Source: an uncultured Pseudodesulfovibrio sp. (GTDB taxonomy: Bacteria > Desulfobacterota > Desulfovibrionia > Desulfovibrionales > Desulfovibrionaceae). From it: DNA of 64,000 nucleotides. The notes below the pieces were generated by a model that did not search any database, had not been told where the DNA came from, and worked only from the letters and a program-made list of their open reading frames with translations. Both the position numbers and the translations under genes were made by a program. Below are positions 1 through 64,000 of the stretch, in pieces (within the stretch, counting starts at the first letter, position 1; each line of letters begins with the position of its first letter). The DNA lies in the NCBI RefSeq assembly GCF_963677845.1, contig NZ_OY782498.1:878001-942000 (forward strand), written 5' to 3'.

Positions 1-570
1 AAGACGCCGGAAGCCAAGGCGACCGGAGTCTCTGTGGCCGCCAGTATTCTGGGGCTTGTCACTGTGTTCGTCATGTCCAGAGTATACATGCTGCAAACCG
101 TACCGGTATGGGACAGCATTTCAACCATGCTGGGCTTCTATGGCACCATGTTGATTCTCGGTTCCATTGCGGGCGGCGTGCTGTTTGGCATTCAGGCCAA
201 CAAGGGCGACGAGCTTGAAAAAGGCGATCATATCCGTATTGCCGGTGCATTCATTGTTGCGGCCATACTGGGGTTGGGATTGAAGTTTATAGGCATACCG
301 CTTGATATGATTTCCCTTGATGCAACGAATAATCTGGGCGTTTCCGGTATTGATATACTGACATCGGGAGGAACTTTCCTGTTCGTTGCCTGTGTCGCAT
401 TGACCTTTTTGGGAACGACAGTGTTTGCATGGGGTGTCTACAAGATTATTGCATCGAATGAAATGAGTGCCATGACCAATATCAGCCTGTGCGCCTTTGG
501 GCTTGTACTTGCTGGTGAGATTGTCGGTAGGCTCATGTTCTACGGTACTTATCTTCGAATCGGACTGTAA
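1..570 (+). CDS. DmsC-like membrane anchor subunit, 5' partial
   Basis: The reading frame is open from the first base, so the gene begins before the window; 189 residues of its C-terminal part are visible. It holds about five hydrophobic helices (near visible residues 11-32, 48-68, 78-100, 124-148 and 157-180) and the segment MSRVYMLQTVPVWDS, which resembles the quinol-facing region of DmsC anchors. DmsC subunits hold DMSO-reductase-type molybdoenzymes to the membrane and pass electrons from menaquinol to an iron-sulfur subunit. The next two genes, a TorD/DmsD-type chaperone and a polyferredoxin, support a molybdoenzyme operon whose catalytic subunits would lie upstream of base 1. The actual substrate cannot be told from this fragment. 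Confidence 0.8.
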   Translation, partial: KTPEAKATGVSVAASILGLVTVFVMSRVYMLQTVPVWDSISTMLGFYGTMLILGSIAGGVLFGIQANKGDELEKGDHIRIAGAFIVAAILGLGLKFIGIPLDMISLDATNNLGVSGIDILTSGGTFLFVACVALTFLGTTVFAWGVYKIIASNEMSAMTNISLCAFGLVLAGEIVGRLMFYGTYLRIGL

Positions 571-581
571 TATACAAATAT

Positions 582-610
582 GGCCCGAGGAGTAATTCCC
601 TCGGGCCTTT
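582..610 (+). terminator. GC-rich hairpin between anchor and chaperone genes
   Basis: Arms GGCCCGAGG (582-590) and CCTCGGGCC (599-607) form a perfect 9-bp stem with an 8-base loop, followed by only three T. It lies 12 bases after the anchor stop codon. It overlaps the first possible ATG (580) of the chaperone gene, which argues for a start at 619. It may be a leaky terminator or a processing hairpin that lowers chaperone expression relative to the enzyme subunits. Confidence 0.5.
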
Positions 611-618
611 GGAAAATC

Positions 619-1257
619 ATGGAAACATCAGATACATATTTTGCTGCGGCCATAGTATGCGCTTTTTTCGGCAGAGTCTTTTCGCACGACCCGGAAAAAG
701 AATTCATTTCTCAGGTTCGTGATGAAAACCTTTTGGAAGAATGGCCGCTGGAAACATCCGTTGAAGATAAGGCCTCTCTTGACCTGCTGACCTCCTGTAT
801 TGCCGATCTTGATGAGCAGGGAATGGCCCTTTTGCAGGATGATTACAATGCGTTGTTCATTATTCCTGATTCCGCTGTACCAGTGTGGGAATCCGTATGG
901 ACGACCAAGGAACGGCTCCTTTTTGGTGACCCTACATTTGCAGTGCGTGAGGCGTACGCCCGTTACGGGGTTGTTGCGCCCAAGTTGAACAATGAACCGG
1001 ACGACCATATCGGCTTGGAGCTGGATTTCATGGCTCGTTTGTTCGCCTTGTCAGCAGATGCGATGGAGGCGGGCGATACCGTCAAAGCTGATAAGTGCGC
1101 CGAAGATGCCAAATCTTTTTATCAGGATCATTTTGGGAAATGGGCAAAGGATTGTCTGGTGGAAATAGAATCAAAATCGGTCACGGAGTATTACACCTCA
1201 ATGGCCCGACTGTGCATGAGTATGGTGGATTCTTTGCCCCGGATATTGGCTCAATAA
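619..1257 (+). CDS. TorD/DmsD-family molybdoenzyme chaperone
   Basis: The product has 212 residues if it starts at the ATG at 619; an in-frame ATG at 580 would place the start codon inside a perfect GC hairpin and has no ribosome binding site. Family hallmarks are the segment DDYNALFIIP, the tryptophan-bearing VPVWESVW and the late motif NEPDDHIGLELDFM, all typical of TorD/DmsD/NarJ all-helical chaperones. These cytoplasmic proteins bind the Tat signal of a molybdoenzyme and hold it for cofactor insertion. It sits directly behind a DmsC-like anchor gene, so its client is probably the catalytic subunit encoded upstream of the window, not TorA, which has its own TorD at 3.8 kb. The Shine-Dalgarno for 619 is weak. 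Confidence 0.8.
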   Translation: METSDTYFAAAIVCAFFGRVFSHDPEKEFISQVRDENLLEEWPLETSVEDKASLDLLTSCIADLDEQGMALLQDDYNALFIIPDSAVPVWESVWTTKERLLFGDPTFAVREAYARYGVVAPKLNNEPDDHIGLELDFMARLFALSADAMEAGDTVKADKCAEDAKSFYQDHFGKWAKDCLVEIESKSVTEYYTSMARLCMSMVDSLPRILAQ

Positions 1258-1276
1258 TTTTAGCTCGGTAAGCTGT

Positions 1277-2299
1277 ATGCCGTACCAACCGTTTTTTACG
1301 GAAAGCACATGTCTTCGGTTCAAGGGGGGAGAGTGCTCTTTGTGCGCCGATGTGTGTCCTTCTAAGGCAATTTCTTTTGCTGATAGTCCGTGTTTTGTCG
1401 GAGATATTTGTCTGGCATGTGGTGCTTGTGCTGCGGTTTGTCCTGTTGATGCGGTGACGCATAATGCAGCAGGGCGTCTCCTGAAAAAAATCACCTCTCT
1501 CTGTCCAACTGTTACCATTTCTGTGGGGTGTTTTGCCATCCCCTTTGCCCCTGAGGAAATGGTACAGTTGGATGGTTGCCTTTCTACTCTCGGGATGGAT
1601 GTTTTGGCGGCTTTGGCCCTTGTTGATGTTAAAACCCTTCGATTTGTGCACGGCGATTGTGAGAAATGTCCAAAGGGCGATCATTGCAGATTATTTGCCA
1701 GAACCTTGGATGCGTTTCGTCTGACATGTCCTGCCGTTTCTGCAAAAATGTACTGTGTAGAGAAAAAGACCTCTCGCCAAACGAGTGCAAACACCATGTC
1801 ACGGCGTGGGCTGTTCAATATGTTCGGTTCGCGGAAAGAGGCCGTGTCCGCTCAAGTGAATGCCGATAAGTCGGTGCTTTTACAGACCCATACGACTGGT
1901 TCCAAACGACTCCGGTTGCATACGGCATTTCGTTTGTTGTCGTGTTTAGAGCATGTGCCCGAATCTGTGCGAATTGCAGAGATGGAAGTCGTTCAATCCT
2001 GTACCGGGTGTGGAACCTGCTCCAGAGTTTGTCCGGTGAATGCGCTGGAATTTATTGTCGAGAATAATACGTTTTCAATTCGATTTACCGCATGGAAATG
2101 TGTTGATTGCGGCCTGTGTGTCAAATCATGCCTTTCTGAAAGTATACAGCGTCGTCCAGCCGTTTCCGTATCATTGACGGATGAAACTCCTCGTATTCTG
2201 TATTCAGGCTCGTTTCAAACGTGTAAACGATGCAAGGCTGCGTCAACAACGTTGACCAATGGATATTGCACTGTTTGTGCGCATAAGCTGGGGGTATGA
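1277..2299 (+). CDS. Polyferredoxin with four 4Fe-4S motifs
   Basis: This 340-residue soluble protein has two ferredoxin-type cluster motifs near the N terminus (ECSLCADVCP and ICLACGACAAVCP, about residues 19-55) and two more near residues 236-290 (CTGCGTCSRVCP and CVDCGLCVKSC). The linker of about 180 residues has further scattered cysteines, and the C terminus has a CxxC...CxxC pair (CKRC, CTVC) that could bind zinc. There is no signal peptide or membrane helix. It begins 19 bases after the chaperone and ends the operon before a strong terminator. An electron-transfer or maturation role for the upstream molybdoenzyme is inferred; similar four-cluster ferredoxins accompany DMSO-reductase-type operons, but I cannot name a specific gene. 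Confidence 0.7.
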   Translation: MPYQPFFTESTCLRFKGGECSLCADVCPSKAISFADSPCFVGDICLACGACAAVCPVDAVTHNAAGRLLKKITSLCPTVTISVGCFAIPFAPEEMVQLDGCLSTLGMDVLAALALVDVKTLRFVHGDCEKCPKGDHCRLFARTLDAFRLTCPAVSAKMYCVEKKTSRQTSANTMSRRGLFNMFGSRKEAVSAQVNADKSVLLQTHTTGSKRLRLHTAFRLLSCLEHVPESVRIAEMEVVQSCTGCGTCSRVCPVNALEFIVENNTFSIRFTAWKCVDCGLCVKSCLSESIQRRPAVSVSLTDETPRILYSGSFQTCKRCKAASTTLTNGYCTVCAHKLGV

Positions 2300-2335
2300 T
2301 TTACTCGCTTTTTTTATCCTACCAAAGATGCTTCA

Positions 2336-2368
2336 AGGGCTTACGTTGATACCGTAAGCCCTTTTTTT
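2336..2368 (+). terminator. Rho-independent terminator of the first operon
   Basis: Stem AGGGCTTACG (2336-2345) pairs with CGTAAGCCCT (2353-2362) around a 7-base loop, and a run of seven T follows. It ends the anchor-chaperone-ferredoxin transcript. Confidence 0.92.
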
Positions 2369-2397
2369 ATGGTGTTTTTTTGTTCCCATACACATTG

Positions 2398-2445
2398 GTT
2401 TTCCAAAGTCTCTGGAAAACTCTCCGCTCTTGGTGGAACTTTCCA
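2398..2445. promoter_or_regulatory. Two palindromes upstream of torC, probable operator
   Basis: A perfect inverted repeat, GTTTTCCA (2398-2405) and TGGAAAAC (2413-2420) with a 7-base spacer, is followed by a second one, TGGAA-CT-TTCCA (2434-2445). Both share the half-site TTCCA. They lie about 150-190 bases before the torC start, a normal place for activator or repressor sites. The regulator is not encoded nearby, and the half-site does not resemble the E. coli tor box as I remember it. Confidence 0.5.
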
Positions 2446-2592
2446 GAAAAAACGTAAATATGAACAAGTTTATTCGAGTGTAACTTACTGGGATAGAAGG
2501 GTCTTTTGTTCTTGTGCATTGTGGTATCCATCTTGCTTTTGCGTTTGAGGATAAGTGAATCGACCATAACAGGAACGTAAAGGAGAATTTGA

Positions 2593-3750
2593 ATGGAAAA
2601 GGGATTCGGTGCCAGGATTGGCAAACGTCAGTGGCTCCTGCTTGCCGGAATATGTCTGGGAGGGGTGTTACTTATTTCTGCCGCCGTAGGGGCCGGGTCA
2701 GAAGGTGATGAGGATGACGGAAACGGTTTGTGTCTATCGTGTCATGTCATGGAACAAACTGTGTACCCTGAGTTCAAGAAAACAAAGCATTTTAACAACC
2801 CGTCGGGTGTTCGAGCCAAGTGCTCATCCTGCCATGTGCCGCAACCCTTGATACCCATGCTGGAAAGAAAGGCCGCATCGGTTTCCGAGGTGTTCAGTTG
2901 GATGGCTGGCACTATTAATACTCCCGAAAAATTTGAAGAAAATAGACTGAGACTTGCAAAAAGCGTGTGGGCTGATTTTAAAGAAAGTGATTCTCGTGAA
3001 TGCAAATCCTGTCACAATATCACCGCTTTTGATTTTACAGCTTTCAAGAAACCTGAATCCGCCAAGACCATGCAAAAGGGCTTGCAGGACGGGCAGACGT
3101 GTATCGATTGCCATAAAGGCATCGCGCATACCATGCCGGACCTCTCTGCCGGATTTAGAATGTTGTATGAAGAAATCCAAAGTGAGGCCAAGAACGGTGA
3201 TTTTGATGTCGAGGCCGTTTATCCAATCAGTGTAGCCAGTTGCTTTCTTGAAAAAGATGGCTCCAAAGCTGGCAGACTCCTTCCCCTTACCAAACTTGAA
3301 GTCCTCGAAACATCCGGTGACTGGGCCAAAGTCCGTGTTCGTGGTTGGCAGCAGATCGGGGCTGAACGCGTCATATGTGAAGCTCAGGGGCGGCGTGTTT
3401 TCGCGGCTGCCCTGAGTAAGAAAGTGCTCGATACCGTCAAAGGCGGAGAACCCATGGTTGACCCTGAAACCGGGCAATCATGGCGTAAGGCTGAATTCGA
3501 CTGCTGGATTAAAGTCGGTGAATTTGTTGCTGATATTGACCGGTTGAACAACTACGGCAGTGAACTTCATGCGGCGACGTGCGGTGGATGCCATGCACAG
3601 ACCCCAGCCAGTCATTTTACGGCCAATCAGTGGATTGGTGGTATCAAATCGATGGGCAACAGAGTGTCATTGGAGAAGAATAACTATCGGCTTTTGCTGA
3701 AATATCTCCAGATGAGAGCATCTGATGTCACCGGAGAGACTCATTCATAA
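2593..3750 (+). CDS. torC: TorC pentahaem c-type cytochrome (menaquinol dehydrogenase for TMAO reductase)
   Basis: TorC takes electrons from menaquinol and delivers them to periplasmic TorA. The 385-residue protein has an N-terminal membrane anchor (about residues 13-35) and a NapC/NirT domain with four haem motifs (CLSCH 47, CSSCH 77, CKSCH 137, CIDCH 170). A C-terminal domain carries a fifth motif, CGGCH at 330. Five haems and about 390 residues are the TorC/TorY pattern; plain NapC has four haems and about 200 residues. The start is set by AAAGGAG 8 bases before the ATG. It is the first gene of a tight torC-torD-torA operon, with torD 11 bases downstream. Confidence 0.92.
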   Translation: MEKGFGARIGKRQWLLLAGICLGGVLLISAAVGAGSEGDEDDGNGLCLSCHVMEQTVYPEFKKTKHFNNPSGVRAKCSSCHVPQPLIPMLERKAASVSEVFSWMAGTINTPEKFEENRLRLAKSVWADFKESDSRECKSCHNITAFDFTAFKKPESAKTMQKGLQDGQTCIDCHKGIAHTMPDLSAGFRMLYEEIQSEAKNGDFDVEAVYPISVASCFLEKDGSKAGRLLPLTKLEVLETSGDWAKVRVRGWQQIGAERVICEAQGRRVFAAALSKKVLDTVKGGEPMVDPETGQSWRKAEFDCWIKVGEFVADIDRLNNYGSELHAATCGGCHAQTPASHFTANQWIGGIKSMGNRVSLEKNNYRLLLKYLQMRASDVTGETHS

Positions 3751-3761
3751 AGAGGTTTTGT

Positions 3762-4424
3762 ATGCTGAAAGAAAAAAAGAACACCATGATCAATAGGCCG
3801 TTGATTTTGACGTGGATCGCAACATTGTTTGCACGCGAACTCACTCTGGACGATGTCGAAAGTTACAGGAACGGCAAGGGCCGAGTACTCCTCGATACGA
3901 TTGCAGGTGAGATCCCTGAGGCCGTTGAACTTGAACGTATGCGGTCTATTCTTCAGGGACCCGGAACATCCGAGGATACCGTGTTGGATTTGGCTGGTGC
4001 ATTCTCGTGGCTTTTTCATGGAGTCGGGGGGCCAAAGGCTGCGCCTACGCATTGGCATGACTGGTCGGAGGAGTCCGACGGTTCGCAAATGAATTGTATT
4101 GATACCTGTGCTGAACTCATGTCTCGATGCGACCTCGGACCGGCTCTGGAGAGCGATGAATCTGCTGATCACGTGAGCGTACAGTTGGAGTTTCTTGGTT
4201 ATCTGGAAGCGCGGTCAGCTTCTGACCCTGATGGGCCATGGAGTGAATATCATGATCAATTAGTGCGTGATCAAATCGATGCATGGCTTCCTTACTTTTT
4301 GACTGCCTGTGAACGCAATGATCGAAACGGTTTCTATGCCGCTTTGGCAAGTTTTACGCGAAGGGTCTTATCGGATTCTTTGACGGGCAGTGCAAATTCT
4401 ATTCATGCAGCACACGCTGCCTAA
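3762..4424 (+). CDS. torD: TorD chaperone for TMAO reductase
   Basis: TorD is the cytoplasmic chaperone that binds the TorA signal peptide and apo-enzyme during molybdenum-cofactor insertion before Tat export. The 220-residue protein shows the TorD core GAFSWLFHGVGGPKAAPTHW (about residues 85-104) and the late segment YHDQLVRDQIDAWLPYF. It lies 11 bases after torC and 24 bases before torA, so the gene order is C-D-A, not the C-A-D order of E. coli. The start at 3762 follows AGAGG at normal spacing; a second in-frame ATG at 3786 is less well placed. It is distinct in sequence from the chaperone at 619-1257. Confidence 0.92.
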   Translation: MLKEKKNTMINRPLILTWIATLFARELTLDDVESYRNGKGRVLLDTIAGEIPEAVELERMRSILQGPGTSEDTVLDLAGAFSWLFHGVGGPKAAPTHWHDWSEESDGSQMNCIDTCAELMSRCDLGPALESDESADHVSVQLEFLGYLEARSASDPDGPWSEYHDQLVRDQIDAWLPYFLTACERNDRNGFYAALASFTRRVLSDSLTGSANSIHAAHAA

Positions 4425-4448
4425 CTACACATTACGGAGGTAATTCTT

Positions 4449-6899
4449 GTGACACAATCGAATCAGAACAACAGACCAGGAATGTCGCGTCGTCAATTCC
4501 TCGGTTATTCCGCAGCCGCTGGTGTTGCGACATCGTTGTTGGGACCATCCATGCTCGGGACAGCCATGGCCGGAAGCCCTGAAGTGAACGCAGGTTCCTG
4601 CGCTACTTTCTGGGGCATTTTCAAGCTTCAGGCTCAGAATGGCAAGATCGTGAAATCTGAACCTTTCGGCAAGGACAGCTCCGTCAACGAGATGACCACC
4701 AATATGCCGGGATACGTTCATTCCCCCGCTCGTATCAAGTACCCCATGGTACGCAAGGGCTTTCTGAAAGATGGTTACAAGTCTGATACTTCTGAACGAG
4801 GTAAAGGCGAGTTTGTTCGAGTCAGCTGGGATAAGGCCGGTGAGCTGATTGCCGACAACCTTTATCGTATAACCAAGGAGTATGGACAGGATTCCGTCTA
4901 TTCCACTCCCAGTGGGTGGTACATGTTGGGTAAGGTTAACTCGGCAGGCGCCTGCATGAGCCGTCTTTCCAACTTGATGGGTGGTTTTGTCCGTGCTGTG
5001 GGAGACTATTCAACCGGTGCTTCGCAGGTCATCATGCCGTATGTTGTCGGTAATATGGAAGTTTACAGCCAGCAGACTTCATGGCCCGTGATTGTTGAAA
5101 ATTCCGATGTGGTCGTCATCTGGGGCGGAAACCCGATGAACACATTACGCATCTCCTGGCCAGCTCCGACCCACAAGGGCATCGAGAGTTTTGAGGAGCT
5201 GAAGAAACGCGGCAAGCGTCTCATTTTTATTGATCCGACCCGTAACGAATCCATTCAGGAGTTGGGCGGAGAATGGATTGCTCCGCGTCCTAATACCGAT
5301 GTCGCCATGATGTTGGGCATCGCGTATACGGTTCATGAAAAAGGACTGACAGACAAGTCGTTTATGGAAGAGTATACAAGCGGCTTCGACAAGTTCCTTC
5401 CTTATATGCTTGGTGAATCCGATGGTCAGCCCAAAACGCCTGAATGGGCAGAGTCCGTCTGTGGTGTTCCTGCCAAGACAATGCGCGAGTTGGCTGAAGT
5501 CTTCGCCAAGAATCGTACTATCCTGATGAGTGGTTGGGGTATCCAGCGTGCCGACCACGGTGAGCAACCTCACTGGATGTTGGTAACTTTGGCGTGCATG
5601 CTCGGTCAGATCGGTCTGCCCGGTGGTGGTTTTAGTATTGGTCACCTGTATTCCAGTCAGGGTGCTCCGTTTGCAAATGCTCCGAGTGTTCCCGGTATGT
5701 CTGGCGGTAAGACACCTGAAGGTGCTCCTACGCCGATCCCTACCGCACGGAATATCGACATGCTGTTGAATCCCGGCAAAATTATTGATTATAATGGTCG
5801 CAAGGTTAAGTATCCCGATATCAAAATGATTTATAATGGTTTTGCCAACTCCCATACCCGTCAGCCGCAACGTGAATCCGCTATCAGGGCATGGCAGAAA
5901 CCCGAGTGCATTGTTGTCCATGAAATGTTCTGGACACCCACCGCACGGATGGCAGACATCGTGCTGCCTATCTCCACTCCGGCCGAGTGCATGGATATGA
6001 CGACCAGTGAAGACGGACGTTTCCTGATTCCGTTGAAGCCAGCCATCAAGCCGCAGTATGAATCCAAGCCGACCTATGATGCTTTCGCCTTTGTCGCGGG
6101 TAAACTCGGCATTGGTTCTCAGTTTACTGAGGGCAAGACAGGCGCACAATGGCTTGAATCCTTCTATAATCAGGCCATGGCTGATGCAAAGCGTAAAGGT
6201 TTGACCATGCCTGCCTTCAAGGAGTTCTGGGACAAGGGTGAAATTCTTGAATTCAAGGTGCCCGAATCCGCCAAGACCTGGGTCCGCTATAACGAGTATC
6301 GTGAAGATCCGCTTCTTGAGCCGTTGGGAACGCCTTCCGGCAAGATCGAAATCTATTCCAACGCGATTGCCAAAATGGGGTATGATGACTGCAAGGCGTA
6401 TCCTTCTTGGATTGAGCCGACTGAGTGGCTTGGATGCGAGAAGGCCAAGACCTATCCTTTGCATCTGATGACCTCTCACCCCAGACATCGCCTGCATTCG
6501 CAGATGAATCATGTGAAAGCATTGCGCAAGCTGTACACGATTCAGGGACGTGAGCCTGTGTGGATCAGCGTGGAAGACGCCAAGGCCCGTGGAATCAAGG
6601 ATGGCGAGGTTGTTCGCATCTTTAATGATCGTGGTGCTGTTTTGGCCGGAGCCATGGTGACAGACAACCTTCGTCAGGGAGTCGTTCGTCTTTGTGAAGG
6701 CGGTTGGTATGATCCCATCGAACCGGGAAAATCTGGGTCTATGTGCGCTTACGGTAGTGCAAATGTCCTGACTTTGGACAAAGGAAGTTCCAAGCTGGCG
6801 CAGGCTGTCAATGCCAACACCAGTCTGGTGCAGATCGAGAAATACAAGGGTAAACTGCCTGAAATAACCGTGTTTGATGCACCTAAGGGCGCAATGTAA
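4449..6899 (+). CDS. torA: TorA trimethylamine-N-oxide reductase
   Basis: TorA is the periplasmic bis-MGD molybdoenzyme that reduces TMAO to trimethylamine in anaerobic respiration. The 816-residue product (E. coli TorA is about 848) starts at a GTG 8 bases after GGAGG. It has a Tat signal with SRRQFLGYSAAAG at residues 13-25 and a likely cleavage after AMA (41). In GDYSTGASQVIMP, Ser188 is the expected molybdenum ligand. Other conserved blocks are MLGQIGLPGGGF, FREDP-like YREDPLLEPLGTPSG, and the C-terminal RGIKDGEVVRIFNDRG. Resemblance to E. coli TorA as I recall it runs along the whole length. Two terminator-like hairpins follow. Confidence 0.95.
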   Translation: MTQSNQNNRPGMSRRQFLGYSAAAGVATSLLGPSMLGTAMAGSPEVNAGSCATFWGIFKLQAQNGKIVKSEPFGKDSSVNEMTTNMPGYVHSPARIKYPMVRKGFLKDGYKSDTSERGKGEFVRVSWDKAGELIADNLYRITKEYGQDSVYSTPSGWYMLGKVNSAGACMSRLSNLMGGFVRAVGDYSTGASQVIMPYVVGNMEVYSQQTSWPVIVENSDVVVIWGGNPMNTLRISWPAPTHKGIESFEELKKRGKRLIFIDPTRNESIQELGGEWIAPRPNTDVAMMLGIAYTVHEKGLTDKSFMEEYTSGFDKFLPYMLGESDGQPKTPEWAESVCGVPAKTMRELAEVFAKNRTILMSGWGIQRADHGEQPHWMLVTLACMLGQIGLPGGGFSIGHLYSSQGAPFANAPSVPGMSGGKTPEGAPTPIPTARNIDMLLNPGKIIDYNGRKVKYPDIKMIYNGFANSHTRQPQRESAIRAWQKPECIVVHEMFWTPTARMADIVLPISTPAECMDMTTSEDGRFLIPLKPAIKPQYESKPTYDAFAFVAGKLGIGSQFTEGKTGAQWLESFYNQAMADAKRKGLTMPAFKEFWDKGEILEFKVPESAKTWVRYNEYREDPLLEPLGTPSGKIEIYSNAIAKMGYDDCKAYPSWIEPTEWLGCEKAKTYPLHLMTSHPRHRLHSQMNHVKALRKLYTIQGREPVWISVEDAKARGIKDGEVVRIFNDRGAVLAGAMVTDNLRQGVVRLCEGGWYDPIEPGKSGSMCAYGSANVLTLDKGSSKLAQAVNANTSLVQIEKYKGKLPEITVFDAPKGAM

Positions 6900-6922
6900 C
6901 CGGTTTTCGTTCAGTCGGTATC

Positions 6923-6960
6923 AAAGGCCTTCCTCGATTCCTCCTGAGGAGGGCCTTTCT
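6923..6960 (+). terminator. Terminator after torA
   Basis: A 13-bp stem with one G-T pair, AAAGGCCTTCCTC (6923-6935) with GAGGAGGGCCTTT (6946-6958), has a 10-base loop and a pyrimidine-rich tail. It lies 24 bases after torA. Confidence 0.7.
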
Positions 6961-6990
6961 CTCTGCTATGAAAATACACTTTTTTGAGTG

Positions 6991-7027
6991 AAAAGATCTT
7001 TGGCTTGTAGCCAAAGGTCTTTTTTTC
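6991..7027 (+). terminator. Second hairpin terminator before tpx
   Basis: Stem AGATCTTTGGCT (6994-7005) pairs with AGCCAAAGGTCT (7009-7020) around a 3-base loop, and a run of T follows to 7026. It isolates tpx from torA read-through. Confidence 0.85.
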
Positions 7028-7030
7028 TCG

Positions 7031-7060
7031 TTGACTTATTTCTGCTTCGTAGGTGATAAT
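7031..7060 (+). promoter_or_regulatory. Sigma-70-type promoter of tpx
   Basis: TTGACT (7031-7036) and GATAAT (7055-7060) are separated by 18 bases. Each hexamer differs from consensus at one position. Transcription would start near 7067, about 33 bases before the tpx start codon and just after the previous terminator. Confidence 0.75.
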
Positions 7061-7099
7061 AGTTACTTGGATAATAACCTTGTTAGCGAAGGAGAAAAT

Positions 7100-7618
7100 A
7101 TGAGTGAACGAACTGGAGTTATTACTTTTCAAGGGAATCCGTTGACCTTGGTCGGTCCTGAAATCAAGGTTGGGAATATTGCTCCTGATTTTACTGTTGC
7201 CGCCAATGATCTGTCTCCTGCCACTTTGGCCGATTATGCAGGTAAAGTGTTGATTATTGCAGCCGTGCCGTCGTTGGATACTCCCGTGTGTGACATGGAG
7301 ACCCGTCGTTTCAATACCGAGGCTGCAGCCCTTGGCGACGATGTAAAAATCCTGACCGTCAGCATGGACCTGCCGTTTGCACAGGCCCGTTGGTGCGGGG
7401 CGGCAGGAGTCGAAGCCGTCCAGACATTGTCTGACCATGCCGGAGCCTCCTTTGGTGAAAACTGGGGAACGCTTATCAAGGAACTGCGTCTCTTGACCCG
7501 TGCGGTTTTTGTGGTCGGCAAGGATGGAAAGGTCGAGTATGTTGAATATTTGAAGGAAATCACTGAAGAACCAGACTATGCGACAGCCCTTGAGGCCGCG
7601 CGAAAAGTTGTTGGCTAG
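7100..7618 (+). CDS. tpx: Thiol peroxidase Tpx
   Basis: Tpx is an atypical 2-Cys peroxiredoxin that reduces hydrogen peroxide and alkyl peroxides using thioredoxin. The 172-residue protein has the peroxidatic cysteine in PSLDTPVCDMETRRF (Cys64) and the resolving cysteine in ARWCGAAG (Cys99), plus the N-terminal strand GNPLTLVG typical of the family. The start at 7100 is fixed by GGAG 6 bases upstream; the frame is open further back but across the promoter. It is monocistronic between two terminators, so it is probably a free-standing oxidative-stress gene in this anaerobe. Confidence 0.95.
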   Translation: MSERTGVITFQGNPLTLVGPEIKVGNIAPDFTVAANDLSPATLADYAGKVLIIAAVPSLDTPVCDMETRRFNTEAAALGDDVKILTVSMDLPFAQARWCGAAGVEAVQTLSDHAGASFGENWGTLIKELRLLTRAVFVVGKDGKVEYVEYLKEITEEPDYATALEAARKVVG

Positions 7619-7633
7619 CAGTTTTGTCTCATT

Positions 7634-7678
7634 AAAAAAAGTCCGCTTTTCTTGAAGGAAAGGCGGATTTTTTTTTTA
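7634..7678 (+). terminator. Terminator after tpx
   Basis: TCCGCTTTT (7642-7650) pairs with AAAGGCGGA (7659-7667), with A-tract and T-tract extensions on both sides and ten T at the end. Confidence 0.92.
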
Positions 7679-7745
7679 ATGTATACTTTATCCACTTGTC
7701 CTGTCGCTCTGGACCTTGGTTCATGGCTGGGCTATATCGGAGCAC

Positions 7746-8450
7746 ATGTCACGACAGACCATTATATTGATCGAGGATGAGGTCGCCATCGCGGATGCTG
7801 TTTCGTTTGCATTGCAACAGGAAGACTTTCTTGTTCGACATTATACGCTTGGGCGGGAAGGGTTGGCTGATTACCATACACACGGGGCCGACCTGATTAT
7901 TCTGGATGTCGGCCTGCCGGATATTAGCGGACTTGCTGTGTGTCGGGAACTACGGATTGAATCTCGTGTCCCGGTGATCTTCTTGACAGCCAAGAGCGAT
8001 GAGATCGACAGGGTGATGGGGTTGGAGATCGGTGGGGATGACTACGTAACCAAGCCATTCAGCCCGAGGGAATTGGTCGCTCGCGTGCGGGCCATTCTTC
8101 GTCGCACTAATGGGGAACCTATGGATGTCGTCACGCCTTTCGTCTCGACTTCAGATGCGCTTTTTCAAGTGAATGAAGAGAGTGGCGTTGTGATTTTTGC
8201 CGGGGTCGAGCTTTCATTGACCCGTCATGAATTTCTTGTACTTGCGACTCTCCTTTCTCAGCCGGGGCGTGTATTCAGTCGTTCTCAGATTATGGAGCAG
8301 GCATGGGAATCTCCTGAGACCAGTTTGGAGCGATCCGTTGATACCCACATAAAGTCATTGCGTGCCAAGTTGCGCGAGGTTCTTCCCGATGCCGATCCTA
8401 TCGTCACCAAACGAGGTTTTGGGTATACCATTGAGGTGGATCAGCCATGA
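7746..8450 (+). CDS. creB: CreB-like response regulator
   Basis: This is an OmpR-type response regulator of 234 residues. The receiver domain has acidic residues in LIEDE (8-12), the phospho-acceptor in LDVGLPD (Asp54) and a lysine in TKPF (about 103). The C-terminal winged helix includes SLTRHEFLVLATLLSQPGRVFSR and ends KRGFGYTIEV. The ATG at 7746 opens the receiver domain directly; an ATG 30 bases earlier adds residues not seen in the family. It overlaps the kinase gene by 4 bases (ATGA), and a creD homologue follows. That three-gene order is the main reason for the CreB name. In enterobacteria CreB controls carbon-source-related genes; the regulon here is unknown. Confidence 0.82.
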   Translation: MSRQTIILIEDEVAIADAVSFALQQEDFLVRHYTLGREGLADYHTHGADLIILDVGLPDISGLAVCRELRIESRVPVIFLTAKSDEIDRVMGLEIGGDDYVTKPFSPRELVARVRAILRRTNGEPMDVVTPFVSTSDALFQVNEESGVVIFAGVELSLTRHEFLVLATLLSQPGRVFSRSQIMEQAWESPETSLERSVDTHIKSLRAKLREVLPDADPIVTKRGFGYTIEVDQP

Positions 8451-9871
8451 GTTTGCGGCTGCGTCTGTTTATAGCCTTTGCCGTCATGGTCGGGTTGAGT
8501 CTGTTTTTTGTGCTCGATATTGTGACCGATGAACTCAAGCCAGCCATGCGTCAGTCCATGGAAGAGACACTCATTGATACCTCCATCATGCTCGCAGAGT
8601 TCGCGCGTGAAGACTTTCGTGAGGGAGTCTTCAAGGATGGGCATCTACTTGAGGCTCTTGATCGGTATACCAAAGCCAGCCCTGACGCACTTGTATGGGG
8701 TGTGCGCAAACAGAAAACCGACCACAGGATTTATGTCACTGATGCACGCGGCACGGTGCTTTACGATTCGGATGGAGGCAAGGCTGTTGGCCGAGATTAT
8801 TCCCGGTGGAATGATGTTTACCTGACATTGCGGGGTAAATACGGGGCGCGTTCCACCCCCTCCGGTGAGGATGGAAAGTCGGTCATGTATGTGGCGGCAC
8901 CAATTTATAATGATGCCAATAAACTGGTTGGTGTTTTGTCTGTTGGCAAGCCTACTGCCAGTATAGAACCGTATTTCATGAAGGCGCGGAACACTATTAT
9001 TCAGGCGAGTGTCTCATTGTTTCTTGCCGCGCTTGTTGTTGCCCTGTTGTTGGCATGGTGGCACGGACGGGATGTGACTCGGTTGGTTGCATATACCGAT
9101 GATCGTGCACGAGGACGGCAAGCACGACAACCACGGCTTGGTGCGTCGGAGATGAAACGCCTTGGTGCAGCCGTGGAAAAGATGCGCGTGGAATTGGAAG
9201 GCAAAGAATATGTGGAACAGTATGTTCATTCGTTGACCCATGAGTTGAAATCACCGCTCACCGCCATTACCGGGGCCGTTGAAATTCTTGAATCACCCGA
9301 TTTAAGTGATACGGATCGACAACGTTTTCTGCATCATATCGGCGCGGAAAACAGTCGTATGAGACAGATTATCGAGCGGTTGTTACTTTTGGCTTCTCTT
9401 GAGAAGCAGGAGGCTCTGAACAATCCTGCCGAAGTGGATATTGCAACGCAGTTGAACACTCTGCTTGAGGCCCACGAAGTGCGGTTGTCTGCGTCGAATA
9501 TTACTCTTGAGCGCCAAATACCTGACTCTCTCCTCTTGCTGGGGGAGGGCTTTCTCATCACTCAGGCATTGGATAATTTGTTGGGTAACGCTTTGGATTT
9601 TATTCCTCAAGGTGGAACCCTTTCGGTGTTAGCGTATAGTGAAAATACGGGTGCCGTTGTTGAAGTGACGAACTCTGGTGATCCCATCCCGGATTACGCC
9701 TTCGATAAGATTTTTAATCGGTTTTATTCACTTCCTCGTCCATCAGGCGGTATGAAGAGTACAGGGCTGGGATTGCCTTTTATTCGCGAAGTAGCCGAGT
9801 TGCACGGCGGTAGTATCAAGCTTGAGAATATCGAAGGTGGGGTGCGCGCCATATTGCGTCTTGCCGTGTAA
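8447..9871 (+). CDS. creC: CreC-like sensor histidine kinase
   Basis: This 474-residue inner-membrane kinase has a first helix at residues 7-24, a periplasmic sensor region of about 150 residues and a second helix at 184-205. The cytoplasmic kinase has a HisKA box, HSLTHELKSPL (His265), and an ATPase domain with N (DNLLGNALDF), G1 and G2 (GLGLPFIREVAELHGG) motifs. The sensor region contains a PAS/CHASE-like pattern (DARGTVLYDSDGG ... GVLSVGKP) as in CreC. It is translationally coupled to creB through a 4-base overlap. The signal it senses is not established even in E. coli. Confidence 0.82.
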   Translation: MSLRLRLFIAFAVMVGLSLFFVLDIVTDELKPAMRQSMEETLIDTSIMLAEFAREDFREGVFKDGHLLEALDRYTKASPDALVWGVRKQKTDHRIYVTDARGTVLYDSDGGKAVGRDYSRWNDVYLTLRGKYGARSTPSGEDGKSVMYVAAPIYNDANKLVGVLSVGKPTASIEPYFMKARNTIIQASVSLFLAALVVALLLAWWHGRDVTRLVAYTDDRARGRQARQPRLGASEMKRLGAAVEKMRVELEGKEYVEQYVHSLTHELKSPLTAITGAVEILESPDLSDTDRQRFLHHIGAENSRMRQIIERLLLLASLEKQEALNNPAEVDIATQLNTLLEAHEVRLSASNITLERQIPDSLLLLGEGFLITQALDNLLGNALDFIPQGGTLSVLAYSENTGAVVEVTNSGDPIPDYAFDKIFNRFYSLPRPSGGMKSTGLGLPFIREVAELHGGSIKLENIEGGVRAILRLAV

Positions 9872-9903
9872 AATTTCATTCCACATCAAAAACACATATT
9901 CGC

Positions 9904-9919
9904 TTCACATTTATCCCAC
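9904..9919 (+). promoter_or_regulatory. Degenerate cre-tag upstream of creD
   Basis: TTCAC-ATTTAT-CCCAC resembles the enterobacterial CreB-binding tag TTCAC-N6-TTCAC, with the same spacing and two mismatches in the second half. It lies between creC and creD, 66 bases before the creD start, as in E. coli where creD has its own CreB-controlled promoter. A match this short could be chance. Confidence 0.35.
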
Positions 9920-9984
9920 AGGCCCGGTGCAGGGTCTCCTTGACGGTAACGAAATGAGAATTCGTCCACAAAAGGAGACGTTTG

Positions 9985-11367
9985 ATGAAAGGGTATCTGG
10001 GGAAATTTCTTGTGATTACGGTCCTGTCTCTGTTGTGCCTTATTCCACTGAGCATGGTGGAAGGGGTTATTTACGAACGGGATCAATTGCACCAAAAAGT
10101 CGGCTATAAAATCGCATCGCAGTACGCGGGATACCAGAGGTTGACTGCGCCCGTGCTGGTGGCAAACTATACGGTGGAGGAGGTTTCCTCCAGAGTTGTC
10201 ATCGATGAATTGACCAAGGAGCAAAAGAAAGAAGAATTCAAGACCGAGAAGCGAGAGCATGTGTTTTTCGTGCCGAAAAGTACAAGAGTTAAAGGTGTGC
10301 TGCGCCCCAATGAGCTGCAACGCGGCATCTTTTCCATTCCGGTGTATACTTCCAAAATTCAGATTAATGGCACCTTTTCTGAAATTAAATTACCGCAAGT
10401 CGGTCAGGTGGTGGATGGAAGACCTGTAATAGCTGTTTCGTCCCTGACTCTTCTTATGCCTTTGAAGGAGCCTCGTGGCATTTCGACTCCGCCTTTATTG
10501 CAATTGAATGAGCGTACAATGGTCGTTCGTCCCAGTCATGAAAATTTGTTGATCAAACAGTGGCCCACGGGGTTTTCGGCTTCGGTTGACCCCAGAACGG
10601 TGGAAGGACTTGCTTCAGTTTCTTTTTCCATGACACTTGATCTTCATGGTTCTCATGATTTGAGTTTTATTCCTTTGGGTGGTGAATACTCGGTAGATCT
10701 CCAATCCATTTGGCCGCATCCTCGATTTGATGGAGAGTATTTACCTGCTACCCGTGAGGTGACACGGACCGGCTTCAAGGCACATTGGTCTGTTACGGAA
10801 TTCGCCAACAGTGCCGGGTTGGGTGGCAAGGAATTGTTGAGTTGGGATCGTCCGGCATTTGGCGTGGAATTGATAGATCCAGTGGATATCTATACCCAGT
10901 CTGAGCGGGCTGTGAAATATGGATTCCTTTTTATCTTGCTAACGTTGGAGTTTTTTCTTCTCTTTGAAGTCTTGCGTGGAATGCGAATTCATGTGGCCCA
11001 ATACCTTTTTGTGGGGGCCGCTTTGACTATTTTTTATCTGCTGCTGATCTCTTTGGCTGAACATATTGGATTTGGTTTTGCCTATCTTGCGGCCAGTGTG
11101 GCGTGTGTCTCTGTACTTACGGTGTATGTTCGCAGCATGGTGGGGAAAATGAAAATTGCTATTGGATTTGGATGTGCCATTTCAGTTTTGTATGGTGCGC
11201 TTTATTGCATTTTGCTTTCGGAACAGTATGCATTGGTGCTTGGTTCCGGCTTGTTGTTCACGATATTGGCTGCAACGATGTTCCTGACCCGTAATGTCGA
11301 TTGGTATGCACTGGAAGGTTCAGTGGATTATACAAAGATGTTTCGCAAAAAGAAGAGGGATGAATAG
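9985..11367 (+). CDS. creD: CreD-like inner-membrane protein
   Basis: The 460-residue product has one helix at residues 8-24, a long extracytoplasmic domain of about 280 residues, and a cluster of five or six helices from about 310 to 435. This is the CreD (Cet) layout. Conserved CreD segments include LIPLSMVEGVIYERDQ near the N terminus and GYFL-like helices starting with AVKYGFLFILLTLEFFLLFE. The protein contributes to envelope integrity and colicin E2 tolerance in E. coli, but its biochemical role is unknown. The ATG at 9985 follows AAAGGAG by 8 bases. The gap to creC (113 bases) contains a cre-tag-like site, so it may have its own promoter. Confidence 0.85.
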   Translation: MKGYLGKFLVITVLSLLCLIPLSMVEGVIYERDQLHQKVGYKIASQYAGYQRLTAPVLVANYTVEEVSSRVVIDELTKEQKKEEFKTEKREHVFFVPKSTRVKGVLRPNELQRGIFSIPVYTSKIQINGTFSEIKLPQVGQVVDGRPVIAVSSLTLLMPLKEPRGISTPPLLQLNERTMVVRPSHENLLIKQWPTGFSASVDPRTVEGLASVSFSMTLDLHGSHDLSFIPLGGEYSVDLQSIWPHPRFDGEYLPATREVTRTGFKAHWSVTEFANSAGLGGKELLSWDRPAFGVELIDPVDIYTQSERAVKYGFLFILLTLEFFLLFEVLRGMRIHVAQYLFVGAALTIFYLLLISLAEHIGFGFAYLAASVACVSVLTVYVRSMVGKMKIAIGFGCAISVLYGALYCILLSEQYALVLGSGLLFTILAATMFLTRNVDWYALEGSVDYTKMFRKKKRDE

Positions 11368-11384
11368 ATAGTTTATAGTATAAC

Positions 11385-11416
11385 AAAGCCCCTTGCCGAG
11401 TCGGCAAGGGGCTTTT
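11385..11416. terminator. Bidirectional terminator between creD and the GRE operon
   Basis: AAAGCCCCTTGCC (11385-11397) pairs with GGCAAGGGGCTTT (11403-11415). There is an A-tract on the left and T on the right, so it can serve both converging transcripts. Confidence 0.88.
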
Positions 11417-11448
11417 GAATTTAGTAGCTATGCTGTTGATTCCTTGCA

Positions 11449-11742
11449 TCAGGCGTTCAGCGGAGTCAGGACAACTTCTTTGTTCTCATTGAATTGTAGG
11501 GAATACGTTTTACCGTATTTTTCCAGAAAGTCTTCTTCTGCAGTGAAAGGGACACCGTTTACTTCAATTTGTACATCATCATCTTCATCCGGTTCGTCCA
11601 TGCCCAGACCGAGCACTATTTTTGCGTGTCAGCCTCCGCCGACTTTGTATTCGCGCAGTCGAACGCAGGTTTCTTCATCTTCGTCTTCAAGCATGGCCCG
11701 GAGCTTTTCAAGCATTTCTTCCGGGACGGTCAGTTCAAACAT
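11449..11742 (-). CDS. HesB/IscA-like selenoprotein (in-frame UGA read as Sec)
   Basis: Read through one UGA codon (11629-11631, residue 38), this frame gives a coherent 97-residue acidic protein. It starts MFELTVPEEMLEKLRAML, has VRLREYKVGGG-U-HAKIVLGLGMDE in the middle and ends EVVLTPLNA. The block matches the A-type scaffold region in which the first conserved cysteine follows GG; here Sec takes that place. The C-terminal Cys-x-Cys of true IscA is absent. HesB-like selenoproteins are a recognised family in deltaproteobacteria. A SECIS-like hairpin follows the UGA (separate entry). The ATG has GAGGG 9 bases upstream and starts 23 bases after the C_GCAxxG gene, so it is the last gene of the GRE operon. 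The alternative, a 37-residue truncated peptide, leaves 60 well-formed codons unexplained. Confidence 0.85.
11601..11628 (-). promoter_or_regulatory. Bacterial SECIS-like hairpin
   Basis: On the coding strand, 18 bases separate the UGA from the apical loop GGTCT (11606-11610), which is closed by TGCTC (11611-11615) and GGGCA (11601-11605) with one G-U pair. In the E. coli fdhF element as I recall it, the loop bases GGUCU also begin 18 bases after UGA. A SelB-binding role is inferred from this match. Confidence 0.8.
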
Positions 11743-11765
11743 ATCGTTACCCTCGTTGATTGTGG

Positions 11766-12308
11766 TTAGAATCTGATGGGCTTAAGCCCGTCTTTGGTAA
11801 ATGGTTCAGTATGGTAGCTGATGACTTCATCTTCGACATCTTTCGCCTCTTGCAGTGCCTTGGGATGGAGAAGCAGATCGGCGCAGATGGCTGTCGCCGA
11901 TTCCACGTAGTCAAGACAGACTCCCTTGGAGTCGGAATTTGGATCGCGGTCCTTGCTCAAATCCCGGCAACAGATGCTGCCGTATTGAGCCAAGAAGCGA
12001 TCATGCAGTGCCTTTGATGCCTTCCTGACTTCTTCATCTTCGGTGGGCACTGGGCCTTTACCGAGAATGAGACTCTGGGCCATGACCGCGCCAGCCAGTG
12101 CGCCGCAAACACATCCTGCATCGCCGATACCACCACAGAATCCTTTGGATATCGCAATGACAATGTCTTGCGATAAACCGCCGTCAAATTCTCGGTTGAT
12201 GACGGTGAGAACGGCCTCGGAGCAGCACATCGAACCATTGCCATACAGTTCTTTGGCCGTTGCGCCAGTTTGTGCGGTGAGGTGTGTATCCTTGGAGCAG
12301 GGTGCCAT
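11766..12308 (-). CDS. C_GCAxxG_C_C-family redox protein
   Basis: This is a 180-residue cysteine-rich protein with the pattern NGSMCCSEAVL ... GFCGGIGDAGCVCGALAGAVMAQSL ... YGSICCRDLS ... CLDYVESATAICADLL. That spacing is the C_GCAxxG_C_C family, predicted to be redox-active or metal-binding; no precise function is known. There is no signal peptide. The start at 12308 follows AAAGGA by 6 bases; the longer open frame upstream would overlap the activase gene. It sits 20 bases after the activase and 23 bases before the HesB-like selenoprotein, in the GRE operon. A role in electron supply or protection for the oxygen-sensitive GRE system is only a guess. Confidence 0.75.
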   Translation of the reverse strand: MAPCSKDTHLTAQTGATAKELYGNGSMCCSEAVLTVINREFDGGLSQDIVIAISKGFCGGIGDAGCVCGALAGAVMAQSLILGKGPVPTEDEEVRKASKALHDRFLAQYGSICCRDLSKDRDPNSDSKGVCLDYVESATAICADLLLHPKALQEAKDVEDEVISYHTEPFTKDGLKPIRF

Positions 12309-12328
12309 CGTGTGTCCTTTCTGATTAC

Positions 12329-13222
12329 CTATACAATGACGGTCTTGAGCCCGTGGTTTGCAAATCGTTCCAGAACGACATCCAATTGTTCCGGTGTGTA
12401 TTCGCTGGACATACGGTAAGGCCACCCGAGGGCGGCGTATTTGTTGCGGCCAAAAGCGTGACACGGCATGACTTCGATTTCAGGGTTATCAAATTCCTTG
12501 AAAAAGTCTGCCATGGCAGCAATGTTCTCATCCGAATCATTCATATCTGGCATTAGAGGCATGCGGAGGCGGACTTGTGTTTTTGAGTTTAAGGCGGCCC
12601 GCAAATTTCGCAGGATTATCGTATTGTCCTGTCCGGTCCATTTCTTGTGCTGTTCCGGGTCCATGTGTTTGCAGTCAAACAAAAAGAGATCAGCCATTTC
12701 GATGGTTTGATCAAAACGGTCAGCGGGACAAAAACCACAGGTGTCAACGGTCACATGGAACCCTTCGTCATGCGCGGCCTGTACCATATCCAGAAAGAAT
12801 TGCCCGCCGGACGTTGGTTCTCCTCCGCCAAAGGTGACTCCGCCGTCAGAATTTTCATAGAACAGAGCGTCTTTGCGCACGACATCCATGACGTCTTCAA
12901 CGGTCATTTCCTTGCCGGATATTTCGCGAGCCTTGCTGGGGCAAACCTCGGCGCATTTGCCACAGTCGGTACATTTTTCGAGATCACGACCAAATTTTTC
13001 GCCCATGGGTATGACCGCCCCATTAGGACAGGCATCCATACAGGCTCCACATCCGGTACACAGTGATTCGAAAAACATCATCTGCGGGGAGGTCTTTTGG
13101 GATTCCGGATTGCTGCACCACAGGCAGGAGAGCGGACAGCCTTTTAAAAATACCGTGGTTCGCAACCCCGGGCCGTCCTGAACAGACATTCGTTGGATAT
13201 TGTATACCATTCCCTGACTCAT
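12329..13222 (-). CDS. Glycyl radical enzyme activase (radical SAM)
   Basis: The activase uses S-adenosylmethionine and a 4Fe-4S cluster to abstract hydrogen from the glycine of its partner enzyme. Counting from the ATG at 13222 the protein has 297 residues. The radical-SAM motif CPLSCLWC follows the segment VQDGPGLRTTVFLKG. The two inserted ferredoxin clusters, CTGCGACMDACP and CTDCGKCAEVCP, are typical of activases for PFL2-type enzymes and absent from PflA. GGGEPTSGG is the SAM-binding GGE-like motif. The start is chosen because GCGGAGAC precedes it; an ATG at 13258 lacks a binding site. It lies just downstream of the GRE gene across a strong hairpin. Confidence 0.9.
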   Translation of the reverse strand: MSQGMVYNIQRMSVQDGPGLRTTVFLKGCPLSCLWCSNPESQKTSPQMMFFESLCTGCGACMDACPNGAVIPMGEKFGRDLEKCTDCGKCAEVCPSKAREISGKEMTVEDVMDVVRKDALFYENSDGGVTFGGGEPTSGGQFFLDMVQAAHDEGFHVTVDTCGFCPADRFDQTIEMADLFLFDCKHMDPEQHKKWTGQDNTIILRNLRAALNSKTQVRLRMPLMPDMNDSDENIAAMADFFKEFDNPEIEVMPCHAFGRNKYAALGWPYRMSSEYTPEQLDVVLERFANHGLKTVIV

Positions 13223-13262
13223 AATTGTCTCCGCAGATATTCGTTTAAGTTTTTCCATGGGG

Positions 13263-13303
13263 GCAGGGTGGGGCCGATAATGTGGAGGGCGACCCCACCC
13301 TGC
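13263..13303 (-). other. Strong intercistronic hairpin between GRE and activase
   Basis: Arms GCAGGGTGGGG (13263-13273) and CCCCACCCTGC (13293-13303) form a perfect 11-bp stem with a 19-base loop and no T-run on the coding strand. It is better explained as an mRNA-stabilising or attenuating element than as a terminator. It would let the GRE be made in excess of its activase, as expected for a catalytic protein and its activator. Confidence 0.6.
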
Positions 13304-13319
13304 GGAGTCTTTTTACTCT

Positions 13320-15773
13320 TTAGGAGTTGTATTCCGTACGTTTGATGATTTCATTCTGTACACCCATGTCCAGACGAGTGAAGTAGGCGCTGAAACCGGC
13401 AACGCGGACAACCAGGTCCGAGTATTCCTTTGGATTGACCTGGGCATCTTTCAGAGTCTTGGAATCTACGCAGTTGAACTGGATGTGGGATCCGCCAAAG
13501 TCGCAGTATGTCTTGATCAGAGAGACCAGTGTGCGTGCGCCCTGAGGTCCTTCCATAACCGAGGGAGAGAACTTCACGTTGAAGTGGTTTGCTCCGTAGC
13601 GGACCGTGTCGATGGCTTCTGCACCGGACTTGATGAGGGCGGTGATGCCTTCATGGTCTGTACCGGGCATGGCGGAGACACTACCGTCGGTCAGCGCTAC
13701 ACCGGCTTTGCGTCCGTTGGGCAGAGCGCCCATGAGTGCGCCGAAGTAGTTGTGGTAGGACAGGGAGTATGCGTCCAGCGGAGTGCGGTATCCGAAGCAG
13801 TCCGGTCCCTGAGCGTGGTGGATGGCGTCTACATCCCTGTAGTATTGCTGCACAAAGCCTTCCACTTCAGGTTGGTCGTTGCCATGTTTGGGTGCTTCAA
13901 AGCACATTTTGCGGATGTCTTCGCAGCCTTCGAAGTTTGATTTGATGGCGTCAAGCATCTCTTGCATGGTCAATTTCTTCGTATCGAAGACAAGATGCTT
14001 GATGGCGAGCAGGGAGTTCGCGGCATCAATACCAGCGGTCATGATGGGATTGACCTGCGGGAAACGGGTACCGCCAGCCTCTTCGCAGACACCCTTTTCG
14101 ATGCAGCCGTCGTACATGGCGGAGCGGAAGACGCTCGGAACGACCTGAAGTCTGGCCATCTGGCTCAGATCAGAGTGCTTCCGGGAGATGTTGAAGAGGT
14201 GATCGAGTTGCTTTTTATAGGCATCGTACACCTCGTCAAAGGATGTGAATTCGGCTGGATCGCCGGTCTCAACACCAACTTTCTTTTTGGTGACAGGGCA
14301 TTTACCGTTGTTCAGCATGACTTCGACGATTTTTGCGAGGCAGGGTTGATCTTCCTGAGTAATGAAGCTGCCCTTTCCGCAGATACCCGTGGAGACACAA
14401 CCGTAGTTGCCGCAGTTTCTGGCGTCTTCCAGAGAGATGCCGCCTTCGTATTGACCGAAGCGGGAGAGGTTACGCTGAATAACGACGTTGTTGTTCAAAA
14501 TCTGGGGCTGGCCAGAACCGCCGCGGATGCATTCCACAACTTTCTTCAGGTAGGATTCTTTCATCTTGGGATGATAGAGCAGGGTCAGCGTGGGCTGAAT
14601 GTTTTTCATCTTGACCTGAGTATCGAGCAGCATTTCTTCCAGCTCGGTGCTGGCATCGTTGCCGTCGGCATCTACACCACCAATGGTGATGCTCTGTCCT
14701 GTGTGGCCGGAAAGGGTGAGAGCGTATGAGTTGCCCTGATATTCAGCCAGTTCGAGGTGCTTGATCCATTGGAATTTGAGCAGCGTGGAGACCTGCTCAC
14801 GTGTGAGGTTGCCTTCGTCGATGTCTTTTTTGAAGAAGGGGTACATGTACTGACCGTAACGACCGGGGGACGTTGCGCATGCCATCTGTTCGATTTCAAT
14901 GGCCAGATGGATGAACCAGAAGGATTGGATGGCTTCGCGGAAATTGCGGGCCGGGAATTCAGGGACGCGGCGGCAGATCTCAGCGATTTCCAACAGCTCT
15001 TTCTTGGCCTTGGGATCACTTTCATCGGCAGCGGTCTTTTCGGCGAGGTCTGCATAGCGGTGAGAGTGGGCGATGACAGCCTCCAAGGTGACGAGCATGG
15101 ACCGATACAGGTCGTGCTTTTCCTTGTTTTCCAGTGTGGTGGGGCAATCTTCGAAGCGTTTTTTTACGTCATCAATGAGCCAGCGCAACCCTTTGTTCAA
15201 TGCCATGGGGTAATCGGCAATACCGGAACCACTCGCGACACTGACATTCTCATAGTACATGCCAGCTTTTGCATACGGCTTGGGGTTAATGCCGTATTTT
15301 TCTTTGAACAGTTTGTTGTTCAGATCAATGCAGGTGCGGCCTTTCCACAATTTGTATGTCTTTTCCAACAGCTCCTGTGTCTCGGCGGGAATCTTCATTT
15401 CGCCAAGAGAAGCCATTTTGGCCATCTGCATTTCTTCCTTGATCCAGGACACGTTCCATTCGGGGTATGCATATACACCGGCTCGTACGCCGGTCAGTGT
15501 ACCAACGATGGGGTTGCCGTCGAGAAAGATGTTCTTTTTGGTCAGGACACGCTCAAATAACTTGGCGCGGATGTAGAAAGTGGATTCACCCTGATATTTT
15601 TCATAGACTTCGTTCAGGAATTGCAGGCGTTCAGGGTCCATTACCTGCGGAGCGTTCATCAAGAAGTCTTTCAACTCCTTGACGCGGTCTTCGGCGGTGT
15701 CCCAGTCGATGCCATACCCCATGGAGGGGGAGGCAGAGGAATCAGAATCTTTTATCATGGAAAGATTGGTCAT
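13320..15773 (-). CDS. Glycyl radical enzyme, PFL2-like, substrate unassigned
   Basis: This is an 817-residue enzyme with the C-terminal glycyl radical motif RVAGFSAYF (Gly793) and the active-site loop NYGCVSTG (Cys459). The length and overall pattern place it with the PFL2-like eliminases, decarboxylases and X-succinate synthases, not with pyruvate formate-lyase, which has Cys-Cys. The residue two after the catalytic cysteine is Ser461, whereas choline, glycerol, propanediol and isethionate lyases as I recall them have Glu there. I therefore do not assign CutC, IslA or a diol dehydratase. No microcompartment or TRAP-transporter genes accompany it. CAGGAG precedes the ATG, and a sigma-54 promoter lies about 80 bases upstream. 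It is the first gene of a four-gene operon. Confidence 0.9.
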   Translation of the reverse strand: MTNLSMIKDSDSSASPSMGYGIDWDTAEDRVKELKDFLMNAPQVMDPERLQFLNEVYEKYQGESTFYIRAKLFERVLTKKNIFLDGNPIVGTLTGVRAGVYAYPEWNVSWIKEEMQMAKMASLGEMKIPAETQELLEKTYKLWKGRTCIDLNNKLFKEKYGINPKPYAKAGMYYENVSVASGSGIADYPMALNKGLRWLIDDVKKRFEDCPTTLENKEKHDLYRSMLVTLEAVIAHSHRYADLAEKTAADESDPKAKKELLEIAEICRRVPEFPARNFREAIQSFWFIHLAIEIEQMACATSPGRYGQYMYPFFKKDIDEGNLTREQVSTLLKFQWIKHLELAEYQGNSYALTLSGHTGQSITIGGVDADGNDASTELEEMLLDTQVKMKNIQPTLTLLYHPKMKESYLKKVVECIRGGSGQPQILNNNVVIQRNLSRFGQYEGGISLEDARNCGNYGCVSTGICGKGSFITQEDQPCLAKIVEVMLNNGKCPVTKKKVGVETGDPAEFTSFDEVYDAYKKQLDHLFNISRKHSDLSQMARLQVVPSVFRSAMYDGCIEKGVCEEAGGTRFPQVNPIMTAGIDAANSLLAIKHLVFDTKKLTMQEMLDAIKSNFEGCEDIRKMCFEAPKHGNDQPEVEGFVQQYYRDVDAIHHAQGPDCFGYRTPLDAYSLSYHNYFGALMGALPNGRKAGVALTDGSVSAMPGTDHEGITALIKSGAEAIDTVRYGANHFNVKFSPSVMEGPQGARTLVSLIKTYCDFGGSHIQFNCVDSKTLKDAQVNPKEYSDLVVRVAGFSAYFTRLDMGVQNEIIKRTEYNS

Positions 15774-15849
15774 TGATATCTCCTGTTTGTGTAAGATTTT
15801 CCCTGAAGAAAATTGAAAGCGGTGTTCATTCGCTTGTTCTTTTTGTCAC

Positions 15850-15865
15850 TAGCAGGAGGTGTGCC
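15850..15865 (-). promoter_or_regulatory. Sigma-54 promoter of the GRE operon
   Basis: On the minus strand TGGCACACCTCCTGCT has GG and GC exactly 10 bases apart and differs from the -24/-12 consensus TGGCACG-N4-TTGCW at two positions. Transcription would begin near 15838, about 65 bases before the GRE start. The divergent gene encodes a sigma-54 activator. Confidence 0.82.
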
Positions 15866-15948
15866 ATGCGGCTTATTACTCGTGTTTTTGTTCTTAATTC
15901 TTTGTTATAATAGACTTTATTTGTATTTGTGCTCATTTTTGAGATAGT

Positions 15949-15981
15949 GAAAAAAGTTTTTTTTTGTAAAAAAAACTTTCC
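15949..15981. promoter_or_regulatory. A/T palindrome, candidate activator site upstream of GRE
   Basis: An AAGTTTTTTTTT...AAAAAAAACTT inverted repeat lies about 84 bases upstream of the sigma-54 promoter. A related 33-base segment at 19253-19285 lies between the other two sigma-54 promoters (24 of 33 positions agree when one copy is reversed). The low complexity of the sequence makes this weak evidence for an upstream activating site. Confidence 0.3.
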
Positions 15982-16075
15982 TTTTTAATAAAAATTTTTC
16001 ATTGGAGATGCGGAAGCGTAGCCGTTTATGTCTGCATTTCGATTGCCCACACCAACTTTGAAGAGGTCGTGAGAT

Positions 16076-17572
16076 ATGTATTTTGACGAAAAAAAGTTCT
16101 TTAATGTCAGTCGTGAAAGCGTTTTGACACCTTCCATGAAAGCCATTTGGGATGATATGGGACTTGGGGTCGCCGTCGTGGATGCCAATGGTATCTGTGA
16201 ATACATGAATCCCATTCAGAGTCAGGTGGACGGTTTTGGACGGATACCTGTGGTTGGGCAACACATAACAAGTCTTTATGTGCCACACGAGTTGGAGTGT
16301 ATTCCCACCATGGAATGTCTACAGAAGGGGCAACCGCTTCTCAAGAAGAGTTATTTTTACAAGACGACAAATAATTATCTTGCCAGCACGGTTTCTGATT
16401 TCTTTCCGCTGTTTGATAACGGAAAAAAGGATGGCGTCATTGCCTTTACCATTTGGACCGGCACGACGTCACTGGTGAAGAGACAAAGGCGTCCTGCCAA
16501 GGCGATTGTTCCTGGGCGAAGCTCTTATGAATATTATACATTCGACAGTTTGGTCGGGAAAGATGATGCCCTGATTGAAGTGCTGAACGAAGCGCGAACT
16601 GCTGCGCAGGCTCCGTCTCCTGTGATGATTTGGGGAGAAAGCGGGACGGGTAAGGAGTTGTTTGCTCAGGCAATTCATGCTGCGAGTGAGAGGTGTGATC
16701 ATCCCCTTGTTCCGGTGAACTGTGCGGCTATCCCCGAAAATTTGTTGGAAGGTATTCTCTTTGGGACGGCTAAGGGGGCGTATACTGACGCTGCTGACAA
16801 GCCGGGGCTTTTTGAAGAAGCTGATGGTGGAACATTGCTTCTTGATGAGCTGAACTCCATGCCCATGGGATTGCAGGCCAAGCTTCTTCGTGTGCTTCAG
16901 GAGAAACGTGTGCGTCGACTCGGGTCGCGTACGGAAATCCCTGTGGACGTGCGAGTTATCAGTATATTGAATGTCGATCCGCTTTACGCAGTGGAGCAGA
17001 AAATATTGCGGCGTGATTTGTTTTATCGTCTTGCTGTCGTGGGGCTTGCCGTGCCGAGCTTAAGCCAGCGTAAGCAGGATATTCCGTTGTTGGCTCGAAC
17101 GTTTATTGATCGTTCAGAGCAGCGGAAAGGCAGAAAGGTGATCAGTATTGATGACGATGTCCTTCGTATGTTTCATGATTATGAATGGCCAGGTAATATT
17201 CGTGAGCTGCTTCATGTCATTGAGGGAAGTCTTGCTTTGATTGGCGATCGCCTTTCGATTGATTGGGGGTGCCTCCCGCGTCATTTCAGAGATGCCTGCA
17301 GAAACGCTGCCGCACCGCAAATTACCGAGTCCATTTCGCCTGAACCAGTGTTGAGTCAGGCGACGGAAAAGGCTTTTTATGATTACCATGCGGTCAAAAG
17401 AAGCAGTGTGGTTTCACTCAAGGGGTGTGTGCAGGAGTATGAGGCGGAGTGTATCCGCAATGTGTTACGGGTGACGGGCGGTAATGTGGCCAAGGCCGCT
17501 CGGATAATGGAAATCACCGGTGCTGGTTTGCGGTACAAAATTAAACAGCTGAATATTGAAGAAGAGGATTAG
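16076..17572 (+). CDS. Sigma-54-dependent transcriptional activator with PAS sensor
   Basis: This 498-residue enhancer-binding protein has an N-terminal PAS-like domain (about 25-135), an AAA+ domain (about 155-390) with Walker A GESGTGKE (187-194) and Walker B GTLLLDE, and a C-terminal Fis-type helix-turn-helix (about 460-492). The sigma-54-contacting loop reads GAYTDA (234-239) instead of the canonical GAFTGA. Similar loops occur in some RocR/PrdR-like activators of anaerobes, and the surrounding GTAKGAYTDAADKPGLFEEA fits that group. It is transcribed divergently from the GRE gene, and three sigma-54 promoters surround it, so it most likely controls the whole island in response to the GRE substrate. 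Confidence 0.9.
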   Translation: MYFDEKKFFNVSRESVLTPSMKAIWDDMGLGVAVVDANGICEYMNPIQSQVDGFGRIPVVGQHITSLYVPHELECIPTMECLQKGQPLLKKSYFYKTTNNYLASTVSDFFPLFDNGKKDGVIAFTIWTGTTSLVKRQRRPAKAIVPGRSSYEYYTFDSLVGKDDALIEVLNEARTAAQAPSPVMIWGESGTGKELFAQAIHAASERCDHPLVPVNCAAIPENLLEGILFGTAKGAYTDAADKPGLFEEADGGTLLLDELNSMPMGLQAKLLRVLQEKRVRRLGSRTEIPVDVRVISILNVDPLYAVEQKILRRDLFYRLAVVGLAVPSLSQRKQDIPLLARTFIDRSEQRKGRKVISIDDDVLRMFHDYEWPGNIRELLHVIEGSLALIGDRLSIDWGCLPRHFRDACRNAAAPQITESISPEPVLSQATEKAFYDYHAVKRSSVVSLKGCVQEYEAECIRNVLRVTGGNVAKAARIMEITGAGLRYKIKQLNIEEED

Positions 17573-17594
17573 GCGGTAAATTTATCGGGAGCAG

Positions 17595-17612
17595 GGGAGG
17601 AATGATCCTCCC
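17595..17612. terminator. Possible shared terminator between convergent genes
   Basis: GGGAGGA (17595-17601) pairs with TCCTCCC (17606-17612) around a 4-base loop, in the 57-base gap between the activator and the TauE gene. The T-run begins 12 bases later on the plus strand, so it is a weak terminator at best. Confidence 0.4.
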
Positions 17613-17629
17613 GCTACTCGCATGTTTTT

Positions 17630-18364
17630 TTACAACAAGGAACGCCCCAAGCAGACTATACCTGCCAGTACAATGACGGCCATGAGAACGCGTCTGAATG
17701 TCTCGACATTGATGTGTTTCACAACGGGAAAGGCACAAAATGTTCCTAGAATAGTGGCCGGAACTCCATATATGACATAGTCGAATAATTCCGGGGTGTA
17801 CAAACCTGCCGAGGCTTGCAGGACGCAGGTCATGGTACCTCTGATAACAAAGAATACACCAAGGGTTCCAAGAAAGACCCGAGGTTTCCAGTTGACGTAC
17901 AGACCGTACGCCCCAATAGGCGGCCCATCGAAAGAAATGGCTGTTCCCAGCAAGCCTGCGCCGAATCCGGCCGCTCCTCCCCGCCCCCATGATTCTTCGT
18001 GGACTTCTTTTACATGAAATGTCTGTTGCCAATATACATAGTATAAAAGTAAAGCGCCGACGGCTCCCTGCAAGATGGCACCGGAGACAAATTGAAGGAT
18101 AAACAGCCCTATAATAGCTCCAGGGATGGACCCGACGAGCATGGGCCATAAAGCTGATACGCGGCAATGGCGGAAATGCATGCACGCGATACAACCGTCC
18201 ATGATGACATTCAGGATGCAACTGAGAGGGATCAGGTCATGCATAGGGATGAACATGGCGGCCACAGGGACTGCGACCATGGCCCCTCCAATGCCGCTGA
18301 CGCCGGAAACAAAGCCGCCAACAAACCACGCGCAGAAAACCATGATGTATATTGGATCAGGCAT
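17630..18364 (-). CDS. TauE/SafE-family membrane permease
   Basis: This 244-residue protein has about seven to eight hydrophobic helices and the glycine-rich repeats typical of TauE/SafE (GGFVSGVSGIGGAMVAVP near residues 16-33, and GFGAGLLGTAISFDGPPIG in the second half). Members export sulfite, sulfoacetate or other small organic anions, but many are uncharacterised. Its ATG overlaps the end of the upstream DUF4125-like gene (ATGCCTGA), so the two are translationally coupled and share a sigma-54 promoter. Its presence in a GRE island could point to a sulfonate or carboxylate substrate or product, but this is inference. Confidence 0.85.
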   Translation of the reverse strand: MPDPIYIMVFCAWFVGGFVSGVSGIGGAMVAVPVAAMFIPMHDLIPLSCILNVIMDGCIACMHFRHCRVSALWPMLVGSIPGAIIGLFILQFVSGAILQGAVGALLLYYVYWQQTFHVKEVHEESWGRGGAAGFGAGLLGTAISFDGPPIGAYGLYVNWKPRVFLGTLGVFFVIRGTMTCVLQASAGLYTPELFDYVIYGVPATILGTFCAFPVVKHINVETFRRVLMAVIVLAGIVCLGRSLL

Positions 18365-18944
18365 CGAATGATTTTCCTGTCGTGTGTGAGTGTTGCGCGA
18401 TCAGGTTTGCTTCACAGTTTCTCAGCGAGCCATGCCCCAGTTTAACCATCAGAAGTTCATACCGTTCCTGAACCAAATTCATTTTTTCTTTTTGGGCGTT
18501 TTGTACGCATATTTCGTACGCATCCATGGTGGAAGTGGAGTAAGTTTCGAGCTCGCAACCGAGATAGAGACAAAAGCTCTCATGCCCATCGGGGTGGATT
18601 GTATGAGGGAATTCCTTGGCAACGTCTTTGCGCCATGCGCTTTCTATGGCGACGATTTTTTTAATACGTGGATCTGTGCTGATGGACGGAATCAATTGGT
18701 CCATAAGCGCGTATTTTTCGGTCATGAAGTTACGCCCTTTTTTTTCAGCATGTTGCAAGTCGTTGCGGTAGGACTGGAGAAACTCGTCCGAGAGAACTCT
18801 GTGCGTGATTTCGCGCATGATGCGAAATGATTCAGGCCGTTCTTGACACATGGATGTGCCGCCTTGATTTTTTACTGCAAGGAACATGTCCAGTTCAAGA
18901 TTTATGATTTCCTTAATGAGGTTTGTACGAGTGTTTTTTGACAT
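18357..18944 (-). CDS. DUF4125-like protein
   Basis: This is a 195-residue soluble protein with no signal peptide. Recognisable features are the early block EIINLELDMFLAVKNQGGTSMCQERPESFRIMREI (about residues 11-45), which fits the DUF4125 signature as I remember it, and cysteines at CLYLGCELE, CVQNAQ and LRNCEAN. No catalytic motif is evident. AAGGAG lies 6 bases before the ATG. It is the first gene of a two-gene transcript with the TauE permease, from a predicted sigma-54 promoter at 19104-19119. Association with the GRE island suggests a shared pathway, but its biochemical role is unknown. Confidence 0.65.
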   Translation of the reverse strand: MSKNTRTNLIKEIINLELDMFLAVKNQGGTSMCQERPESFRIMREITHRVLSDEFLQSYRNDLQHAEKKGRNFMTEKYALMDQLIPSISTDPRIKKIVAIESAWRKDVAKEFPHTIHPDGHESFCLYLGCELETYSTSTMDAYEICVQNAQKEKMNLVQERYELLMVKLGHGSLRNCEANLIAQHSHTTGKSFDA

Positions 18945-19103
18945 CGTTTTCTCCTTATTCCCCTGAATTGTCTGAGCATAGTTGAGTGCGGGGGTGTTGG
19001 TATGTTTGCTGTTCGAGTGTAGCGTTTCGATTTACACAAATGGAGTTGAGTAAGAGGATCAAGTCCCTCGGCAACTTTATGAAAAAAAGAACGAGCATTG
19101 TTG

Positions 19104-19119
19104 TGCAAAGCTGGTGCCG
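19104..19119 (-). promoter_or_regulatory. Sigma-54 promoter of the DUF4125-TauE pair
   Basis: On the minus strand CGGCACCAGCTTTGCA has GGCAC and TTGCA with the required 10-base GG to GC distance; only the first base and base 7 differ from consensus. Transcription would start near 19092, leaving a leader of about 150 bases. Confidence 0.8.
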
Positions 19120-19391
19120 TTTGTCTTTTTTTATTTTCCGTGTGATTTAATTTTGATAAAGAGCTTTTAACATATTGAAATAAATGAAATATTTATAAAA
19201 TTTTAAATATCATACGATCTTTTCAATTTTATTTTTTTACTGGTAGGGGTGTGGAAAAATATTTTGTAAAAGAAAAGTTTTTTTCTCAAAAAGATATTTT
19301 TTTTTATTTTTGATGAGGAGTAATAAATGGCATGTTGTCAAATAGTCAATTTTTTTAGGTAAATAGATAGATGGTGAAGAATTTCACGTAG
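19120..19391. promoter_or_regulatory. A/T-rich intergenic region between two divergent sigma-54 promoters
   Basis: I find no convincing open frame here. The stretch is strongly A/T-rich with many T-tracts, as in bent DNA that helps enhancer-bound activators reach sigma-54 polymerase. A 33-base segment at 19253-19285 resembles one at 15949-15981 upstream of the GRE promoter and is a candidate activator site serving both directions (107 and 134 bases from the two promoters). Confidence 0.45.
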
Positions 19392-19407
19392 TGGCATCGT
19401 CTTTGCT
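19392..19407 (+). promoter_or_regulatory. Sigma-54 promoter of the APC permease gene
   Basis: TGGCATCGTCTTTGCT has GG and GC 10 bases apart, a full TTGCT -12 box and a single change in the -24 box. Transcription would start near 19418, giving a leader of about 270 bases before the permease start. Confidence 0.8.
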
Positions 19408-19417
19408 TATACACATC

Positions 19418-19690
19418 TAGCAATTCACAAATTTGCTTTTACCTGAAGAGATTGAAACGCGGAGGACCTGTTCGCCCCTCTGCAATGACACAAAGACTGT
19501 GTGGTTCGCTCTGGATTTTTCAGAGTTCATGGTCGCCAGGTGGCTGGACGTATTTGTTTTACGTCTCATGGCAGAGGCGTTGTCTGCATCGGGAAGTATG
19601 TTGGCAGCACCGCTCTGAATGCCTGTCTGTATTAATTTGATGATTGATACAGGCATCCACAAAGAACTCCTTAAATTGAAGAGAGTTGAC
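19418..19690 (+). other. Long untranslated leader of the permease gene
   Basis: About 270 bases separate the predicted transcription start from the permease start codon. A 61-codon frame (19433-19618) is open but has no binding site and does not look coding. A hairpin TGCCTGT...ACAGGCA (near 19620-19655) precedes the gene. The length would allow an RNA element or small-RNA target, but I recognise no known riboswitch. Confidence 0.35.
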
Positions 19691-21214
19691 ATGTCTCAAG
19701 ATAAACATTTGAAATTGGAAAAATCGCTTTCCCCAGCTCAGGTCTGGGCGTTGGCGCTTGGATCGATAGTTGGCTGGGGTTGCTTTGTGCTGCCCGGCGA
19801 TATGTTTTTGCCTCAAGCCGGTCCAATGGGAACCTTGATCGGTTTTTTGGTAGGAGCCTGTTTACTGTGCTTTGTCGCGGTCTGCTATAGTTATATGATT
19901 AAGTATGCCCCGGTTGCTGGTGGCGCTTTTGCGTATGCCTATGTCGGGTTCGGACCGACTGCGGCGTTTATTTGTGGTTGGGCTCTCGTGCTCGGATATA
20001 TAGCCATTATTGGTATTGATATTGCCGCACTTGCACTTATTTTTCGTTTTCTTTTCCCGGGCGTTTTTGAGTTTGGCGCGTTGTATTCCATTGCCGGATG
20101 GGAAGTTTACGCGGGTGAAGCCCTCCTCATGTCTGGTGCGACTTTGCTGTTTGGTTGGTTGAATTATCGGGGTATCAGTTTTGCTGGTAAGTTGCAGGTT
20201 GTTCTCGCTTTCCTGCTTACCGTTGGTATTATTAGCCTGTTCACAGGTGCGGCTTCATTGGAAACCGCCAGTATGAGCAATCTTGTTCCCTTGTTTGCAG
20301 AACACCGCTCTGTCCTTTCCTGCGTGTTGGTTATTTTTGCTATTTCACCCTTCCTTTTTGTGGGGTTTGATACTGTACCGCAGGCAGCTGAGGAATTTTC
20401 TTTTGATCCCGCACGAGCTCGTAATATCATGATCATCGCCATTTTGTGCGGCGTGGTTCTCTACAGCCTCGTGACACTCTCTGTCGCAATTGTTTTGCCG
20501 TACCCGGAAATGCTCGCAAAGATGGATGCCCTTCGTGCAAGTGGCGGCACAGCGTGGGCAACGGGTGAAGCAGCCACAATGGCTTTCGGTAAGTTTGGTG
20601 CAATCGTGTTGGCCTGTGCTGTCATGGGCGCTGTCTGCACTGGAATTAACGGTTTTTATATCGCGACCTCTCGACTGCTGCTCAGCATGGCCCGTGGTGG
20701 AATCCTGCCTTCCTGGTTCGGTGATATTCATCCCAAATACCGTTCTCCCTACAAGGCTATTCTGTTTACTATCGCTATTGTTTTGCTGACTCCTTTTGCC
20801 GGTCGTGCTGTTGTTGTCTGGATTGTGGACATGAGTTCTGTGGGTACAGGAATTGGTTATCTCTTTACTTGCCTTGCTGCACGTCGAGTTTTGCTTGGTA
20901 GCCCTGAAGTGACCGAAAGAGCCACTCGTATGTTCTGCTGCGTTGTGGGTACATTGACCGCCGTAATGTGCATAGTCCTGCTGCTTGTCCCCGGTTCTCC
21001 AGCTTCCATTGGTGTGGCTTCTCGCTGGTGCCTAGTTGTATGGGTTGGTATGGGCTTTTTCTTCTACTTCTCCAACAAGAGCGCATGGGCAAAGCTACCT
21101 GAAGCGGAATTGCGTGCACAGATTCTTGGTCGTCGAGATATTCCTGTGTTTTTCAAATCCCGTGAGCCGCAGCCTGTGTTGCAAGAGCAAACGCAGAGTT
21201 CCTCGGCTGAATAG
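19691..21214 (+). CDS. APC-superfamily amino acid/amine permease
   Basis: This 507-residue inner-membrane transporter has about twelve helices. The first, ALALGSIVGWGCFVLPGD, carries the conserved glycine-rich unwound segment of APC permeases, followed by GGAFAYAYVGFGP. The ATG at 19691 opens the conserved LSPAQVWALALG region and follows GAAGAGAG; an in-frame ATG at 19619 has no binding site. Family members import amino acids, polyamines or small amines. The gene stands alone behind a sigma-54 promoter and is divergent from the DUF4125-TauE pair. It is probably the uptake system for the substrate of the GRE pathway, which would then be an amino acid or amine-like compound; this is inferred from context. 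Confidence 0.82.
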   Translation: MSQDKHLKLEKSLSPAQVWALALGSIVGWGCFVLPGDMFLPQAGPMGTLIGFLVGACLLCFVAVCYSYMIKYAPVAGGAFAYAYVGFGPTAAFICGWALVLGYIAIIGIDIAALALIFRFLFPGVFEFGALYSIAGWEVYAGEALLMSGATLLFGWLNYRGISFAGKLQVVLAFLLTVGIISLFTGAASLETASMSNLVPLFAEHRSVLSCVLVIFAISPFLFVGFDTVPQAAEEFSFDPARARNIMIIAILCGVVLYSLVTLSVAIVLPYPEMLAKMDALRASGGTAWATGEAATMAFGKFGAIVLACAVMGAVCTGINGFYIATSRLLLSMARGGILPSWFGDIHPKYRSPYKAILFTIAIVLLTPFAGRAVVVWIVDMSSVGTGIGYLFTCLAARRVLLGSPEVTERATRMFCCVVGTLTAVMCIVLLLVPGSPASIGVASRWCLVVWVGMGFFFYFSNKSAWAKLPEAELRAQILGRRDIPVFFKSREPQPVLQEQTQSSSAE

Positions 21215-21262
21215 TCTAGACTCTTGTCCGGCAGAGAATTCTGTAAGTACGGACTTCCTTTC

Positions 21263-21295
21263 GCCCCTGTCTGCAATATGCAGACAGGGGCTTTT
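21263..21295. terminator. Terminator between the permease and the CobW-fusion gene
   Basis: A perfect 13-bp stem, GCCCCTGTCTGCA (21263-21275) with TGCAGACAGGGGC (21279-21291), has a 3-base loop and TTTT. The genes on either side converge, so it may serve both. Confidence 0.85.
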
Positions 21296-21334
21296 CAATG
21301 GAGAAGACCGGTTATGGTATGGGGTCGAGAGGTG

Positions 21335-23158
21335 CTAACCGGTGATGGCCGATTGAAAACTTTTTGCAATACTAGGGGAATTCTGACCAATGATGACAAG
21401 AAAGCATTCCTTGTGCTCTTGATCGGCGGGAGTCAGTGAATGCGCTCCTGGGACGTACTGGAATATTTCAGGTTCTTCCGTATCGTGGAAACGGACGACG
21501 CCTTTGGCTCGGAGGACCTGATCGGAAAGCTTGGCCACGGATTTTTCGAATATGGTGCGGTCAAGAGGGGCGCTCAAATGAATCAATGAACTTTGGATGT
21601 TGTCGTCTTCATGGGTGGCATTGTGCCCCATGGGTTTGAGTTGTGGTGTAGGGCGGGTGAGTTCTTTTCTGAAATTCACTCCATACAGTGTGGTAGACGG
21701 GATATCTCCATGGGACATGAAGTACAGGTCGCCTGAAGGGTTAAGCTCGCGCAGAGTTTGTTGCAGTGAAATCAGAGTGTTGTCATCTACAAGATCGGTT
21801 TTGTTGACCAGAAGGATATCAGCCAGTCGAACTTGACTGCGTGCTACTTCGAATTCTGTCAGAGTGTGATCCGCACCGACCGCGTCAATGACGGTTGTCA
21901 CTGAGGCGAAGTCCAACATGTCGTCGAGGTCCGCCAGTTCCGAAAGCAGGTTGGCAGGATTGGCCAAGCCAGTTGTTTCCAATACGACGAAATCCGGTTG
22001 AAATTCCGAAAGGATACCAGAGAGAGCCGAGCGCAGGCTCCCAGCCAGTGTGCAACAGACGCATCCTTCATCTACTTCGGTTACGGCATAGCTTTGACCA
22101 AGGAGTTTCCCATCCAGTCCTTTTTGGCCGATTTCATTTTGAATGACCGCGACAAAGCCGTTTTTGGCCGCCTGATCTTCGATGAATCGGGTGAGAAAGG
22201 TGGTTTTACCCGACCCGAGAAAACCGGTCAGGACGATGAGACGCGGGCGATCTGTAATGCCCATGGTGCGCTTGTCCAAACTGTTGGTCGCACCCGGCAG
22301 GTCGGCCGACAGCCAAGAGGAATCGGCGAATTCATCAGGAATGGAGGCCGGGGGAGACCATGTCAGTTCCGGTGCTTTGAGTTCTGGGTTGTCCGGGACA
22401 CGTGTGTTCCAGCCAAGACCGAGGCGAATATCTCGTGTGTCTGGTGCTGGTTCGCTCTGAATACCGGTTTCCTTGCCATACGTTCGCCGCATTCCGGGGC
22501 GGGTTTGTCTGGTGAGCGATTCCGGAGTTGTTTTCAGGCAGTATGATGCGGATGCTGCCAAGGCATCAAACAAGGGCATGGCTGTTTCCCATGCCGGGAA
22601 ATTTTGGTCTTCTTCTCCAGGGGTGACTGCTTGTACCAACCCAGTTGGTGTTTCGAGCGTGACTCCGTCCAGTGCGATGACAGTGTCGTTTTCCGGGGCA
22701 GTCAAAGTCAGGGCCACACCTGATTCTTCCGCGAGATAAAAGGCTTCAAGGACACCGATTCCAAAGAGGGCGCAGAGATCAGGGTATAGGGTGAATTCTC
22801 GAACACGATCAAGATAGGCGTCCTGTTGTGCTGCGATTCCCGCCTGCACACTGAAGAATTCGATCAGGTCTTCATCCGGGGCGGGAAAGTAGGCGATGTG
22901 GAAAGTTGCCTGTCCCATGGTGTCGGATTCGCTGACATTGAGAAACTTCAGGCCGTAAACACCCCGCATGCCTGTGACTCGCACCGTCAATCCGCCTTGT
23001 CCTTTGGCGCAGTCGCGAACACCACGCCATCCGAGACGGTGGCGAACGCCGGGAATGAAATTGGCGCGTGTCATCAGTGCGCGTGGAAGTTCCATCGCGG
23101 CTTGTGCCGGACTGGTCTGTAAGGCCGGTGGGAGTAATGTGTTGAGGGAGACAGGCAT
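21335..23158 (-). CDS. CobW/COG0523-family GTPase with a 305-residue N-terminal extension
   Basis: The C-terminal 300 residues are a typical CobW/COG0523 metal-chaperone GTPase. Walker A is GFLGSGKTT (312-320), the metal-binding motif CVCC is at 366-369, VLETTGLANP and NKTD are GTP-site motifs, and a CobW_C-like end follows. The N-terminal 305 residues have no motif I recognise: they are acidic, with cysteines at 50, 129 and 207 only, and contain a hydrophobic beta-rich part (residues 55-175). COG0523 proteins deliver Zn, Co or Fe to target enzymes. It is the last gene of a GntR-controlled operon, directly after an exported metallo-hydrolase, which suggests a metal-insertion role. CGGAG lies 6 bases before the ATG. 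Confidence 0.82.
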   Translation of the reverse strand: MPVSLNTLLPPALQTSPAQAAMELPRALMTRANFIPGVRHRLGWRGVRDCAKGQGGLTVRVTGMRGVYGLKFLNVSESDTMGQATFHIAYFPAPDEDLIEFFSVQAGIAAQQDAYLDRVREFTLYPDLCALFGIGVLEAFYLAEESGVALTLTAPENDTVIALDGVTLETPTGLVQAVTPGEEDQNFPAWETAMPLFDALAASASYCLKTTPESLTRQTRPGMRRTYGKETGIQSEPAPDTRDIRLGLGWNTRVPDNPELKAPELTWSPPASIPDEFADSSWLSADLPGATNSLDKRTMGITDRPRLIVLTGFLGSGKTTFLTRFIEDQAAKNGFVAVIQNEIGQKGLDGKLLGQSYAVTEVDEGCVCCTLAGSLRSALSGILSEFQPDFVVLETTGLANPANLLSELADLDDMLDFASVTTVIDAVGADHTLTEFEVARSQVRLADILLVNKTDLVDDNTLISLQQTLRELNPSGDLYFMSHGDIPSTTLYGVNFRKELTRPTPQLKPMGHNATHEDDNIQSSLIHLSAPLDRTIFEKSVAKLSDQVLRAKGVVRFHDTEEPEIFQYVPGAHSLTPADQEHKECFLVIIGQNSPSIAKSFQSAITG

Positions 23159-23175
23159 GGATTCTCCGGTTGTTT

Positions 23176-23203
23176 GCGGCCGCCCCGGGGGTGGGGCGGC
23201 CGC
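23176..23203 (-). other. Very strong intercistronic hairpin
   Basis: GCGGCCGCCCC (23176-23186) and GGGGCGGCCGC (23193-23203) form an 11-bp all-GC stem between the metallo-hydrolase and CobW genes. No T-run follows on the coding strand. It probably acts as an RNA-stability element and reduces expression of the last gene. Confidence 0.55.
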
Positions 23204-23218
23204 GAGTGATGGGTGGGG

Positions 23219-24376
23219 TTACCCGAAGGTAATGGTATCCCCGTTTCCGAGGTATGCTTTATCTTTTGATCTGAACTTGGCGGTTCCTTCCACTACCGGA
23301 TAGCCAGCAGCGATGAATTTTTTGGCGCAGAGTACACCAGTGCAATGGTTGCAACCGATGCGTTCAAAGCCATAATCGCCAAGTGAGATGACAAGATCAT
23401 CGTACTTGGGGTCCCAGTCATCAAAGGGCGAGATGTGTAACCCGCCGTAGATGCCATGGCACTTGTCATTTTCGTATTTGATCTCGTTATAGGCAGTTTC
23501 GGCGAAACGGATGATGCCCTGATGACAACAACCCGTGACACTGACAAGTCCCTTGTCCGCTACGTTGAAGTACAGGGATTGTTCTCCGTACACGCGGCAG
23601 ATAATGGGAATGGCAAAGACATAGCTTGCCATGCCGGGGATAACCTTATTCAAACCGCTTTTGACCGTAATGAGTTTGCCCGTGTGGCCGCAGTCCTTGA
23701 TGTACTGTAAGCCTTCTGGATAGAAACCTTCGGGGATATAAATTGTTATATCCGGGTCGTATTTCAAGGCGACGGGGAGTCCCCAGAAGTGATCGAAGTG
23801 CTCGTGAGAGAAGAACAGAGCTTCGATTTCCTTGTTCTCTAACATCTTGTCGATGCCTTCCCGCTTGAAGCATTCATCACACCATTTGTAGGACCAGCCT
23901 ACGTCGAGAAGGAATTTGCGTTTGTTGCCGCTCATTTCCTCGACTTCTACCAATGCTGCGTATCCACCCGCGTTTTCAGGATGTACGGAGTTGGCTTCAA
24001 TGATGTCCCAAGCTTCTTCCAATCTGTTGGGCAGCAGATGTTTGATCTTGGCAATACCCTCGTCATACGAGCCTTTGCCAAGCCCCTTGCCGTTACCAAA
24101 CGGAGGCCAGTTGTAGTCGTACTGGTTCACGAGCAGTCCGCCAGCGCCCTTGATGTCACCCATGAGGACACCGTTTTCAAACCAGCTTGTTTCCGAGATG
24201 TTCGTCACCTTGACGCTTCTACACGTCCCGATGTCGGTCATTTTTCGTTCTGTTTCAGGGAAGTATCCCTCACGCATGGGGGAGTATGAATACAAACCCA
24301 TGGCTCCAAGCAGGCCAACGCCTACACCGGTTGCGGCTCCCTTCAGGAAGTCGCGTCTTTTCATGTTGTCTGACAT
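23219..24376 (-). CDS. Tat-exported metallo-beta-lactamase-fold hydrolase (COG1237-like)
   Basis: This 385-residue protein begins MSDNMKRRDFLKGAATG, a twin-arginine signal, followed by a hydrophobic stretch to residue 31. The metal site reads SHEHFDHFWG (His191, His193, Asp195, His196), then GCCHQG, GGLH and GCNHCTG. The last two elements resemble COG1237 metallo-hydrolases related to the methanopterin-precursor enzyme. The tryptophan after HFDHF replaces the usual glycine. Location on the outer side of the membrane, next to a polytopic membrane protein and a metal-chaperone GTPase, is unusual for this family. The substrate is unknown. Confidence 0.8.
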   Translation of the reverse strand: MSDNMKRRDFLKGAATGVGVGLLGAMGLYSYSPMREGYFPETERKMTDIGTCRSVKVTNISETSWFENGVLMGDIKGAGGLLVNQYDYNWPPFGNGKGLGKGSYDEGIAKIKHLLPNRLEEAWDIIEANSVHPENAGGYAALVEVEEMSGNKRKFLLDVGWSYKWCDECFKREGIDKMLENKEIEALFFSHEHFDHFWGLPVALKYDPDITIYIPEGFYPEGLQYIKDCGHTGKLITVKSGLNKVIPGMASYVFAIPIICRVYGEQSLYFNVADKGLVSVTGCCHQGIIRFAETAYNEIKYENDKCHGIYGGLHISPFDDWDPKYDDLVISLGDYGFERIGCNHCTGVLCAKKFIAAGYPVVEGTAKFRSKDKAYLGNGDTITFG

Positions 24377-24394
24377 GCGATTCTCCTTTCCGGG

Positions 24395-25813
24395 CTACTT
24401 GCCGGGGATGATGTTGACGGCTGCATAGACCGAAGGCAATGCCCAAACCGTGACGAAGTAGAAGATCACGCCCATGGCAACGCCTGCGCCGAGGCCTGCA
24501 CCGAATCTCGGAGTCCAGCGGACATCCTCAATGGCAGCTTTGTGTGCTTCATGATCGGCTTCAATTTCTTCGGCTGTCTTGGGAACCATTTTCCATGCCG
24601 GCCAGTTATCCATGAACCAATGGTGGACCAGCCAGATGTTGACCAGCCAGATCATCGGAATCATGGGGAACTGTTGCGGATGGGAGAAACCCTTTTGGGT
24701 GCCAAGGAACATATGGGACGTCTTGTAATAGACGATGTACAGCGCGATGGCGCCGAGCAGAGTGACCACGGTACGCAGGAGCACGTTGACGGGCATGGAA
24801 TACTTCTTGGGCCAGTTGTCGCAGTAGAATGTGACGAACAGGGCCGGGACCAGGAAGAAGATTGCCATTTCACCGACATGCAGCCAACGCCAATCAGGTG
24901 CGAATGCACGGCGGGTTCCTCGAATAGCCTCGCCCCAGGTCAGTTCCTGCGCGAAGTAGAGGAAGAAGTGCATGGCAAGGGCGATGCCGATGATGCCGAA
25001 AAAGCATGCAAAACGGCGAGCCCAGTCGTTTTTGATCAAGTTGAAGGGATAGCGTTCCCAGATTGTTTCCACCAGCCAGACAACCACGGTGCAGCACATG
25101 ATCCATGAGACATGGAAGTTGCCGGATACGGTGTCTGCGAACTGTTCCCAGTACGGCGGGGCGATGGACGTGAAGTACTGCCATGGGTGATACAGAATAC
25201 CCATGTGCGGGTGCATAGTGACGAAGTAGACTATCGTGGACAGGAAGAAGGTCAGTATCAGGATGGAGAATCCCTTGGCTGGTTGCTTCATCTTTTGCCA
25301 TGGAGCCTCTTCAAAGGCGACGACCCATGCAGGCGAGAGCCAACTGGCAATAGCTGCGAACATGAGAACGGCCAGAGCTGAGTATTCGATTGCAAAGAAA
25401 CTGGTGACGCCGGGGAGCTTTTCAAGCTGTTCCGGGTTGAAGTATGCAAGGCCGTAGTTGCCAAGCAGACCTTCGAAAAAGCCCTTGATGAGCGCGACCA
25501 GAATAACCACCGAGATCGAGGTCAGAATTACCCCCTTGACCAGTGGATGTGTGGTTTCGAGCCATTTGCGCTTGAAGGGCCAGAAGTTGAAGATGTAGAC
25601 CATCCAAATCATCATGATCAGCCACCAACGGCAGTACATGTACCCCACGTACGGAGTGTACATACGCATGATGCCGCGCGGGTCCTGAAAAATCCACCAT
25701 GTGAGATAGAAGATACCGAGCGTCAGTACCAAGCTGACCAGTGCAGGGACAGGCCCTGACCAGCGCTTGACGAGCTTGCGTTCTTCCAAGTAGCCTTCGC
25801 CAAACCGTTCCAT
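24395..25813 (-). CDS. Polytopic membrane protein of unknown function
   Basis: Using the ATG at 25813, which follows AGAGGAGG by 6 bases, the protein has 472 residues with about ten to twelve hydrophobic helices. The frame is open further back to 25921 but would overlap the preceding small gene. It is rich in Trp, Phe and Tyr and has many histidines near helix ends (HPHMGILYHPWQYF, HFFLYFAQEL, HVGEMAIFF, VHHWFMDNW), which could bind haem or metals, but I see no CxxCH or known transporter motif. The cytoplasmic tail is acidic (EEIEADHEAHKAA). It is followed 18 bases later by the exported metallo-hydrolase gene. I do not recognise the family. Confidence 0.75.
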   Translation of the reverse strand: MERFGEGYLEERKLVKRWSGPVPALVSLVLTLGIFYLTWWIFQDPRGIMRMYTPYVGYMYCRWWLIMMIWMVYIFNFWPFKRKWLETTHPLVKGVILTSISVVILVALIKGFFEGLLGNYGLAYFNPEQLEKLPGVTSFFAIEYSALAVLMFAAIASWLSPAWVVAFEEAPWQKMKQPAKGFSILILTFFLSTIVYFVTMHPHMGILYHPWQYFTSIAPPYWEQFADTVSGNFHVSWIMCCTVVVWLVETIWERYPFNLIKNDWARRFACFFGIIGIALAMHFFLYFAQELTWGEAIRGTRRAFAPDWRWLHVGEMAIFFLVPALFVTFYCDNWPKKYSMPVNVLLRTVVTLLGAIALYIVYYKTSHMFLGTQKGFSHPQQFPMIPMIWLVNIWLVHHWFMDNWPAWKMVPKTAEEIEADHEAHKAAIEDVRWTPRFGAGLGAGVAMGVIFYFVTVWALPSVYAAVNIIPGK

Positions 25814-25874
25814 TCTAGCCTCCTCTTGAGGGGTTCCGGGATATGGGCCCCACCCCATTTCCCCGGTTGTTCGG

Positions 25875-26153
25875 TTACCTCCCGGATTTTCCCGGATCGT
25901 GTGTTCCTGCCATGGCTTCATATACGGCCATAAGCAGGGCTTCGCGGTCCGGTGAATCCGGGTCCAGTCCTAATCGTTCTGCTTCCATAGAAAGCAATTC
26001 CGGAGGAAAGTCGCTTGCGATGGAATCCAACTCCATTTTCGGACGTTTTATGTCCTTTGGCGTTGGTTGTTTTTCGCCCGTAGCCACGGCAGCTACACGC
26101 TGCCCAGCCTTGAAACTTCCCCTGAAAAGTTGTCTGCGTGTCATGTCCGCCAT
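25875..26153 (-). CDS. Small protein with twin-arginine N terminus
   Basis: This is a 92-residue protein (89 if started at the second ATG, 26144) with MTRRQLFRGSFKAGQRVAAVA at its start. It looks like a Tat signal but has a weak hydrophobic core, so it may be uncleaved or a signal remnant. The rest is polar with one short acidic helix (PDREALLMAVYEAMAG). The gene overlaps the end of the GntR gene by 13 bases and precedes the membrane-protein gene by 61 bases. I do not recognise a family. Its conserved position in an operon with a Tat-exported metallo-hydrolase suggests that it belongs to the same system. Confidence 0.6.
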   Translation of the reverse strand: MADMTRRQLFRGSFKAGQRVAAVATGEKQPTPKDIKRPKMELDSIASDFPPELLSMEAERLGLDPDSPDREALLMAVYEAMAGTHDPGKSGR

Positions 26154-26896
26154 ACAGTATTCCCTTCTTCCTGTTCCGCTTTTTCCCTGAGGGAGCGGTA
26201 CACCAGATCAGTCATGGGCACTTGTTCGCGTTCTTCGAGAATGTCGCACATTCTCAGAAAATAATTGGCAGTGATGGATCGTGCCCATTCCCCATCACGA
26301 GCTTGCAGTGCGTGTAGCAGTTTGATGTGGTCTGCGAATATTGCTTCACGCTCTTCGCGGCGCAGAGTGAAAAAAATGTTGTAGGTCGCCATGTCGGTGG
26401 AGCAGACCTGTTCGACCGTGCGCACCAGAAAATCGTTGCCGGTACCGACGGCTACAAGTCGGAAAAACGTCAGACTTTCATTCCAGACCCGTTCAGCTGA
26501 TTTTTGAAAAATGGAACGGGAGATGTTGACGCTGCATTGTTTAAGTTCTTCAAGATGACGTGCCCCGATATGATGGGCTGCATGTTCGGCCACTACAGGC
26601 AGGAGCATGAATGCCGCTTCCAATTGGTCGGCCATGGCCTTTTCCGGGCTGAGATTGAGATCGAGTGGATTGTCGTGGGCGGGGGAGATGCCAACGCGAA
26701 GATAGCAGCCGCTTCCGGGGCGGATGGAAACTAACCCTCGTGCTTCCAGCGAATGCAGGATACCACGAAGTGTGTTTCGACTGACGTCAAGCAAACTCAC
26801 AAGCCTGCGTTCCGGGGGGAGCCGGTCGCCGGTCTTGAGTTCCATGTCTTGAATGATCTGACCGAGTTTTTTGAGAGCCAACTCTTTCTTTCTCAT
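26141..26896 (-). CDS. GntR-family regulator, FadR/FCD subgroup
   Basis: The 251-residue product has an N-terminal winged helix (ELKTGDRLPPERRLVSLLDVSRNTLRGILHSLEARGLVSIRPGSGCYLRVG, about residues 18-67) and a helical FCD-type effector domain. The start at 26896 follows AAAGGCGG; an ATG 63 bases earlier adds residues outside the domain. It is the first gene of the minus-strand operon ending with the CobW fusion. Palindromes of the form CCAAT/ATTGG lie just upstream, so it is probably autoregulated and controls the four genes behind it. FCD regulators usually bind small carboxylates, often with a metal, but the effector is unknown. Confidence 0.88.
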   Translation of the reverse strand: MRKKELALKKLGQIIQDMELKTGDRLPPERRLVSLLDVSRNTLRGILHSLEARGLVSIRPGSGCYLRVGISPAHDNPLDLNLSPEKAMADQLEAAFMLLPVVAEHAAHHIGARHLEELKQCSVNISRSIFQKSAERVWNESLTFFRLVAVGTGNDFLVRTVEQVCSTDMATYNIFFTLRREEREAIFADHIKLLHALQARDGEWARSITANYFLRMCDILEEREQVPMTDLVYRSLREKAEQEEGNTVWRT

Positions 26897-26932
26897 GTGA
26901 CACTTGCCGCCTTTGCGCGTTTTTGTGCGCCT

Positions 26933-27050
26933 ATTGGAGTTACCAATTAGCTGCCTCACAACATTACAGCCAACAAAAATGTGTAAATTAGGACAAAACG
27001 AACCAATTTATACTTATTACTAAACCAATATGCGAATTGGTAGAACCAAT
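26933..27050. promoter_or_regulatory. GntR operator cluster, repeated ACCAAT / ATTGGT
   Basis: Palindromes are ATTGG-AGTTA-CCAAT (26933-26947) and ACCAAT-ATGCGA-ATTGGT (27024-27041). Single half-sites ACCAAT occur at 27002-27007 and 27045-27050. All lie just before the gntR start on its upstream side. The centre-to-centre distances suggest several dimers over the operon promoter. Confidence 0.65.
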
Positions 27051-27099
27051 CAAGGAGAAGGGGTGAGTTTTTTGGTGTGACCGATTTATAAAGGAAGAG

Positions 27100-27129
27100 C
27101 ATCGCTCAGTGATGATTCATTGAGCGATG
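27100..27129. terminator. Hairpin after the PAS-protein gene
   Basis: CATCGCTCA (27100-27108) pairs with TGAGCGATG (27121-27129). It lies 36 bases past the stop codon of the minus-strand PAS gene. No T-run follows on that strand, so termination is uncertain. Confidence 0.4.
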
Positions 27130-27164
27130 TCATAGAGGGACGAGATTTTTTGGATGTATGGGTG

Positions 27165-28430
27165 CTATTTTTTCCGCTTGGCCGCGATGGCGTCGTTGAG
27201 CGGTGTGAGTATGGAGTCGAATGCTTTTGCATCGAAATCCACAAAGCGATTGGGCTCGGTCGAGCAGAGAATCAGTACAGTCCGTAAAATGTTTTTTGTA
27301 TAGTATGGCTTGGCATAATACGAGCGAATGCCCCGTGGAATAAAGAGTGCCCAGTCAATTGGCTTGATGCTGTCGAGGGTGTCGTCCACCACGAGATGGT
27401 CGATTTTGAATCGCGCAATATCCTCAGCGATGGTCCCTTTGTAAGAGAATTTTTCACCAGGGGTCATGTCTGCCAGAGGTGCGCCAACACCGGTTACGAC
27501 AACGGTTTTTCTGCGGGTTTGAATGTCGGAAAGCATGACGGCATTGCACCGCTTACCTATTTCGGGCAGTTCAAGGACACGCCTGAGCATGTCTGAAATG
27601 TTTGCGGCTTCATTAAATATTGCCCGTGTGTTTTCTGGTTGGGCCTTTGATGTTTTTTCTTTTCCTATGCAAATTGGTAATGCGGAAACACGAATCAAGG
27701 CGCTTTGCTTCCATGGTACCCACTGGAATTCAACGTTGGCCTTGAGTGGTTCACCTTGGGCTGAGCAGAGATCAAGTGTGCCGTTCCATGGGCGATTAGG
27801 CAGGTCCTGTAGAATTGATTCCATGATATCGTCGTTGGTCTTGGGTGATATCTCCGTAAAATGGGGGAGCAGACCATTCATGGCTCGCGGCAAAGCGAAA
27901 AGATCACGGGCAGCCGCGTTGGCTTGTTTGATTCTGAGTGATTGATGGTTCATCAGGATGACAGGAGTTGGTACGTTATCGATGCGGAGTCGTGATTCTG
28001 CGTCTGTTTTTTGGATATCGCGGATAACATCAACGGTATCACCAACATCCAGAAGATAACCGTAATAATATCGTGGATCGGACGAGTTCACAGCACCGGT
28101 CAATTTGAGCCACATTATTCCGTCAGCTGGAGTGTGTACCCGAAAGACTGTCGCCATGGTCCGGCCTTCCCGCACAGCTTCAAAGAAAACATCAAGAAGA
28201 TGCGCGTCTTCAGGCAGAAGCATCTGTTTTCTGAACGAGATATTTTTTAGAAATAATCGGGCGCTGTCACCAAGAGGGTGCAGGGAGTAGTCGTTGAGGA
28301 ATTCGATACGCGATCTGGCTATTTCTATTCGCCAAAGGAGAGCAGGGAAATCGTCCACAAAACTGCGCAGATCCTGCATGGGAAGTGTGTGGTTGCTGGG
28401 GGCTGTCTCTGTGTCTATATCACGTGTCAT
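27165..28430 (-). CDS. PAS-domain signalling protein without output domain
   Basis: This 421-residue soluble protein has two PAS-like segments (about residues 25-135, with WLKLTGAVNSSDPRYYYGYLLDV, and 150-250, with VPTPVILMNHQSLRIKQANAAARDLF). A C-terminal region of about 150 residues (270-415) looks GAF-like (RVLELPEIGKRCNAVML ... YAKPYYTKNILRTVLILCSTEPNRFVD). No kinase, cyclase or DNA-binding domain is present. It is transcribed alone, with CAGGAG 6 bases before the ATG. The GAF assignment is tentative. It may act by protein contact in a signalling chain. Confidence 0.65.
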   Translation of the reverse strand: MTRDIDTETAPSNHTLPMQDLRSFVDDFPALLWRIEIARSRIEFLNDYSLHPLGDSARLFLKNISFRKQMLLPEDAHLLDVFFEAVREGRTMATVFRVHTPADGIMWLKLTGAVNSSDPRYYYGYLLDVGDTVDVIRDIQKTDAESRLRIDNVPTPVILMNHQSLRIKQANAAARDLFALPRAMNGLLPHFTEISPKTNDDIMESILQDLPNRPWNGTLDLCSAQGEPLKANVEFQWVPWKQSALIRVSALPICIGKEKTSKAQPENTRAIFNEAANISDMLRRVLELPEIGKRCNAVMLSDIQTRRKTVVVTGVGAPLADMTPGEKFSYKGTIAEDIARFKIDHLVVDDTLDSIKPIDWALFIPRGIRSYYAKPYYTKNILRTVLILCSTEPNRFVDFDAKAFDSILTPLNDAIAAKRKK

Positions 28431-28589
28431 AGTATCTCCTGTTGACCTAGTAGTGATTACTGTATTTCATGTGTTTGGTCAACGGGGCGAGCTGATGAAG
28501 GGTAATGACTATATGTCTTTTAAAATGAATTTCAGCTGTTTGTACTAATTAGTATACATCGTATTTTTAGTATTTATATTTATAATTAA

Positions 28590-29258
28590 TTATTTAAAAA
28601 GGGTTGTCTTCAGGTTTTCGACAGTCAATCCTTTTAGGCTGGAGAGGCTAATATTGGCTTTGGTGAGCACCTGTCCCGGTGAGTTGGGGTTATCGAAACC
28701 AAGGCAGCGCATGCCTGCATTTTTAGCGGCCAATACACCATGGGTCGAGTCTTCGATAACAACGCAGTTTGCAGGTGAAACACCAAGTTTTTTCGCGGCC
28801 AATAGGAAGATGTCCGGGGCTGGTTTGGCCTGTTTGACATCATTGCCGCCTACGATGGTCGTGATGGTTGTGTCTAGACCGATGGCTCGCAACGTGGCTT
28901 CAATCACGTCTGTTGTGTTGGAAGAGGCCAAGGCAAAGGGGATGTTGTGTGCTTTGAGGTCAGCAATAAGTGAGTTTATGCCGGGAATGGGTTGCAACCC
29001 TTTGGTCGCACCGAGAAAACTCTTGTAATGCTCCATTTTGGCTTCCGACATCTTTTGCGGTGTGTCTTTCAGATTATATTTCTCTTTCATGACCTGCCAT
29101 TGGCTGACACTGGAAGTGCCAATGAGATGGCGGTATTCTTCTGGTGGACAGACGACGCCGAGTTCTGCGGCATACTCGATGAAAATTTTTTCGTGGATGG
29201 GTTCGGAGTCGAAGAGAACTCCGTCCATGTCGAAAAGGACTGCTCCAGGTTGTTTCAT
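28590..29258 (-). CDS. HAD-superfamily phosphatase, beta-phosphoglucomutase-like
   Basis: The 222-residue protein carries all HAD motifs: DMDGVLFDSEP (motif I, Asp10 and Asp12), a Ser in ALASSNT (motif II), a Lys in KQAKPAPD (motif III) and VIEDSTHGVLAA (motif IV). The helical cap between motifs I and II is of the beta-phosphoglucomutase/GPH type. Likely substrates are small sugar phosphates or phosphoglycolate; sequence alone does not decide. It is a single gene with a weak binding site and no operon partner. Confidence 0.85.
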   Translation of the reverse strand: MKQPGAVLFDMDGVLFDSEPIHEKIFIEYAAELGVVCPPEEYRHLIGTSSVSQWQVMKEKYNLKDTPQKMSEAKMEHYKSFLGATKGLQPIPGINSLIADLKAHNIPFALASSNTTDVIEATLRAIGLDTTITTIVGGNDVKQAKPAPDIFLLAAKKLGVSPANCVVIEDSTHGVLAAKNAGMRCLGFDNPNSPGQVLTKANISLSSLKGLTVENLKTTLFK

Positions 29259-29600
29259 TGGATATTCTTTGACGTTTTACGTCCGTTCGGAAAATTATCG
29301 GGCATGGTTATTCATCAAGGATCATACGTAAAGGATCGACTGTCGGCGTACGTTTTGATGCGTTTCATGCTAAATAGGATTAGTTATGATCAATTGTTTG
29401 TCTTGAAATGGTTTTATTTTTTATCTCCGTATAGGATAAGAAATATTGTATGAATATTCACTGAGAAGGTAAAGGGGCGGACGTTATACATATGTCGGGA
29501 TTATTTCCTATGGAGATATATGCTGGCGTTTGGTACAAATACCGGGTGGAGTTTCCAAAGGGTGTCTTTAGGGTGGGGAGAACCGTTGTGATGGGGGATC
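29259..29600. other. Intergenic region between the HAD and PilZ genes
   Basis: This 342-base stretch lies between two divergent genes. I see no coding frame, RNA structure or clear sigma-70 or sigma-54 promoter. Short A/T-rich patches around 29400-29450 could hold promoters for either gene. Confidence 0.4.
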
Positions 29601-30278
29601 ATGTCAAATTCAAAGACAGACAGCGCTAAAAAAGACGAGGAATTCAAGGTAAACCGCGAGCACTGGGCAGACCATTCCATTTATTATGGTGCCAGTGTGC
29701 ATGTGAGCAAGATATTTGAAGAGGAGAAGCTCAGCGGCCGTATCGTCGGTTTAAGTGAATATAATTATTTGATTCTTGAAATTCCGTTAGTTATCGGCCA
29801 TCGGGCGCGTTATGTTCCTGGGTCTACAGTGATTGTGAAGTTCGTGAATGAAGGGACTGTTTACGGATTTTATTCCGAGATACTTCAGGTTCATTACGAT
29901 CCTGCACCTATTATGTATCTCAAATACCCCAGTGAAATCGAGTCGTTTGAGTTTCGTGCATATAAGCGTTTTGCATGCAGGACGCCTGCTCGCATGTTTA
30001 ATGATGAAGCTCATTATTATTGTCTTATTGACGATATCAGTTCGGGGGGATGCAGTCTTACCGTGCATCAGGCCAGTCTCAAGGATAAAGAGCATATTTC
30101 TTTGGATGAAAAGGTTCAACTCGTCTTCAGTTTGTCTGGCCTCGGGGAAATCGAGCTTACGTGTACAGTTAAGGGCATGTTTCAGGAAGACAATATATTA
30201 AGCTATGGTGTTGAATTTGATTCGACAGGGGATTCTTATGAGCAAATAGGGCGGTATCTGGAGATGTTGTCAAATTAA
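29601..30278 (+). CDS. YcgR-like PilZ-domain protein
   Basis: This 225-residue soluble protein has two parts. The N-terminal half (about 25-115) resembles the YcgR-N flagellar-brake domain (GASVHVSKIFEEEKLSGRIVGLSEYNYLILEIP). The C-terminal PilZ domain has the c-di-GMP binding motifs RxxxR in YKRFACRTPAR and DxSxxG in DDISSGGCSL. On binding c-di-GMP such proteins slow flagellar motors or control exopolysaccharide. The ATG follows GGGGGATC. A terminator follows, so it is transcribed separately from the second PilZ gene downstream. Confidence 0.88.
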   Translation: MSNSKTDSAKKDEEFKVNREHWADHSIYYGASVHVSKIFEEEKLSGRIVGLSEYNYLILEIPLVIGHRARYVPGSTVIVKFVNEGTVYGFYSEILQVHYDPAPIMYLKYPSEIESFEFRAYKRFACRTPARMFNDEAHYYCLIDDISSGGCSLTVHQASLKDKEHISLDEKVQLVFSLSGLGEIELTCTVKGMFQEDNILSYGVEFDSTGDSYEQIGRYLEMLSN

Positions 30279-30305
30279 GTCGGTTCGAATCGCATGAAGA
30301 GTCAT

Positions 30306-30342
30306 GAGCCTGTGGTCAGAAATTGGTCGCAGGCTTTTTTTT
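30306..30342 (+). terminator. Terminator after the PilZ gene
   Basis: AGCCTG (30307-30312) with CAGGCT (30330-30335) is extended by weaker pairs and followed by eight T. Confidence 0.82.
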
Positions 30343-30429
30343 GTAAGTCATTGTGGAGGTATTGAATTTGCAATAACTTATGCTTACGGTATATTCGCGT
30401 CAATTTGTTGAAAAGCTTTCGGTAGGAAG

Positions 30430-31416
30430 ATGATTAATTATATGGTCCGATCCAATTATCTGCATGAGGTACAGCGTACCTTTGGCGGAACAGGCAACCT
30501 GGATGTCATGGGATTTTTTACCCAGGCATTGTCAGTGCTTGTGCCTATGGTTTTGGTCATTGTCTTATGGCGATACCGTCGAAGGATCATTTTTTCTGCA
30601 GCTCGGTTTGTTACGCGGGTCCTGTTTTCACGACATCGGAAGATCATTGAGAATTATTTTGTCTCACGGGGTGTTGTCCTTGAAGTTTGTTTATATTCCG
30701 ATGAAGGCGTCGGGCGTCGGCTGTGCAGTGCCCGTGTGATAGATGTGACTGGTGGCAAAATTGGGTTACAGTTGCTTGACACCAGCCCTGTGGTCGCCAA
30801 ATTGAAAAGTGCTCGTGTCATTTGCTTGATGAAGCCCTTTGCGTATTCAGGCAAACGAATCAATGCATTTGTTACATTTATCAGCCATATGGAACGCCGT
30901 GGGATTGTGATCAAGGAATTGTCGTTGATGACGCCTATTCGGTATAAGTATATTATTCGGAGACAACACGCCCGGCAGCGTGTGGCTCGTGAAGGAACTG
31001 TTCGTGTCAAGATGTGGAGTGGGCGTAAGGCAAATACATTCTGGATGATGCGTCCTGAATTGCAAACGGTAAATAATCCTGCACGTTATGGAGAATATAC
31101 TCGTCTGGCCGTAGAAAATATCTCGGCTGGAGGTATGCGAATGTATGTGGTGAACCCCAAGAATCCCTTGCCGCCATTGCAAAAGGGAAGTCAGTTGGTA
31201 CTTCGAGTCAGTATTTGGAACCCCAAGACAAAGAAATACACGTATTTCACGGCATTGGGTACTATTCGTAGCCGTTTTTCAGGCAGAGGTGGGGCCATCG
31301 GGCTGGGGGTACAGTTTACCTCAGAAGGCGAACCTGTCGGTAGCCGTTATACTTGGCATCCTGTTGATGGTGGTATCCAGTCGCTTGGAAAATTTCTTTC
31401 CCAGCTACAAGACTAA
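30430..31416 (+). CDS. Membrane-anchored PilZ-domain protein
   Basis: The 328-residue protein has one N-terminal helix (about residues 28-48, FFTQALSVLVPMVLVIVLW) followed by basic residues, so the bulk is cytoplasmic. The middle region (75-165) resembles a YcgR-N-like barrel. The PilZ domain has RRQHARQRV (RxxxR) and VENISAGGMRM (NxSxxG), which bind c-di-GMP. It follows another PilZ gene after a terminator, so both may work in motility control. Translation could start at 30430 or at 30442; GGAAG favours the first only marginally. Confidence 0.8.
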   Translation: MINYMVRSNYLHEVQRTFGGTGNLDVMGFFTQALSVLVPMVLVIVLWRYRRRIIFSAARFVTRVLFSRHRKIIENYFVSRGVVLEVCLYSDEGVGRRLCSARVIDVTGGKIGLQLLDTSPVVAKLKSARVICLMKPFAYSGKRINAFVTFISHMERRGIVIKELSLMTPIRYKYIIRRQHARQRVAREGTVRVKMWSGRKANTFWMMRPELQTVNNPARYGEYTRLAVENISAGGMRMYVVNPKNPLPPLQKGSQLVLRVSIWNPKTKKYTYFTALGTIRSRFSGRGGAIGLGVQFTSEGEPVGSRYTWHPVDGGIQSLGKFLSQLQD

Positions 31417-31440
31417 CAAAAATAAAAATCTGGCACGTTG

Positions 31441-31869
31441 CTACTTTTTGCAATCAGAGCAGAGACCATACAGATACATCTTGTGGCGAAGTAGGGTGAA
31501 ACCATGCTTTTGGGCAAGTTGTTCCTGACGCTGTTCAATGACGTCGTCCAGAATCTCAATGTTTTTTCCACATCTTTCACAGATGAGATGATCGTGATGA
31601 TCTTTGCCGTAGCTCGCTTCATACCGGGTAACGCCGTCGGCAAAGTCCAGCGGTTCGACCAGTCCCGAGTCACTCAGAAGTTTGAGTGTGCGATAGACCG
31701 TGGCCTGACCTACTGAATTGTCTCGTTTTTTAACTTTGGCGTAAAGTTCTTCTGACGACAGATGATTATCATGTTTCAGAAGGGTGTCCAGAATGAGCCT
31801 GCGTTGCGGCGTCATCTTGAGATTTTCATTAGCCAGATATTCTGCAAAAACATCTTGCGGGGCTTTCAT
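31441..31869 (-). CDS. Fur-family metal or peroxide regulator
   Basis: The 142-residue protein has the Fur winged helix (MTPQRRLILDTLLKHDNHLSSEELYAKVKKRDNSVGQATVYRTLKLL), the HHDHLICERCG metal motif and a final CSDC pair that forms the structural zinc site with CERC. The start at 31869 gives the usual Fur length; the frame is open further back but without family resemblance. Fur, Zur and PerR cannot be separated reliably by eye. It stands alone, ending 24 bases from the converging PilZ gene. Confidence 0.88.
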   Translation of the reverse strand: MKAPQDVFAEYLANENLKMTPQRRLILDTLLKHDNHLSSEELYAKVKKRDNSVGQATVYRTLKLLSDSGLVEPLDFADGVTRYEASYGKDHHDHLICERCGKNIEILDDVIEQRQEQLAQKHGFTLLRHKMYLYGLCSDCKK

Positions 31870-32077
31870 AATATATCCCGTCGGTTTGTTTGAATTTCGA
31901 TACAATCTCTCAATACGGGAAGCAATAAAGGGTGTCAAACAGTCCGTCATACTTTTTTTGTCGTTATTAAATCGACATCTTTTGATCAATTTTCTTTTCA
32001 GCCTTGACATTCAAGGGCGTGGTTTCTACAACCTGTTTCCTGCAAAGCGATGTTGCCAGACAATATCGTCCTCATGC

Positions 32078-32169
32078 GGAGAGGTGGCAGAGCTCGGTTT
32101 AATGCGCTGGTCTTGAAAACCAGAGACGGGGCAACTCGTCCGGAGGTTCGAATCCTCTCCTCTCCGCCA
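32078..32169 (+). tRNA. tRNA-Ser (anticodon UGA)
   Basis: A 92-base cloverleaf has acceptor arms GGAGAGG and CCTCTCC, discriminator G and an encoded CCA end. The anticodon arm CTGGTCTTGAAAACCAG presents TGA. The long variable arm and the TTCGAAT T-loop are those of a class II serine tRNA reading UCA and UCG codons. It is transcribed alone and followed by a terminator. Confidence 0.96.
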
Positions 32170-32203
32170 TAGAACATAATTACTTCGTATTAAGAAGTAT
32201 CAT

Positions 32204-32228
32204 AAGCCCTCGTAATGAGGGCTTTTTT
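32204..32228 (+). terminator. Terminator after tRNA-Ser
   Basis: AGCCCTC (32204-32210) pairs with GAGGGCT (32217-32223), with TTTTTT following. Confidence 0.9.
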
Positions 32229-32290
32229 GTTGGTTGTCTTTTGTGGGGATTGAGATTTTTGAGAAGAGGGTAAGGTGTTTATGTCAGGAA

Positions 32291-32569
32291 TTATTTTCGG
32301 GTGTAGATAAATAATACAGTTGGTTCGGCGCCGTATTCATCATCTGCCATAAGTCCCATGCCGAGTAGCCAGGACATTGTGAGTTTGGCTTCGTCCTCGG
32401 AAGGGACATCGTAACGGATAGGATGAAGGTTGTTATCATCGTTTCGATCAGAACCTTCGTCTTCAATGCCTACGTACCAATCTTCATGGATACCGCCGTG
32501 GTGAGTAATGTAGCGAAGTACTTTTTCTGCCACGGCCTTGTTGACCTTGGGGGGAGTTGTGTTGGGCAT
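32291..32569 (-). CDS. Hypothetical protein, 92 residues
   Basis: A small acidic soluble protein with a helical N terminus (VNKAVAEKVLRYITHHGGIHEDWYVGIEDEG) and the short block EAKLTMSWLLGMGLMADDEYG. No family recognised. It has no signal peptide or cysteine. Codon use and amino-acid composition look genuine. It has no clear operon partner; the next minus-strand gene lies 61 bases upstream. Confidence 0.6.
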   Translation of the reverse strand: MPNTTPPKVNKAVAEKVLRYITHHGGIHEDWYVGIEDEGSDRNDDNNLHPIRYDVPSEDEAKLTMSWLLGMGLMADDEYGAEPTVLFIYTRK

Positions 32570-32630
32570 TTCTTTTGTCTCTGAGGGGTAGGGCTTAGCC
32601 TGTTTTATTGAGTTGGAAGACTGTGACAGT

Positions 32631-32852
32631 TTATGATTTTTGTCTCATTGGGCCGAGTAATTTTACAATGTCGTCGGCCTTTATGCTTTCGAATTTTTGG
32701 AAAAATTCTTCGCGTTCGCGGCAGAAAAGTCGCTCGCTTTCAACTGGTCGATACAAAACCATTTCCTGATCATCTTGTGCATTTGTGGCATTGGTTACAT
32801 TGTCCAAGGCGAAGTAGAGATTGCCATTTTTTTTGTTTCTGTAAAGAGCCAT
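32631..32852 (-). CDS. Small hypothetical protein, possibly DUF1653-like
   Basis: This 73-residue protein reads MALYRNKKNGNLYFALDNV ... EMVLYRPVESERLFCREREEFFQKF. The order of a short strand, MVLYRP and a REREEFF block recalls DUF1653 proteins, but the match is weak. It is soluble and charged. It may be cotranscribed with the 92-residue gene 61 bases downstream. Function unknown. Confidence 0.55.
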   Translation of the reverse strand: MALYRNKKNGNLYFALDNVTNATNAQDDQEMVLYRPVESERLFCREREEFFQKFESIKADDIVKLLGPMRQKS

Positions 32853-32999
32853 ATCTGATCTCCATGCGATAGATCTGAAGTCGTTGTGGGAATGTATTAT
32901 CGGCCTTGTGAGAACTCTTTTAGCGTATCGATTGAAGTTTGAGCAAGCTGCGCTATTTAGGCCTACATGGATTCATAAAGTTGCCTCTATTTAATTGGT

Positions 33000-35900
33000 T
33001 TATTTGTTGTTCTTCTCCAATTCTTTGTATTCTTTCATAAAATTTTCGACTTTTTCACGCCCGTTCTTGAAGTCGAATCGATTGAGTAGGTCTCCGAGTT
33101 CTTTCGCAAAAAGTGGGGCCGCGTGTGTCAATTCGATCTCTATGGATTGGTAAACGCCTCTGGCTTCAACGTCATGTTTTTTCAACAGTGAAGAAAGTTT
33201 TGTAAGGTACGGAGTTATTGATTTGAACTCTTTGAGAAGCTTCTTGTCTGTGTTTTTTGCAATTTTGTCCCTGTCCTGTTGAGGGAATGCGGCAAAGATA
33301 CCTTTTTCAATCCGTTTTCTTTCAGTTTCAAGTGCGTTCAACTTGTCTTGAATCGCTTTGGGATCATCTCGCAATGCTATTTCCATTTTTAGAGCGGATT
33401 GGTGCAAAACATTTGCTCCAACGTTGCCCGCGACACCCTTTATGCTGTGGACCATGTGTTGTGCTTCATCAAGTTTATTCATGGAAATTAAAGCCGGAAG
33501 TTGTGAGTACGATTCATTGCAATCATACGAGAAATTAATGAGGAGCCTTTTGAGGAGCACAGTGTTCCCCCGGACCCTTGCGAGAGCCTGTACTGCGTCT
33601 ATGCCGGGTATGTTTTCAAACACATGAAGAGGAGTCTCTTCGGTTGAGGGAGGACAAGGTGTGCTTTTTTTTACCTTTGGACTGTTGCGGAGCCATTTAG
33701 AAAGGACTTCCATGAGTATATCTGGATCAATTGGCTTGGTGACATGGTCATTCATGCCAGCAAGAAGACTTTTTTCCTTATCACCGACGAGGGCATGTGC
33801 GGTCATCGCAATAATCGGGATCGATTGGAGTTTTTTGTCGGCTCGGATCTTTTCTACGGCCTTGAAACCATCCATAACCGGCATTTGGATGTCCATGAGT
33901 ACCGCATCATAGGTGTTGACCTTGATCATTTCGACCGCTTCCTGTCCATTGTTGGCAATGGACACAGTGATGTCCGCGCCCTCAAGAATTTCACGTGCAA
34001 CTTGTTGATTAATTTCATTGTCTTCAGCGAGTAAAACGTGTGCTCCGGCCACGTTGTTTGGTACACCGAGTCTTGGGCTTTCTGAAGAATTCTTGATCCT
34101 TCGGGGGGTATTAGCCGTGATGGTCTCCATAATAGTATCAAACAATATGGAGCGATTGAACGGCTTGAGCATGAAGCCGTCCAAATCCACTCGTTCAGCA
34201 CGATGACGAATTTCATCTTGGCCGAACGCCGTGAGCATAATAACTTTGGGAATATTTTTGAGTAGGGTTGTTTTTTTTATTTTTTGCACCAGTTCAATGC
34301 CGTCGATATCTGGCATTCTCCAATCGGTGATAACAAGTTTAAAAGGAGAAGACTCATCGTTTTTGTGTAGCAATTCAAGCGCCTGCCCTCCATTTCTTGC
34401 TGTTACAACATCGAATGTGAAGGAGCGTAAAACCTTATCAAGGACCATGCGTGACATTTTACTGTCATCTACAGCCAGGACTCGCATTCCTCTGACTTCA
34501 TCGGGATATACATGATGTGCGCCAGAGTGCTTGGCTTGGAGGCCGAACGGGATGGTGAAAACAAATTCACTTCCTTCTCCAATTTCACTTTTCAGTTCAA
34601 TTTTACCCCCCATCATTTCCACGAGTCTTTTGCTGATGGTCAGGCCAAGTCCTGTTCCTCCAAATTGGCGAGAAATGGAACCATCAGCCTGATTGAAGGG
34701 TTGAAATAGTTTGGCGGCCTGTTCCGGTGAAATTCCGATACCGGTATCTTTGACGGAAAATTGAATTATAGCCGTATCATTTGTTTCTTCGATGAGTTTT
34801 GCTGCAATGATGATTTCACCGGATTCTGTGAATTTTAGAGCATTTCCGGTCAGATTCAGGAGTACCTGCCCCAGTCTAAGCCGATCACCAACAAGGAGAT
34901 TGGGAACAGTACTTTTTACCATCAGCAGGAATTCAATTCCCTTTTGTTCTGCCTGAAGGCCGAGCATGTTGACTATGTCGTTGAGCACATCGTCCAAAAT
35001 GAAATCAACCTCTTCAACCTCCAGTTTACCAGCTTCGATTTTGGAGAAATCAAGTATGTCGTTGATGATTCCTAGTAATGATTTTGCCGACATATCGACC
35101 TTGGTGAGATAGTCGGTCTGTTTGGAGGTCAATTCCGTTTTGAGAGCAAGGTGTGTTAAACCAATAACGGCATTCATCGGAGTGCGTATTTCATGGCTCA
35201 TTCGAGCCAGGAAATCACTTTTGGCTCGGTTAGCATTTTCCGCTTCCAGTTTGGCTTTTTCAAGCCTTCTTTGGCCTTGTGCTCGTGCACCAATAAAGCG
35301 GGCTCTGGTCAATCCTCCAAAAAGAATAAGGAGAAATGCATATGTGTAAATAATAGCGTAATTGTTGAATATATTTGCATAAGATGTCTCAATGGTGGAT
35401 ATAGGAGTAACGCATACAACTTTCCATTGGCGTGCGTCGCTTTCGAGTTCGTTACTTTGAGCTTCTGGCGCAACAACGATAGTTGAGTAAGTATATAATC
35501 CTTTTTTTGTGGAAAACTGTCCTTCTTTTGCTGAAGTTATTATTTCCCATGCATGTGGATTGAGGGTGCCGAAATCAAGAGATTTTCGGTCATTGTACAT
35601 AAAAGCCCACTCCTGTTTTTTGTCTGGAGACAAGAGCCAATATCCTTCGTCATTCAGGAGCATAGAGAGTTCTCTATCGCCGCTTTTATTCGCGGCAATG
35701 CTATCCAGTATTTGTTGACCGAGATAGTTGAGTATGACGATTCCGAGACGTTGTTTTGAATCGTCGTAAATAGGCATGGAAACCCTGATCATGGGTTTGA
35801 GAGGTTCTTCGATTTTTCCATTTTCAATATTGAGATCAAATGGTGAAACATAGACTTCACCCTGTTTAAGCTTTTGGGATTCCTTAAAGTAATAACGATT

Positions 35901-36332
35901 GCTTTTGTCTTGAAGTTCTTGCGATGGAACCGCCTGAGGGTGGCCATTGTTGTAATTAACCCGGACGAGTTCCATGCCAGTGTTATCGAGTATCCTGACT
36001 TGATCATATGATTTGCTGACTTGGCATAAAGCAATGAATTCTGACTCCAGATCTGATCGAGTGGATAGATTTCTATTATTCAAAAAGTTTTTTATTTCGA
36101 CGTGACTTCCTGTCAATTCGAGATCATTAAATAAGCTTTTCAAATCAAGGCTTATGGTACGTGATAATAGATTGTTGTGCATTTTTTCGTTGATCTTAAT
36201 CACGTTCTCAACGGACTCAGCTTCCATGACATACATGTAATAGCAGCCGGTTGCAGCAATAGTCCCCAGGATGATGGTTGTAATGAGGAAACTTCGAATG
36301 ATGATAAAGGATTCAGCGTGCTTTTTTTTCAC
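33000..36332 (-). CDS. Large hybrid sensor histidine kinase (dCache-HisKA-HATPase-REC-REC-HPt)
   Basis: This is an inner-membrane kinase of 1110 residues counted from the GTG at 36332, which follows GAGGAAG by 7 bases; an ATG at 36374 has no binding site. Helices near residues 10-35 and 325-348 enclose a double-Cache-type periplasmic sensor. The kinase core has RMSHEIRTPMNAVIG (HisKA), NLTGNALKF, DTGIGI and GTGLGLTISKRLVEMMGG (ATPase). Two receiver domains follow (LVITDWRMPDIDG and VLMDIQMPVMDG), then an HPt domain with VHSIKGVAGNVGA. All parts of a phosphorelay are thus present in one protein, but no partner response regulator is adjacent. The ligand is unknown. Confidence 0.9.
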   Translation of the reverse strand: MKKKHAESFIIIRSFLITTIILGTIAATGCYYMYVMEAESVENVIKINEKMHNNLLSRTISLDLKSLFNDLELTGSHVEIKNFLNNRNLSTRSDLESEFIALCQVSKSYDQVRILDNTGMELVRVNYNNGHPQAVPSQELQDKSNRYYFKESQKLKQGEVYVSPFDLNIENGKIEEPLKPMIRVSMPIYDDSKQRLGIVILNYLGQQILDSIAANKSGDRELSMLLNDEGYWLLSPDKKQEWAFMYNDRKSLDFGTLNPHAWEIITSAKEGQFSTKKGLYTYSTIVVAPEAQSNELESDARQWKVVCVTPISTIETSYANIFNNYAIIYTYAFLLILFGGLTRARFIGARAQGQRRLEKAKLEAENANRAKSDFLARMSHEIRTPMNAVIGLTHLALKTELTSKQTDYLTKVDMSAKSLLGIINDILDFSKIEAGKLEVEEVDFILDDVLNDIVNMLGLQAEQKGIEFLLMVKSTVPNLLVGDRLRLGQVLLNLTGNALKFTESGEIIIAAKLIEETNDTAIIQFSVKDTGIGISPEQAAKLFQPFNQADGSISRQFGGTGLGLTISKRLVEMMGGKIELKSEIGEGSEFVFTIPFGLQAKHSGAHHVYPDEVRGMRVLAVDDSKMSRMVLDKVLRSFTFDVVTARNGGQALELLHKNDESSPFKLVITDWRMPDIDGIELVQKIKKTTLLKNIPKVIMLTAFGQDEIRHRAERVDLDGFMLKPFNRSILFDTIMETITANTPRRIKNSSESPRLGVPNNVAGAHVLLAEDNEINQQVAREILEGADITVSIANNGQEAVEMIKVNTYDAVLMDIQMPVMDGFKAVEKIRADKKLQSIPIIAMTAHALVGDKEKSLLAGMNDHVTKPIDPDILMEVLSKWLRNSPKVKKSTPCPPSTEETPLHVFENIPGIDAVQALARVRGNTVLLKRLLINFSYDCNESYSQLPALISMNKLDEAQHMVHSIKGVAGNVGANVLHQSALKMEIALRDDPKAIQDKLNALETERKRIEKGIFAAFPQQDRDKIAKNTDKKLLKEFKSITPYLTKLSSLLKKHDVEARGVYQSIEIELTHAAPLFAKELGDLLNRFDFKNGREKVENFMKEYKELEKNNK

Positions 36333-36504
36333 GGTTGGCTTCCTCTCAATCTGTTGCGGTAAAGAAAAGCGCATATGTGATGTGTTATCAGGTTGTAGAA
36401 CCTTGGCGCATTATAATTTTGGTTTATTGCGACTTCTTTGTTGCGTCGAATAAAACTCTTTATTAAGAGAGTGTATGGGGTAAATGGGATTTTGATAGGT
36501 AAAG

Positions 36505-36545
36505 AGAAGTCGGTCTAGCTTGTTGAAACAGCTAAACCGACTTCT
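36505..36545. terminator. Terminator-like hairpin downstream of the alkylation-repair operon
   Basis: AGAAGTCGGT (36505-36514) pairs with ACCGACTTCT (36536-36545), extended inward by TAGCT/AGCTA across a mismatch. It lies 40 bases past the last gene of the minus-strand repair operon. Confidence 0.55.
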
Positions 36546-36584
36546 ATGCGGGGTACTTTTTGTAGAACGTTTGAAATGAAGTTG

Positions 36585-36929
36585 TTATACCAGTATCTTA
36601 TTTGAATCGTCAGGAGCGAATTCTCGATCCTTGTGAGTGTAGTCTCTGACAACCTGCGCAACTCTGATGCGGTAGGAATGGAACAGTTTTTCCATACCGG
36701 TTTTTTGGGCATGGCGATGGTCGAGTAAATTACGCCATTTCTCGATAGATTTTTCACTGTCCCAATATGAGAGACTGAGAACTTTTCCTTCTTCGTTCAT
36801 GCTTTGGAAGCGTTCTATGGATATGAAACCGTCTTGTTCGGCAAGAAATCCTCTGATATTACCAGCGATTTCAAAATATTCTGCTGTGCCTTTTTTCGTG
36901 GGATGGACTTCAAACATTACTGCGTACAT
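36585..36929 (-). CDS. ABM-fold (antibiotic biosynthesis monooxygenase-like) protein
   Basis: This 114-residue protein has the ABM ferredoxin-like fold pattern: YAVMFEVHPTKKGTAEYFEIAGNIRGFLAEQDGFISIERF, then LSLSYWDSEKSIEKWRNLLDHRHAQKTG. Relatives include small monooxygenases and haem-degrading proteins, but most are uncharacterised. It starts 13 bases after the methyltransferase gene and is the third gene of the repair operon. A direct role in repair is not known; cotranscription may be incidental. Confidence 0.75.
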   Translation of the reverse strand: MYAVMFEVHPTKKGTAEYFEIAGNIRGFLAEQDGFISIERFQSMNEEGKVLSLSYWDSEKSIEKWRNLLDHRHAQKTGMEKLFHSYRIRVAQVVRDYTHKDREFAPDDSNKILV

Positions 36930-36942
36930 GTGTTTTCCAATG

Positions 36943-37428
36943 CTATTTATAGTGAGATTTTTCAAGATTGAGAAGTTTCATCTTGGCATCCAGTCCATGA
37001 GCGAAACCGGTGAGCTTTCCGTCGGAGCCGATGACCCTATGGCATGGCACGATGAGCGGAATGGGGTTTTTCGAATTTGCCATACCAATGGCCCGTGAAG
37101 CGTTCGGATTGCCTACGACGATAGCTATCTCTTTGTAGCTTCGTACTTCTCCGTAGGGGATGTCGCTGAGTGCATTCCATACGTCTTTTTGGAATTTTGT
37201 TCCGTGTGGAGTCAGTTTTACGGTGAAATTTTTTCTTTTTCCTGCACAATATTCGAGTATTTGTGTCTTGGCTTTATCGAAGATTGTATCGTTTCTTGTC
37301 CATGTCGGATCGATGGTGAATTCGCGTTTTCCTGTGTCGGTAACCATGTGCAGGTTGGTGAGTCCATGTTTTGAGCCAACGAGGATAATTTCCCACAGAG
37401 GAGTGTCGAATGTCGTATACTGAGGCAT
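36943..37428 (-). CDS. ogt: Methylated-DNA-[protein]-cysteine S-methyltransferase
   Basis: The protein removes methyl groups from O6-methylguanine by transferring them to its own cysteine. The 161-residue product has the active-site motif IVPCHRVIG, the helix-turn-helix segment TKFQKDVWNALSDIPYGEVRSYKEIA and the arginine finger in NASRAIGMANSKNP. The ribosome binding site AAAGGAG is inside the end of the upstream Ada-AlkA coding sequence, whose stop lies 1 base before this ATG, so the two are translationally coupled. Confidence 0.93.
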   Translation of the reverse strand: MPQYTTFDTPLWEIILVGSKHGLTNLHMVTDTGKREFTIDPTWTRNDTIFDKAKTQILEYCAGKRKNFTVKLTPHGTKFQKDVWNALSDIPYGEVRSYKEIAIVVGNPNASRAIGMANSKNPIPLIVPCHRVIGSDGKLTGFAHGLDAKMKLLNLEKSHYK

Positions 37429-37429
37429 A

Positions 37430-38875
37430 TTATTTCTCCTTTAAAGAGTTCCATAGGCAGAGCGCTGCGTATGCTCTGTATGGACGCCATTTTTCGCTTT
37501 GTTTTAAAATGTCTTTTATGGTTGGTTTTTTATTATCTCGCATCATCGCCTTGATGACTCCGAGGTCGCTGGCCGGGAAGCTGTCGATCATGCCCAGTCC
37601 TCGCATCCCTACGTAGTTGACCGTCCATGGCCCTATGCCTTTGAGTGCAGAAAATTGTTGGTTGAACGCTTCAAGGCTTTGGTTTGGCGATAAGGAAATT
37701 GTTTTATCGATGATTGCCTGAACAGCTGTTTGAAGGGTCCCTTGTCGGGTTTGAGTGATTCCCAATCCGTTGAGGTCCATATCCATGAGTTCTTTTGGCC
37801 TTGGGAAAAAGAAGTTGAGTCCTTTTGGAAAGGACTCGTTTGTTTGAAGATTTCCTTTCCTTGCAATACGTCCGGCAAGGGTTGTGGCTGCTTTGACCGT
37901 GATCTGTTGGCCGAGGATAGCTCGAATGATGAATTCAAATGGATCAAATGCGACGGGCAGTCTCGGTACGTGATTTTTGTCCATGCCTTTTGAAAGCAAC
38001 GGGTCACTGATGAAGCGCTTATTGATGTCGGAAAAATCTGTATCCAGATCAAACATTTGCCGCACTCGATTGTGTACTTGCATGAAGCATTTGATGTCAT
38101 CAGAGACAATGGATAAAGCAAGGGCCGATTGGTCAGGGTGGTCACATACTGTGAAATATCCACGTGTGTTTTGGGTGCGGAAAGTTCGGCTGTAGCTTGT
38201 GTCTGTTACCAACTCCACGCCTTTTATGGCGCGAATTTGGAGGAACTTGAGAATCTGTTTGAAGTCGAAAGGAGGTGAATAGCGCAAGAGCAGTGTGGTG
38301 TTGTCCTGAGCTTGTGCCTGTCGCGAAAGGTTTCTCACTTCGGTTGGTGTTTTTCCGAAAGTTATTTTGAATGCATCATTGAATTGTCGAATGGAGCCGA
38401 ATCCAGAGGCAAAGGCGATATCTGTTACAGATTGGTTGGATGAAGTAAGAAGTTTTTTTGCGAACAGGGTTTTATGATAGCGGGCGATCTTGATCGGCGG
38501 GACACCGAGGTTGTCCACAAAGAGTTTGCGCAGATGGCGTTCGGAGATCATGAGGTTAACGGCCAACTCGGCGAGAGTATGGTCGTTGAGATAGCCGTCA
38601 AAGATTTTTTGAAGAGCCCTGTCGACGACTGATGTTCCCCCCACATTGCCGTTGTAATATTCGACTTCAATATCTGGGCGACAGCGAAGGCAGGGGCGAA
38701 ATCCTTTTTCCAAGGCCGCGAACATTGTGTCGAAATATTCGACATTTTCTTCTTTGGCCATGGGGGCAGGACAGGATGGGCGACAGAATATGCCTGTTGT
38801 TTTGACGCCGAAAAAAAATTTCCCGTCAAAGTTTTTGTCTTTTTCCTGCCGTGCTCGGCTGAATTCCATGTTCAT
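37430..38875 (-). CDS. Ada-type regulator fused to AlkA 3-methyladenine glycosylase
   Basis: This 481-residue bifunctional protein has an N-terminal Ada zinc domain with Cys31, Cys35, Cys62 and Cys65 (IFCRPSCPAP ... PCLRCRPD), which senses methyl phosphotriesters. An AraC-type DNA-binding domain follows (about 85-185, FASGFGSIRQFNDAFKITFGKTPTEVR). The C terminus is AlkA-like, with an AlkA_N domain (about 190-300) and a helix-hairpin-helix glycosylase (IGPWTVNYVGMRGLGMIDSFPASDLG, with the catalytic aspartate region). The methyltransferase domain of classical Ada is absent but is encoded by the next gene. Damage sensing, activation and base excision are thus in one polypeptide, probably autoregulated. 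Confidence 0.92.
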   Translation of the reverse strand: MNMEFSRARQEKDKNFDGKFFFGVKTTGIFCRPSCPAPMAKEENVEYFDTMFAALEKGFRPCLRCRPDIEVEYYNGNVGGTSVVDRALQKIFDGYLNDHTLAELAVNLMISERHLRKLFVDNLGVPPIKIARYHKTLFAKKLLTSSNQSVTDIAFASGFGSIRQFNDAFKITFGKTPTEVRNLSRQAQAQDNTTLLLRYSPPFDFKQILKFLQIRAIKGVELVTDTSYSRTFRTQNTRGYFTVCDHPDQSALALSIVSDDIKCFMQVHNRVRQMFDLDTDFSDINKRFISDPLLSKGMDKNHVPRLPVAFDPFEFIIRAILGQQITVKAATTLAGRIARKGNLQTNESFPKGLNFFFPRPKELMDMDLNGLGITQTRQGTLQTAVQAIIDKTISLSPNQSLEAFNQQFSALKGIGPWTVNYVGMRGLGMIDSFPASDLGVIKAMMRDNKKPTIKDILKQSEKWRPYRAYAALCLWNSLKEK

Positions 38876-38973
38876 GATACCATCCTGCGCTTGAAGTCAT
38901 TCCATATAATGTTTTTGGCCGAATCTTTCGCTAGTGACTAGCTATTTTCGGTTCGGACATCATTTTATTGTGT

Positions 38974-40176
38974 CTACAGTGCGCAGTTTTGATGCAGTTT
39001 TTGCAGGACCAGTGCTCCGGCTCCTCGTGCGTAGTTTTCTTCGCGCCATGGACGGATGACGAGGCGGGGTATGGGGCCGAATACTTCGGAATTACATGCT
39101 GCCATGGCTTGAGATAGTGGGGTGAAAAGCATATCTTCAGCTAAATTGTTTTTGCCAGTAATAATGATTGTTTCCGGATTCAGAACGCGGGTCAGGTCTG
39201 TGATGCGCTGACCAAGTATTGTGCCCGCGCGAGTAAAAATATCCAGCAAAATTCGTTCGCCTTTTTTGGCTGCATCAATGACGGTTTTCAGCGTGATTGT
39301 TTTTGATGCTGGGTGCCACAACCCTTGCCGTGCTGCTTTGCGTGCTTCTTCGAGAATAGCATGAGGTGAAGCCACCGCTTCAAGGCAGCCTGTCATGCCG
39401 CAGCGACAGACTGAGTCGTGACAATTGCCTCTGACATGACCAAATTCTCCGGCCATTCCCTGCCAGCCTCGTACCAGATCTCCGTTGGCATACAACCCCA
39501 GTCCGACGCCGTGCTCCAGAGTCGTGACGAAAAAATTGTCGATTCCTTGTGCAGCGCCAAACCAGTGTTCGAATATGGCTAATGTATTGGAGCTGTTCTC
39601 TATAAACGTTTGGAATCCAGTTCGTTTTTCCACCAGATCCTTAAATGGAATGTTGGACCAGTCAAACCCCTTGTTGAATCCAGGGTGAAAATGGATCATG
39701 CCGTTATCCGAGTTGACCAATCCAGGTATGCCGAGGCCGAGGCCAGAGATATCATCCGATATGAAGCCATATCGCCTACAGCATGTTTTGACGGTTTCAG
39801 CCACAAGGTCTGCAATTTTCTCAGGAGTGGTGGCACTTTTATCCAGTGGGCGTGCGTGAGACCCTATAACTTGTGCTTCCAGGTTGATGACTACTACGCT
39901 AATTTGTCGTGATGTAATGTATGCCCCGGCAACAAAGGTTCCGTCTGGATTTAGAGAAAGAAGAATGGGCGGACGTCCGGCATGGCAGCCCGGAGCTGAC
40001 TTTTCAAGCAGCAGATTTTCCTGAAGCAGGGCCGCTGTGATGTCCGTGACTGTAGATTGTCCCAGTCCGGTTTGGGCGGCTATATGCGTGCGTGAAATCT
40101 CGCCTTGCAACCGGATTGTCCTGAGGACACTGTCACGGTTTATGGCGCGCATGAGTTCCCTGTTGGCCGTCTGCAC
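38974..40176 (-). CDS. ROK-family transcriptional regulator (NagC/XylR type)
   Basis: The 400-residue product starts at a GTG at 40176 preceded by AGGGAGG; the frame is open 60 codons further but without a start signal. A MarR-like winged helix (NRDSVLRTIRLQGEISRTHIAAQTGLGQSTVTDITAALL, residues 11-50) is followed by a ROK domain with the zinc motif CHDSVCRCGMTGCLEA and glycines GLGLGIPG. ROK regulators bind sugars or sugar phosphates. Its position at the end of an amino-sugar ABC transporter operon suggests that it represses this transporter and the divergent catabolic genes, with GlcNAc- or MurNAc-type ligands. Confidence 0.87.
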   Translation of the reverse strand: MQTANRELMRAINRDSVLRTIRLQGEISRTHIAAQTGLGQSTVTDITAALLQENLLLEKSAPGCHAGRPPILLSLNPDGTFVAGAYITSRQISVVVINLEAQVIGSHARPLDKSATTPEKIADLVAETVKTCCRRYGFISDDISGLGLGIPGLVNSDNGMIHFHPGFNKGFDWSNIPFKDLVEKRTGFQTFIENSSNTLAIFEHWFGAAQGIDNFFVTTLEHGVGLGLYANGDLVRGWQGMAGEFGHVRGNCHDSVCRCGMTGCLEAVASPHAILEEARKAARQGLWHPASKTITLKTVIDAAKKGERILLDIFTRAGTILGQRITDLTRVLNPETIIITGKNNLAEDMLFTPLSQAMAACNSEVFGPIPRLVIRPWREENYARGAGALVLQKLHQNCAL

Positions 40177-40254
40177 TCGATTCCTCCCTGTGGATTCGTT
40201 CGATGTATAGTCGTCAGCGAGGATTTTTACAATAAGGGAAATGATACTCTTGAA

Positions 40255-40286
40255 ACAAGGGCCGCTGAATGTTCGGCGGCCCTTGT
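40255..40286 (-). terminator. Hairpin after the ABC transporter operon
   Basis: ACAAGGGCCGC (40255-40265) pairs perfectly with GCGGCCCTTGT (40276-40286). It lies 24 bases past the ATPase stop and before the ROK gene. The T-run on the minus strand is short, so termination may be partial. Confidence 0.6.
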
Positions 40287-40309
40287 GGAAGTTTTTTTGT
40301 GGGTGAAGA

Positions 40310-41389
40310 TTATTTCCAAGCCGTACCATCCGGTCCGAACACGTGTACCTTTTCAATTCTGGCAGTCAGGTGGATGATATCGCCGGTAGTTGCTTCGCTG
40401 GTGCCGGGGGTGCTGGCAATGATTGCAGTGCCGTCGGATAACGTACAGTAAAGATAGCTGACATCGCCCAATCGTTCGACCACATCCACTTCAGCCTTGA
40501 GCAGACCTTCTTTGGGTTCTGACAGGAGTAGGTGCTCAGGCCTGATACCAATGGTAGCCTGTGTTTTTTCATTACCGGGAGCGTCATGTTGGATGGTAAT
40601 GGTCTTGCCGTCTGGCAGGGCTATTTTAACCGTTGAACCATTGATTGAGGCGACTGCTCCTTTGAGGAAATTCATTTTGGGTGAGCCGATAAATCCGGCG
40701 ACAAAAAGATTGGCTGGCGTGTTGTATAGTTCGAGCGGTGGTCCGACCTGTTCTACACGACCATCGTGAAGCACAACGATTTTGTCAGCAAGGGTCATGG
40801 CCTCCACCTGATCATGGGTGACATAGATGATAGTTGCGTCGAGTTTCTTGTGCAATTTCGCGATTTCAATGCGTGTCTGTACTCTAAGCGCTGCGTCCAG
40901 ATTGGACAGAGGTTCATCAAAAAGAAAGACTTTGGGGTTGCGAACGATGGCTCGGCCTATTGCCACTCGTTGTCTTTGACCACCAGAAAGTTCTGCTGGT
41001 CGGCGGTTCAGGTATTCGGTCAGTTGCAGGGTTTCGGCTGCATGGCGCACTCGGCGATCAATCTCTTGCTTGTCGTGCTTCTTGAGCTTCAGGCCAAAGG
41101 ACATATTTTTATAGACCGTCATGTGCGGGTACAGTGCGTAGGACTGGAAAACCATGGCAATACCGCGTTCACGAGGTTGAACGTCGTTGACCATCTCGTC
41201 ATCAATGTAGATTTCGCCTGCTGTGACTTTTTCCAGTCCGGCAATGACGCGCAGGAGTGTGGATTTTCCGCAACCGGATGGGCCGACGAATACAACAAAT
41301 TCACCGTCCTTGACGTCCATGTTTACGTCATGGAGGACTTCGGTTTTACCGAAGGCTTTCTCGATATTTTTCAGTTTGATATCAGACAT
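40310..41389 (-). CDS. ABC sugar transporter ATPase (MsmX/UgpC type)
   Basis: This 359-residue ATPase powers uptake of sugars by the adjacent permeases. Walker A is GPSGCGKST (36-44), the signature is [14 protein letters not shown] and Walker B is [14 protein letters not shown]-terminal TOBE-type domain (about 240-355) is typical of MalK, UgpC and MsmX proteins, which serve family 1 sugar importers. It is the last gene of the set binding protein, permease, permease, ATPase. Confidence 0.93.
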
Positions 41390-41398
41390 GTTTTCCCT

Positions 41399-42235
41399 CT
41401 ATTTGACAGCACCGGCGGTAATGCCGCGGATCAGGTGCCTGGACAACAAAATGTAAATGATCAGGATCGGGACAATGGCCAGTGTTAATGATGCCAAGAC
41501 TGCATTCCAGTCAGTGACATACTGGCCGATGAATTGTTGGACGCCCAACGTGATGGTCTGTGTCTGTTCGCTCGGAGCGAGAATCAGCGGGAACCAGAGG
41601 TCATTCCAGACAGGGACCAGTGTAAAAACGCCGACAGTGGCGATGGCGGGGCGGGTTAATGGCAGGATGACCTTGAAGAAAATGGTGTATTCGCTCACTC
41701 CGTCACAACGAGCGGCTTCTTTCAAATCTTTTGGTATTTGCTGCATGAACTCCGACAGAATGAATATTGCCAGAGGGATACTTTGCGCGACGTAGACCAA
41801 TACCAGTGCGGTCAGCGTGTTGGTGAGGTTCATGTCCACGATGAGTTGGAGCAGACTGACCGAGCCGAGGCGAATGGGAATCATGATTCCGATTGCCAAA
41901 TACAGGCCGAGCCATTTATTGCCCTTAAATTCGTATTCGGACAAGGCCCAGGCTGCCATGGCACCGAGCAGAAGAACCAATGCCAGTGTTGCCACCGTGA
42001 TGATGATGGAGTTCATGAAATAGATTTCGAAATCCGAACGAACCAACACTTTGATGAATCCCTTGAGGCTGAACGTATCGATTCCCGGCAGACTCATGGG
42101 GCTGTTGAAGATGGCTCTACGTGATTTGAACGAGTTGATGATCGTCAGAAAAATGGGCCACAGGGCGATGAGCGTGTATGTGAGCAGAATTATATGAATG
42201 CCCAGCGTGCTGACGGTTTTCTTGGTTTTGTGCAT
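41399..42235 (-). CDS. ABC sugar transporter permease (MalG type)
   Basis: This 278-residue inner-membrane permease has six helices and the EAA loop EAARCDGVSEYTIFFKVILPLTRPAI that contacts the ATPase. It ends with HLIRGITAGAVK, the usual end of MalG-like carbohydrate permeases. It lies 9 bases after the other permease gene and 9 before the ATPase gene. Confidence 0.93.
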   Translation of the reverse strand: MHKTKKTVSTLGIHIILLTYTLIALWPIFLTIINSFKSRRAIFNSPMSLPGIDTFSLKGFIKVLVRSDFEIYFMNSIIITVATLALVLLLGAMAAWALSEYEFKGNKWLGLYLAIGIMIPIRLGSVSLLQLIVDMNLTNTLTALVLVYVAQSIPLAIFILSEFMQQIPKDLKEAARCDGVSEYTIFFKVILPLTRPAIATVGVFTLVPVWNDLWFPLILAPSEQTQTITLGVQQFIGQYVTDWNAVLASLTLAIVPILIIYILLSRHLIRGITAGAVK

Positions 42236-42244
42236 GACAGTCTC

Positions 42245-43177
42245 CTACAGTGCGTACCGGCGCAGTTTGCGTTGCAGGATGAAGAGATACAGCAGGACGC
42301 CGAGGAGGATGACCATGAACATCATGGTTGCGATGGTTGCACCCATTGTCGGGTTGCCCAGTTGGAGCTGGAATCCGAAGAAGGTACGGTAGAAAAGGGT
42401 GCCCATGATGTCACTGGAGAAGTTTGGCCCGGCCAATGCCCCTTTGACCGCGTAAATAAGGTCGAAGGCGTTGAAGTTCGCCACAAAGGTCAGAATGGAG
42501 ACCATGGCAATGGTGGGCAGGATGAGTGGGAGTTTGATATGCCAAAAGATTTCCCAGTGCGTGGCGCCGTCAATGATAGCCCCTTCCACCAGATCGTGCG
42601 GAATGTTCAGCATGGCCGCGTAGATCAGCATCATGGGAATGCCCACGAATTGCCAAACCGAGATCAGTGACAGGGTGACAAGGGTCGTACCTTCCTGTCC
42701 CAGCCATGGTTGAAACCAGTCTGTTAGGCCCACAAAGCTGAGCAGGGTTTCACTGACGCCCCAGAGGGGGCTGAGGATGAGCTGCCAGATGAAGCCGATG
42801 ATAACCACCGACAACATGGTGGGTATGAAAATTAGTGTGCGGTACGTGGTGCGTCCTGTGAGTTTCGGTAGACTGAGCAGAGCTGCCAGCATGATGCCGA
42901 TTGGGTTTTGTACAAACATGTGGACGCAGAAAAACTTGAAGTTGTTCAGGAGTGCGTTCCAGAAGGGTTCGGACCATTGAGGATCGGTGATCAATGCGAT
43001 GTAGTTCGCCAATCCTGAGAAGGACAAAACGTCATTGCCGTCAGTTGCATAGAGGCTTAGTCGGATGGAATCGAGCAAAGGGTAGATCATGAATAATGTA
43101 TAGATGATCGTTGCCGGAGCTAAGAATAGCACGATGTGGTGTGGGAAACGGGCGAACCTACCGCCTGATGCGCTCAT
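42245..43177 (-). CDS. ABC sugar transporter permease (MalF type)
   Basis: This 310-residue inner-membrane permease has about six helices, with FLAPATIIYTLFMIYPLLDSIRLSLY at the N terminus and the EAA loop VEGAIIDGATHWEIFWHIKLPLILPTI. With the MalG-type partner it forms the translocation channel. It is separated from the binding-protein gene by a hairpin. Confidence 0.93.
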   Translation of the reverse strand: MSASGGRFARFPHHIVLFLAPATIIYTLFMIYPLLDSIRLSLYATDGNDVLSFSGLANYIALITDPQWSEPFWNALLNNFKFFCVHMFVQNPIGIMLAALLSLPKLTGRTTYRTLIFIPTMLSVVIIGFIWQLILSPLWGVSETLLSFVGLTDWFQPWLGQEGTTLVTLSLISVWQFVGIPMMLIYAAMLNIPHDLVEGAIIDGATHWEIFWHIKLPLILPTIAMVSILTFVANFNAFDLIYAVKGALAGPNFSSDIMGTLFYRTFFGFQLQLGNPTMGATIATMMFMVILLGVLLYLFILQRKLRRYAL

Positions 43178-43201
43178 TTTGATACCTTCGGAAAAACGTG
43201 A

Positions 43202-43229
43202 AAAGGGACCCCCGTATGGGAGTCCCTTT
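43202..43229 (-). other. Intercistronic hairpin after the binding-protein gene
   Basis: AAAGGGAC (43202-43209) pairs with GTCCCTTT (43222-43229), with extra pairs inside. Such hairpins after malE-like genes stabilise the upstream message, so that binding protein is made in excess of permease. Confidence 0.65.
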
Positions 43230-43238
43230 GTTGGTGAA

Positions 43239-44501
43239 TTACTTTTGTTGGGGTTTGTACCATTTTTCGAGGCCAGCCTGTGTTTCCTTGGCAGCGTCCT
43301 CAGGAGTCATGGTGCCGTTGATGACCTGAGAGCTGACATTCCACAGCTGATTCTCAAGGTTCGGGGTGCCACGGGAGAGAATCTGGTAGGAGTTGCGGAT
43401 AGTTGATTCGTGCGTGTTGCGCCAGTTGACGAATTCCTGTGCAACCGGGTCACTTAGCGAGACCTTGTGGTTGGACAGGGGGAAGAAACCGGGCAGGGAA
43501 TTTGCGTACAGTTCAGCAAATTCGGGAGTGGATAGCCATTCCAGGAATAGGCGAGCAGCTTCTTTGTTCGGGGAGGCTGCATTCAGTCCCAATGCGATGT
43601 CGGTATGATCGGATATGTATCCTTTGGTAGCGCCTTCTGGCAGCGGCGGGGGGAATGCACCGAATTTAAAATCGGCTTGAGTGTTGAATGTGGTGATGTC
43701 CCAGGAGCCGGCCGGGTAGATGACAGCACGACCAAGGGTGAACAGGTTCTGACTGTCGGGATATTTTTGGGCTTTGAAGCCTTTACCCATGTAAGGAGCC
43801 CACTTGGCGAGCTGTTTCCATGTATTGACATAGGGGGCATCGGTCAGTTTGGCGGTTCCGGCGATCAGCGCTTTGCGGCCTTCTTCGCCTTTCCAGTAGT
43901 TGGGACCGATGTTTTGGAAACCCATGGTGGCAGCTTCCCACTGGTCGGCTGTGCCCAGTGACAGGGGCGTATAGTTGCCGTCGGCTTTGATCTTTTCGAG
44001 AATCGTGAAGAATTCTGCTTCGGTTGTAGGAATGGAAAGACCAAGTTCTTCGAAGATTTCCTTGTTGTATATGAAGCCGTGGATGACGGACGCCATTGGA
44101 ACCGCAAAGGTGGACTTACCGTCATCGGTTTGCCATGCGGATTTGGCGACGTCGGAAAATTCTTTCATACCTGCAAGATCGTTCAGATCAACAATGTAGC
44201 CTTTGTTGAACATTTCGAGGGAGGCATCGAACGGGCGGCAGGTAATCAGGTCGCCTGCGGTGCCGCCAGCCAGTTTGGCGTTGAGGCCTGCGTTGTATTC
44301 TGCCGGAGGCATGGGAGCGAAGACAATCTTGATGTCCGGGTGCTTCTTGTTGAATGCCGGGATGATGGTGTCGGTCCAAATATCGCTGTCGTCATTGCGC
44401 CAGCTTTCGATTTTCAACGTGGTTGCGGCAAAGGCGCTGGTCGCGAGCATGCTGACGATCAGCAGCGCAGCCAGCGCGAATCCTGTAAGTCTTTTCAGCA
44501 T
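43239..44501 (-). CDS. Periplasmic sugar-binding protein (ABC family 1)
   Basis: This 420-residue exported protein starts with MLKRLTGFALAALLIVSMLATSAFAATT, a Sec signal with likely cleavage after AFA. The start at 44501 follows GGAGG by 5 bases. The mature part begins TLKIESWRNDDSDIWTDTIIPAFNKKHPDIKIVFAPMPPAEYN, typical of MalE-like solute-binding proteins. The ligand is probably an amino sugar or a muropeptide-derived saccharide because of the adjacent murQ and nag-type genes, but this is context only. Confidence 0.9.
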   Translation of the reverse strand: MLKRLTGFALAALLIVSMLATSAFAATTLKIESWRNDDSDIWTDTIIPAFNKKHPDIKIVFAPMPPAEYNAGLNAKLAGGTAGDLITCRPFDASLEMFNKGYIVDLNDLAGMKEFSDVAKSAWQTDDGKSTFAVPMASVIHGFIYNKEIFEELGLSIPTTEAEFFTILEKIKADGNYTPLSLGTADQWEAATMGFQNIGPNYWKGEEGRKALIAGTAKLTDAPYVNTWKQLAKWAPYMGKGFKAQKYPDSQNLFTLGRAVIYPAGSWDITTFNTQADFKFGAFPPPLPEGATKGYISDHTDIALGLNAASPNKEAARLFLEWLSTPEFAELYANSLPGFFPLSNHKVSLSDPVAQEFVNWRNTHESTIRNSYQILSRGTPNLENQLWNVSSQVINGTMTPEDAAKETQAGLEKWYKPQQK

Positions 44502-44547
44502 CGGTTCCTCCCTGTTTAGGAATTTGATGGACAATATACATCTCCAT

Positions 44548-45465
44548 TCAGACTTGAGCAATGTGAATCAGGGCTTCTCTCAGAATCTGCCCTGATTTAT
44601 TCAATGTTTCCTGCGCCTGAGTCGGAGTCATTCCCTTGGCGACAAGCACGGCGGGCTTGACGGTGTAATGGGTTTGTTCGAGTGCCTTTTCAGCAATCTC
44701 AAGGGATACATCGGCAATGGAAGCGACCACTCGTGCCGCTCTTTTTTGCAGTTTGGTGTTGTCTGGTTCAACATCAATCAATAGCCCGTCATGAACATGG
44801 CCTAGTCGAGTCATGATGAGCGTTGAAAGCATGCCTAAAGCTGTTTTTTGTGCGGTCCCGGCCTTGAGACGAGTTGATCCGGCAATGACTTCCGGCCCTG
44901 TATCGAGCAAGACTGGGTGGTCGGCAATGCCGAGCAGACGGGATTTGGGGTTGTTCGCGAATCCGATGACCAATGCGTCGTTGTGTTTGGCCTGTTCAGC
45001 GAATAGGCAGGTGTAGGGAGTATTGCCGCTGGCCGAGACCGCAACGACAATATCTTGATGGGAAATTTTGCTTTTTTTGAAATCGTTCAGTGCGGCGTTT
45101 TTATCGTCATCGCCCGGAGTGGTGATAGTCAGGATGTTGTCGGAATCGTCCGCACGGTAAACAGCCAGACGATTTTCTGGCCACCCGAAAGTGCATGGCA
45201 GTTCAATGCCATCCAGCCCGGCCAGAACGCCGGAAGATCCTGCCCCTACATATATGAGTCGGCTTTTTTCATTTTTCAGGCGAGCAACAGCACCAAGCGC
45301 AGCGGATTTAAGTTGTCCCATAGCGGCCCTGACTGCGGAGACTCCGTTGATCTGGTCCTGCCACAGATGCGTGAGGATGTCGTTGGACGGCCATGTGTCG
45401 ATACCGATGGAACGGGGAGAAGTACGCTCGGTGGTGGCGCGTGGAGAATCCTTTTTTGTTGGCAT
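44548..45465 (-). CDS. murQ: N-acetylmuramic acid 6-phosphate etherase
   Basis: MurQ cleaves the lactyl ether of MurNAc-6-phosphate to give GlcNAc-6-phosphate and D-lactate. The 305-residue protein has a SIS domain (VSASGNTPYTC) and the MurQ segments YVGAGSSGVLAGLDGIELPCTFGW and GSTRLKAGTAQKTALGMLSTLIMTRLGHVHDGLLIDVEPDN. It is the first gene of the minus-strand unit with the ABC transporter and is divergent from the kinase gene at 45591. The following deaminase and NagA complete the route to fructose-6-phosphate. Confidence 0.93.
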   Translation of the reverse strand: MPTKKDSPRATTERTSPRSIGIDTWPSNDILTHLWQDQINGVSAVRAAMGQLKSAALGAVARLKNEKSRLIYVGAGSSGVLAGLDGIELPCTFGWPENRLAVYRADDSDNILTITTPGDDDKNAALNDFKKSKISHQDIVVAVSASGNTPYTCLFAEQAKHNDALVIGFANNPKSRLLGIADHPVLLDTGPEVIAGSTRLKAGTAQKTALGMLSTLIMTRLGHVHDGLLIDVEPDNTKLQKRAARVVASIADVSLEIAEKALEQTHYTVKPAVLVAKGMTPTQAQETLNKSGQILREALIHIAQV

Positions 45466-45590
45466 ACATAAGTGGGTAGCACAGAGACGTGTGTCGGGAA
45501 AGAAATTCGAGTTACTTCGGTCACCGATTTTAAAGTATATGTTTGCCGTTGTCGCGTTAATTGAGTAGGCCCTCTAAAGGAGCGTAAACC

Positions 45591-46475
45591 ATGCAAGATG
45601 CCAAGTTTTTGGTTGGAGTAGACGGTGGCGGCACCAGATGCCGCGCTCGTATTTCCGATATGGATGGGAATATCCTCGGTGAAGGGCGAGGCGGACCAGC
45701 CAATACTCGTTTGGGTCTGGATGTTGCGTTTGGGAGCATTATCGCTGCCACGGACATTGCCTTGGCCTCGGCAGGCCTGAGTCTGGATAGGAAAAAAGAC
45801 CTGCATGCCGGGCTTGGACTGGCTGGGGTTTCGCTACAGAGAGAGCGAACTTTGCTGGCCTCATACGATCATCCCTTTAAATCCATGACGATTGAATCCG
45901 ATGCGTATATCGCGTGTCTTGGCGCACATAACGGTCAGGATGGCGGGATATTGATTCTCGGCACGGGGAGTTGCGGCTGTGCCATCCTCGGCGGAAGAGA
46001 ACACACCGTCGGGGGCTGGGGGTTCGAAATTTCTGATCATGGGAGTGGTGCATTTATCGGGCACCAAGCGGTGCGTGGCTCTTTGCTCGCTTTTGAGGGT
46101 GTTATTCCCATGGGAGGGCTGGCGATTGAAGTTATGGATCGCCTTGGTAATTCTCCGGAAAGGGCTGTCCCTTGGGCCGAACAGGCCACTCCTGCGAAGT
46201 ACGGTGCGTTTGCGCCTTTGGTCTCCCAATGGGCAGATGATGGTGATGAAATGGCTGAAGATATCATGCGTCAGGCTGGCCGGGATACAGCGTTGTTACT
46301 CCGTGCGCTGGCGGCAAAGGGGACTGACCGTGTCGTCATGATTGGTGGCGTGGCAAAGCCTATCAACAAATGGTTGCCAGAGGATGTCAGGCAGAGTCTC
46401 GTTTCTCCTCAGGGAGATTCTTTGGCTGGTGGATTGCTTTTGGCACGAAAACATTGTGAAAAGACAGCTGTTTGA
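45591..46475 (+). CDS. BadF/BadG-family amino-sugar kinase
   Basis: This 294-residue ASKHA-fold kinase has the phosphate loop GVDGGGTRCRARISDMDGN at the N terminus and the middle motif LILGTGSCGCAILGGREHTVGGWGFEISDHGSGAFIG, as in N-acetylglucosamine kinases of the BadF/BadG/BcrA family. The likely reaction is ATP-dependent phosphorylation of GlcNAc (or MurNAc or glucosamine) after uptake. AAAGGAG precedes the ATG. It begins a plus-strand operon with deaminase, NagA and dehydrogenase. Confidence 0.85.
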   Translation: MQDAKFLVGVDGGGTRCRARISDMDGNILGEGRGGPANTRLGLDVAFGSIIAATDIALASAGLSLDRKKDLHAGLGLAGVSLQRERTLLASYDHPFKSMTIESDAYIACLGAHNGQDGGILILGTGSCGCAILGGREHTVGGWGFEISDHGSGAFIGHQAVRGSLLAFEGVIPMGGLAIEVMDRLGNSPERAVPWAEQATPAKYGAFAPLVSQWADDGDEMAEDIMRQAGRDTALLLRALAAKGTDRVVMIGGVAKPINKWLPEDVRQSLVSPQGDSLAGGLLLARKHCEKTAV

Positions 46476-46487
46476 GGAAAGGACGTT

Positions 46488-47522
46488 GTGATCGAACCGA
46501 CTTCGACGTTGATGTACCGCGAAACTCGTGAAGCTCCTGCGGTGGTTGCTCTTCAGAAAGAGAAAAATGACTCTATCTGCGCTGAATTGGCATCCCGATA
46601 CATGAAGACTCCTCCGCGTTTTGTGGCGACTTGTGCGCGCGGTAGTTCCGATCATGCCGCCAGTTATGCCAAATATCTCATGGAAGTTTATCTTGGTTTA
46701 CCGGTCATGTCCGCCGCGCCGTCGGTGGGGTCCATTTATGGCAATCCGATGAACCTGCAAGGTTGTTTGTTTATCCTTATTTCTCAGTCCGGAAAAAGTC
46801 CCGACCTGCTTGCCAGTGCTCAGTGGGCGCGGGAGAACGGGGCATTTATTCTTGCTTTGGTCAATCAGGAAGATTCCCCTGCTGCCGATATGGCTGATGC
46901 CGTCATCCCGTTGTTGGCTGGACCGGAAAAGAGTGTTGCTGCAACCAAGTCATATATCGCTTCATTGAGCGCGTTACTTCATTTTACTGCCGCCATGTCT
47001 GGAGACATGGCCTTGGGTAATGCTTTCAATCGTTTGCCGGACAATCTGGACAAGGCTCTTTCGTTGTCTTGGGACGAAGCCGTGGAGCCGTTGGCCGATG
47101 CTGACAATCTTTTCGTGGTCGGACGTGGTTTGAGTTATGGTGTTGCCCTAGAGGCGGCCCTCAAGCTCAAGGAAACTTCTTCTCTGCACGGAGAGGGCAT
47201 CAGTGGTGCTGAAATTATGCACGGTCCACTGGCCTTGATCCGTCGTCGTTCCCGGATTTTGATGTTTAGTCAGGAAGATGCGACCCGTCCGGGTTTGTTG
47301 GAGTTGGCCGAGGTCCTGCGTGGCAAGGGAGCCAAACTGTTTATGGCAGAGGAGGGCGCTCCTGCGTCCGGTCGTTTGCCCGTGGTTCCCGGCATGCATC
47401 CGGCAGCCGCACCCATTGCCATGATTCAATCTTTTTACACTATGGCCAACCAACTTTCATTGGCGCGTGGCATGAACCCGGATAATCCACCTTCTCTTAA
47501 GAAGGTGACGGAGACGCTGTAA
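46488..47522 (+). CDS. SIS-domain glucosamine-6-phosphate deaminase (NagB-II type)
   Basis: This 344-residue protein with two SIS domains resembles the isomerase half of GlmS but lacks the glutaminase domain. Motifs are CARGSSDHAASYAKYLME, ISQSGKSPDLL and LHGEGISGAEIMHGPLALI. Such proteins (NagB-II) convert glucosamine-6-phosphate to fructose-6-phosphate and ammonia. The GTG start follows GAGGAAAGGA. The stop overlaps the nagA start by one base (TAATG), and NagA would supply its substrate. Confidence 0.85.
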   Translation: MIEPTSTLMYRETREAPAVVALQKEKNDSICAELASRYMKTPPRFVATCARGSSDHAASYAKYLMEVYLGLPVMSAAPSVGSIYGNPMNLQGCLFILISQSGKSPDLLASAQWARENGAFILALVNQEDSPAADMADAVIPLLAGPEKSVAATKSYIASLSALLHFTAAMSGDMALGNAFNRLPDNLDKALSLSWDEAVEPLADADNLFVVGRGLSYGVALEAALKLKETSSLHGEGISGAEIMHGPLALIRRRSRILMFSQEDATRPGLLELAEVLRGKGAKLFMAEEGAPASGRLPVVPGMHPAAAPIAMIQSFYTMANQLSLARGMNPDNPPSLKKVTETL

Positions 47523-48661
47523 TGCGCAGATATTTTACCAACGGCAGAATCTTTACGGGCGATGCCATCTATGACGGCCTGAGCGTTGAAGTAGAGGATG
47601 GAAAGGTCGTTGCCCTAATTACTGAGGGAGGTATGGCCTGTGGCGTCGAGGTCGTTGACCTTGGTGGCAATCTACTTACTCCCGGTTTCATCGACGTACA
47701 GGTCAATGGTGGTGGCGGTGTTCTGTTTAATGACAGCCTCTCCCCGGAAGGCCTGAGGGGTATTGTTAACGCACACCGTCAATTTGGAACTACCGGATTG
47801 ATGCCCACGCTTATTTCTGACGGATGGGAAACCATGCTCAAGGCTGCCGATGCCGTTCGGCAAGGATTGCAGCAAGGGATATCCGGTTTGCTGGGAATCC
47901 ATTTTGAAGGGCCGTATATCAACCCCGAGCGCAAGGGAATTCATCAGGAAAATTTTGTCCGTGATGTGGACACAGGTGCATTGGAATTATTGTCTGCCGA
48001 TGATCTGGGTGTAGTCATGACCACGGTGGCCCCGGAGCGTGTGCCTAATGAGTATATTCGTTCTTTGACTGATGCCGGGGTCAAGGTGTGTATAGGACAT
48101 ACCGCGGCAACCTATGATCAGGCCTGTGACGGTCTGAATGTCGGTGCGATCGGATTTACCCACCTGTTCAATGCAATGTCGCCGTTGACCAGCCGTGAAC
48201 CAGGCGTAGTAGGTGCTGCGCTGGAAGATCTTGAGAGCTGGGTAGGTGTCATCGCGGACGGACATCATATTCATTTTGCATCGTTGCGGGTGGCGGTTGC
48301 CGCCAAGAAGCGGGGCAAGGTGATGCTGGTGACGGACGCTATGCCAAGCGTCGGGGCTAAGGATAAGAATTTCGTGTTGCAAGGGCAATCGATTCTGGCG
48401 GACGATGGTCGCTGCCAGTCTGTGGAGGGTACCCTTGCAGGGTCCGATCTCAATATGGCTGCCGCTGTTCGGAATGCTGTTGAGCAATTGCATCTGCCTG
48501 TGGAAGAGGCGTTACGTATGGCGTCTTTGTACCCGGCGACCTTCCTTGGTTTGGAAGATCGTATGGGACGCATCGCTTTTGGTTGTCAGGCTGATTTTGT
48601 TTTGTTGGATGATGATTTTCGTGTGCTTGATACGTGGATTGCCGGAGATAATTCTTTATAA
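47522..48661 (+). CDS. nagA: N-acetylglucosamine-6-phosphate deacetylase
   Basis: NagA removes the acetyl group from GlcNAc-6-phosphate. The 379-residue amidohydrolase has HFEGPYINPERKGIH (metal-site glutamate), IGHTAATYDQ, FTHLFNAMSPL and VTDAMPSVGA, which carry the metal-binding and catalytic His and Asp residues. The N-terminal PGFIDVQVNGGGG has Val-Gln-Val where many amidohydrolases have HxH; this is normal for NagA. It overlaps the deaminase gene by one base. Confidence 0.93.
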   Translation: MRRYFTNGRIFTGDAIYDGLSVEVEDGKVVALITEGGMACGVEVVDLGGNLLTPGFIDVQVNGGGGVLFNDSLSPEGLRGIVNAHRQFGTTGLMPTLISDGWETMLKAADAVRQGLQQGISGLLGIHFEGPYINPERKGIHQENFVRDVDTGALELLSADDLGVVMTTVAPERVPNEYIRSLTDAGVKVCIGHTAATYDQACDGLNVGAIGFTHLFNAMSPLTSREPGVVGAALEDLESWVGVIADGHHIHFASLRVAVAAKKRGKVMLVTDAMPSVGAKDKNFVLQGQSILADDGRCQSVEGTLAGSDLNMAAAVRNAVEQLHLPVEEALRMASLYPATFLGLEDRMGRIAFGCQADFVLLDDDFRVLDTWIAGDNSL

Positions 48662-48678
48662 ATGGGCAAGGTTGAATA

Positions 48679-49761
48679 ATGCAGGAACGAGTCAGAATAT
48701 TGGTTGTCGGTCTGGGCAATATGGGACGTTCTCATGCCAAGGCGTATCATGCGTTGGATGGTTTCGAAATTGTGGGGTTGTGCAGTCGTCACGCCACTAC
48801 CTTGACTGATCTTCCGCCTGAATTGATCGATTACCCACGGTTTGATGAGTATTACGAAGCGCTGGAATCGGTGAAGCCCGACGCGGTAAGTATCAACACC
48901 TATTCCGATACCCATGCTGAATTTGCGTGTAGTGCTTTTGAGGCAGGTGCGCATGTCTTTTTGGAAAAGCCGATGGCTCCCACAGTTGAAGATTCCCAGC
49001 GAGTTGTTGATGCAGCCAACAAGGCAAATCGCAAATTGGTTGTCGGATATATTCTACGTCATCATCCGTCATGGGAGAAATTTGTTGAGCTGGCCCAAGG
49101 ATTGGGCAAGCCGTTGGTTATGCGCATGAACCTGAATCAGCAGTCCAGCGGCAGCGAGTGGGGTGTGCATAAGCAACTCATGCAGTCCATGTCTCCCATT
49201 GTTGATTGCGGTGTGCACTATGTGGACATCATGTGCCTCATGAGCGGCGCAAAACCTGTGAAGGTTAATGCCATGGGGGTCCGTCTGACAGATGAAGTAG
49301 CGCCTGACATGTATAATTACGGCCAGTTGCAGGTCTATTTTGATGACGGTTCTGTGGGGTGGTATGAAGCTGGTTGGGGCCCCATGATGAGCGAGACCGC
49401 TTTTTTCGTGAAGGATGTTGTCGGCCCAAAAGGGTGTGTCAGTATTGTTGCCGCAGAACAAGCGGGGCAGGGGCCCGGGTCATCGACTGTAGAAGGGCAT
49501 ACGCAGGCGAGTCGTTTGCGGTTGCATCATTCCCAGACCAATGCAGACGGGGCTTTTGCTAAAGATGATGAGTTGATTCAAGTGGAAGACGAACCCGATC
49601 ATGATGGTTTGTGTTTTCGTGAGCAGGTTTATTTTCTTAAGGCAATCCAGGAAGATATTGATTTGACGGAACATATGCGAGATGCCATCAACAGTTTGCG
49701 TATTGTTTTGGCCGCGGATAAATCAGTTCGTACAGGCCAGCCTGTTTCTCTTGTGGAATAG
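48679..49761 (+). CDS. Gfo/Idh/MocA-family oxidoreductase
   Basis: This 360-residue NAD(P)-dependent dehydrogenase has an N-terminal Rossmann domain (ILVVGLGNMGRSHAKAY), the EKPMAPTVED motif with the conserved lysine, and the C-terminal catalytic domain with DCGVHYVDIMCLMSG. Family members oxidise sugars, sugar acids, inositol or acetamido-sugar derivatives. As the last gene of the amino-sugar operon it may process an additional sugar, perhaps a uronic or 1,6-anhydro derivative; the substrate cannot be read from sequence. Confidence 0.85.
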   Translation: MQERVRILVVGLGNMGRSHAKAYHALDGFEIVGLCSRHATTLTDLPPELIDYPRFDEYYEALESVKPDAVSINTYSDTHAEFACSAFEAGAHVFLEKPMAPTVEDSQRVVDAANKANRKLVVGYILRHHPSWEKFVELAQGLGKPLVMRMNLNQQSSGSEWGVHKQLMQSMSPIVDCGVHYVDIMCLMSGAKPVKVNAMGVRLTDEVAPDMYNYGQLQVYFDDGSVGWYEAGWGPMMSETAFFVKDVVGPKGCVSIVAAEQAGQGPGSSTVEGHTQASRLRLHHSQTNADGAFAKDDELIQVEDEPDHDGLCFREQVYFLKAIQEDIDLTEHMRDAINSLRIVLAADKSVRTGQPVSLVE

Positions 49762-49791
49762 CTTAAAAATATAATTATTCTTCGATGAATT

Positions 49792-49824
49792 AAAAAGGAC
49801 GCACTCGATTGAGTGCGTCCTTTT
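49792..49824 (+). terminator. Terminator of the amino-sugar operon
   Basis: A perfect 14-bp stem, AAAAGGACGCACTC with GAGTGCGTCCTTTT around GATT. Confidence 0.93.
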
Positions 49825-50334
49825 CCTCTGTGTGAAGGCCCTTGTCTGGTCATCTTTCAGGTTCAAAAAACAGGGCTGAAGTCTTGCAGTAAAAGTCACA
49901 AAAATGCGGTGAAAATGTGTTCGAATGTGTAAATTATATACTTTTTTGATGTGAAATAATTCTCTATCGGAAAAGTATGAAATCCCTTGTGGCTATTGGG
50001 CCAATGTGGTGAGTTGAGAACGAATTTCAAAATACCTCCTTAAGAGGTTCCTCAATATTTTGAGTATACTATGCTATTTATAGTAACAATTACCAATAGC
50101 TGAAAACAGCTTGACGATTGTGATGAAATTAACATACCGGCTCGGTATGGATAAAAACCTCGTGAATAGGTGGGTAATTAAACCTGTCCATTTCAGAGGA
50201 GTTTTTTGACAAGTTTTAAGGCGCTGCCGGGTGGCCGCGTCAGGGGGCCGGAAGAGGACCCGGAAACGGGGCCTGAAGAACGGGCTGAGAGGTCGGTTCG
50301 TTGCCATCAACGCTTTTGAGGAAAGGGATCACAC
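49825..50334 (+). promoter_or_regulatory. Long regulatory region upstream of hmcA with several palindromes
   Basis: I see no credible coding frame in these 510 bases. Palindromes are ATTGG-G-CCAAT (49995-50005), ACCTC-CTTAA-GAGGT (50034-50048), CTCAA-TATT-TTGAG (50051-50064) and CATACCG-GCT-CGGTATG (50133-50149). A TTGACG at 50111-50116 could be a -35 box with the last palindrome over the -10 region. These are candidate sites for the Rrf2 repressor and other regulators of the Hmc operon; which site belongs to which protein is not known. Confidence 0.5.
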
Positions 50335-51942
50335 ATGGCAAACGGTAAAAGGATGTTGCGATTTGCTGCAATCATGATCGCGCTGGTCGGCGTGCTTGGT
50401 TTCCAGATGGAAGCTATGGGCATGCTCGACACAGTGGAGAAGGCCACGGGTAGGCCTGACGTGATCATGATCGACACCATCGCCAAACTAGAGTCACTTG
50501 AACAGTCTGCGGCCGTGTTTGAACATGACGCACACACAAAAGCCCTGAAAGAACAGGGCATGAGCTGCAATTCCTGTCATAAGAAGGATGCGGAAGGGAA
50601 CATGACCCTGACCTTCAATCGATTGGAAGGCGAAGGACAGCCCGAATTGTCCGCGTCAGAGCTCAAAGACATTTATCATGACGGCTGTATTTCCTGTCAC
50701 GTCGAAAGCGGCGACAAGGGATTCAAGACCGGCCCCATGGTGGGCGAGTGTCGTAGCTGTCACCAAGCCAAGCCTGAAATCGTCGCAGAACGCGTCGAGG
50801 CTGGCATGGACAACACGCTTCACTTCATTCACTGGGATTCCAAGATTATTCCGGCTGACGCGGGTGAGCAAACCAACTGTGGTGCTTGCCACACCGTCTA
50901 CGACGAGACCACCAAGAAAGAAGTCTACAAGAAGGGCGAGGAAGACAGCTGGCGTTATGCGACTGTGTACTCTCCTGAAGAAATGGCGAATCTTTCCACC
51001 AGGGAAGTCTTCCACAATCAATGTGTGACCTGTCATCAGACGCTCATTGAGAAGAAGGCCGAACGTAGTGGCCCCGTTGATTGCGCAAGTTGTCATGAAG
51101 CCAAGAAAGTCGATGCCCGCGAAGCAGAGAACGCCAAGACCGTGAAGGCCATGGGCGAACTGCCGCGTTTGCCGCGCAAACAGCCTGACGCCGTTCTGAT
51201 GATGGCCAAGGTTGAAGGCCCGGCACCTGAAAAGGCTACCGGTATGGCTCCTGTCGCGTTCAATCACAAACTTCACGAATCCGAAGTCGACACATGTAAC
51301 GTGTGTCACGTTCAGGGTGTCAATGCTCCTGTCGACACGAGTTTCAAGGCCATGCACGACGTGACCTTGGATAGCTCCTGTGTTGGGTGTCATGCCAAGG
51401 AACAGAAAAAGCCCGAATGTGCTGGTTGTCATGCAGCTCGTCCCGTTTCCAAGGCCAACTCCGAAGCCACATGCAAGAGCTGCCATAATGCAGCCCAGCC
51501 CGCGCACGGAGCAACCAAGGAAGTCATGCAGGCCGAAGCTGTGAATTTGATTGCTTCCCGTCCTGCAAGTCAGGCCATGGTCGCAATCGAGGACATTCCG
51601 GAAACTGTGACCATCGGTGTCATCTCCGACAAGTTCGAGCCGAGCAAAATGCCTCACCGCAAGATTGTGCTCTCCATGGCGAAAGGCATGAAGGATAGCC
51701 CACTGGCTAATACCTTCCACGCTACGCCTGAGGCCATGTGCGCTGGTTGTCACCACAACGCTCCGGCATCTGTCACTCCGCCCAAGTGCGCGAGCTGTCA
51801 CGCCAAGCCGTTTGAGACTGATGGCAAGCCCGGTTTGAAGGCTGCCTACCATGCTCAGTGCATGAGCTGCCATACCGAAATGAAGCTCGAGAAGCCCGCT
51901 GCCACGAACTGTGTCGCGTGCCACGAGAAAAAAGCCAACTAA
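50335..51942 (+). CDS. hmcA: HmcA high-molecular-weight cytochrome c with 14 CxxCH motifs
   Basis: HmcA is the periplasmic multihaem subunit that receives electrons from hydrogenase/tetrahaem cytochrome c3 and passes them to the membrane complex. The 535-residue protein has a signal peptide (KRMLRFAAIMIALVGVLGF) and cytochrome c3-like domains. I count 14 CxxCH motifs, grouped 3, 3, 4 and 4. The D. vulgaris protein is described with 16 haems, so this homologue has lost two, apparently one in the second group and another elsewhere. GAGGAAAGG precedes the ATG. hmcB follows after 17 bases. Confidence 0.93.
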   Translation: MANGKRMLRFAAIMIALVGVLGFQMEAMGMLDTVEKATGRPDVIMIDTIAKLESLEQSAAVFEHDAHTKALKEQGMSCNSCHKKDAEGNMTLTFNRLEGEGQPELSASELKDIYHDGCISCHVESGDKGFKTGPMVGECRSCHQAKPEIVAERVEAGMDNTLHFIHWDSKIIPADAGEQTNCGACHTVYDETTKKEVYKKGEEDSWRYATVYSPEEMANLSTREVFHNQCVTCHQTLIEKKAERSGPVDCASCHEAKKVDAREAENAKTVKAMGELPRLPRKQPDAVLMMAKVEGPAPEKATGMAPVAFNHKLHESEVDTCNVCHVQGVNAPVDTSFKAMHDVTLDSSCVGCHAKEQKKPECAGCHAARPVSKANSEATCKSCHNAAQPAHGATKEVMQAEAVNLIASRPASQAMVAIEDIPETVTIGVISDKFEPSKMPHRKIVLSMAKGMKDSPLANTFHATPEAMCAGCHHNAPASVTPPKCASCHAKPFETDGKPGLKAAYHAQCMSCHTEMKLEKPAATNCVACHEKKAN

Positions 51943-51959
51943 CCGAAGGAGAACGTTAG

Positions 51960-53015
51960 ATGTTACGTAGAACATTCCTCGGACTGTTGGGCGCCGCTGG
52001 CGCGAGTGTCGCGCTTCCCACGTCGGCAAAGGCCGGAGGTAAATCCTTTGGTCCGCATCCCGACACGCAGGCCGTGCTCTTTGATGCCACCCGTTGCATC
52101 GGTTGCCGCAAATGCGAGCTGGCCTGCAACGAGGTGAACCAACTGCCCGCACCCGACAAGAAGTTCGACGACCTGACGGTCCTCGACACCAAACGTCGGA
52201 CCGATGAAAAAACTTATACTGTCGTCAACAAGTTCCAGGGAAAGACCGGACCGGTCTTCGTCAAGAAGCAGTGTAATCACTGTCTGGAACCTGCCTGTGC
52301 CTCCGCCTGCTTTGTCAAGGCGTTCAAGAAGGAACCAAACGGAGCTGTTAGCTATGATGCTTCCGTCTGTGTCGGCTGCCGTTATTGCATGGTCGCCTGT
52401 CCCTTCGAGATTCCGGCATACGAATATGATGAGCCTCTGACTCCCAGAGTCATGAAGTGCACCTTGTGCGCACCCCGTCTGGCCGAAGGCAAATTGCCCG
52501 GTTGTGTGGAGCGTTGCCCCAAGGAGGCACTGACCTTTGGCCCCCGCGATGAGATCATCAAGATCGCTCGTGCACGCATCGCCGCCTACCCTGATCGTTA
52601 CGTGGACCATGTCTACGGCGAAAGAGAAATGGGCGGCACCAGTTGGATGTATATCTCTGGCGAGCCGTTCACCGAGATTGGCATGCGTGAAGATTTGGGT
52701 ACTGCCTCCGCACCAGAGCTGACAGCCGGTGCACTCGCTGCGGTTCCCATCGTGGTCGGCATGTGGCCTGTGCTGCTCGGCGGTATCTACGCTGTGAGCA
52801 AGCGCAAGGATAAGATTGCCAACGACGAGCGCGTCGCGGCTGTTAAGGATGCCCTGACCCGAGCCGGAGAAGAAGCCGAGAAGAAGTTGCATGAGCAGCT
52901 GTCCAAGGCTGAAGTCGCCAACCAGCGTCGCATCGAGGTCGAGGTCAAGAAAGCCGTTGAAGAGGCTCTTGCTCCTAAGGAAGAAGAAGCCGAAACCGGT
53001 GAGGAGGAATCCTAA
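51960..53015 (+). CDS. hmcB: HmcB iron-sulfur subunit of the Hmc complex
   Basis: This 351-residue ferredoxin-like protein starts [25 protein letters not shown], a Tat-like signal, so its clusters lie on the periplasmic side. Cluster motifs are [45 protein letters not shown] and [22 protein letters not shown] hydrophobic segment (about 262-280) and a long charged C-terminal coiled coil (residues 290-351, rich in Glu, Lys and Ala) follow; the helix would place the tail across the membrane. It connects HmcA with the NrfD-like HmcC. Confidence 0.92.
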
Positions 53016-54191
53016 ATGTCTGTCGACACCATTGCGGCTGAAAAGAAATCCTTGTTCACGCCGTTCAATATTATTGCTGGAGTCATTCTCATTGCCGGAC
53101 TTATCGTTACGGTGATGCGTTTTACCGGCGGCCTCGGTGCCGTCACCAACCTTGACCAGAACAACCCGTGGGGCATCTGGATCGGTTTCGATCTGATGTG
53201 CGGCGTTGCCCTGGCAGCCGGTGGATACACCACCTCGGCAGCCTGCTACGTGTTCGGTCTCAAGAAGTTCCATGCCGGTGTCCGTCCGGCCATCCTGACC
53301 GCATTCCTCGGCTATGCCCTTGTGGTTTTTGCTCTGGGATACGACGTCGGTCGTCCTTGGCGTTTGCCGTACCCCCTCTTTGTTCAGCAGGGAACAACCT
53401 CTCTGCTTTTTGAAGTGGGTCTGTGCGTCATGCTGTATCTGACCGTGCTGTTCATCGAATTCACCCCGGCCCTGTTCGAATGGCTCGGTATGAAGAAGAT
53501 CCGCAACACCGTGGTTAAATTGACCTTGGCCCTGACCATCTTCGGTGTGGTCCTGTCCACCTTGCATCAGTCCTCTCTGGGCGCGCTGTTTACCATTGCG
53601 CCATCGAAGTTGCATCCGCTCTGGTATTCGCAATACCTGCCGGTATTCTTCTTCGTGTCGAGCATCTGTGCGGGTATGTCCATGGTCATCTTCGAAGGAA
53701 CACTCTCTCATAAGCCCATGCACCACTTGATGGACGAGGAGTACCTGAATAACCACGATGGTCTTATCCTTGGATTCGGAAAGGCCGCTTCCCTCGTGCT
53801 GTTCGGGTACTTCTCCATCAAGGTTATCGGCTTGGCATACGACAACAACTGGCATTACCTGACCACCGGCTACGGCGCGTGGTATCTGGTTGAGATGCTC
53901 GGTTGCGTAGCCCTGCCATCCTTTCTGTATGCCATCGGCGTTCGGGACAGGAATATTACTGTTATCAAATGGGCCGCTGGACTGACTGTCCTCGGCATTA
54001 TCGTCAACCGATTCAATATCTCCATGGTTGCCTTCAACTACCACCTGCCTTCTGCAGAGCGGTATTTCCCGAGCTGGGGCGAGATCACCATCTCCCTGTT
54101 CGTGGTCACCATCGGTGTGGTTGTTTTCCGGTTCATCAGCACCAGGATGCCCATTTTCTACGAGCACCCTGATTACAAGGGCGAACACTAG
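53016..54191 (+). CDS. hmcC: HmcC NrfD-like integral membrane subunit
   Basis: This 391-residue protein of the NrfD/PsrC family has about ten helices. It carries the segment NNPWGIWIGFDLMCGVALAAGGYTTSA near the start and GRPWRLPYPLF and STLHQSSLGALFTIAPSKLHPLWYS in the middle, both typical of HmcC/HybB-like quinone-reactive subunits. It is immediately adjacent to hmcB (no gap) and is followed by the small hmcD. It would carry electrons or quinone chemistry across the membrane. Confidence 0.93.
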   Translation: MSVDTIAAEKKSLFTPFNIIAGVILIAGLIVTVMRFTGGLGAVTNLDQNNPWGIWIGFDLMCGVALAAGGYTTSAACYVFGLKKFHAGVRPAILTAFLGYALVVFALGYDVGRPWRLPYPLFVQQGTTSLLFEVGLCVMLYLTVLFIEFTPALFEWLGMKKIRNTVVKLTLALTIFGVVLSTLHQSSLGALFTIAPSKLHPLWYSQYLPVFFFVSSICAGMSMVIFEGTLSHKPMHHLMDEEYLNNHDGLILGFGKAASLVLFGYFSIKVIGLAYDNNWHYLTTGYGAWYLVEMLGCVALPSFLYAIGVRDRNITVIKWAAGLTVLGIIVNRFNISMVAFNYHLPSAERYFPSWGEITISLFVVTIGVVVFRFISTRMPIFYEHPDYKGEH

Positions 54192-54208
54192 CCTCGGGAG
54201 GTATTGAG

Positions 54209-54340
54209 ATGGAATTCTTTAATTTACAGGATTACTACACCTTCACCAAAGGCACAGTGTATCTGATCATGGGCGCAATTCTGGTAGGGGTCACCCTTTA
54301 CTGGCAGTTCCTCATGGGCGGAAATAAAAAGGACGACTAG
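54209..54340 (+). CDS. hmcD: HmcD small single-helix subunit
   Basis: This very short gene of 43 residues reads MEFFNLQDYYTFTKGTVYLI, then a membrane helix (about 14-36) and a charged end GGNKKDD. GGGAGG stands 8 bases before the ATG. Its place between hmcC and hmcE and its single helix match hmcD of Desulfovibrio, a small membrane protein of about this length. Its role in the complex is unknown. Confidence 0.88.
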   Translation: MEFFNLQDYYTFTKGTVYLIMGAILVGVTLYWQFLMGGNKKDD

Positions 54341-54394
54341 GCGCTTAGGCCATCGTTTTATAACTAACGATATGACAATCAAGGAGAAGCGGAA

Positions 54395-55072
54395 ATGTAC
54401 GATTTCCTGACAGGGCCCATGCTCTGGGTGACGTTTCTCGTCAGCTTTGGCGGCCTGATCGTTCGCGCCGTCATGTATGTCAGGGGCCTGAGTTGGCAGC
54501 TTGACAGAGTGGCCTATCGCCCCAACATGAGTTACGGACTGCGCGGCGGATTCCGTTCCATTCTGGCCTTTATCATTCCGTTCAAGGCCCGTTTGTGGAG
54601 GGTTCGCCCCGGTTTTACCATCATCTTCTTTGCCTTCCATATCGGACTGCTTGTCACTCCGATCTTTCTGGAAGCACATAATGTGATGCTGCAAGATGCA
54701 TTCGGATTCAGCCTGCCTGCGCTACCCACCTTTGTGGCGGATACGTTGGCTTGGATATGCCTGGTCGGCGGCCTGTTCATGGTTCTGCGCCGTATTGCAT
54801 TCCCCGAAGTGCGCATCATCACCACCTTCTACGATTACCTGCTGCTGGTCATTACGGTGATGCCTTTTGTCACCGGTCTGATCGCACGCTACGAGATGGG
54901 CGATTACAACTTCTGGCTGATGGCACATATCATCAGCGCGGAAATCTGGTTGCTTTGTCTGCCTTTCACCAAGCTCAGTCACGCCATTTTGTTCTTCATG
55001 TCCCGCATGCAGCTGGGAATGGATTACGGCATCAAGCGTGGTGGTATGAAAGGCTCGGACATGTCCTGGTAA
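54395..55072 (+). CDS. hmcE: HmcE integral membrane subunit
   Basis: This 225-residue membrane protein has five helices, resembling the NarI/DsrM family of cytochrome b subunits (RPGFTIIFFAFHIGLLVTPIFLEAHN, and MAHIISAEIWLLCLPFTKLSH near the end), with histidines that could bind haem b. AAGGAG precedes the ATG. It is paired with the HdrD-like HmcF encoded next, as DsrM is with DsrK. Confidence 0.9.
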   Translation: MYDFLTGPMLWVTFLVSFGGLIVRAVMYVRGLSWQLDRVAYRPNMSYGLRGGFRSILAFIIPFKARLWRVRPGFTIIFFAFHIGLLVTPIFLEAHNVMLQDAFGFSLPALPTFVADTLAWICLVGGLFMVLRRIAFPEVRIITTFYDYLLLVITVMPFVTGLIARYEMGDYNFWLMAHIISAEIWLLCLPFTKLSHAILFFMSRMQLGMDYGIKRGGMKGSDMSW

Positions 55073-55111
55073 TCGGGATTGAGACACAGCCCAAGATAAT
55101 GGAGAATCACA

Positions 55112-56503
55112 ATGCCTGAAGGAAAACTTTGCAACAGGACGCCCATCAAGACCGATGAACAGCTCAAGCTGACTCTCGGCGATAAGGGCGGAAAGCAATA
55201 TTACGAAGAAATGAACCACCTGGATGTGGATTCGGAAAAGCTGTGGGCAACCATACAGAAGACCATGAAGTCCAGGATCAAGACCTGGCTGGAAATCTGT
55301 GCTCACTGCGGCCTGTGCGCCGAATCCTGCTTTCTGTACCAGGTTAACGGACGTGTGCCCGAACAGGTCCCGTCCTATAAGATCCAGGCCACACTTGGCC
55401 AGATCGTCAAGAAGAAGGGCAAGGTCGACAACGAGTTCATGCAGATGTGCATGGAGACCGCATGGTCCAAGTGCACCTGCTGTAACCGTTGTGGCATGTA
55501 CTGCCCGCACGGCATCGATATGGGTATCATGTTCAGCTACCTGCGCGGTCTGCTGTACTCTCAGGGTTTTGTGCCATGGGAACTCAAAATCGGTTCCGGT
55601 ATGCACCGCGTGTATCGTGCTCAGATGGATGTTACCACTGAAGACTGGGTCGAGACATGCGAGTGGATGGCCGAAGAGACCGAAGAGGAATGGCCGGGCC
55701 TTGAAATTCCAGTCGACAAGGTCGGCGCGGATATCATGTACACCTGCAATGCCCGTGAACCCAAGCACTACCCGGAAGATATCGCCGAAGCGGCTATTCT
55801 CTTCCATGTGGCCGGTGAAAACTGGACCGTCCCTTCGGAAGGTTGGGAACAGACCTCCCTGTCCATGTTTGCCGGTGATTGGGAATGCTGCAAGGACAAC
55901 GTTCAGAATGTCTACGATGCCATTGAGCGTTTGAAGCCCAAACGTGCTACTGGCACCGAGTGTGGTCATGCACATCGAGCCACCGTCATCGAAGGTCCTT
56001 ACTGGGTCGGTCGTGAAGATGGTCAGCCGCCAGTTCCTTACGTTCATTACGTGGAATGGTTGGCAGAAGCGCTGCGCACCGGCAAGCTCAAGATTGATCC
56101 TTCAAAGAGGATCAAGGAGCCGGTTACCTTGCAGGATTCCTGCAACTATGTACGTAACCAAGGCCTCAAGGATGTCACCCGTGAGATCATCAGCTATATA
56201 GTGGAACCTGGCTATTTCGTCGAAATGGCCCCCACTAAGGAGCACAACTACTGCTGCGGCGGCGGTGGTGGTTTTAACGGCATCGGCAAGTATCGTGAAC
56301 AGCGTAATATGGCTCTTCGCAAGAAGATGGATCAGATCCTTGATACGGGTTGCAAGCTCGTCATCGCTCCGTGCCATAACTGCTGGGACGCCATCCGTGA
56401 CCTTGAGGAAGAGTATGAAATCGGCATCCGCTGGTCCTTCCTCAAACCGTTGGTGATCAATATGCTGGATGTTCCCGAACATCTGCTGCCCAAGGACGAG
56501 TAA
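55112..56503 (+). CDS. hmcF: HmcF HdrD-like iron-sulfur subunit
   Basis: This 463-residue cytoplasmic protein has two 4Fe-4S motifs ([14 protein letters not shown] and [14 protein letters not shown]) and a C-terminal CCG-type domain (DSCNYV ... NYCCGGGGG ... [10 protein letters not shown]) of the kind that binds a noncubane 4Fe-4S cluster in HdrB/HdrD and DsrK. It would be the cytoplasmic end of the Hmc electron path, donating to a thiol/disulfide or sulfur-reduction partner. The universal stress gene follows after 19 bases. Confidence 0.92.
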
Positions 56504-56522
56504 CCAAAGGACGAGGTGAAAT

Positions 56523-57416
56523 ATGTTCAAAAAGATTCTACTGGCTACCAGCGGTGCTCCGTCCACCTTCGGCGCCGCCCGTGTCGCTTTCGACATGGCC
56601 AAGCGTTACGACGCAGAGGTCATAGTCTTCAACGTCATGGGTGTGCCCACCAAGGCCTTCTCTCAGGAAGTCAACGACGTCCGTACCGGTGAGAAGATTG
56701 AGGTTGACGACGAATACCGTTCCTGGGTTGAGGAGGAGTTGAAAAACACCTTTGCAAAGCAGATTGAGAGCGTGGAATTCTCCAAGATGATCCTGACCAC
56801 CGGCGTGCCGCATCGCGAGATTCTTCGTGCTGCTCGCGACGAAGATGTGGATTTGATCGTCATGGGTGCAAGTTCCGGTGAATCTTCTGCCTACCGCAAA
56901 GGTTACCCTGGTTCCACCTTGCAACGTGTTGCTAAAGCAGCCCGTTGTCCGGTGATGACCGTGCACCGCGAGACCGCGTCCTACTGGGGCGGTTTCGGTA
57001 ATATTGTCTTTGCTACTGACTTCTCCAAGCAGGCGGAGAACGCGTTTAAGTTCGCTTTGGCTTCTGCCAAGGAGTTGGACTGCGACCTGACGCTTCTGCA
57101 TGCGCTGGATATCAGCGGTAAGGTGCTGGATCAGAACTCCATTGAAGACGATCTCATCGCAACGCGTAAGCGTATCCGCGATACGTATGTTTCGCAGATG
57201 GGCGATTTCAAGAACTTCGACGTCGAGGTTTGGGAAGGTGTCCCTTATGTGGAGATCGTCAAGATGGCTCGTGAGCGGTCTGCCGACCTTATTGTTATGG
57301 CACACCACAGCCGAGAACTGGACCCTGAAAAGGCTCGCATTGGTTCCACCATGGAGCAGGTTATCCTGCGCGCTGGTTGTCCTGTGGTGAGCGTCAGCAA
57401 GCCGGACAAAGTATAA
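56523..57416 (+). CDS. Tandem universal stress protein
   Basis: This 297-residue protein is made of two UspA domains. Each ends with the ATP-binding pattern: VMGASSGESSAYRKGYPGSTLQRVAKAARCPVMTVH (about 111-147) and VMAHHSRELDPEKARIGSTMEQVILRAGCPVVSV (about 258-292). The GxxxxG...S/T residues are present, so nucleotide binding is likely. It is cotranscribed with hmcF, which is not the case for the classical D. vulgaris hmc operon as I know it. It may couple stress or energy status to the complex. Confidence 0.88.
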   Translation: MFKKILLATSGAPSTFGAARVAFDMAKRYDAEVIVFNVMGVPTKAFSQEVNDVRTGEKIEVDDEYRSWVEEELKNTFAKQIESVEFSKMILTTGVPHREILRAARDEDVDLIVMGASSGESSAYRKGYPGSTLQRVAKAARCPVMTVHRETASYWGGFGNIVFATDFSKQAENAFKFALASAKELDCDLTLLHALDISGKVLDQNSIEDDLIATRKRIRDTYVSQMGDFKNFDVEVWEGVPYVEIVKMARERSADLIVMAHHSRELDPEKARIGSTMEQVILRAGCPVVSVSKPDKV

Positions 57417-57426
57417 AGTGTGAAAT

Positions 57427-57498
57427 GCGTCCGGCTCTTGCTGAGTCGGACGCTCAAATATTAATGCCGCAGTCGGCCTTGGCGGGAGCGACTGCGGC
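57427..57498 (+). terminator. Two tandem hairpins between the Usp and rrf1-like genes
   Basis: GCGTCCG...CGGACGC (57427-57453) is followed by GCCGCAGTCG...CGACTGCGGC (57466-57498). Neither has a long T-run. They probably reduce read-through or protect the structural hmc message from decay, separating structural from regulatory gene expression. Confidence 0.5.
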
Positions 57499-57544
57499 AA
57501 AGTCAAGAATCAAAATATGATTCATGCGTACCAGGAGGGTTGTT

Positions 57545-57898
57545 ATGTCCAAGAAGATTCTCATCGTTGATGACGACAAGGAAATCCGTTCTTATTTGTC
57601 CGAACTTCTCAGCGACAACGGTTATGAAACCGTGACTGCCGTAGATGGTTCCGAAGCTGTTGAGATTGCAAAGCAGGAAAAGCCTGATCTCATTACTCTT
57701 GATCTGGAAATGCCCAACGAGTGGGGTCCCAGATTTTACCGCAAGATCAGCCAGGACGAGGCGCTTAAGCGTACCCCCGTTGTAGTGATCAGCGGGCTCA
57801 ACTCGATCAAATACGCTATTCCCAAAGCGATCGCAAGCCTTACGAAACCTTTTGAACCTGCTCAATTGCTGAAGATCGTCAAAGACGCAATCGGCTAA
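57545..57898 (+). CDS. Rrf1-like single-domain response regulator
   Basis: This 117-residue receiver has no output domain. It contains ILIVDDDKE (acidic pair), the phospho-acceptor in LITLDLEMPNEWGPRFYRK (Asp53), Ser in VVVISG and Lys in SLTKPFEP. The segment EMPNEWGPRFYR is unusual after the acceptor and is shared with the next gene. In D. vulgaris, rrf1 follows hmcF and encodes such a regulator; this gene takes the same position after the Usp insertion. The ATG at 57545 follows AGGAGGG. It is probably phosphorylated by one of the kinases downstream and acts by protein contact. Confidence 0.82.
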   Translation: MSKKILIVDDDKEIRSYLSELLSDNGYETVTAVDGSEAVEIAKQEKPDLITLDLEMPNEWGPRFYRKISQDEALKRTPVVVISGLNSIKYAIPKAIASLTKPFEPAQLLKIVKDAIG

Positions 57899-57919
57899 AA
57901 ATGTAGGTGTGGGGGCAAG

Positions 57920-57952
57920 CCGACCCACGGATTTTCATAGTCCGTGGGTCGG
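57920..57952 (+). other. Hairpin between the two response-regulator genes
   Basis: A perfect 12-bp stem, CCGACCCACGGA (57920-57931) with TCCGTGGGTCGG (57941-57952). It has no T-run and lies 22 bases past the stop codon; a stability or attenuation element is likely. Confidence 0.55.
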
Positions 57953-58038
57953 ATATTCATGCTTGAACAAGTGTGCGGGTTGAGTGTACGTTCAAAGGGT
58001 TGCGGGAAACTCAATACCTTGAACAACAGGTAGAACGA

Positions 58039-58401
58039 ATGCCAAAGAAAATTATGGTGGTGGATGACGATCCAGATATCGTCGACTACCTCATCAACGT
58101 GTTCGAAGATCACGGATACGACACCTGCCGCGCTTCTGACGGGATATCGGCGTATGATGTGGCGAAGGCTGAGAAGCCCGACCTCATAACGCTTGACATT
58201 GAAATGCCTCATGAGTGGGGTCCCAGATTTTACCGTCGGTTGACAAGTGAAGAGGAATTCTCGGATATCCCGGTGATAGTCATCAGTGGATTGTCCGGGA
58301 TACATCTGGCTATTCGGCGGGCTGTGGCGACCATCAAGAAGCCTTTTGATCCAGCCGATGTGATTCAGATAGTGCACGAGGCGTTGGGCGACGAATTCTG
58401 A
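58039..58401 (+). CDS. Second Rrf1-like response regulator, paralogue of the preceding gene
   Basis: This 120-residue single-domain receiver closely resembles the gene before it. It shares KPDLITLD-x-EMP-x-EWGPRFYR (acceptor Asp53), VIVISGL and IKKPFDPA. The two genes are tandem duplicates that have diverged mainly in the first helix and the alpha4-beta5 face. The ATG at 58039 follows CAGGTAGAACGA; in-frame codons further up have no start signal. It may compete with or complement the first regulator for the same kinases. Confidence 0.82.
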   Translation: MPKKIMVVDDDPDIVDYLINVFEDHGYDTCRASDGISAYDVAKAEKPDLITLDIEMPHEWGPRFYRRLTSEEEFSDIPVIVISGLSGIHLAIRRAVATIKKPFDPADVIQIVHEALGDEF

Positions 58402-58483
58402 CAACGATAGTTGACGGTTCAAGGGTGCCGTAATGATTGCATACAGCCGGGGGTGGTTGGATTGTGATCGGCATACCGGGGGT

Positions 58484-60406
58484 ATGATGGACTTCAGGAA
58501 ATTGATGCTCGTGGATGATGAGGAGGGAGTTCGACGCTTCCTTGGTCTCTCTTTCGAGGAGCTTGGATACGAGGTTAAAACGGCCGCCAATGGCCGAGAG
58601 GCTCTGGAGCTTTTCGAAGAATTCAGGCCTGATATCGTTTTTACAGATATAAAGATGCCTGTCATGGACGGTATTGAGTTGCTCAAGAGCATCAAGGCAC
58701 AGTCCCCGGATACCGAGGTGATTATGATCACCGGTCATGGCGATCTGGATTTAGCGATTGAATCGCTTAAATTTGATGCTTCGGACTTTATTACCAAGCC
58801 TATCAATAATGGTGTTCTTGAAGTTTCGCTTGAGCGTGCCCGTGCGCGTTTCAACATGAAGCGGCAGTTACGGGAACATACGGAAAATCTGGAAAAATTG
58901 GTCGAGGAAAAGACTCGGCGTATCATTGAGCTGGAACGGCAGAATGCTGCTTCGCAGGTAGTGGAGGGGTTGTCCTCGGCCTTGTCCAATGCGGCTCAGG
59001 AAGTCGAAACCGGCTCCGGTTTGTTCAATGAGCTTCCCTGCCTTGTTTCCATTCATAACAGATATCTCGAAATCGTAGCCCACAATACCTTGTTTGAGGA
59101 ACGACTGGGCAATCAGGTTGGTAACAACAGTTTTGATATCTATTCGGATCGGGATTCTCCGGGCAACGCCTGTCCCGTGCAGAAAACTTTCGATACCGGG
59201 AAGGGCCAGCGGAGTAAGGAAAATTTTCTTGGCAAGGACGGGGAGGAAATTCCTGTCACAGTCTATACTGCTCCTTTGCCCAACAATGACGGTGAAATTG
59301 AGTTGGTGTTGGATATTTCGGTGGACATGACGGAGCTGAAACGACTCAAGGACGAATTGCTCACCACTCAATATAAGTATCAGCGCGTCTTTAATGACGC
59401 TCCCTGTTATATAACCGTGCAAAATCCTGATCTCTCAATTGCCGAGGCGAATCATCTTTTCAAGAGAGACTTCGGGCAATCGGTCGGCAGGCATTGTTTT
59501 GACAGTTACAAGCATCGTAGTGAACCGTGTTCTGATTGTTTGGTGCGTAAAACGTTTGCTGACGGCAAAACTCGTCAGCGGGAAACCGTTGTAACGACAC
59601 TGTCCGGCGAACAAAAGAACATGCTTGTTCAATCTGCGCCCATTTATGATGCGGCCGGTGAGATTGTGCAGGCCATGGAAATGTCCACTGATATTACAGA
59701 GATTCGTCGGTTGCAGGATCATCTGACCTCGCTTGGTATCATGCTTGGCTCCATGTCGCACGGGGTTAAGGGTATGCTAACATCACTTGATGGTGGTATT
59801 TACAGACTTGAATCAGGGCTGAAGAGAAATGATGAAGTGCGCGTCAAAGACGCAACCCGAGTCCTCAAGTCCATGATCGGCAGGGTCAAGAAGATGGTTC
59901 TTGATATTCTGTATTATGCCAAGTCCCGTGAGTTGGAGACTGAAGTCCTGGATGCTTCTTCTTTCTTGAAGGAGACAGCAGAGATAGCTGGGGCCAAGGC
60001 TGAAGCTTCTGGCGTGAGATTTTTTTGTGACATACCAGACCGTTTGGGTGAGTTGAAGCTTGATAGTGCGGCCATGTCTGCGGCGCTCGTCAATTTTCTT
60101 GAAAACGGCGTGGATGCGTGTGAAGGGCGAAATGTTGACGGAGGCGGGCGACTTGATTTTTCCGCTGTCCGTAATGGTGACAATCTGATTATTTCCGTGG
60201 CCGACAACGGTATGGGGATGGATCAGGAGACACGGGAAAAGATATTTACCCTGTTTTTTTCGTCCAAAGGCAAACGCGGGACCGGCATCGGGCTATTTAT
60301 TTCAAATCAGACCATTGAGCAGCACGGCGGCTCAATCGAAGTGGATTCTTCTCCTGACAAGGGATCAAAGTTTATTGTTACCCTGCCGTTGAAAACAGAC
60401 GATTGA
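58484..60406 (+). CDS. Hybrid sensor kinase with N-terminal receiver and two PAS domains
   Basis: This soluble 640-residue protein begins with a receiver domain (LMLVDDEEG ... DIVFTDIKMPVMDG, Asp55; ITKPINN). A coiled coil (about 120-155) and two PAS domains (about 175-285 and 300-410) follow. Both PAS domains carry a cysteine pattern (GNACPVQKTFDTG; EPCSDCLVRKTFADG) that I regard as typical of Desulfovibrio PAS kinases. The kinase has the histidine in GSMSHGVKGMLTSL and an ATPase domain (DNGMGMD, GTGIGLFISNQTIEQHGG). The start at 58484 follows GGGGGT. It lies in the regulatory half of the hmc region, so a role in redox control of hmc is likely. Confidence 0.85.
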   Translation: MMDFRKLMLVDDEEGVRRFLGLSFEELGYEVKTAANGREALELFEEFRPDIVFTDIKMPVMDGIELLKSIKAQSPDTEVIMITGHGDLDLAIESLKFDASDFITKPINNGVLEVSLERARARFNMKRQLREHTENLEKLVEEKTRRIIELERQNAASQVVEGLSSALSNAAQEVETGSGLFNELPCLVSIHNRYLEIVAHNTLFEERLGNQVGNNSFDIYSDRDSPGNACPVQKTFDTGKGQRSKENFLGKDGEEIPVTVYTAPLPNNDGEIELVLDISVDMTELKRLKDELLTTQYKYQRVFNDAPCYITVQNPDLSIAEANHLFKRDFGQSVGRHCFDSYKHRSEPCSDCLVRKTFADGKTRQRETVVTTLSGEQKNMLVQSAPIYDAAGEIVQAMEMSTDITEIRRLQDHLTSLGIMLGSMSHGVKGMLTSLDGGIYRLESGLKRNDEVRVKDATRVLKSMIGRVKKMVLDILYYAKSRELETEVLDASSFLKETAEIAGAKAEASGVRFFCDIPDRLGELKLDSAAMSAALVNFLENGVDACEGRNVDGGGRLDFSAVRNGDNLIISVADNGMGMDQETREKIFTLFFSSKGKRGTGIGLFISNQTIEQHGGSIEVDSSPDKGSKFIVTLPLKTDD

Positions 60407-60512
60407 TTCAACGGAATACGTCATATCAGGGGCGTTTGATTGTCTGATGGATTCTGCTATGTTTTTTAGGCGTTCCAGCACCCAACATGCATTCGCCACG
60501 AGATAAATATTT

Positions 60513-60953
60513 ATGAAATTGACCACACGCAGCAGATACGGCACACGATTGCTACTGGATATTGCCTTGCATTCCGGAGAAGGGAAGCCTGTGCCAAGTA
60601 AAGATACCGCAGCACGCGAAGGGCTATCCCTTAAGTATCTTGAAAAGCTTATCAAGATGCTTAAACAAGAAGGGTACGTCGTGGGGAAGCGTGGACCAAA
60701 CGGCGGTAATGTTTTGGTCCGGAAGCCGGAAGACATCTCTATTGGTGAAGTTGCACGTATCCTTGATGGTGAAGAGCAGGTTCTTGGATGCGATGGGGAT
60801 GTCTCCACTTGTCCTCGTGCGGCGGTCTGTTTGAAGCGATCCATATGGGACGATGCCAGTATGGCCATGTACAAGATGCTCGACTCCTTTTCTCTGGCCG
60901 ATCTTATGAAGGACGCATACTTGTGTCCGCAAAATCCCCCACCAAAAAAATAA
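60513..60953 (+). CDS. rrf2: Rrf2-family repressor with Fe-S cysteines
   Basis: Rrf2 is the founding member of a repressor family and controls the hmc operon in Desulfovibrio. The 146-residue protein has a winged helix (MKLTTRSRYGTRLLLDIALHSGEGKPVPSKDTAAREGLSLKYLEKLIKMLKQEGYVVGKRGPNGG) and three cysteines in VLGCDGDVSTCPRAAVC (about residues 94-107), as in the cluster-binding loop of IscR and NsrR. An iron-sulfur cluster that senses oxygen, NO or redox state is therefore likely. In D. vulgaris it directly follows rrf1; here two more genes stand between them. Confidence 0.88.
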   Translation: MKLTTRSRYGTRLLLDIALHSGEGKPVPSKDTAAREGLSLKYLEKLIKMLKQEGYVVGKRGPNGGNVLVRKPEDISIGEVARILDGEEQVLGCDGDVSTCPRAAVCLKRSIWDDASMAMYKMLDSFSLADLMKDAYLCPQNPPPKK

Positions 60954-60993
60954 CCGTCAAAGCGGTCAAACGGCATGCCATGAGGGAGGCGTA

Positions 60994-63267
60994 GTGCTGT
61001 TCAAGAGATTTCGCGAAAGCCTGATTGCCAAGCTGATACTTTTTGGAGGTGTCACGCTGCTTTTGTGTGTCATTCTTTGGTCGTGCTTCAATATCTATCA
61101 TTTTAGACGTCATGTCGTCTCTAATGCCATGTCTGACATTGAGCTGGTGTCTGATACCATCATGCTTGCCCTTCACTATGCCATGATGTTGGATTCTGAA
61201 GAAGATATCGAAGAAAACATCAAGAACATCAGCAAACAGGAAGATATTCGTAGTATTCGAGTACACAACAAGGCCGGTAAGATCGTTTTTTCCAATATCC
61301 CGGAAGAAATTGGGACTGTCATTGAGGTCGAGTCGCCTTCATGCTGGACGTGTCATCAATATACGCCGACACCGCCGACCATGCCTTTGAAGCAACGGAC
61401 ACGGATGATCGATGGAGAGGGCGAGCAGCTTATGTCCATCATGACGCCTATCCCCAATTCAGAGGGGTGTTCGCCTGGCCCTTGTCATGTTCATAAAAAG
61501 GAAGAGCAGGTTCTTGGGCTTTTGGATGTGACCGTGACTATGGGGAAGAAGAACGCCACTATAGCCATGTTTGAGCGAGCTAATATTACTATTTCCGTAG
61601 TCGTTTTCATAGCGACGTTTATCGCTTTGTTCTTCTTTACCTATCGATTCATATTCAGGCCTATCAAACGGTTTATTATCGCTACTCGTGGGTATAAGTC
61701 CGATGAGACTTTCACTGCTATCGAGATTGAGCAGGTGGATGAGATTGGTACCTTGGGCGAGGCATTCAACCTAATGGGGCAACGCGTTTCCGACAAACAT
61801 CGGGAACTCATGGAACAGCGTGAGGAATTCCGTAATCTGTTCGATAATGTTCCCTGTTTGGTCAGTGTTGTCGATCTCGATTACCGGGTTATTCGCCATA
61901 ACAATGAGTATGAACGACATTTTGGTTTGCCTATGGGCAAACGGTGTTGGCAGATTAACAAGGGGCGGCTTGAAAAGTGCGAAGAGTGTCCCGTTGATCG
62001 AACTTTTGTCGACGGATTTTCTCACATGAGCGAGGAAGAGGGATTGTCCAAGGAAGGCAAGCCCATTCATTGGATCGTGTACACTTCGCCGGTGCGGGAT
62101 AAGCAGGGTAAAGTCGTGGCTGCCATGGAAATGATGATCGACATCACTCGGCGTAAGGAGTTGGAGCACAAGCTGGCTGCATCCGAACATCGTTATCATG
62201 CCATTTTTGATTCTATCCCCAATGCCGTATTCGTGTTGGATCGTGACAACCTTGAAATTCTTAATTGCAATGAGGCGGCAGAGGCGGTGTACGGCTGGAG
62301 TCGAGAGGAAATGACCGGGCGATCATTCATGCAGTTTTTCCGAGAGGAAGAGGCTACGGATTGGGAGCCGGCTTTGCGGACATGGTCGGAAATCGAGTTG
62401 TGCACGCACGTGACCAAGTCTGATCAGCCTATTTTTGCGTCCTTGCGCATTTCACCGGCCCGGTTTGAGGAGATTGATACGCTTATCATTACTTGTACTG
62501 ATGTGACCAAGAAGATGGAGGCTGAACAACAGCTTATTCAGGCGAGTAAAATGACGACGTTGGGTGAAATGTCTACTGGTGTGGCCCATGAGTTGAATCA
62601 GCCGCTTACTATCTTGAAAGCCATCAGCAATCTGTTGTCTCGGAAGGCGACAAATGGATCTGATTTTGATCCTGAAATTATGGAGGAAATGGCTGAAGGC
62701 ATCTCTACCCACGTGGACCGTGCCAGCAAGATCATTGAGCATATGCGGGAGTTTGGTCGCAAGTCAGATTTGAAAACCATGCCGGTTCAGATTAATGAAG
62801 TTTTGGAGCGTGGTTTTGAATTTTTCAGTCAGCAACTCAGCGTCCACAATATTCAGGTCATTTGGGAGTTGGAAGACGATTTGCCGATGATCATGGCTGA
62901 TTCCAACAGATTGGAGCAAGTGGTTATCAATTTATTGCTTAATTCTCGAGATGCTATTGAAGATCGCTGGAGTGGGCAGAACTTGGATGTAGACAAGCGT
63001 ATTCATATTCGATCTTTCAGCACAGATGAAACCGTTCATTTCAAAGTGTGTGATACCGGGTCTGGTATTCCGACATCCATTCGCGAGCGATTGTTCGAAC
63101 CATTTTTCACTACCAAGAACGTGGGCAAGGGGACTGGCCTTGGCTTATCCATTTCATACGGCATCGTGAGTGATTATGGTGGGGATATTTCAGCCAAGTC
63201 GTGGGAGTCCACTGGTGCCTGTTTCGAAATATCCTTTCCCAGGGCGGAGTGCGAACTCTGCTCCTAA
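60994..63267 (+). CDS. Membrane histidine kinase with haem-c-type sensor domain
   Basis: The 757-residue kinase starts at a GTG after GGGAGG. A first helix (13-33) and a second (about 189-212) enclose an extracytoplasmic domain that contains CWTCH (117-121) and CSPGPCH (159-165, a C-x4-CH variant). Both can bind c-type haem outside the membrane. A HAMP-like segment, two PAS domains (about 280-390 with [21 protein letters not shown], and 395-510) and a kinase with [15 protein letters not shown] (histidine) and ATPase motifs ([30 protein letters not shown]) follow. Haem-binding kinases sense redox potential or gases. Its position right after rrf2 suggests that it controls hmc expression through the Rrf1-like regulators. 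Confidence 0.87.
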
Positions 63268-63290
63268 TTGAAGTCTTTGCAAAAAAGTAG

Positions 63291-63322
63291 TCCCGCTCCT
63301 CCTTATGGGAAGAGCGGGATTC
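63291..63322 (+). terminator. Terminator after the haem-sensor kinase gene
   Basis: TCCCGCTC-CTCC (near 63301) pairs with GGGAA-GAGCGGGA (ending about 63320) and is followed by TCCTTT. It ends the hmc regulatory transcript. Confidence 0.65.
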
Positions 63323-63347
63323 CTTTCGTGGCGTTATCTCCAAAGGG

Positions 63348-63638
63348 TCAGATAATGGCGTCGATGACCACGCCTTTGGCGTGTGCACCGAGGACGCTGG
63401 TTTGTAAGTCGTAACTTTGGGCCATGCCGGTTTTGTCTGCCGACGAAGACCCGGAATTCATGTAATCCAGAGTTTTGGAAACAAGTGACGCTTCGGCGGA
63501 TTCTTTGTCCACAGGAGCGAAGCTTGAGCCGCTGCCGGTATCATTCATGTAGTCCAGGGTCTTGGAAACCACGGCTGCGCCGAATGTCTGCTGATCATAA
63601 GGCGAGGAGCCTCCAAGACCGCCGATTGCCATGGTCAT
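63348..63638 (-). CDS. Hypothetical protein with two copies of a SKTLDYMN repeat
   Basis: Counted from the ATG at 63638 (preceded by GGAGG), the protein has 96 residues. It contains two copies of a short block: FGAAVVSKTLDYMND (about residues 19-33) and EASLVSKTLDYMNSG (about 48-62), separated by a Gly/Ser-rich stretch. There is no signal peptide. The repeat looks like a short amphipathic helix for protein binding. Similar small Gly/Ser-rich proteins occur near flagellar or motility genes, but I cannot name a family. Confidence 0.65.
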   Translation of the reverse strand: MTMAIGGLGGSSPYDQQTFGAAVVSKTLDYMNDTGSGSSFAPVDKESAEASLVSKTLDYMNSGSSSADKTGMAQSYDLQTSVLGAHAKGVVIDAII

Positions 63639-63779
63639 AAGCGTACCCTCCATAGTCGCTAAGTCGGAAATAACGCCTATCTGCCCTATCGGTATTTTGC
63701 TTCATGTCTTTAGAGGGCTGAAAAATAAAATGTTGCCCAAGGAAAGAACACAAGGGTATAGTGCTTATGTGGAGGGATT

Positions 63780-63968
63780 ATGCAAATCGAAATAGGATGG
63801 CTTCTTCTCGCCGCCATAATTACGGCATGCATCAGTTTTGTACTGTACCGATGGCAACGTCCCAGACTATCAAAATTCTATCTGGTGGTGGCCGCTACTT
63901 CGATATTTTTCGCAGTGTATTATATTTTGAACGTGGTGTTCGGAAGTGGTAGAACCGGATGGCCATGA
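63780..63968 (+). CDS. Small membrane protein with two helices
   Basis: This 62-residue protein has hydrophobic helices at residues 5-23 (IGWLLLAAIITACISFVLY) and 33-53 (FYLVVAATSIFFAVYYILNVV) separated by the basic loop RWQRPRLSK. This predicts both ends outside the cytoplasm and the loop inside. GTGGAGGG precedes the ATG by 5 bases. The next gene starts 21 bases after its stop, so it is likely the first gene of an operon that continues past the window. I do not recognise the family. Confidence 0.65.
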   Translation: MQIEIGWLLLAAIITACISFVLYRWQRPRLSKFYLVVAATSIFFAVYYILNVVFGSGRTGWP

Positions 63969-63989
63969 GATCCGTAGGAGGTCGAATTC

Positions 63990-64000
63990 ATGAATGAAAC
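63990..64000 (+). CDS. Start of a further gene, cut by the window end
   Basis: An ATG at 63990 follows TAGGAGG by 8 bases, and only four codons (Met-Asn-Glu and part of the next) are visible. The good ribosome binding site and the 21-base distance to the preceding gene make a true start likely. Nothing can be said about its product. Confidence 0.5.

Follow-up and report, generated by a model that had tools for sequence, protein, structure and literature searches.

The window, by which we mean the whole 64-kb stretch of DNA analysed, carries on its minus strand the gene of a glycyl radical enzyme (GRE) of 817 residues (13320–15773), matched by the Pfam models PF02901 and PF01228. It is followed on the same strand by genes for a radical-SAM glycyl radical activase (12329–13258; TIGR02494 369 bits, cut-off 174), for a C_GCAxxG_C_C putative redox protein in its Cys form (11766–12308; above cut-off with PF09719 and TIGR01909), an optional member of the set, and for an ErpA-related, HesB-like selenoprotein of 97 residues (11449–11742). 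A hairpin resembling an intrinsic terminator, read directly and unscored, lies 3′ of the selenoprotein gene (11384–11416, minus strand). On the plus strand, the gene at 16076–17572 encodes a sigma-54 activator with AAA+ (PF00158) and Fis helix-turn-helix (PF02954) domains, whose translation contains GAYTDA, a variant of the GAFTGA motif. Beyond it are a TauE/SafE family transporter (17630–18364, minus strand; PF01925), a DUF4125 protein (18357–18944, minus strand; PF13526), predicted to be all-helical in a model of pLDDT 92, and an APC-type amino acid permease (19691–21214, plus strand; PF13520). The transporter and the permease recur in loci of clade A of the GRE lineage described below. Gene calls in GC-rich loci were codon-scored, and the ATG at 19691 is our choice of start in a reading frame open from 19619. 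This inventory bears out the gene set proposed in an earlier, sequence-only reading of the island; the PAS domain that the same reading gave to the activator found no Pfam PAS match at 1e-3.

Sigma-54 control of the locus

Three −24/−12 promoters of the sigma-54 type had been proposed for the island, and all three sites were found, before the GRE operon (15851–15866, minus strand, rather than 15850–15865 as first given), DUF4125–TauE (19104–19119, minus strand) and the APC gene (19392–19407, plus strand). The pattern YGGCAYN5YTGCW, which is degenerate and was fitted after the sites were known, has three matches in total in the 64-kb window, namely these promoters, where 0.85 are expected; three matches are reached in 3 of 100 shuffles. 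With the plain consensus and one mismatch, the same three sites do not rise above chance over the 64 kb (2.82 expected; 58 of 100 shuffles reach three). As the match count with the strict consensus in the window is at chance level, conservation in relatives was used as the test. In the 450 nucleotides upstream of the GRE, the best site has two or fewer mismatches in 53 of 59 relatives, compared with 2.5% of mononucleotide shuffles. Within 500 nucleotides upstream, a site with at most one mismatch precedes the APC gene in 22 of 23 relatives and one with at most two precedes the DUF4125 gene in 14 of 16. Controls at up to two mismatches within 500 nucleotides were near chance, at 1 of 25 for the operon-internal TauE gene and 3 of 34 for the activator. 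On the grounds of position and of conservation in relatives we judge the three promoters to be real, and the proposal of a single sigma-54 regulon is supported. A-tract/T-tract dyads are seen among the promoters compared; one such AT-rich element, read in the sequence at 15948–15981 ahead of the promoter of the GRE operon, is a tentative candidate for an activator site.

The arrangement recalls a regulon of Desulfovibrio vulgaris Hildenborough predicted in 2015, in which DVU2275 acts on DVU2272–DVU2269, with an AT-rich palindrome upstream of DVU2272 (PMC4641369). As far as the available part of that account goes, the two share an AT-rich upstream site and a GRE–activase operon under a sigma-54 promoter, which points away from the gene of a single-component sigma-54 activator carrying GAYTDA; the activator of the window indeed combines a sigma-54 interaction domain bearing GAYTDA with a divergent sigma-54 promoter. 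The regulons are apparently orthologous. The D. vulgaris regulon was published as one of pyruvate metabolism, its enzyme being called pyruvate formate-lyase, and the available part of a metabolic study of 2024 lists an apparent member as a putative pyruvate formate-lyase (PMC10920352); DVU2272 is absent from the main text of a paper on a D. vulgaris mutant library (PMC10102598). Relative to what could be seen of the DVU2275 account, the window adds the link to a selenoprotein, the loss of the CXE motif, a second Cys and the APC and DUF4125–TauE promoters. The idea of an undescribed route thus holds in part: the 2015 prediction means that the regulon is not wholly undescribed, but its GRE belongs to none of the characterised families open to testing. 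The gene set, built around a distinct GRE lineage and switched by sigma-54, is one carried by sulfate-reducing bacteria.

The ErpA-related selenoprotein

With the TGA read as U, the small protein scores 141.5 bits against a cut-off of 65 with NF033940 (ErpA_rel, “ErpA-related Fe-S insertion protein”), a family compared here by model name and score alone. The in-frame UGA is codon 38 (11629–11631, minus strand) and falls in a column that is Sec or Cys in aligned relatives; the copy in locus L127 has neither. A bacterial SECIS-type hairpin, GUGCUC[GGUCU]GGGCAU, is located at 11600–11616 on the minus strand. Folded as a single sequence, the region downstream of the UGA is not significant (z −0.42), and it is the comparison of Sec copies that makes the hairpin convincing, one being present at this position, with compensatory changes, in all 35 distinct Sec copies picked. 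Selenocysteine is supported by this conserved hairpin, by the in-frame UGA with its Sec/Cys exchange among homologues, and by selA and tRNA-Sec.

In canonical A-type Fe-S carriers (IscA/ErpA/SufA) the first Cys is accompanied by a Cys-x-Cys pair at the C-terminal end. The window protein, with one conserved Sec/Cys column only, is not of this type, and it falls below the cut-offs of the ErpA and IscA/HesB models. The HesB-like selenoprotein TIGR01911 (PMC13188914, PMC1794560) is likewise a HesB-type protein with Sec and differs in belonging to another model and in having another motif, given as UxGP in a table of PMC13188914. TIGR01911 does not appear among the matches of the window selenoprotein at E ≤ 1, and the homologues in clades B and C that match it, which are only some of them, do so below cut-off.

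The association of this protein with the GRE is close. Among 288 genomes of the window's family, 53 contain both genes, 1 the GRE only, 3 the ErpA-related gene only and 231 neither; the latter gene is therefore present in 53 of the 54 GRE genomes and in 3 of the 234 others (Fisher p 5e-53, uncorrected for relatedness). Where the sequence runs on for 2.5 kb or more downstream of the GRE, an ErpA_rel-type gene is found within 4 kb in 10 of 10 cases in clade A, 18 of 18 in clade B and 4 of 5 in clade C. The number of copies per locus ranges from one to three, and the Sec and Cys paralogues are arranged in tandem. The partner is nevertheless not obligatory across the lineage, since the clade D GREs, in which Cys299 is present, have such a gene in 0 of 7 cases and the clade C genome G123 has the GRE without it. 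Of the 30 clade A loci L083–L112, 10 have the C_GCAxxG gene, and in the other 20 the HesB-like gene follows that of the activase without it. What had been taken for a pair of unknown redox proteins is thus an unequal one, the HesB-like protein being the most faithful partner of the GRE and the C_GCAxxG protein optional. The near-exclusive coupling and the Sec form of the ErpA-related protein are new here; none of the literature matches listed, most subscription papers being outside their scope, concerns this GRE or links a GRE to a HesB-type protein or selenoprotein.

A GRE lineage with an altered cysteine loop

Membership of the GRE superfamily is clear from PF02901 and PF01228, from the fold (model pLDDT 91), from Gly793 in the glycyl loop RVAGFSA and from Cys459 in the Cys loop GCVSTG. 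In the tree the enzyme and its relatives (clades A–D) form a separate lineage with SH-aLRT 100. Position 461 is Ser, Gly, Ala or Thr in 66 of 66 clade A–D sequences, whereas 59 of the 60 GREs fetched from elsewhere have Glu. Cys299 is present in 65 of the 66, the remaining one having X, as against 3 of the 60. According to the available part of PMC8473560, CXE in the Cys loop defines the GRE eliminases and is the one catalytic motif common to known members. The window GRE has CVS, as the sequence-only reading had noted, and Glu occurs in 0 of 66 clade A–D sequences. As the sequences show, the glycyl radical site and one catalytic Cys are retained throughout this lineage, the CXE glutamate is absent and a second Cys is near-invariant; a separate GRE lineage with a CV-S/G/A/T loop and the extra Cys299 is, on these predicted features, new. 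Cys299 aligns with HypD Asp278, which is catalytic, and with IslA Thr312, and may be placed in the active site.

Trans-4-hydroxy-L-proline dehydratase (HypD) shares the fold and is the best NCBIfam model and the best PDB sequence and Foldseek match. The score with NF043068 is nonetheless 513.8 bits against a cut-off of 1100, and HypD Glu436, Asp278, His160 and Asp339 are replaced by Ser, Cys, Gly and Gly, with Phe340 deleted. Isethionate sulfite-lyase (IslA/IseG) and sulfopropanediol dehydratase (HpsG), also GREs of sulfate and sulfite reducers, are 28–29% identical to the window GRE, which lacks their CXE. The sulfonate residues Arg189, Gln193 and Arg678 of IslA are not conserved; together with Trp374 they correspond to gap, gap, Asp and gap, the gapped part of the alignment containing an insertion specific to IslA/HpsG. 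The window GRE reaches no NCBIfam equivalog cut-off for any GRE, those of CutC, HpsG, HpfG and indoleacetate and 4-hydroxyphenylacetate decarboxylase included, and is at most 32% identical to solved GREs among the matches listed. By the terms of the sequence-only reading, a position of the GRE inside a characterised cluster would have refuted the proposal; on these cut-offs and identities it is not refuted, and the enzyme lies outside the testable characterised families.

Substrate context and possible chemistry

Much of the difficult bond cleavage that takes place in anoxic guts and sediments is the work of GREs. The present family occurs in the human-gut D. piger ATCC 29098 (L003). A GRE lineage without the eliminase motif and tied to a selenoprotein would broaden GRE chemistry, and the GRE and its ErpA-related partner are a gene pair that is at once testable.

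The genomic context leans, tentatively, towards C–S cleavage of an imported organosulfur compound. TauE genes occur in clade A loci and, in clade C, at a single locus (L131). ABC transporters resembling SsuABC are encoded at some loci of clades B and C (L015, L016, L115, L116 and L132) and of clade D (L021, L023 and L024). In L132 (clade C) an SsuABC–GRE–activase operon is followed by a 719-residue fusion, seen at this one locus, with an O-acetylhomoserine sulfhydrylase at its C-terminal end (TIGR01326 645.5 bits, cut-off 495.1); a rhodanese, again seen at one locus, is encoded some 6 kb upstream of the GREs of L021 in clade D. TauE-family proteins transport other anions too. The transporter varies by lineage (APC, TRAP, SsuABC-like, DASS or SDF), and the TRAP, DASS, SDF and APC types are non-specific for sulfur. 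Relatives of the TRAP solute-binding proteins indicated no decisive ligand, and the L115 SsuA-like protein matches a sulfonate-binding protein weakly (E 0.0046).

The Fe-S half of the L132 fusion, a QueG-like protein, was considered as a specific GRE partner and rejected, because it occurs without this GRE. Of the 288 family genomes 2 encode it; both are GRE-positive, the two genes lying on different contigs in G016. Of 395 genomes of the phylum 10 encode it; no such GRE was seen in the ten loci fetched from these (2.7–3.8 kb), one of which, L168, has an SsuA-like neighbour.

We provisionally view the island as a sigma-54-switched regulon for uptake and cleavage of an organosulfur compound, built around the distinct GRE lineage. 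An effector sensed by the activator would switch on the APC permease (uptake), the GRE, activase and selenoprotein (cleavage) and DUF4125–TauE. The Cys459 thiyl radical would abstract hydrogen from an imported organosulfur anion, amino-acid-like or sulfonate-like, and β-scission, for which a glutamate base is not required, would expel the sulfur group. Cys299 might accept the departing group or donate hydrogen to it, after which the selenol or thiol of the ErpA-related protein would reduce the oxidised or sulfur-bearing Cys299, or take the sulfur away. Sulfite or sulfide set free could enter respiration or assimilation or be exported via TauE. That the two-Cys lineage without an acid–base glutamate and its dedicated one-Sec HesB-type protein make up the first selenoprotein-dependent GRE system to our knowledge, perhaps a radical C–S lyase acting on an organosulfur compound common in guts and sediments, is a speculative proposal.

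A reductive, thiol-consuming GRE is a doubtful but serious alternative. Here Cys459 and Cys299 would provide the two electrons for reduction or cleavage of a substrate that resembles an amino acid and may or may not contain sulfur, and the ErpA-related selenoprotein, aided by the C_GCAxxG protein, would re-reduce the disulfide at each turnover, a cysteine pair being the source of two electrons in class III ribonucleotide reductase also. The conservation of Cys299, the single chalcogen residue of the Sec/Cys partner, the C_GCAxxG redox protein of some loci and the clade A amino acid permease are all consistent with it.

The sequence-only reading suggested an amine- or amino-acid-like substrate. 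In line with it, the enzyme could be an ordinary eliminase, releasing water, an amine or some other group from such a compound; Ser461 or water would then stand in for the CXE glutamate, and the ErpA-related protein would do no more than mature or protect the activase or enzyme. We regard this as unlikely. HypD and other eliminases are the best models and matches, the regulon includes an APC permease and the name of the ErpA family refers to Fe-S insertion, but the IslA E470Q and HypD E436Q variants are reported to have had no detected activity, the lineage has Ser, Gly, Ala or Thr at this position in 66 of 66 sequences, and the other HypD residues named above are replaced or deleted.

It is less probable still that the ErpA-related protein forms part of the GRE as a subunit, structural or regulatory, whose Sec or Cys binds a metal or cluster and which tunes the radical. 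Benzylsuccinate synthase and 4-hydroxyphenylacetate decarboxylase have small Fe-S subunits, and the gene order GRE–activase–(C_GCAxxG)–ErpA_rel, the near-perfect co-occurrence and the HesB-type family, which hints at binding of a metal or cluster, would suit such a role; one to three tandem Sec/Cys paralogues would be unusual in a fixed subunit.

Cleavage of an organometal or metalloid compound, with the Sec/Cys protein and Cys299 handling Hg, As or the like, is very improbable: parts of the L015 ABC transporter match the SaoA, SaoP and SaoX models, all below cut-offs, and metal-ligand roles are proposed for Sao selenoproteins in the available part of a review (PMC13188914), but a similarity of this kind is common to SsuABC transporters in general and no metal-resistance-like gene was seen among the few clade A neighbours scanned. 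The pyruvate formate-lyase label published for the apparent orthologue DVU2272 (PMC4641369; PMC10920352; available parts) does not fit the window GRE and can practically be dismissed, given a TIGR01255 score of 73.8 bits against a cut-off of 994.2 and a single Cys459 in GCVS in place of the adjacent Cys418–Cys419 pair. The other GRE of the window's own genome (L081) is of the isethionate sulfite-lyase/HpsG type. It also counts against the label that the other “pyruvate formate-lyase” of D. vulgaris, DVU2824, is apparently the solved isethionate lyase IseG (5ymr).

Layout and regulation of the island

The window comes from a 3.70-Mb genome in one contig (G000:C1:878001-942000). Its island, spanning 11449-21214, carries genes on two strands around a sigma-54 activator (16076-17572, plus strand). 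To the left of the activator, on the minus strand, lie the genes for a glycyl radical enzyme (GRE; 13320-15773), an activase (12329-13258), a C_GCAxxG protein (11766-12308) and a 97-residue HesB-like protein with an in-frame TGA (11449-11742); a terminator-like hairpin, read from the sequence, is located 3' of this last gene. To the right are TauE and DUF4125 genes on the minus strand and an APC permease gene on the plus strand. The closest named relative of the GRE, at 99%, belongs to a Pseudodesulfovibrio MAG, and on this basis the window's family is taken as Desulfovibrionaceae. A CobW-type GTPase gene (21335-23158), whose product has about 300 N-terminal residues without any Pfam match, adjoins the island only in loci L001, L133 and L134. 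The second GRE of the same genome (locus L081; G000:C1:2218116-2220050, minus strand) has HpsG as its closest solved relative (6lon, 1372.7 bits) and its own activase alongside.

The sequence-only reading had proposed that three sigma-54 promoters define a compact regulon. When consensus matches in the window alone were counted against shuffles, the three near-consensus sites were not above chance; a degenerate pattern fitted to them matches only those three (expected 0.85). We take the promoters to be real because they are conserved in relatives. Within 450 nt upstream of GRE genes from clades A–C of this lineage (the window being in clade A), the best GG-N10-GC site has two mismatches or fewer in 53 of 59 distinct regions, compared with 2.5% for mononucleotide shuffles, the six misses being L015, L016, L123, L128, L132 and the clade C copy of L115. 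Among clade A loci, a site with at most one mismatch accompanies 22/23 APC genes, and one with at most two accompanies 14/16 DUF4125 genes, a count in which L134, its gene split, is entered twice. At up to two mismatches, the controls (TauE, internal to its operon, 1/25; activator, 3/34) come close to the 4.4% and 3.6% obtained with shuffles. Promoter conservation therefore supports one predicted regulon comprising the GRE operon, APC and DUF4125-TauE. AAAAA-N8-TTTTT dyads, found upstream in 32/69 regions against at most three for any dyad in mononucleotide shuffles, are no more than candidate activator sites.

Coupling of the GRE to a HesB-like selenoprotein

With its TGA read as Sec, the HesB-like ORF scores 141.5 against NCBIfam NF033940 (ErpA_rel; cut-off 65). 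Across 74 distinct aligned rows, some partial, one column is U or C in nearly all, the L127 copy having neither, and Sec and Cys paralogues stand in tandem in several loci. A hairpin that begins some 12 nt 3' of the UGA is present in 35/35 distinct Sec copies picked by a script that missed some (e.g., L019, L020 and L114). In the window it is GUGCUC-GGUCU-GGGCAU, and compensatory variants include GUACUC/GGGUAU and GUGCUC/GAGCAU. Most Cys copies have no hairpin and roughly a quarter, judged by eye, keep one, with one L119 Sec copy filed under Cys in this comparison. G000 encodes selA and tRNA-Sec.

Of the 288 genomes of the window's family, 54 have the GRE (E ≤ 1e-150), 56 have ErpA_rel (E ≤ 1e-5) and 53 have both (Fisher p 5e-53, the kinship of genomes being ignored). 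Only G123 has the GRE without ErpA_rel; the converse holds for G105 (77% complete) and for the weak matches in G247 and G255. The GRE is present in 51 of the 52 family genomes above the curated ErpA_rel cut-off. A phylum-wide draw of 395 genomes gave five above the cut-off, including G301 from outside the family: in four of these the 3.3-kb locus with ErpA_rel also contains the GRE, and the remaining one is G000 itself. Four further genomes of this draw have weak sub-cut-off matches and no GRE match in their loci. Where the downstream flank is at least 2.5 kb, the GRE has an ErpA_rel-type gene no more than 4 kb away in 10/10 clade A, 18/18 clade B, 4/5 clade C and 0/7 clade D cases and in 1/49 cases for other GREs, this sole positive sharing its locus with a clade A GRE; for shorter flanks the values are 15/22 (A), 1/2 (B), 1/1 (C) and 1/12 (others). 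The profile for the flank test was derived from these loci themselves, whereas the NCBIfam test is independent of them.

L137 (17077-19897; genome G028) has a CutC-like GRE (CVE) after its APC gene, and some 130 bases separate this GRE from a Cys-type ErpA_rel copy. For the clade A GRE at G191:C4:107379-109577, the search output shows a single in-frame TGA.

Gene content across the clades

Locus counts draw on two collections with overlapping loci and are thus partly dependent. The long clade A loci (L133-L152) share a recurring set of GRE, activase, one or two HesB-like proteins, activator, APC and TauE; L142 and L149, which both end early, show neither APC nor TauE, and several have no DUF4125. 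Of the 30 short clade A loci (L083-L112), 10 include C_GCAxxG, and 20 have the HesB-like gene but no C_GCAxxG. GRE identity is 52-69% for clade B, 47-49% for clade C and 39-43% for clade D. Clades B and C mostly keep GRE, activase and HesB-like protein, with TRAP, SsuABC-like ABC, MFS, DASS or SDF carriers as transporters. Several clade B loci encode extra TPR, DUF4125 and DUF4037 proteins, DUF4125 occurring with DUF4037 and/or TPR near the GRE in L013, L014, L018, L019, L117, L118, L120, L122, L125 and L126; LrcL (DUF4125) and LrcM (DUF4037) are expressed, with function unassigned, in a limonene-degradation paper (PMC12583861). Clade B and clade C GREs share one cluster in G124 (L115) and G270 (L119), and G052 (L127, L141) has clade A and clade B GREs about 50 kb apart.

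Clade D is hosted by Lachnospiraceae/Butyrivibrio, and its loci have no HesB-like gene. SsuABC-like transporters occur in L021, L023 and L024, while L022 and L075 end on that side. Butyrivibrio has tandem GRE pairs (L021:6570-11089; L022:973-5772), that of L021 beside the transporter, with FtsX/ABC proteins also present.

Proposed chemistry and the D. vulgaris counterpart

The GRE lineage lacks the CXE motif of GRE eliminases, its Cys loop being without the glutamate, and has a second cysteine, Cys299. With no glutamate available, β-scission of a substrate radical could reasonably expel a sulfur radical; a cysteine on the leaving-group side and a selenol or thiol partner would then fit the capture and removal of the released sulfur. 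Genomic context leans to C-S cleavage, through clues that are each weak, two of them on single loci: TauE in clade A and L131, SsuABC-like transporters, a rhodanese in L021, and in L132 a fusion of a sulfhydrylase with an Fe-S domain, encoded immediately downstream of the GRE and activase genes. Close rivals to sulfur expulsion are a reductive two-cysteine mechanism and, for ErpA_rel, the role of an accessory subunit. The Fe-S half of the L132 fusion, considered as a specific partner, proved non-specific.

The suspicion that the system was undescribed holds in part. It is genuine, conserved and largely uncharacterised, and in the literature searched, with subscription journals mostly outside it, no account was seen of the selenoprotein link, of the loss of CXE or of APC and DUF4125-TauE as members; as far as these searches reach, both the partner selenoprotein and the changed active site are unreported. 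The regulation is partly described. In Kazakov et al. (2015; PMC4641369), the single-component activator DVU2275 is predicted to drive DVU2272-DVU2269, a regulon named pyruvate formate-lyase, from a sigma-54 promoter, with regulation predicted to be conserved in Desulfovibrionales. DVU2275 carries GAYTDA instead of GAFTGA, the same variant as the window's activator. DVU2272-DVU2269 is presumably the window's operon in D. vulgaris, where the apparent enzyme bears another label: a further source (PMC10920352) enters DVU_2272 as a putative pyruvate formate-lyase with values, undetected proteins being given a dash there. D. vulgaris also possesses a HesB-like selenoprotein, according to a table in PMC1794560.
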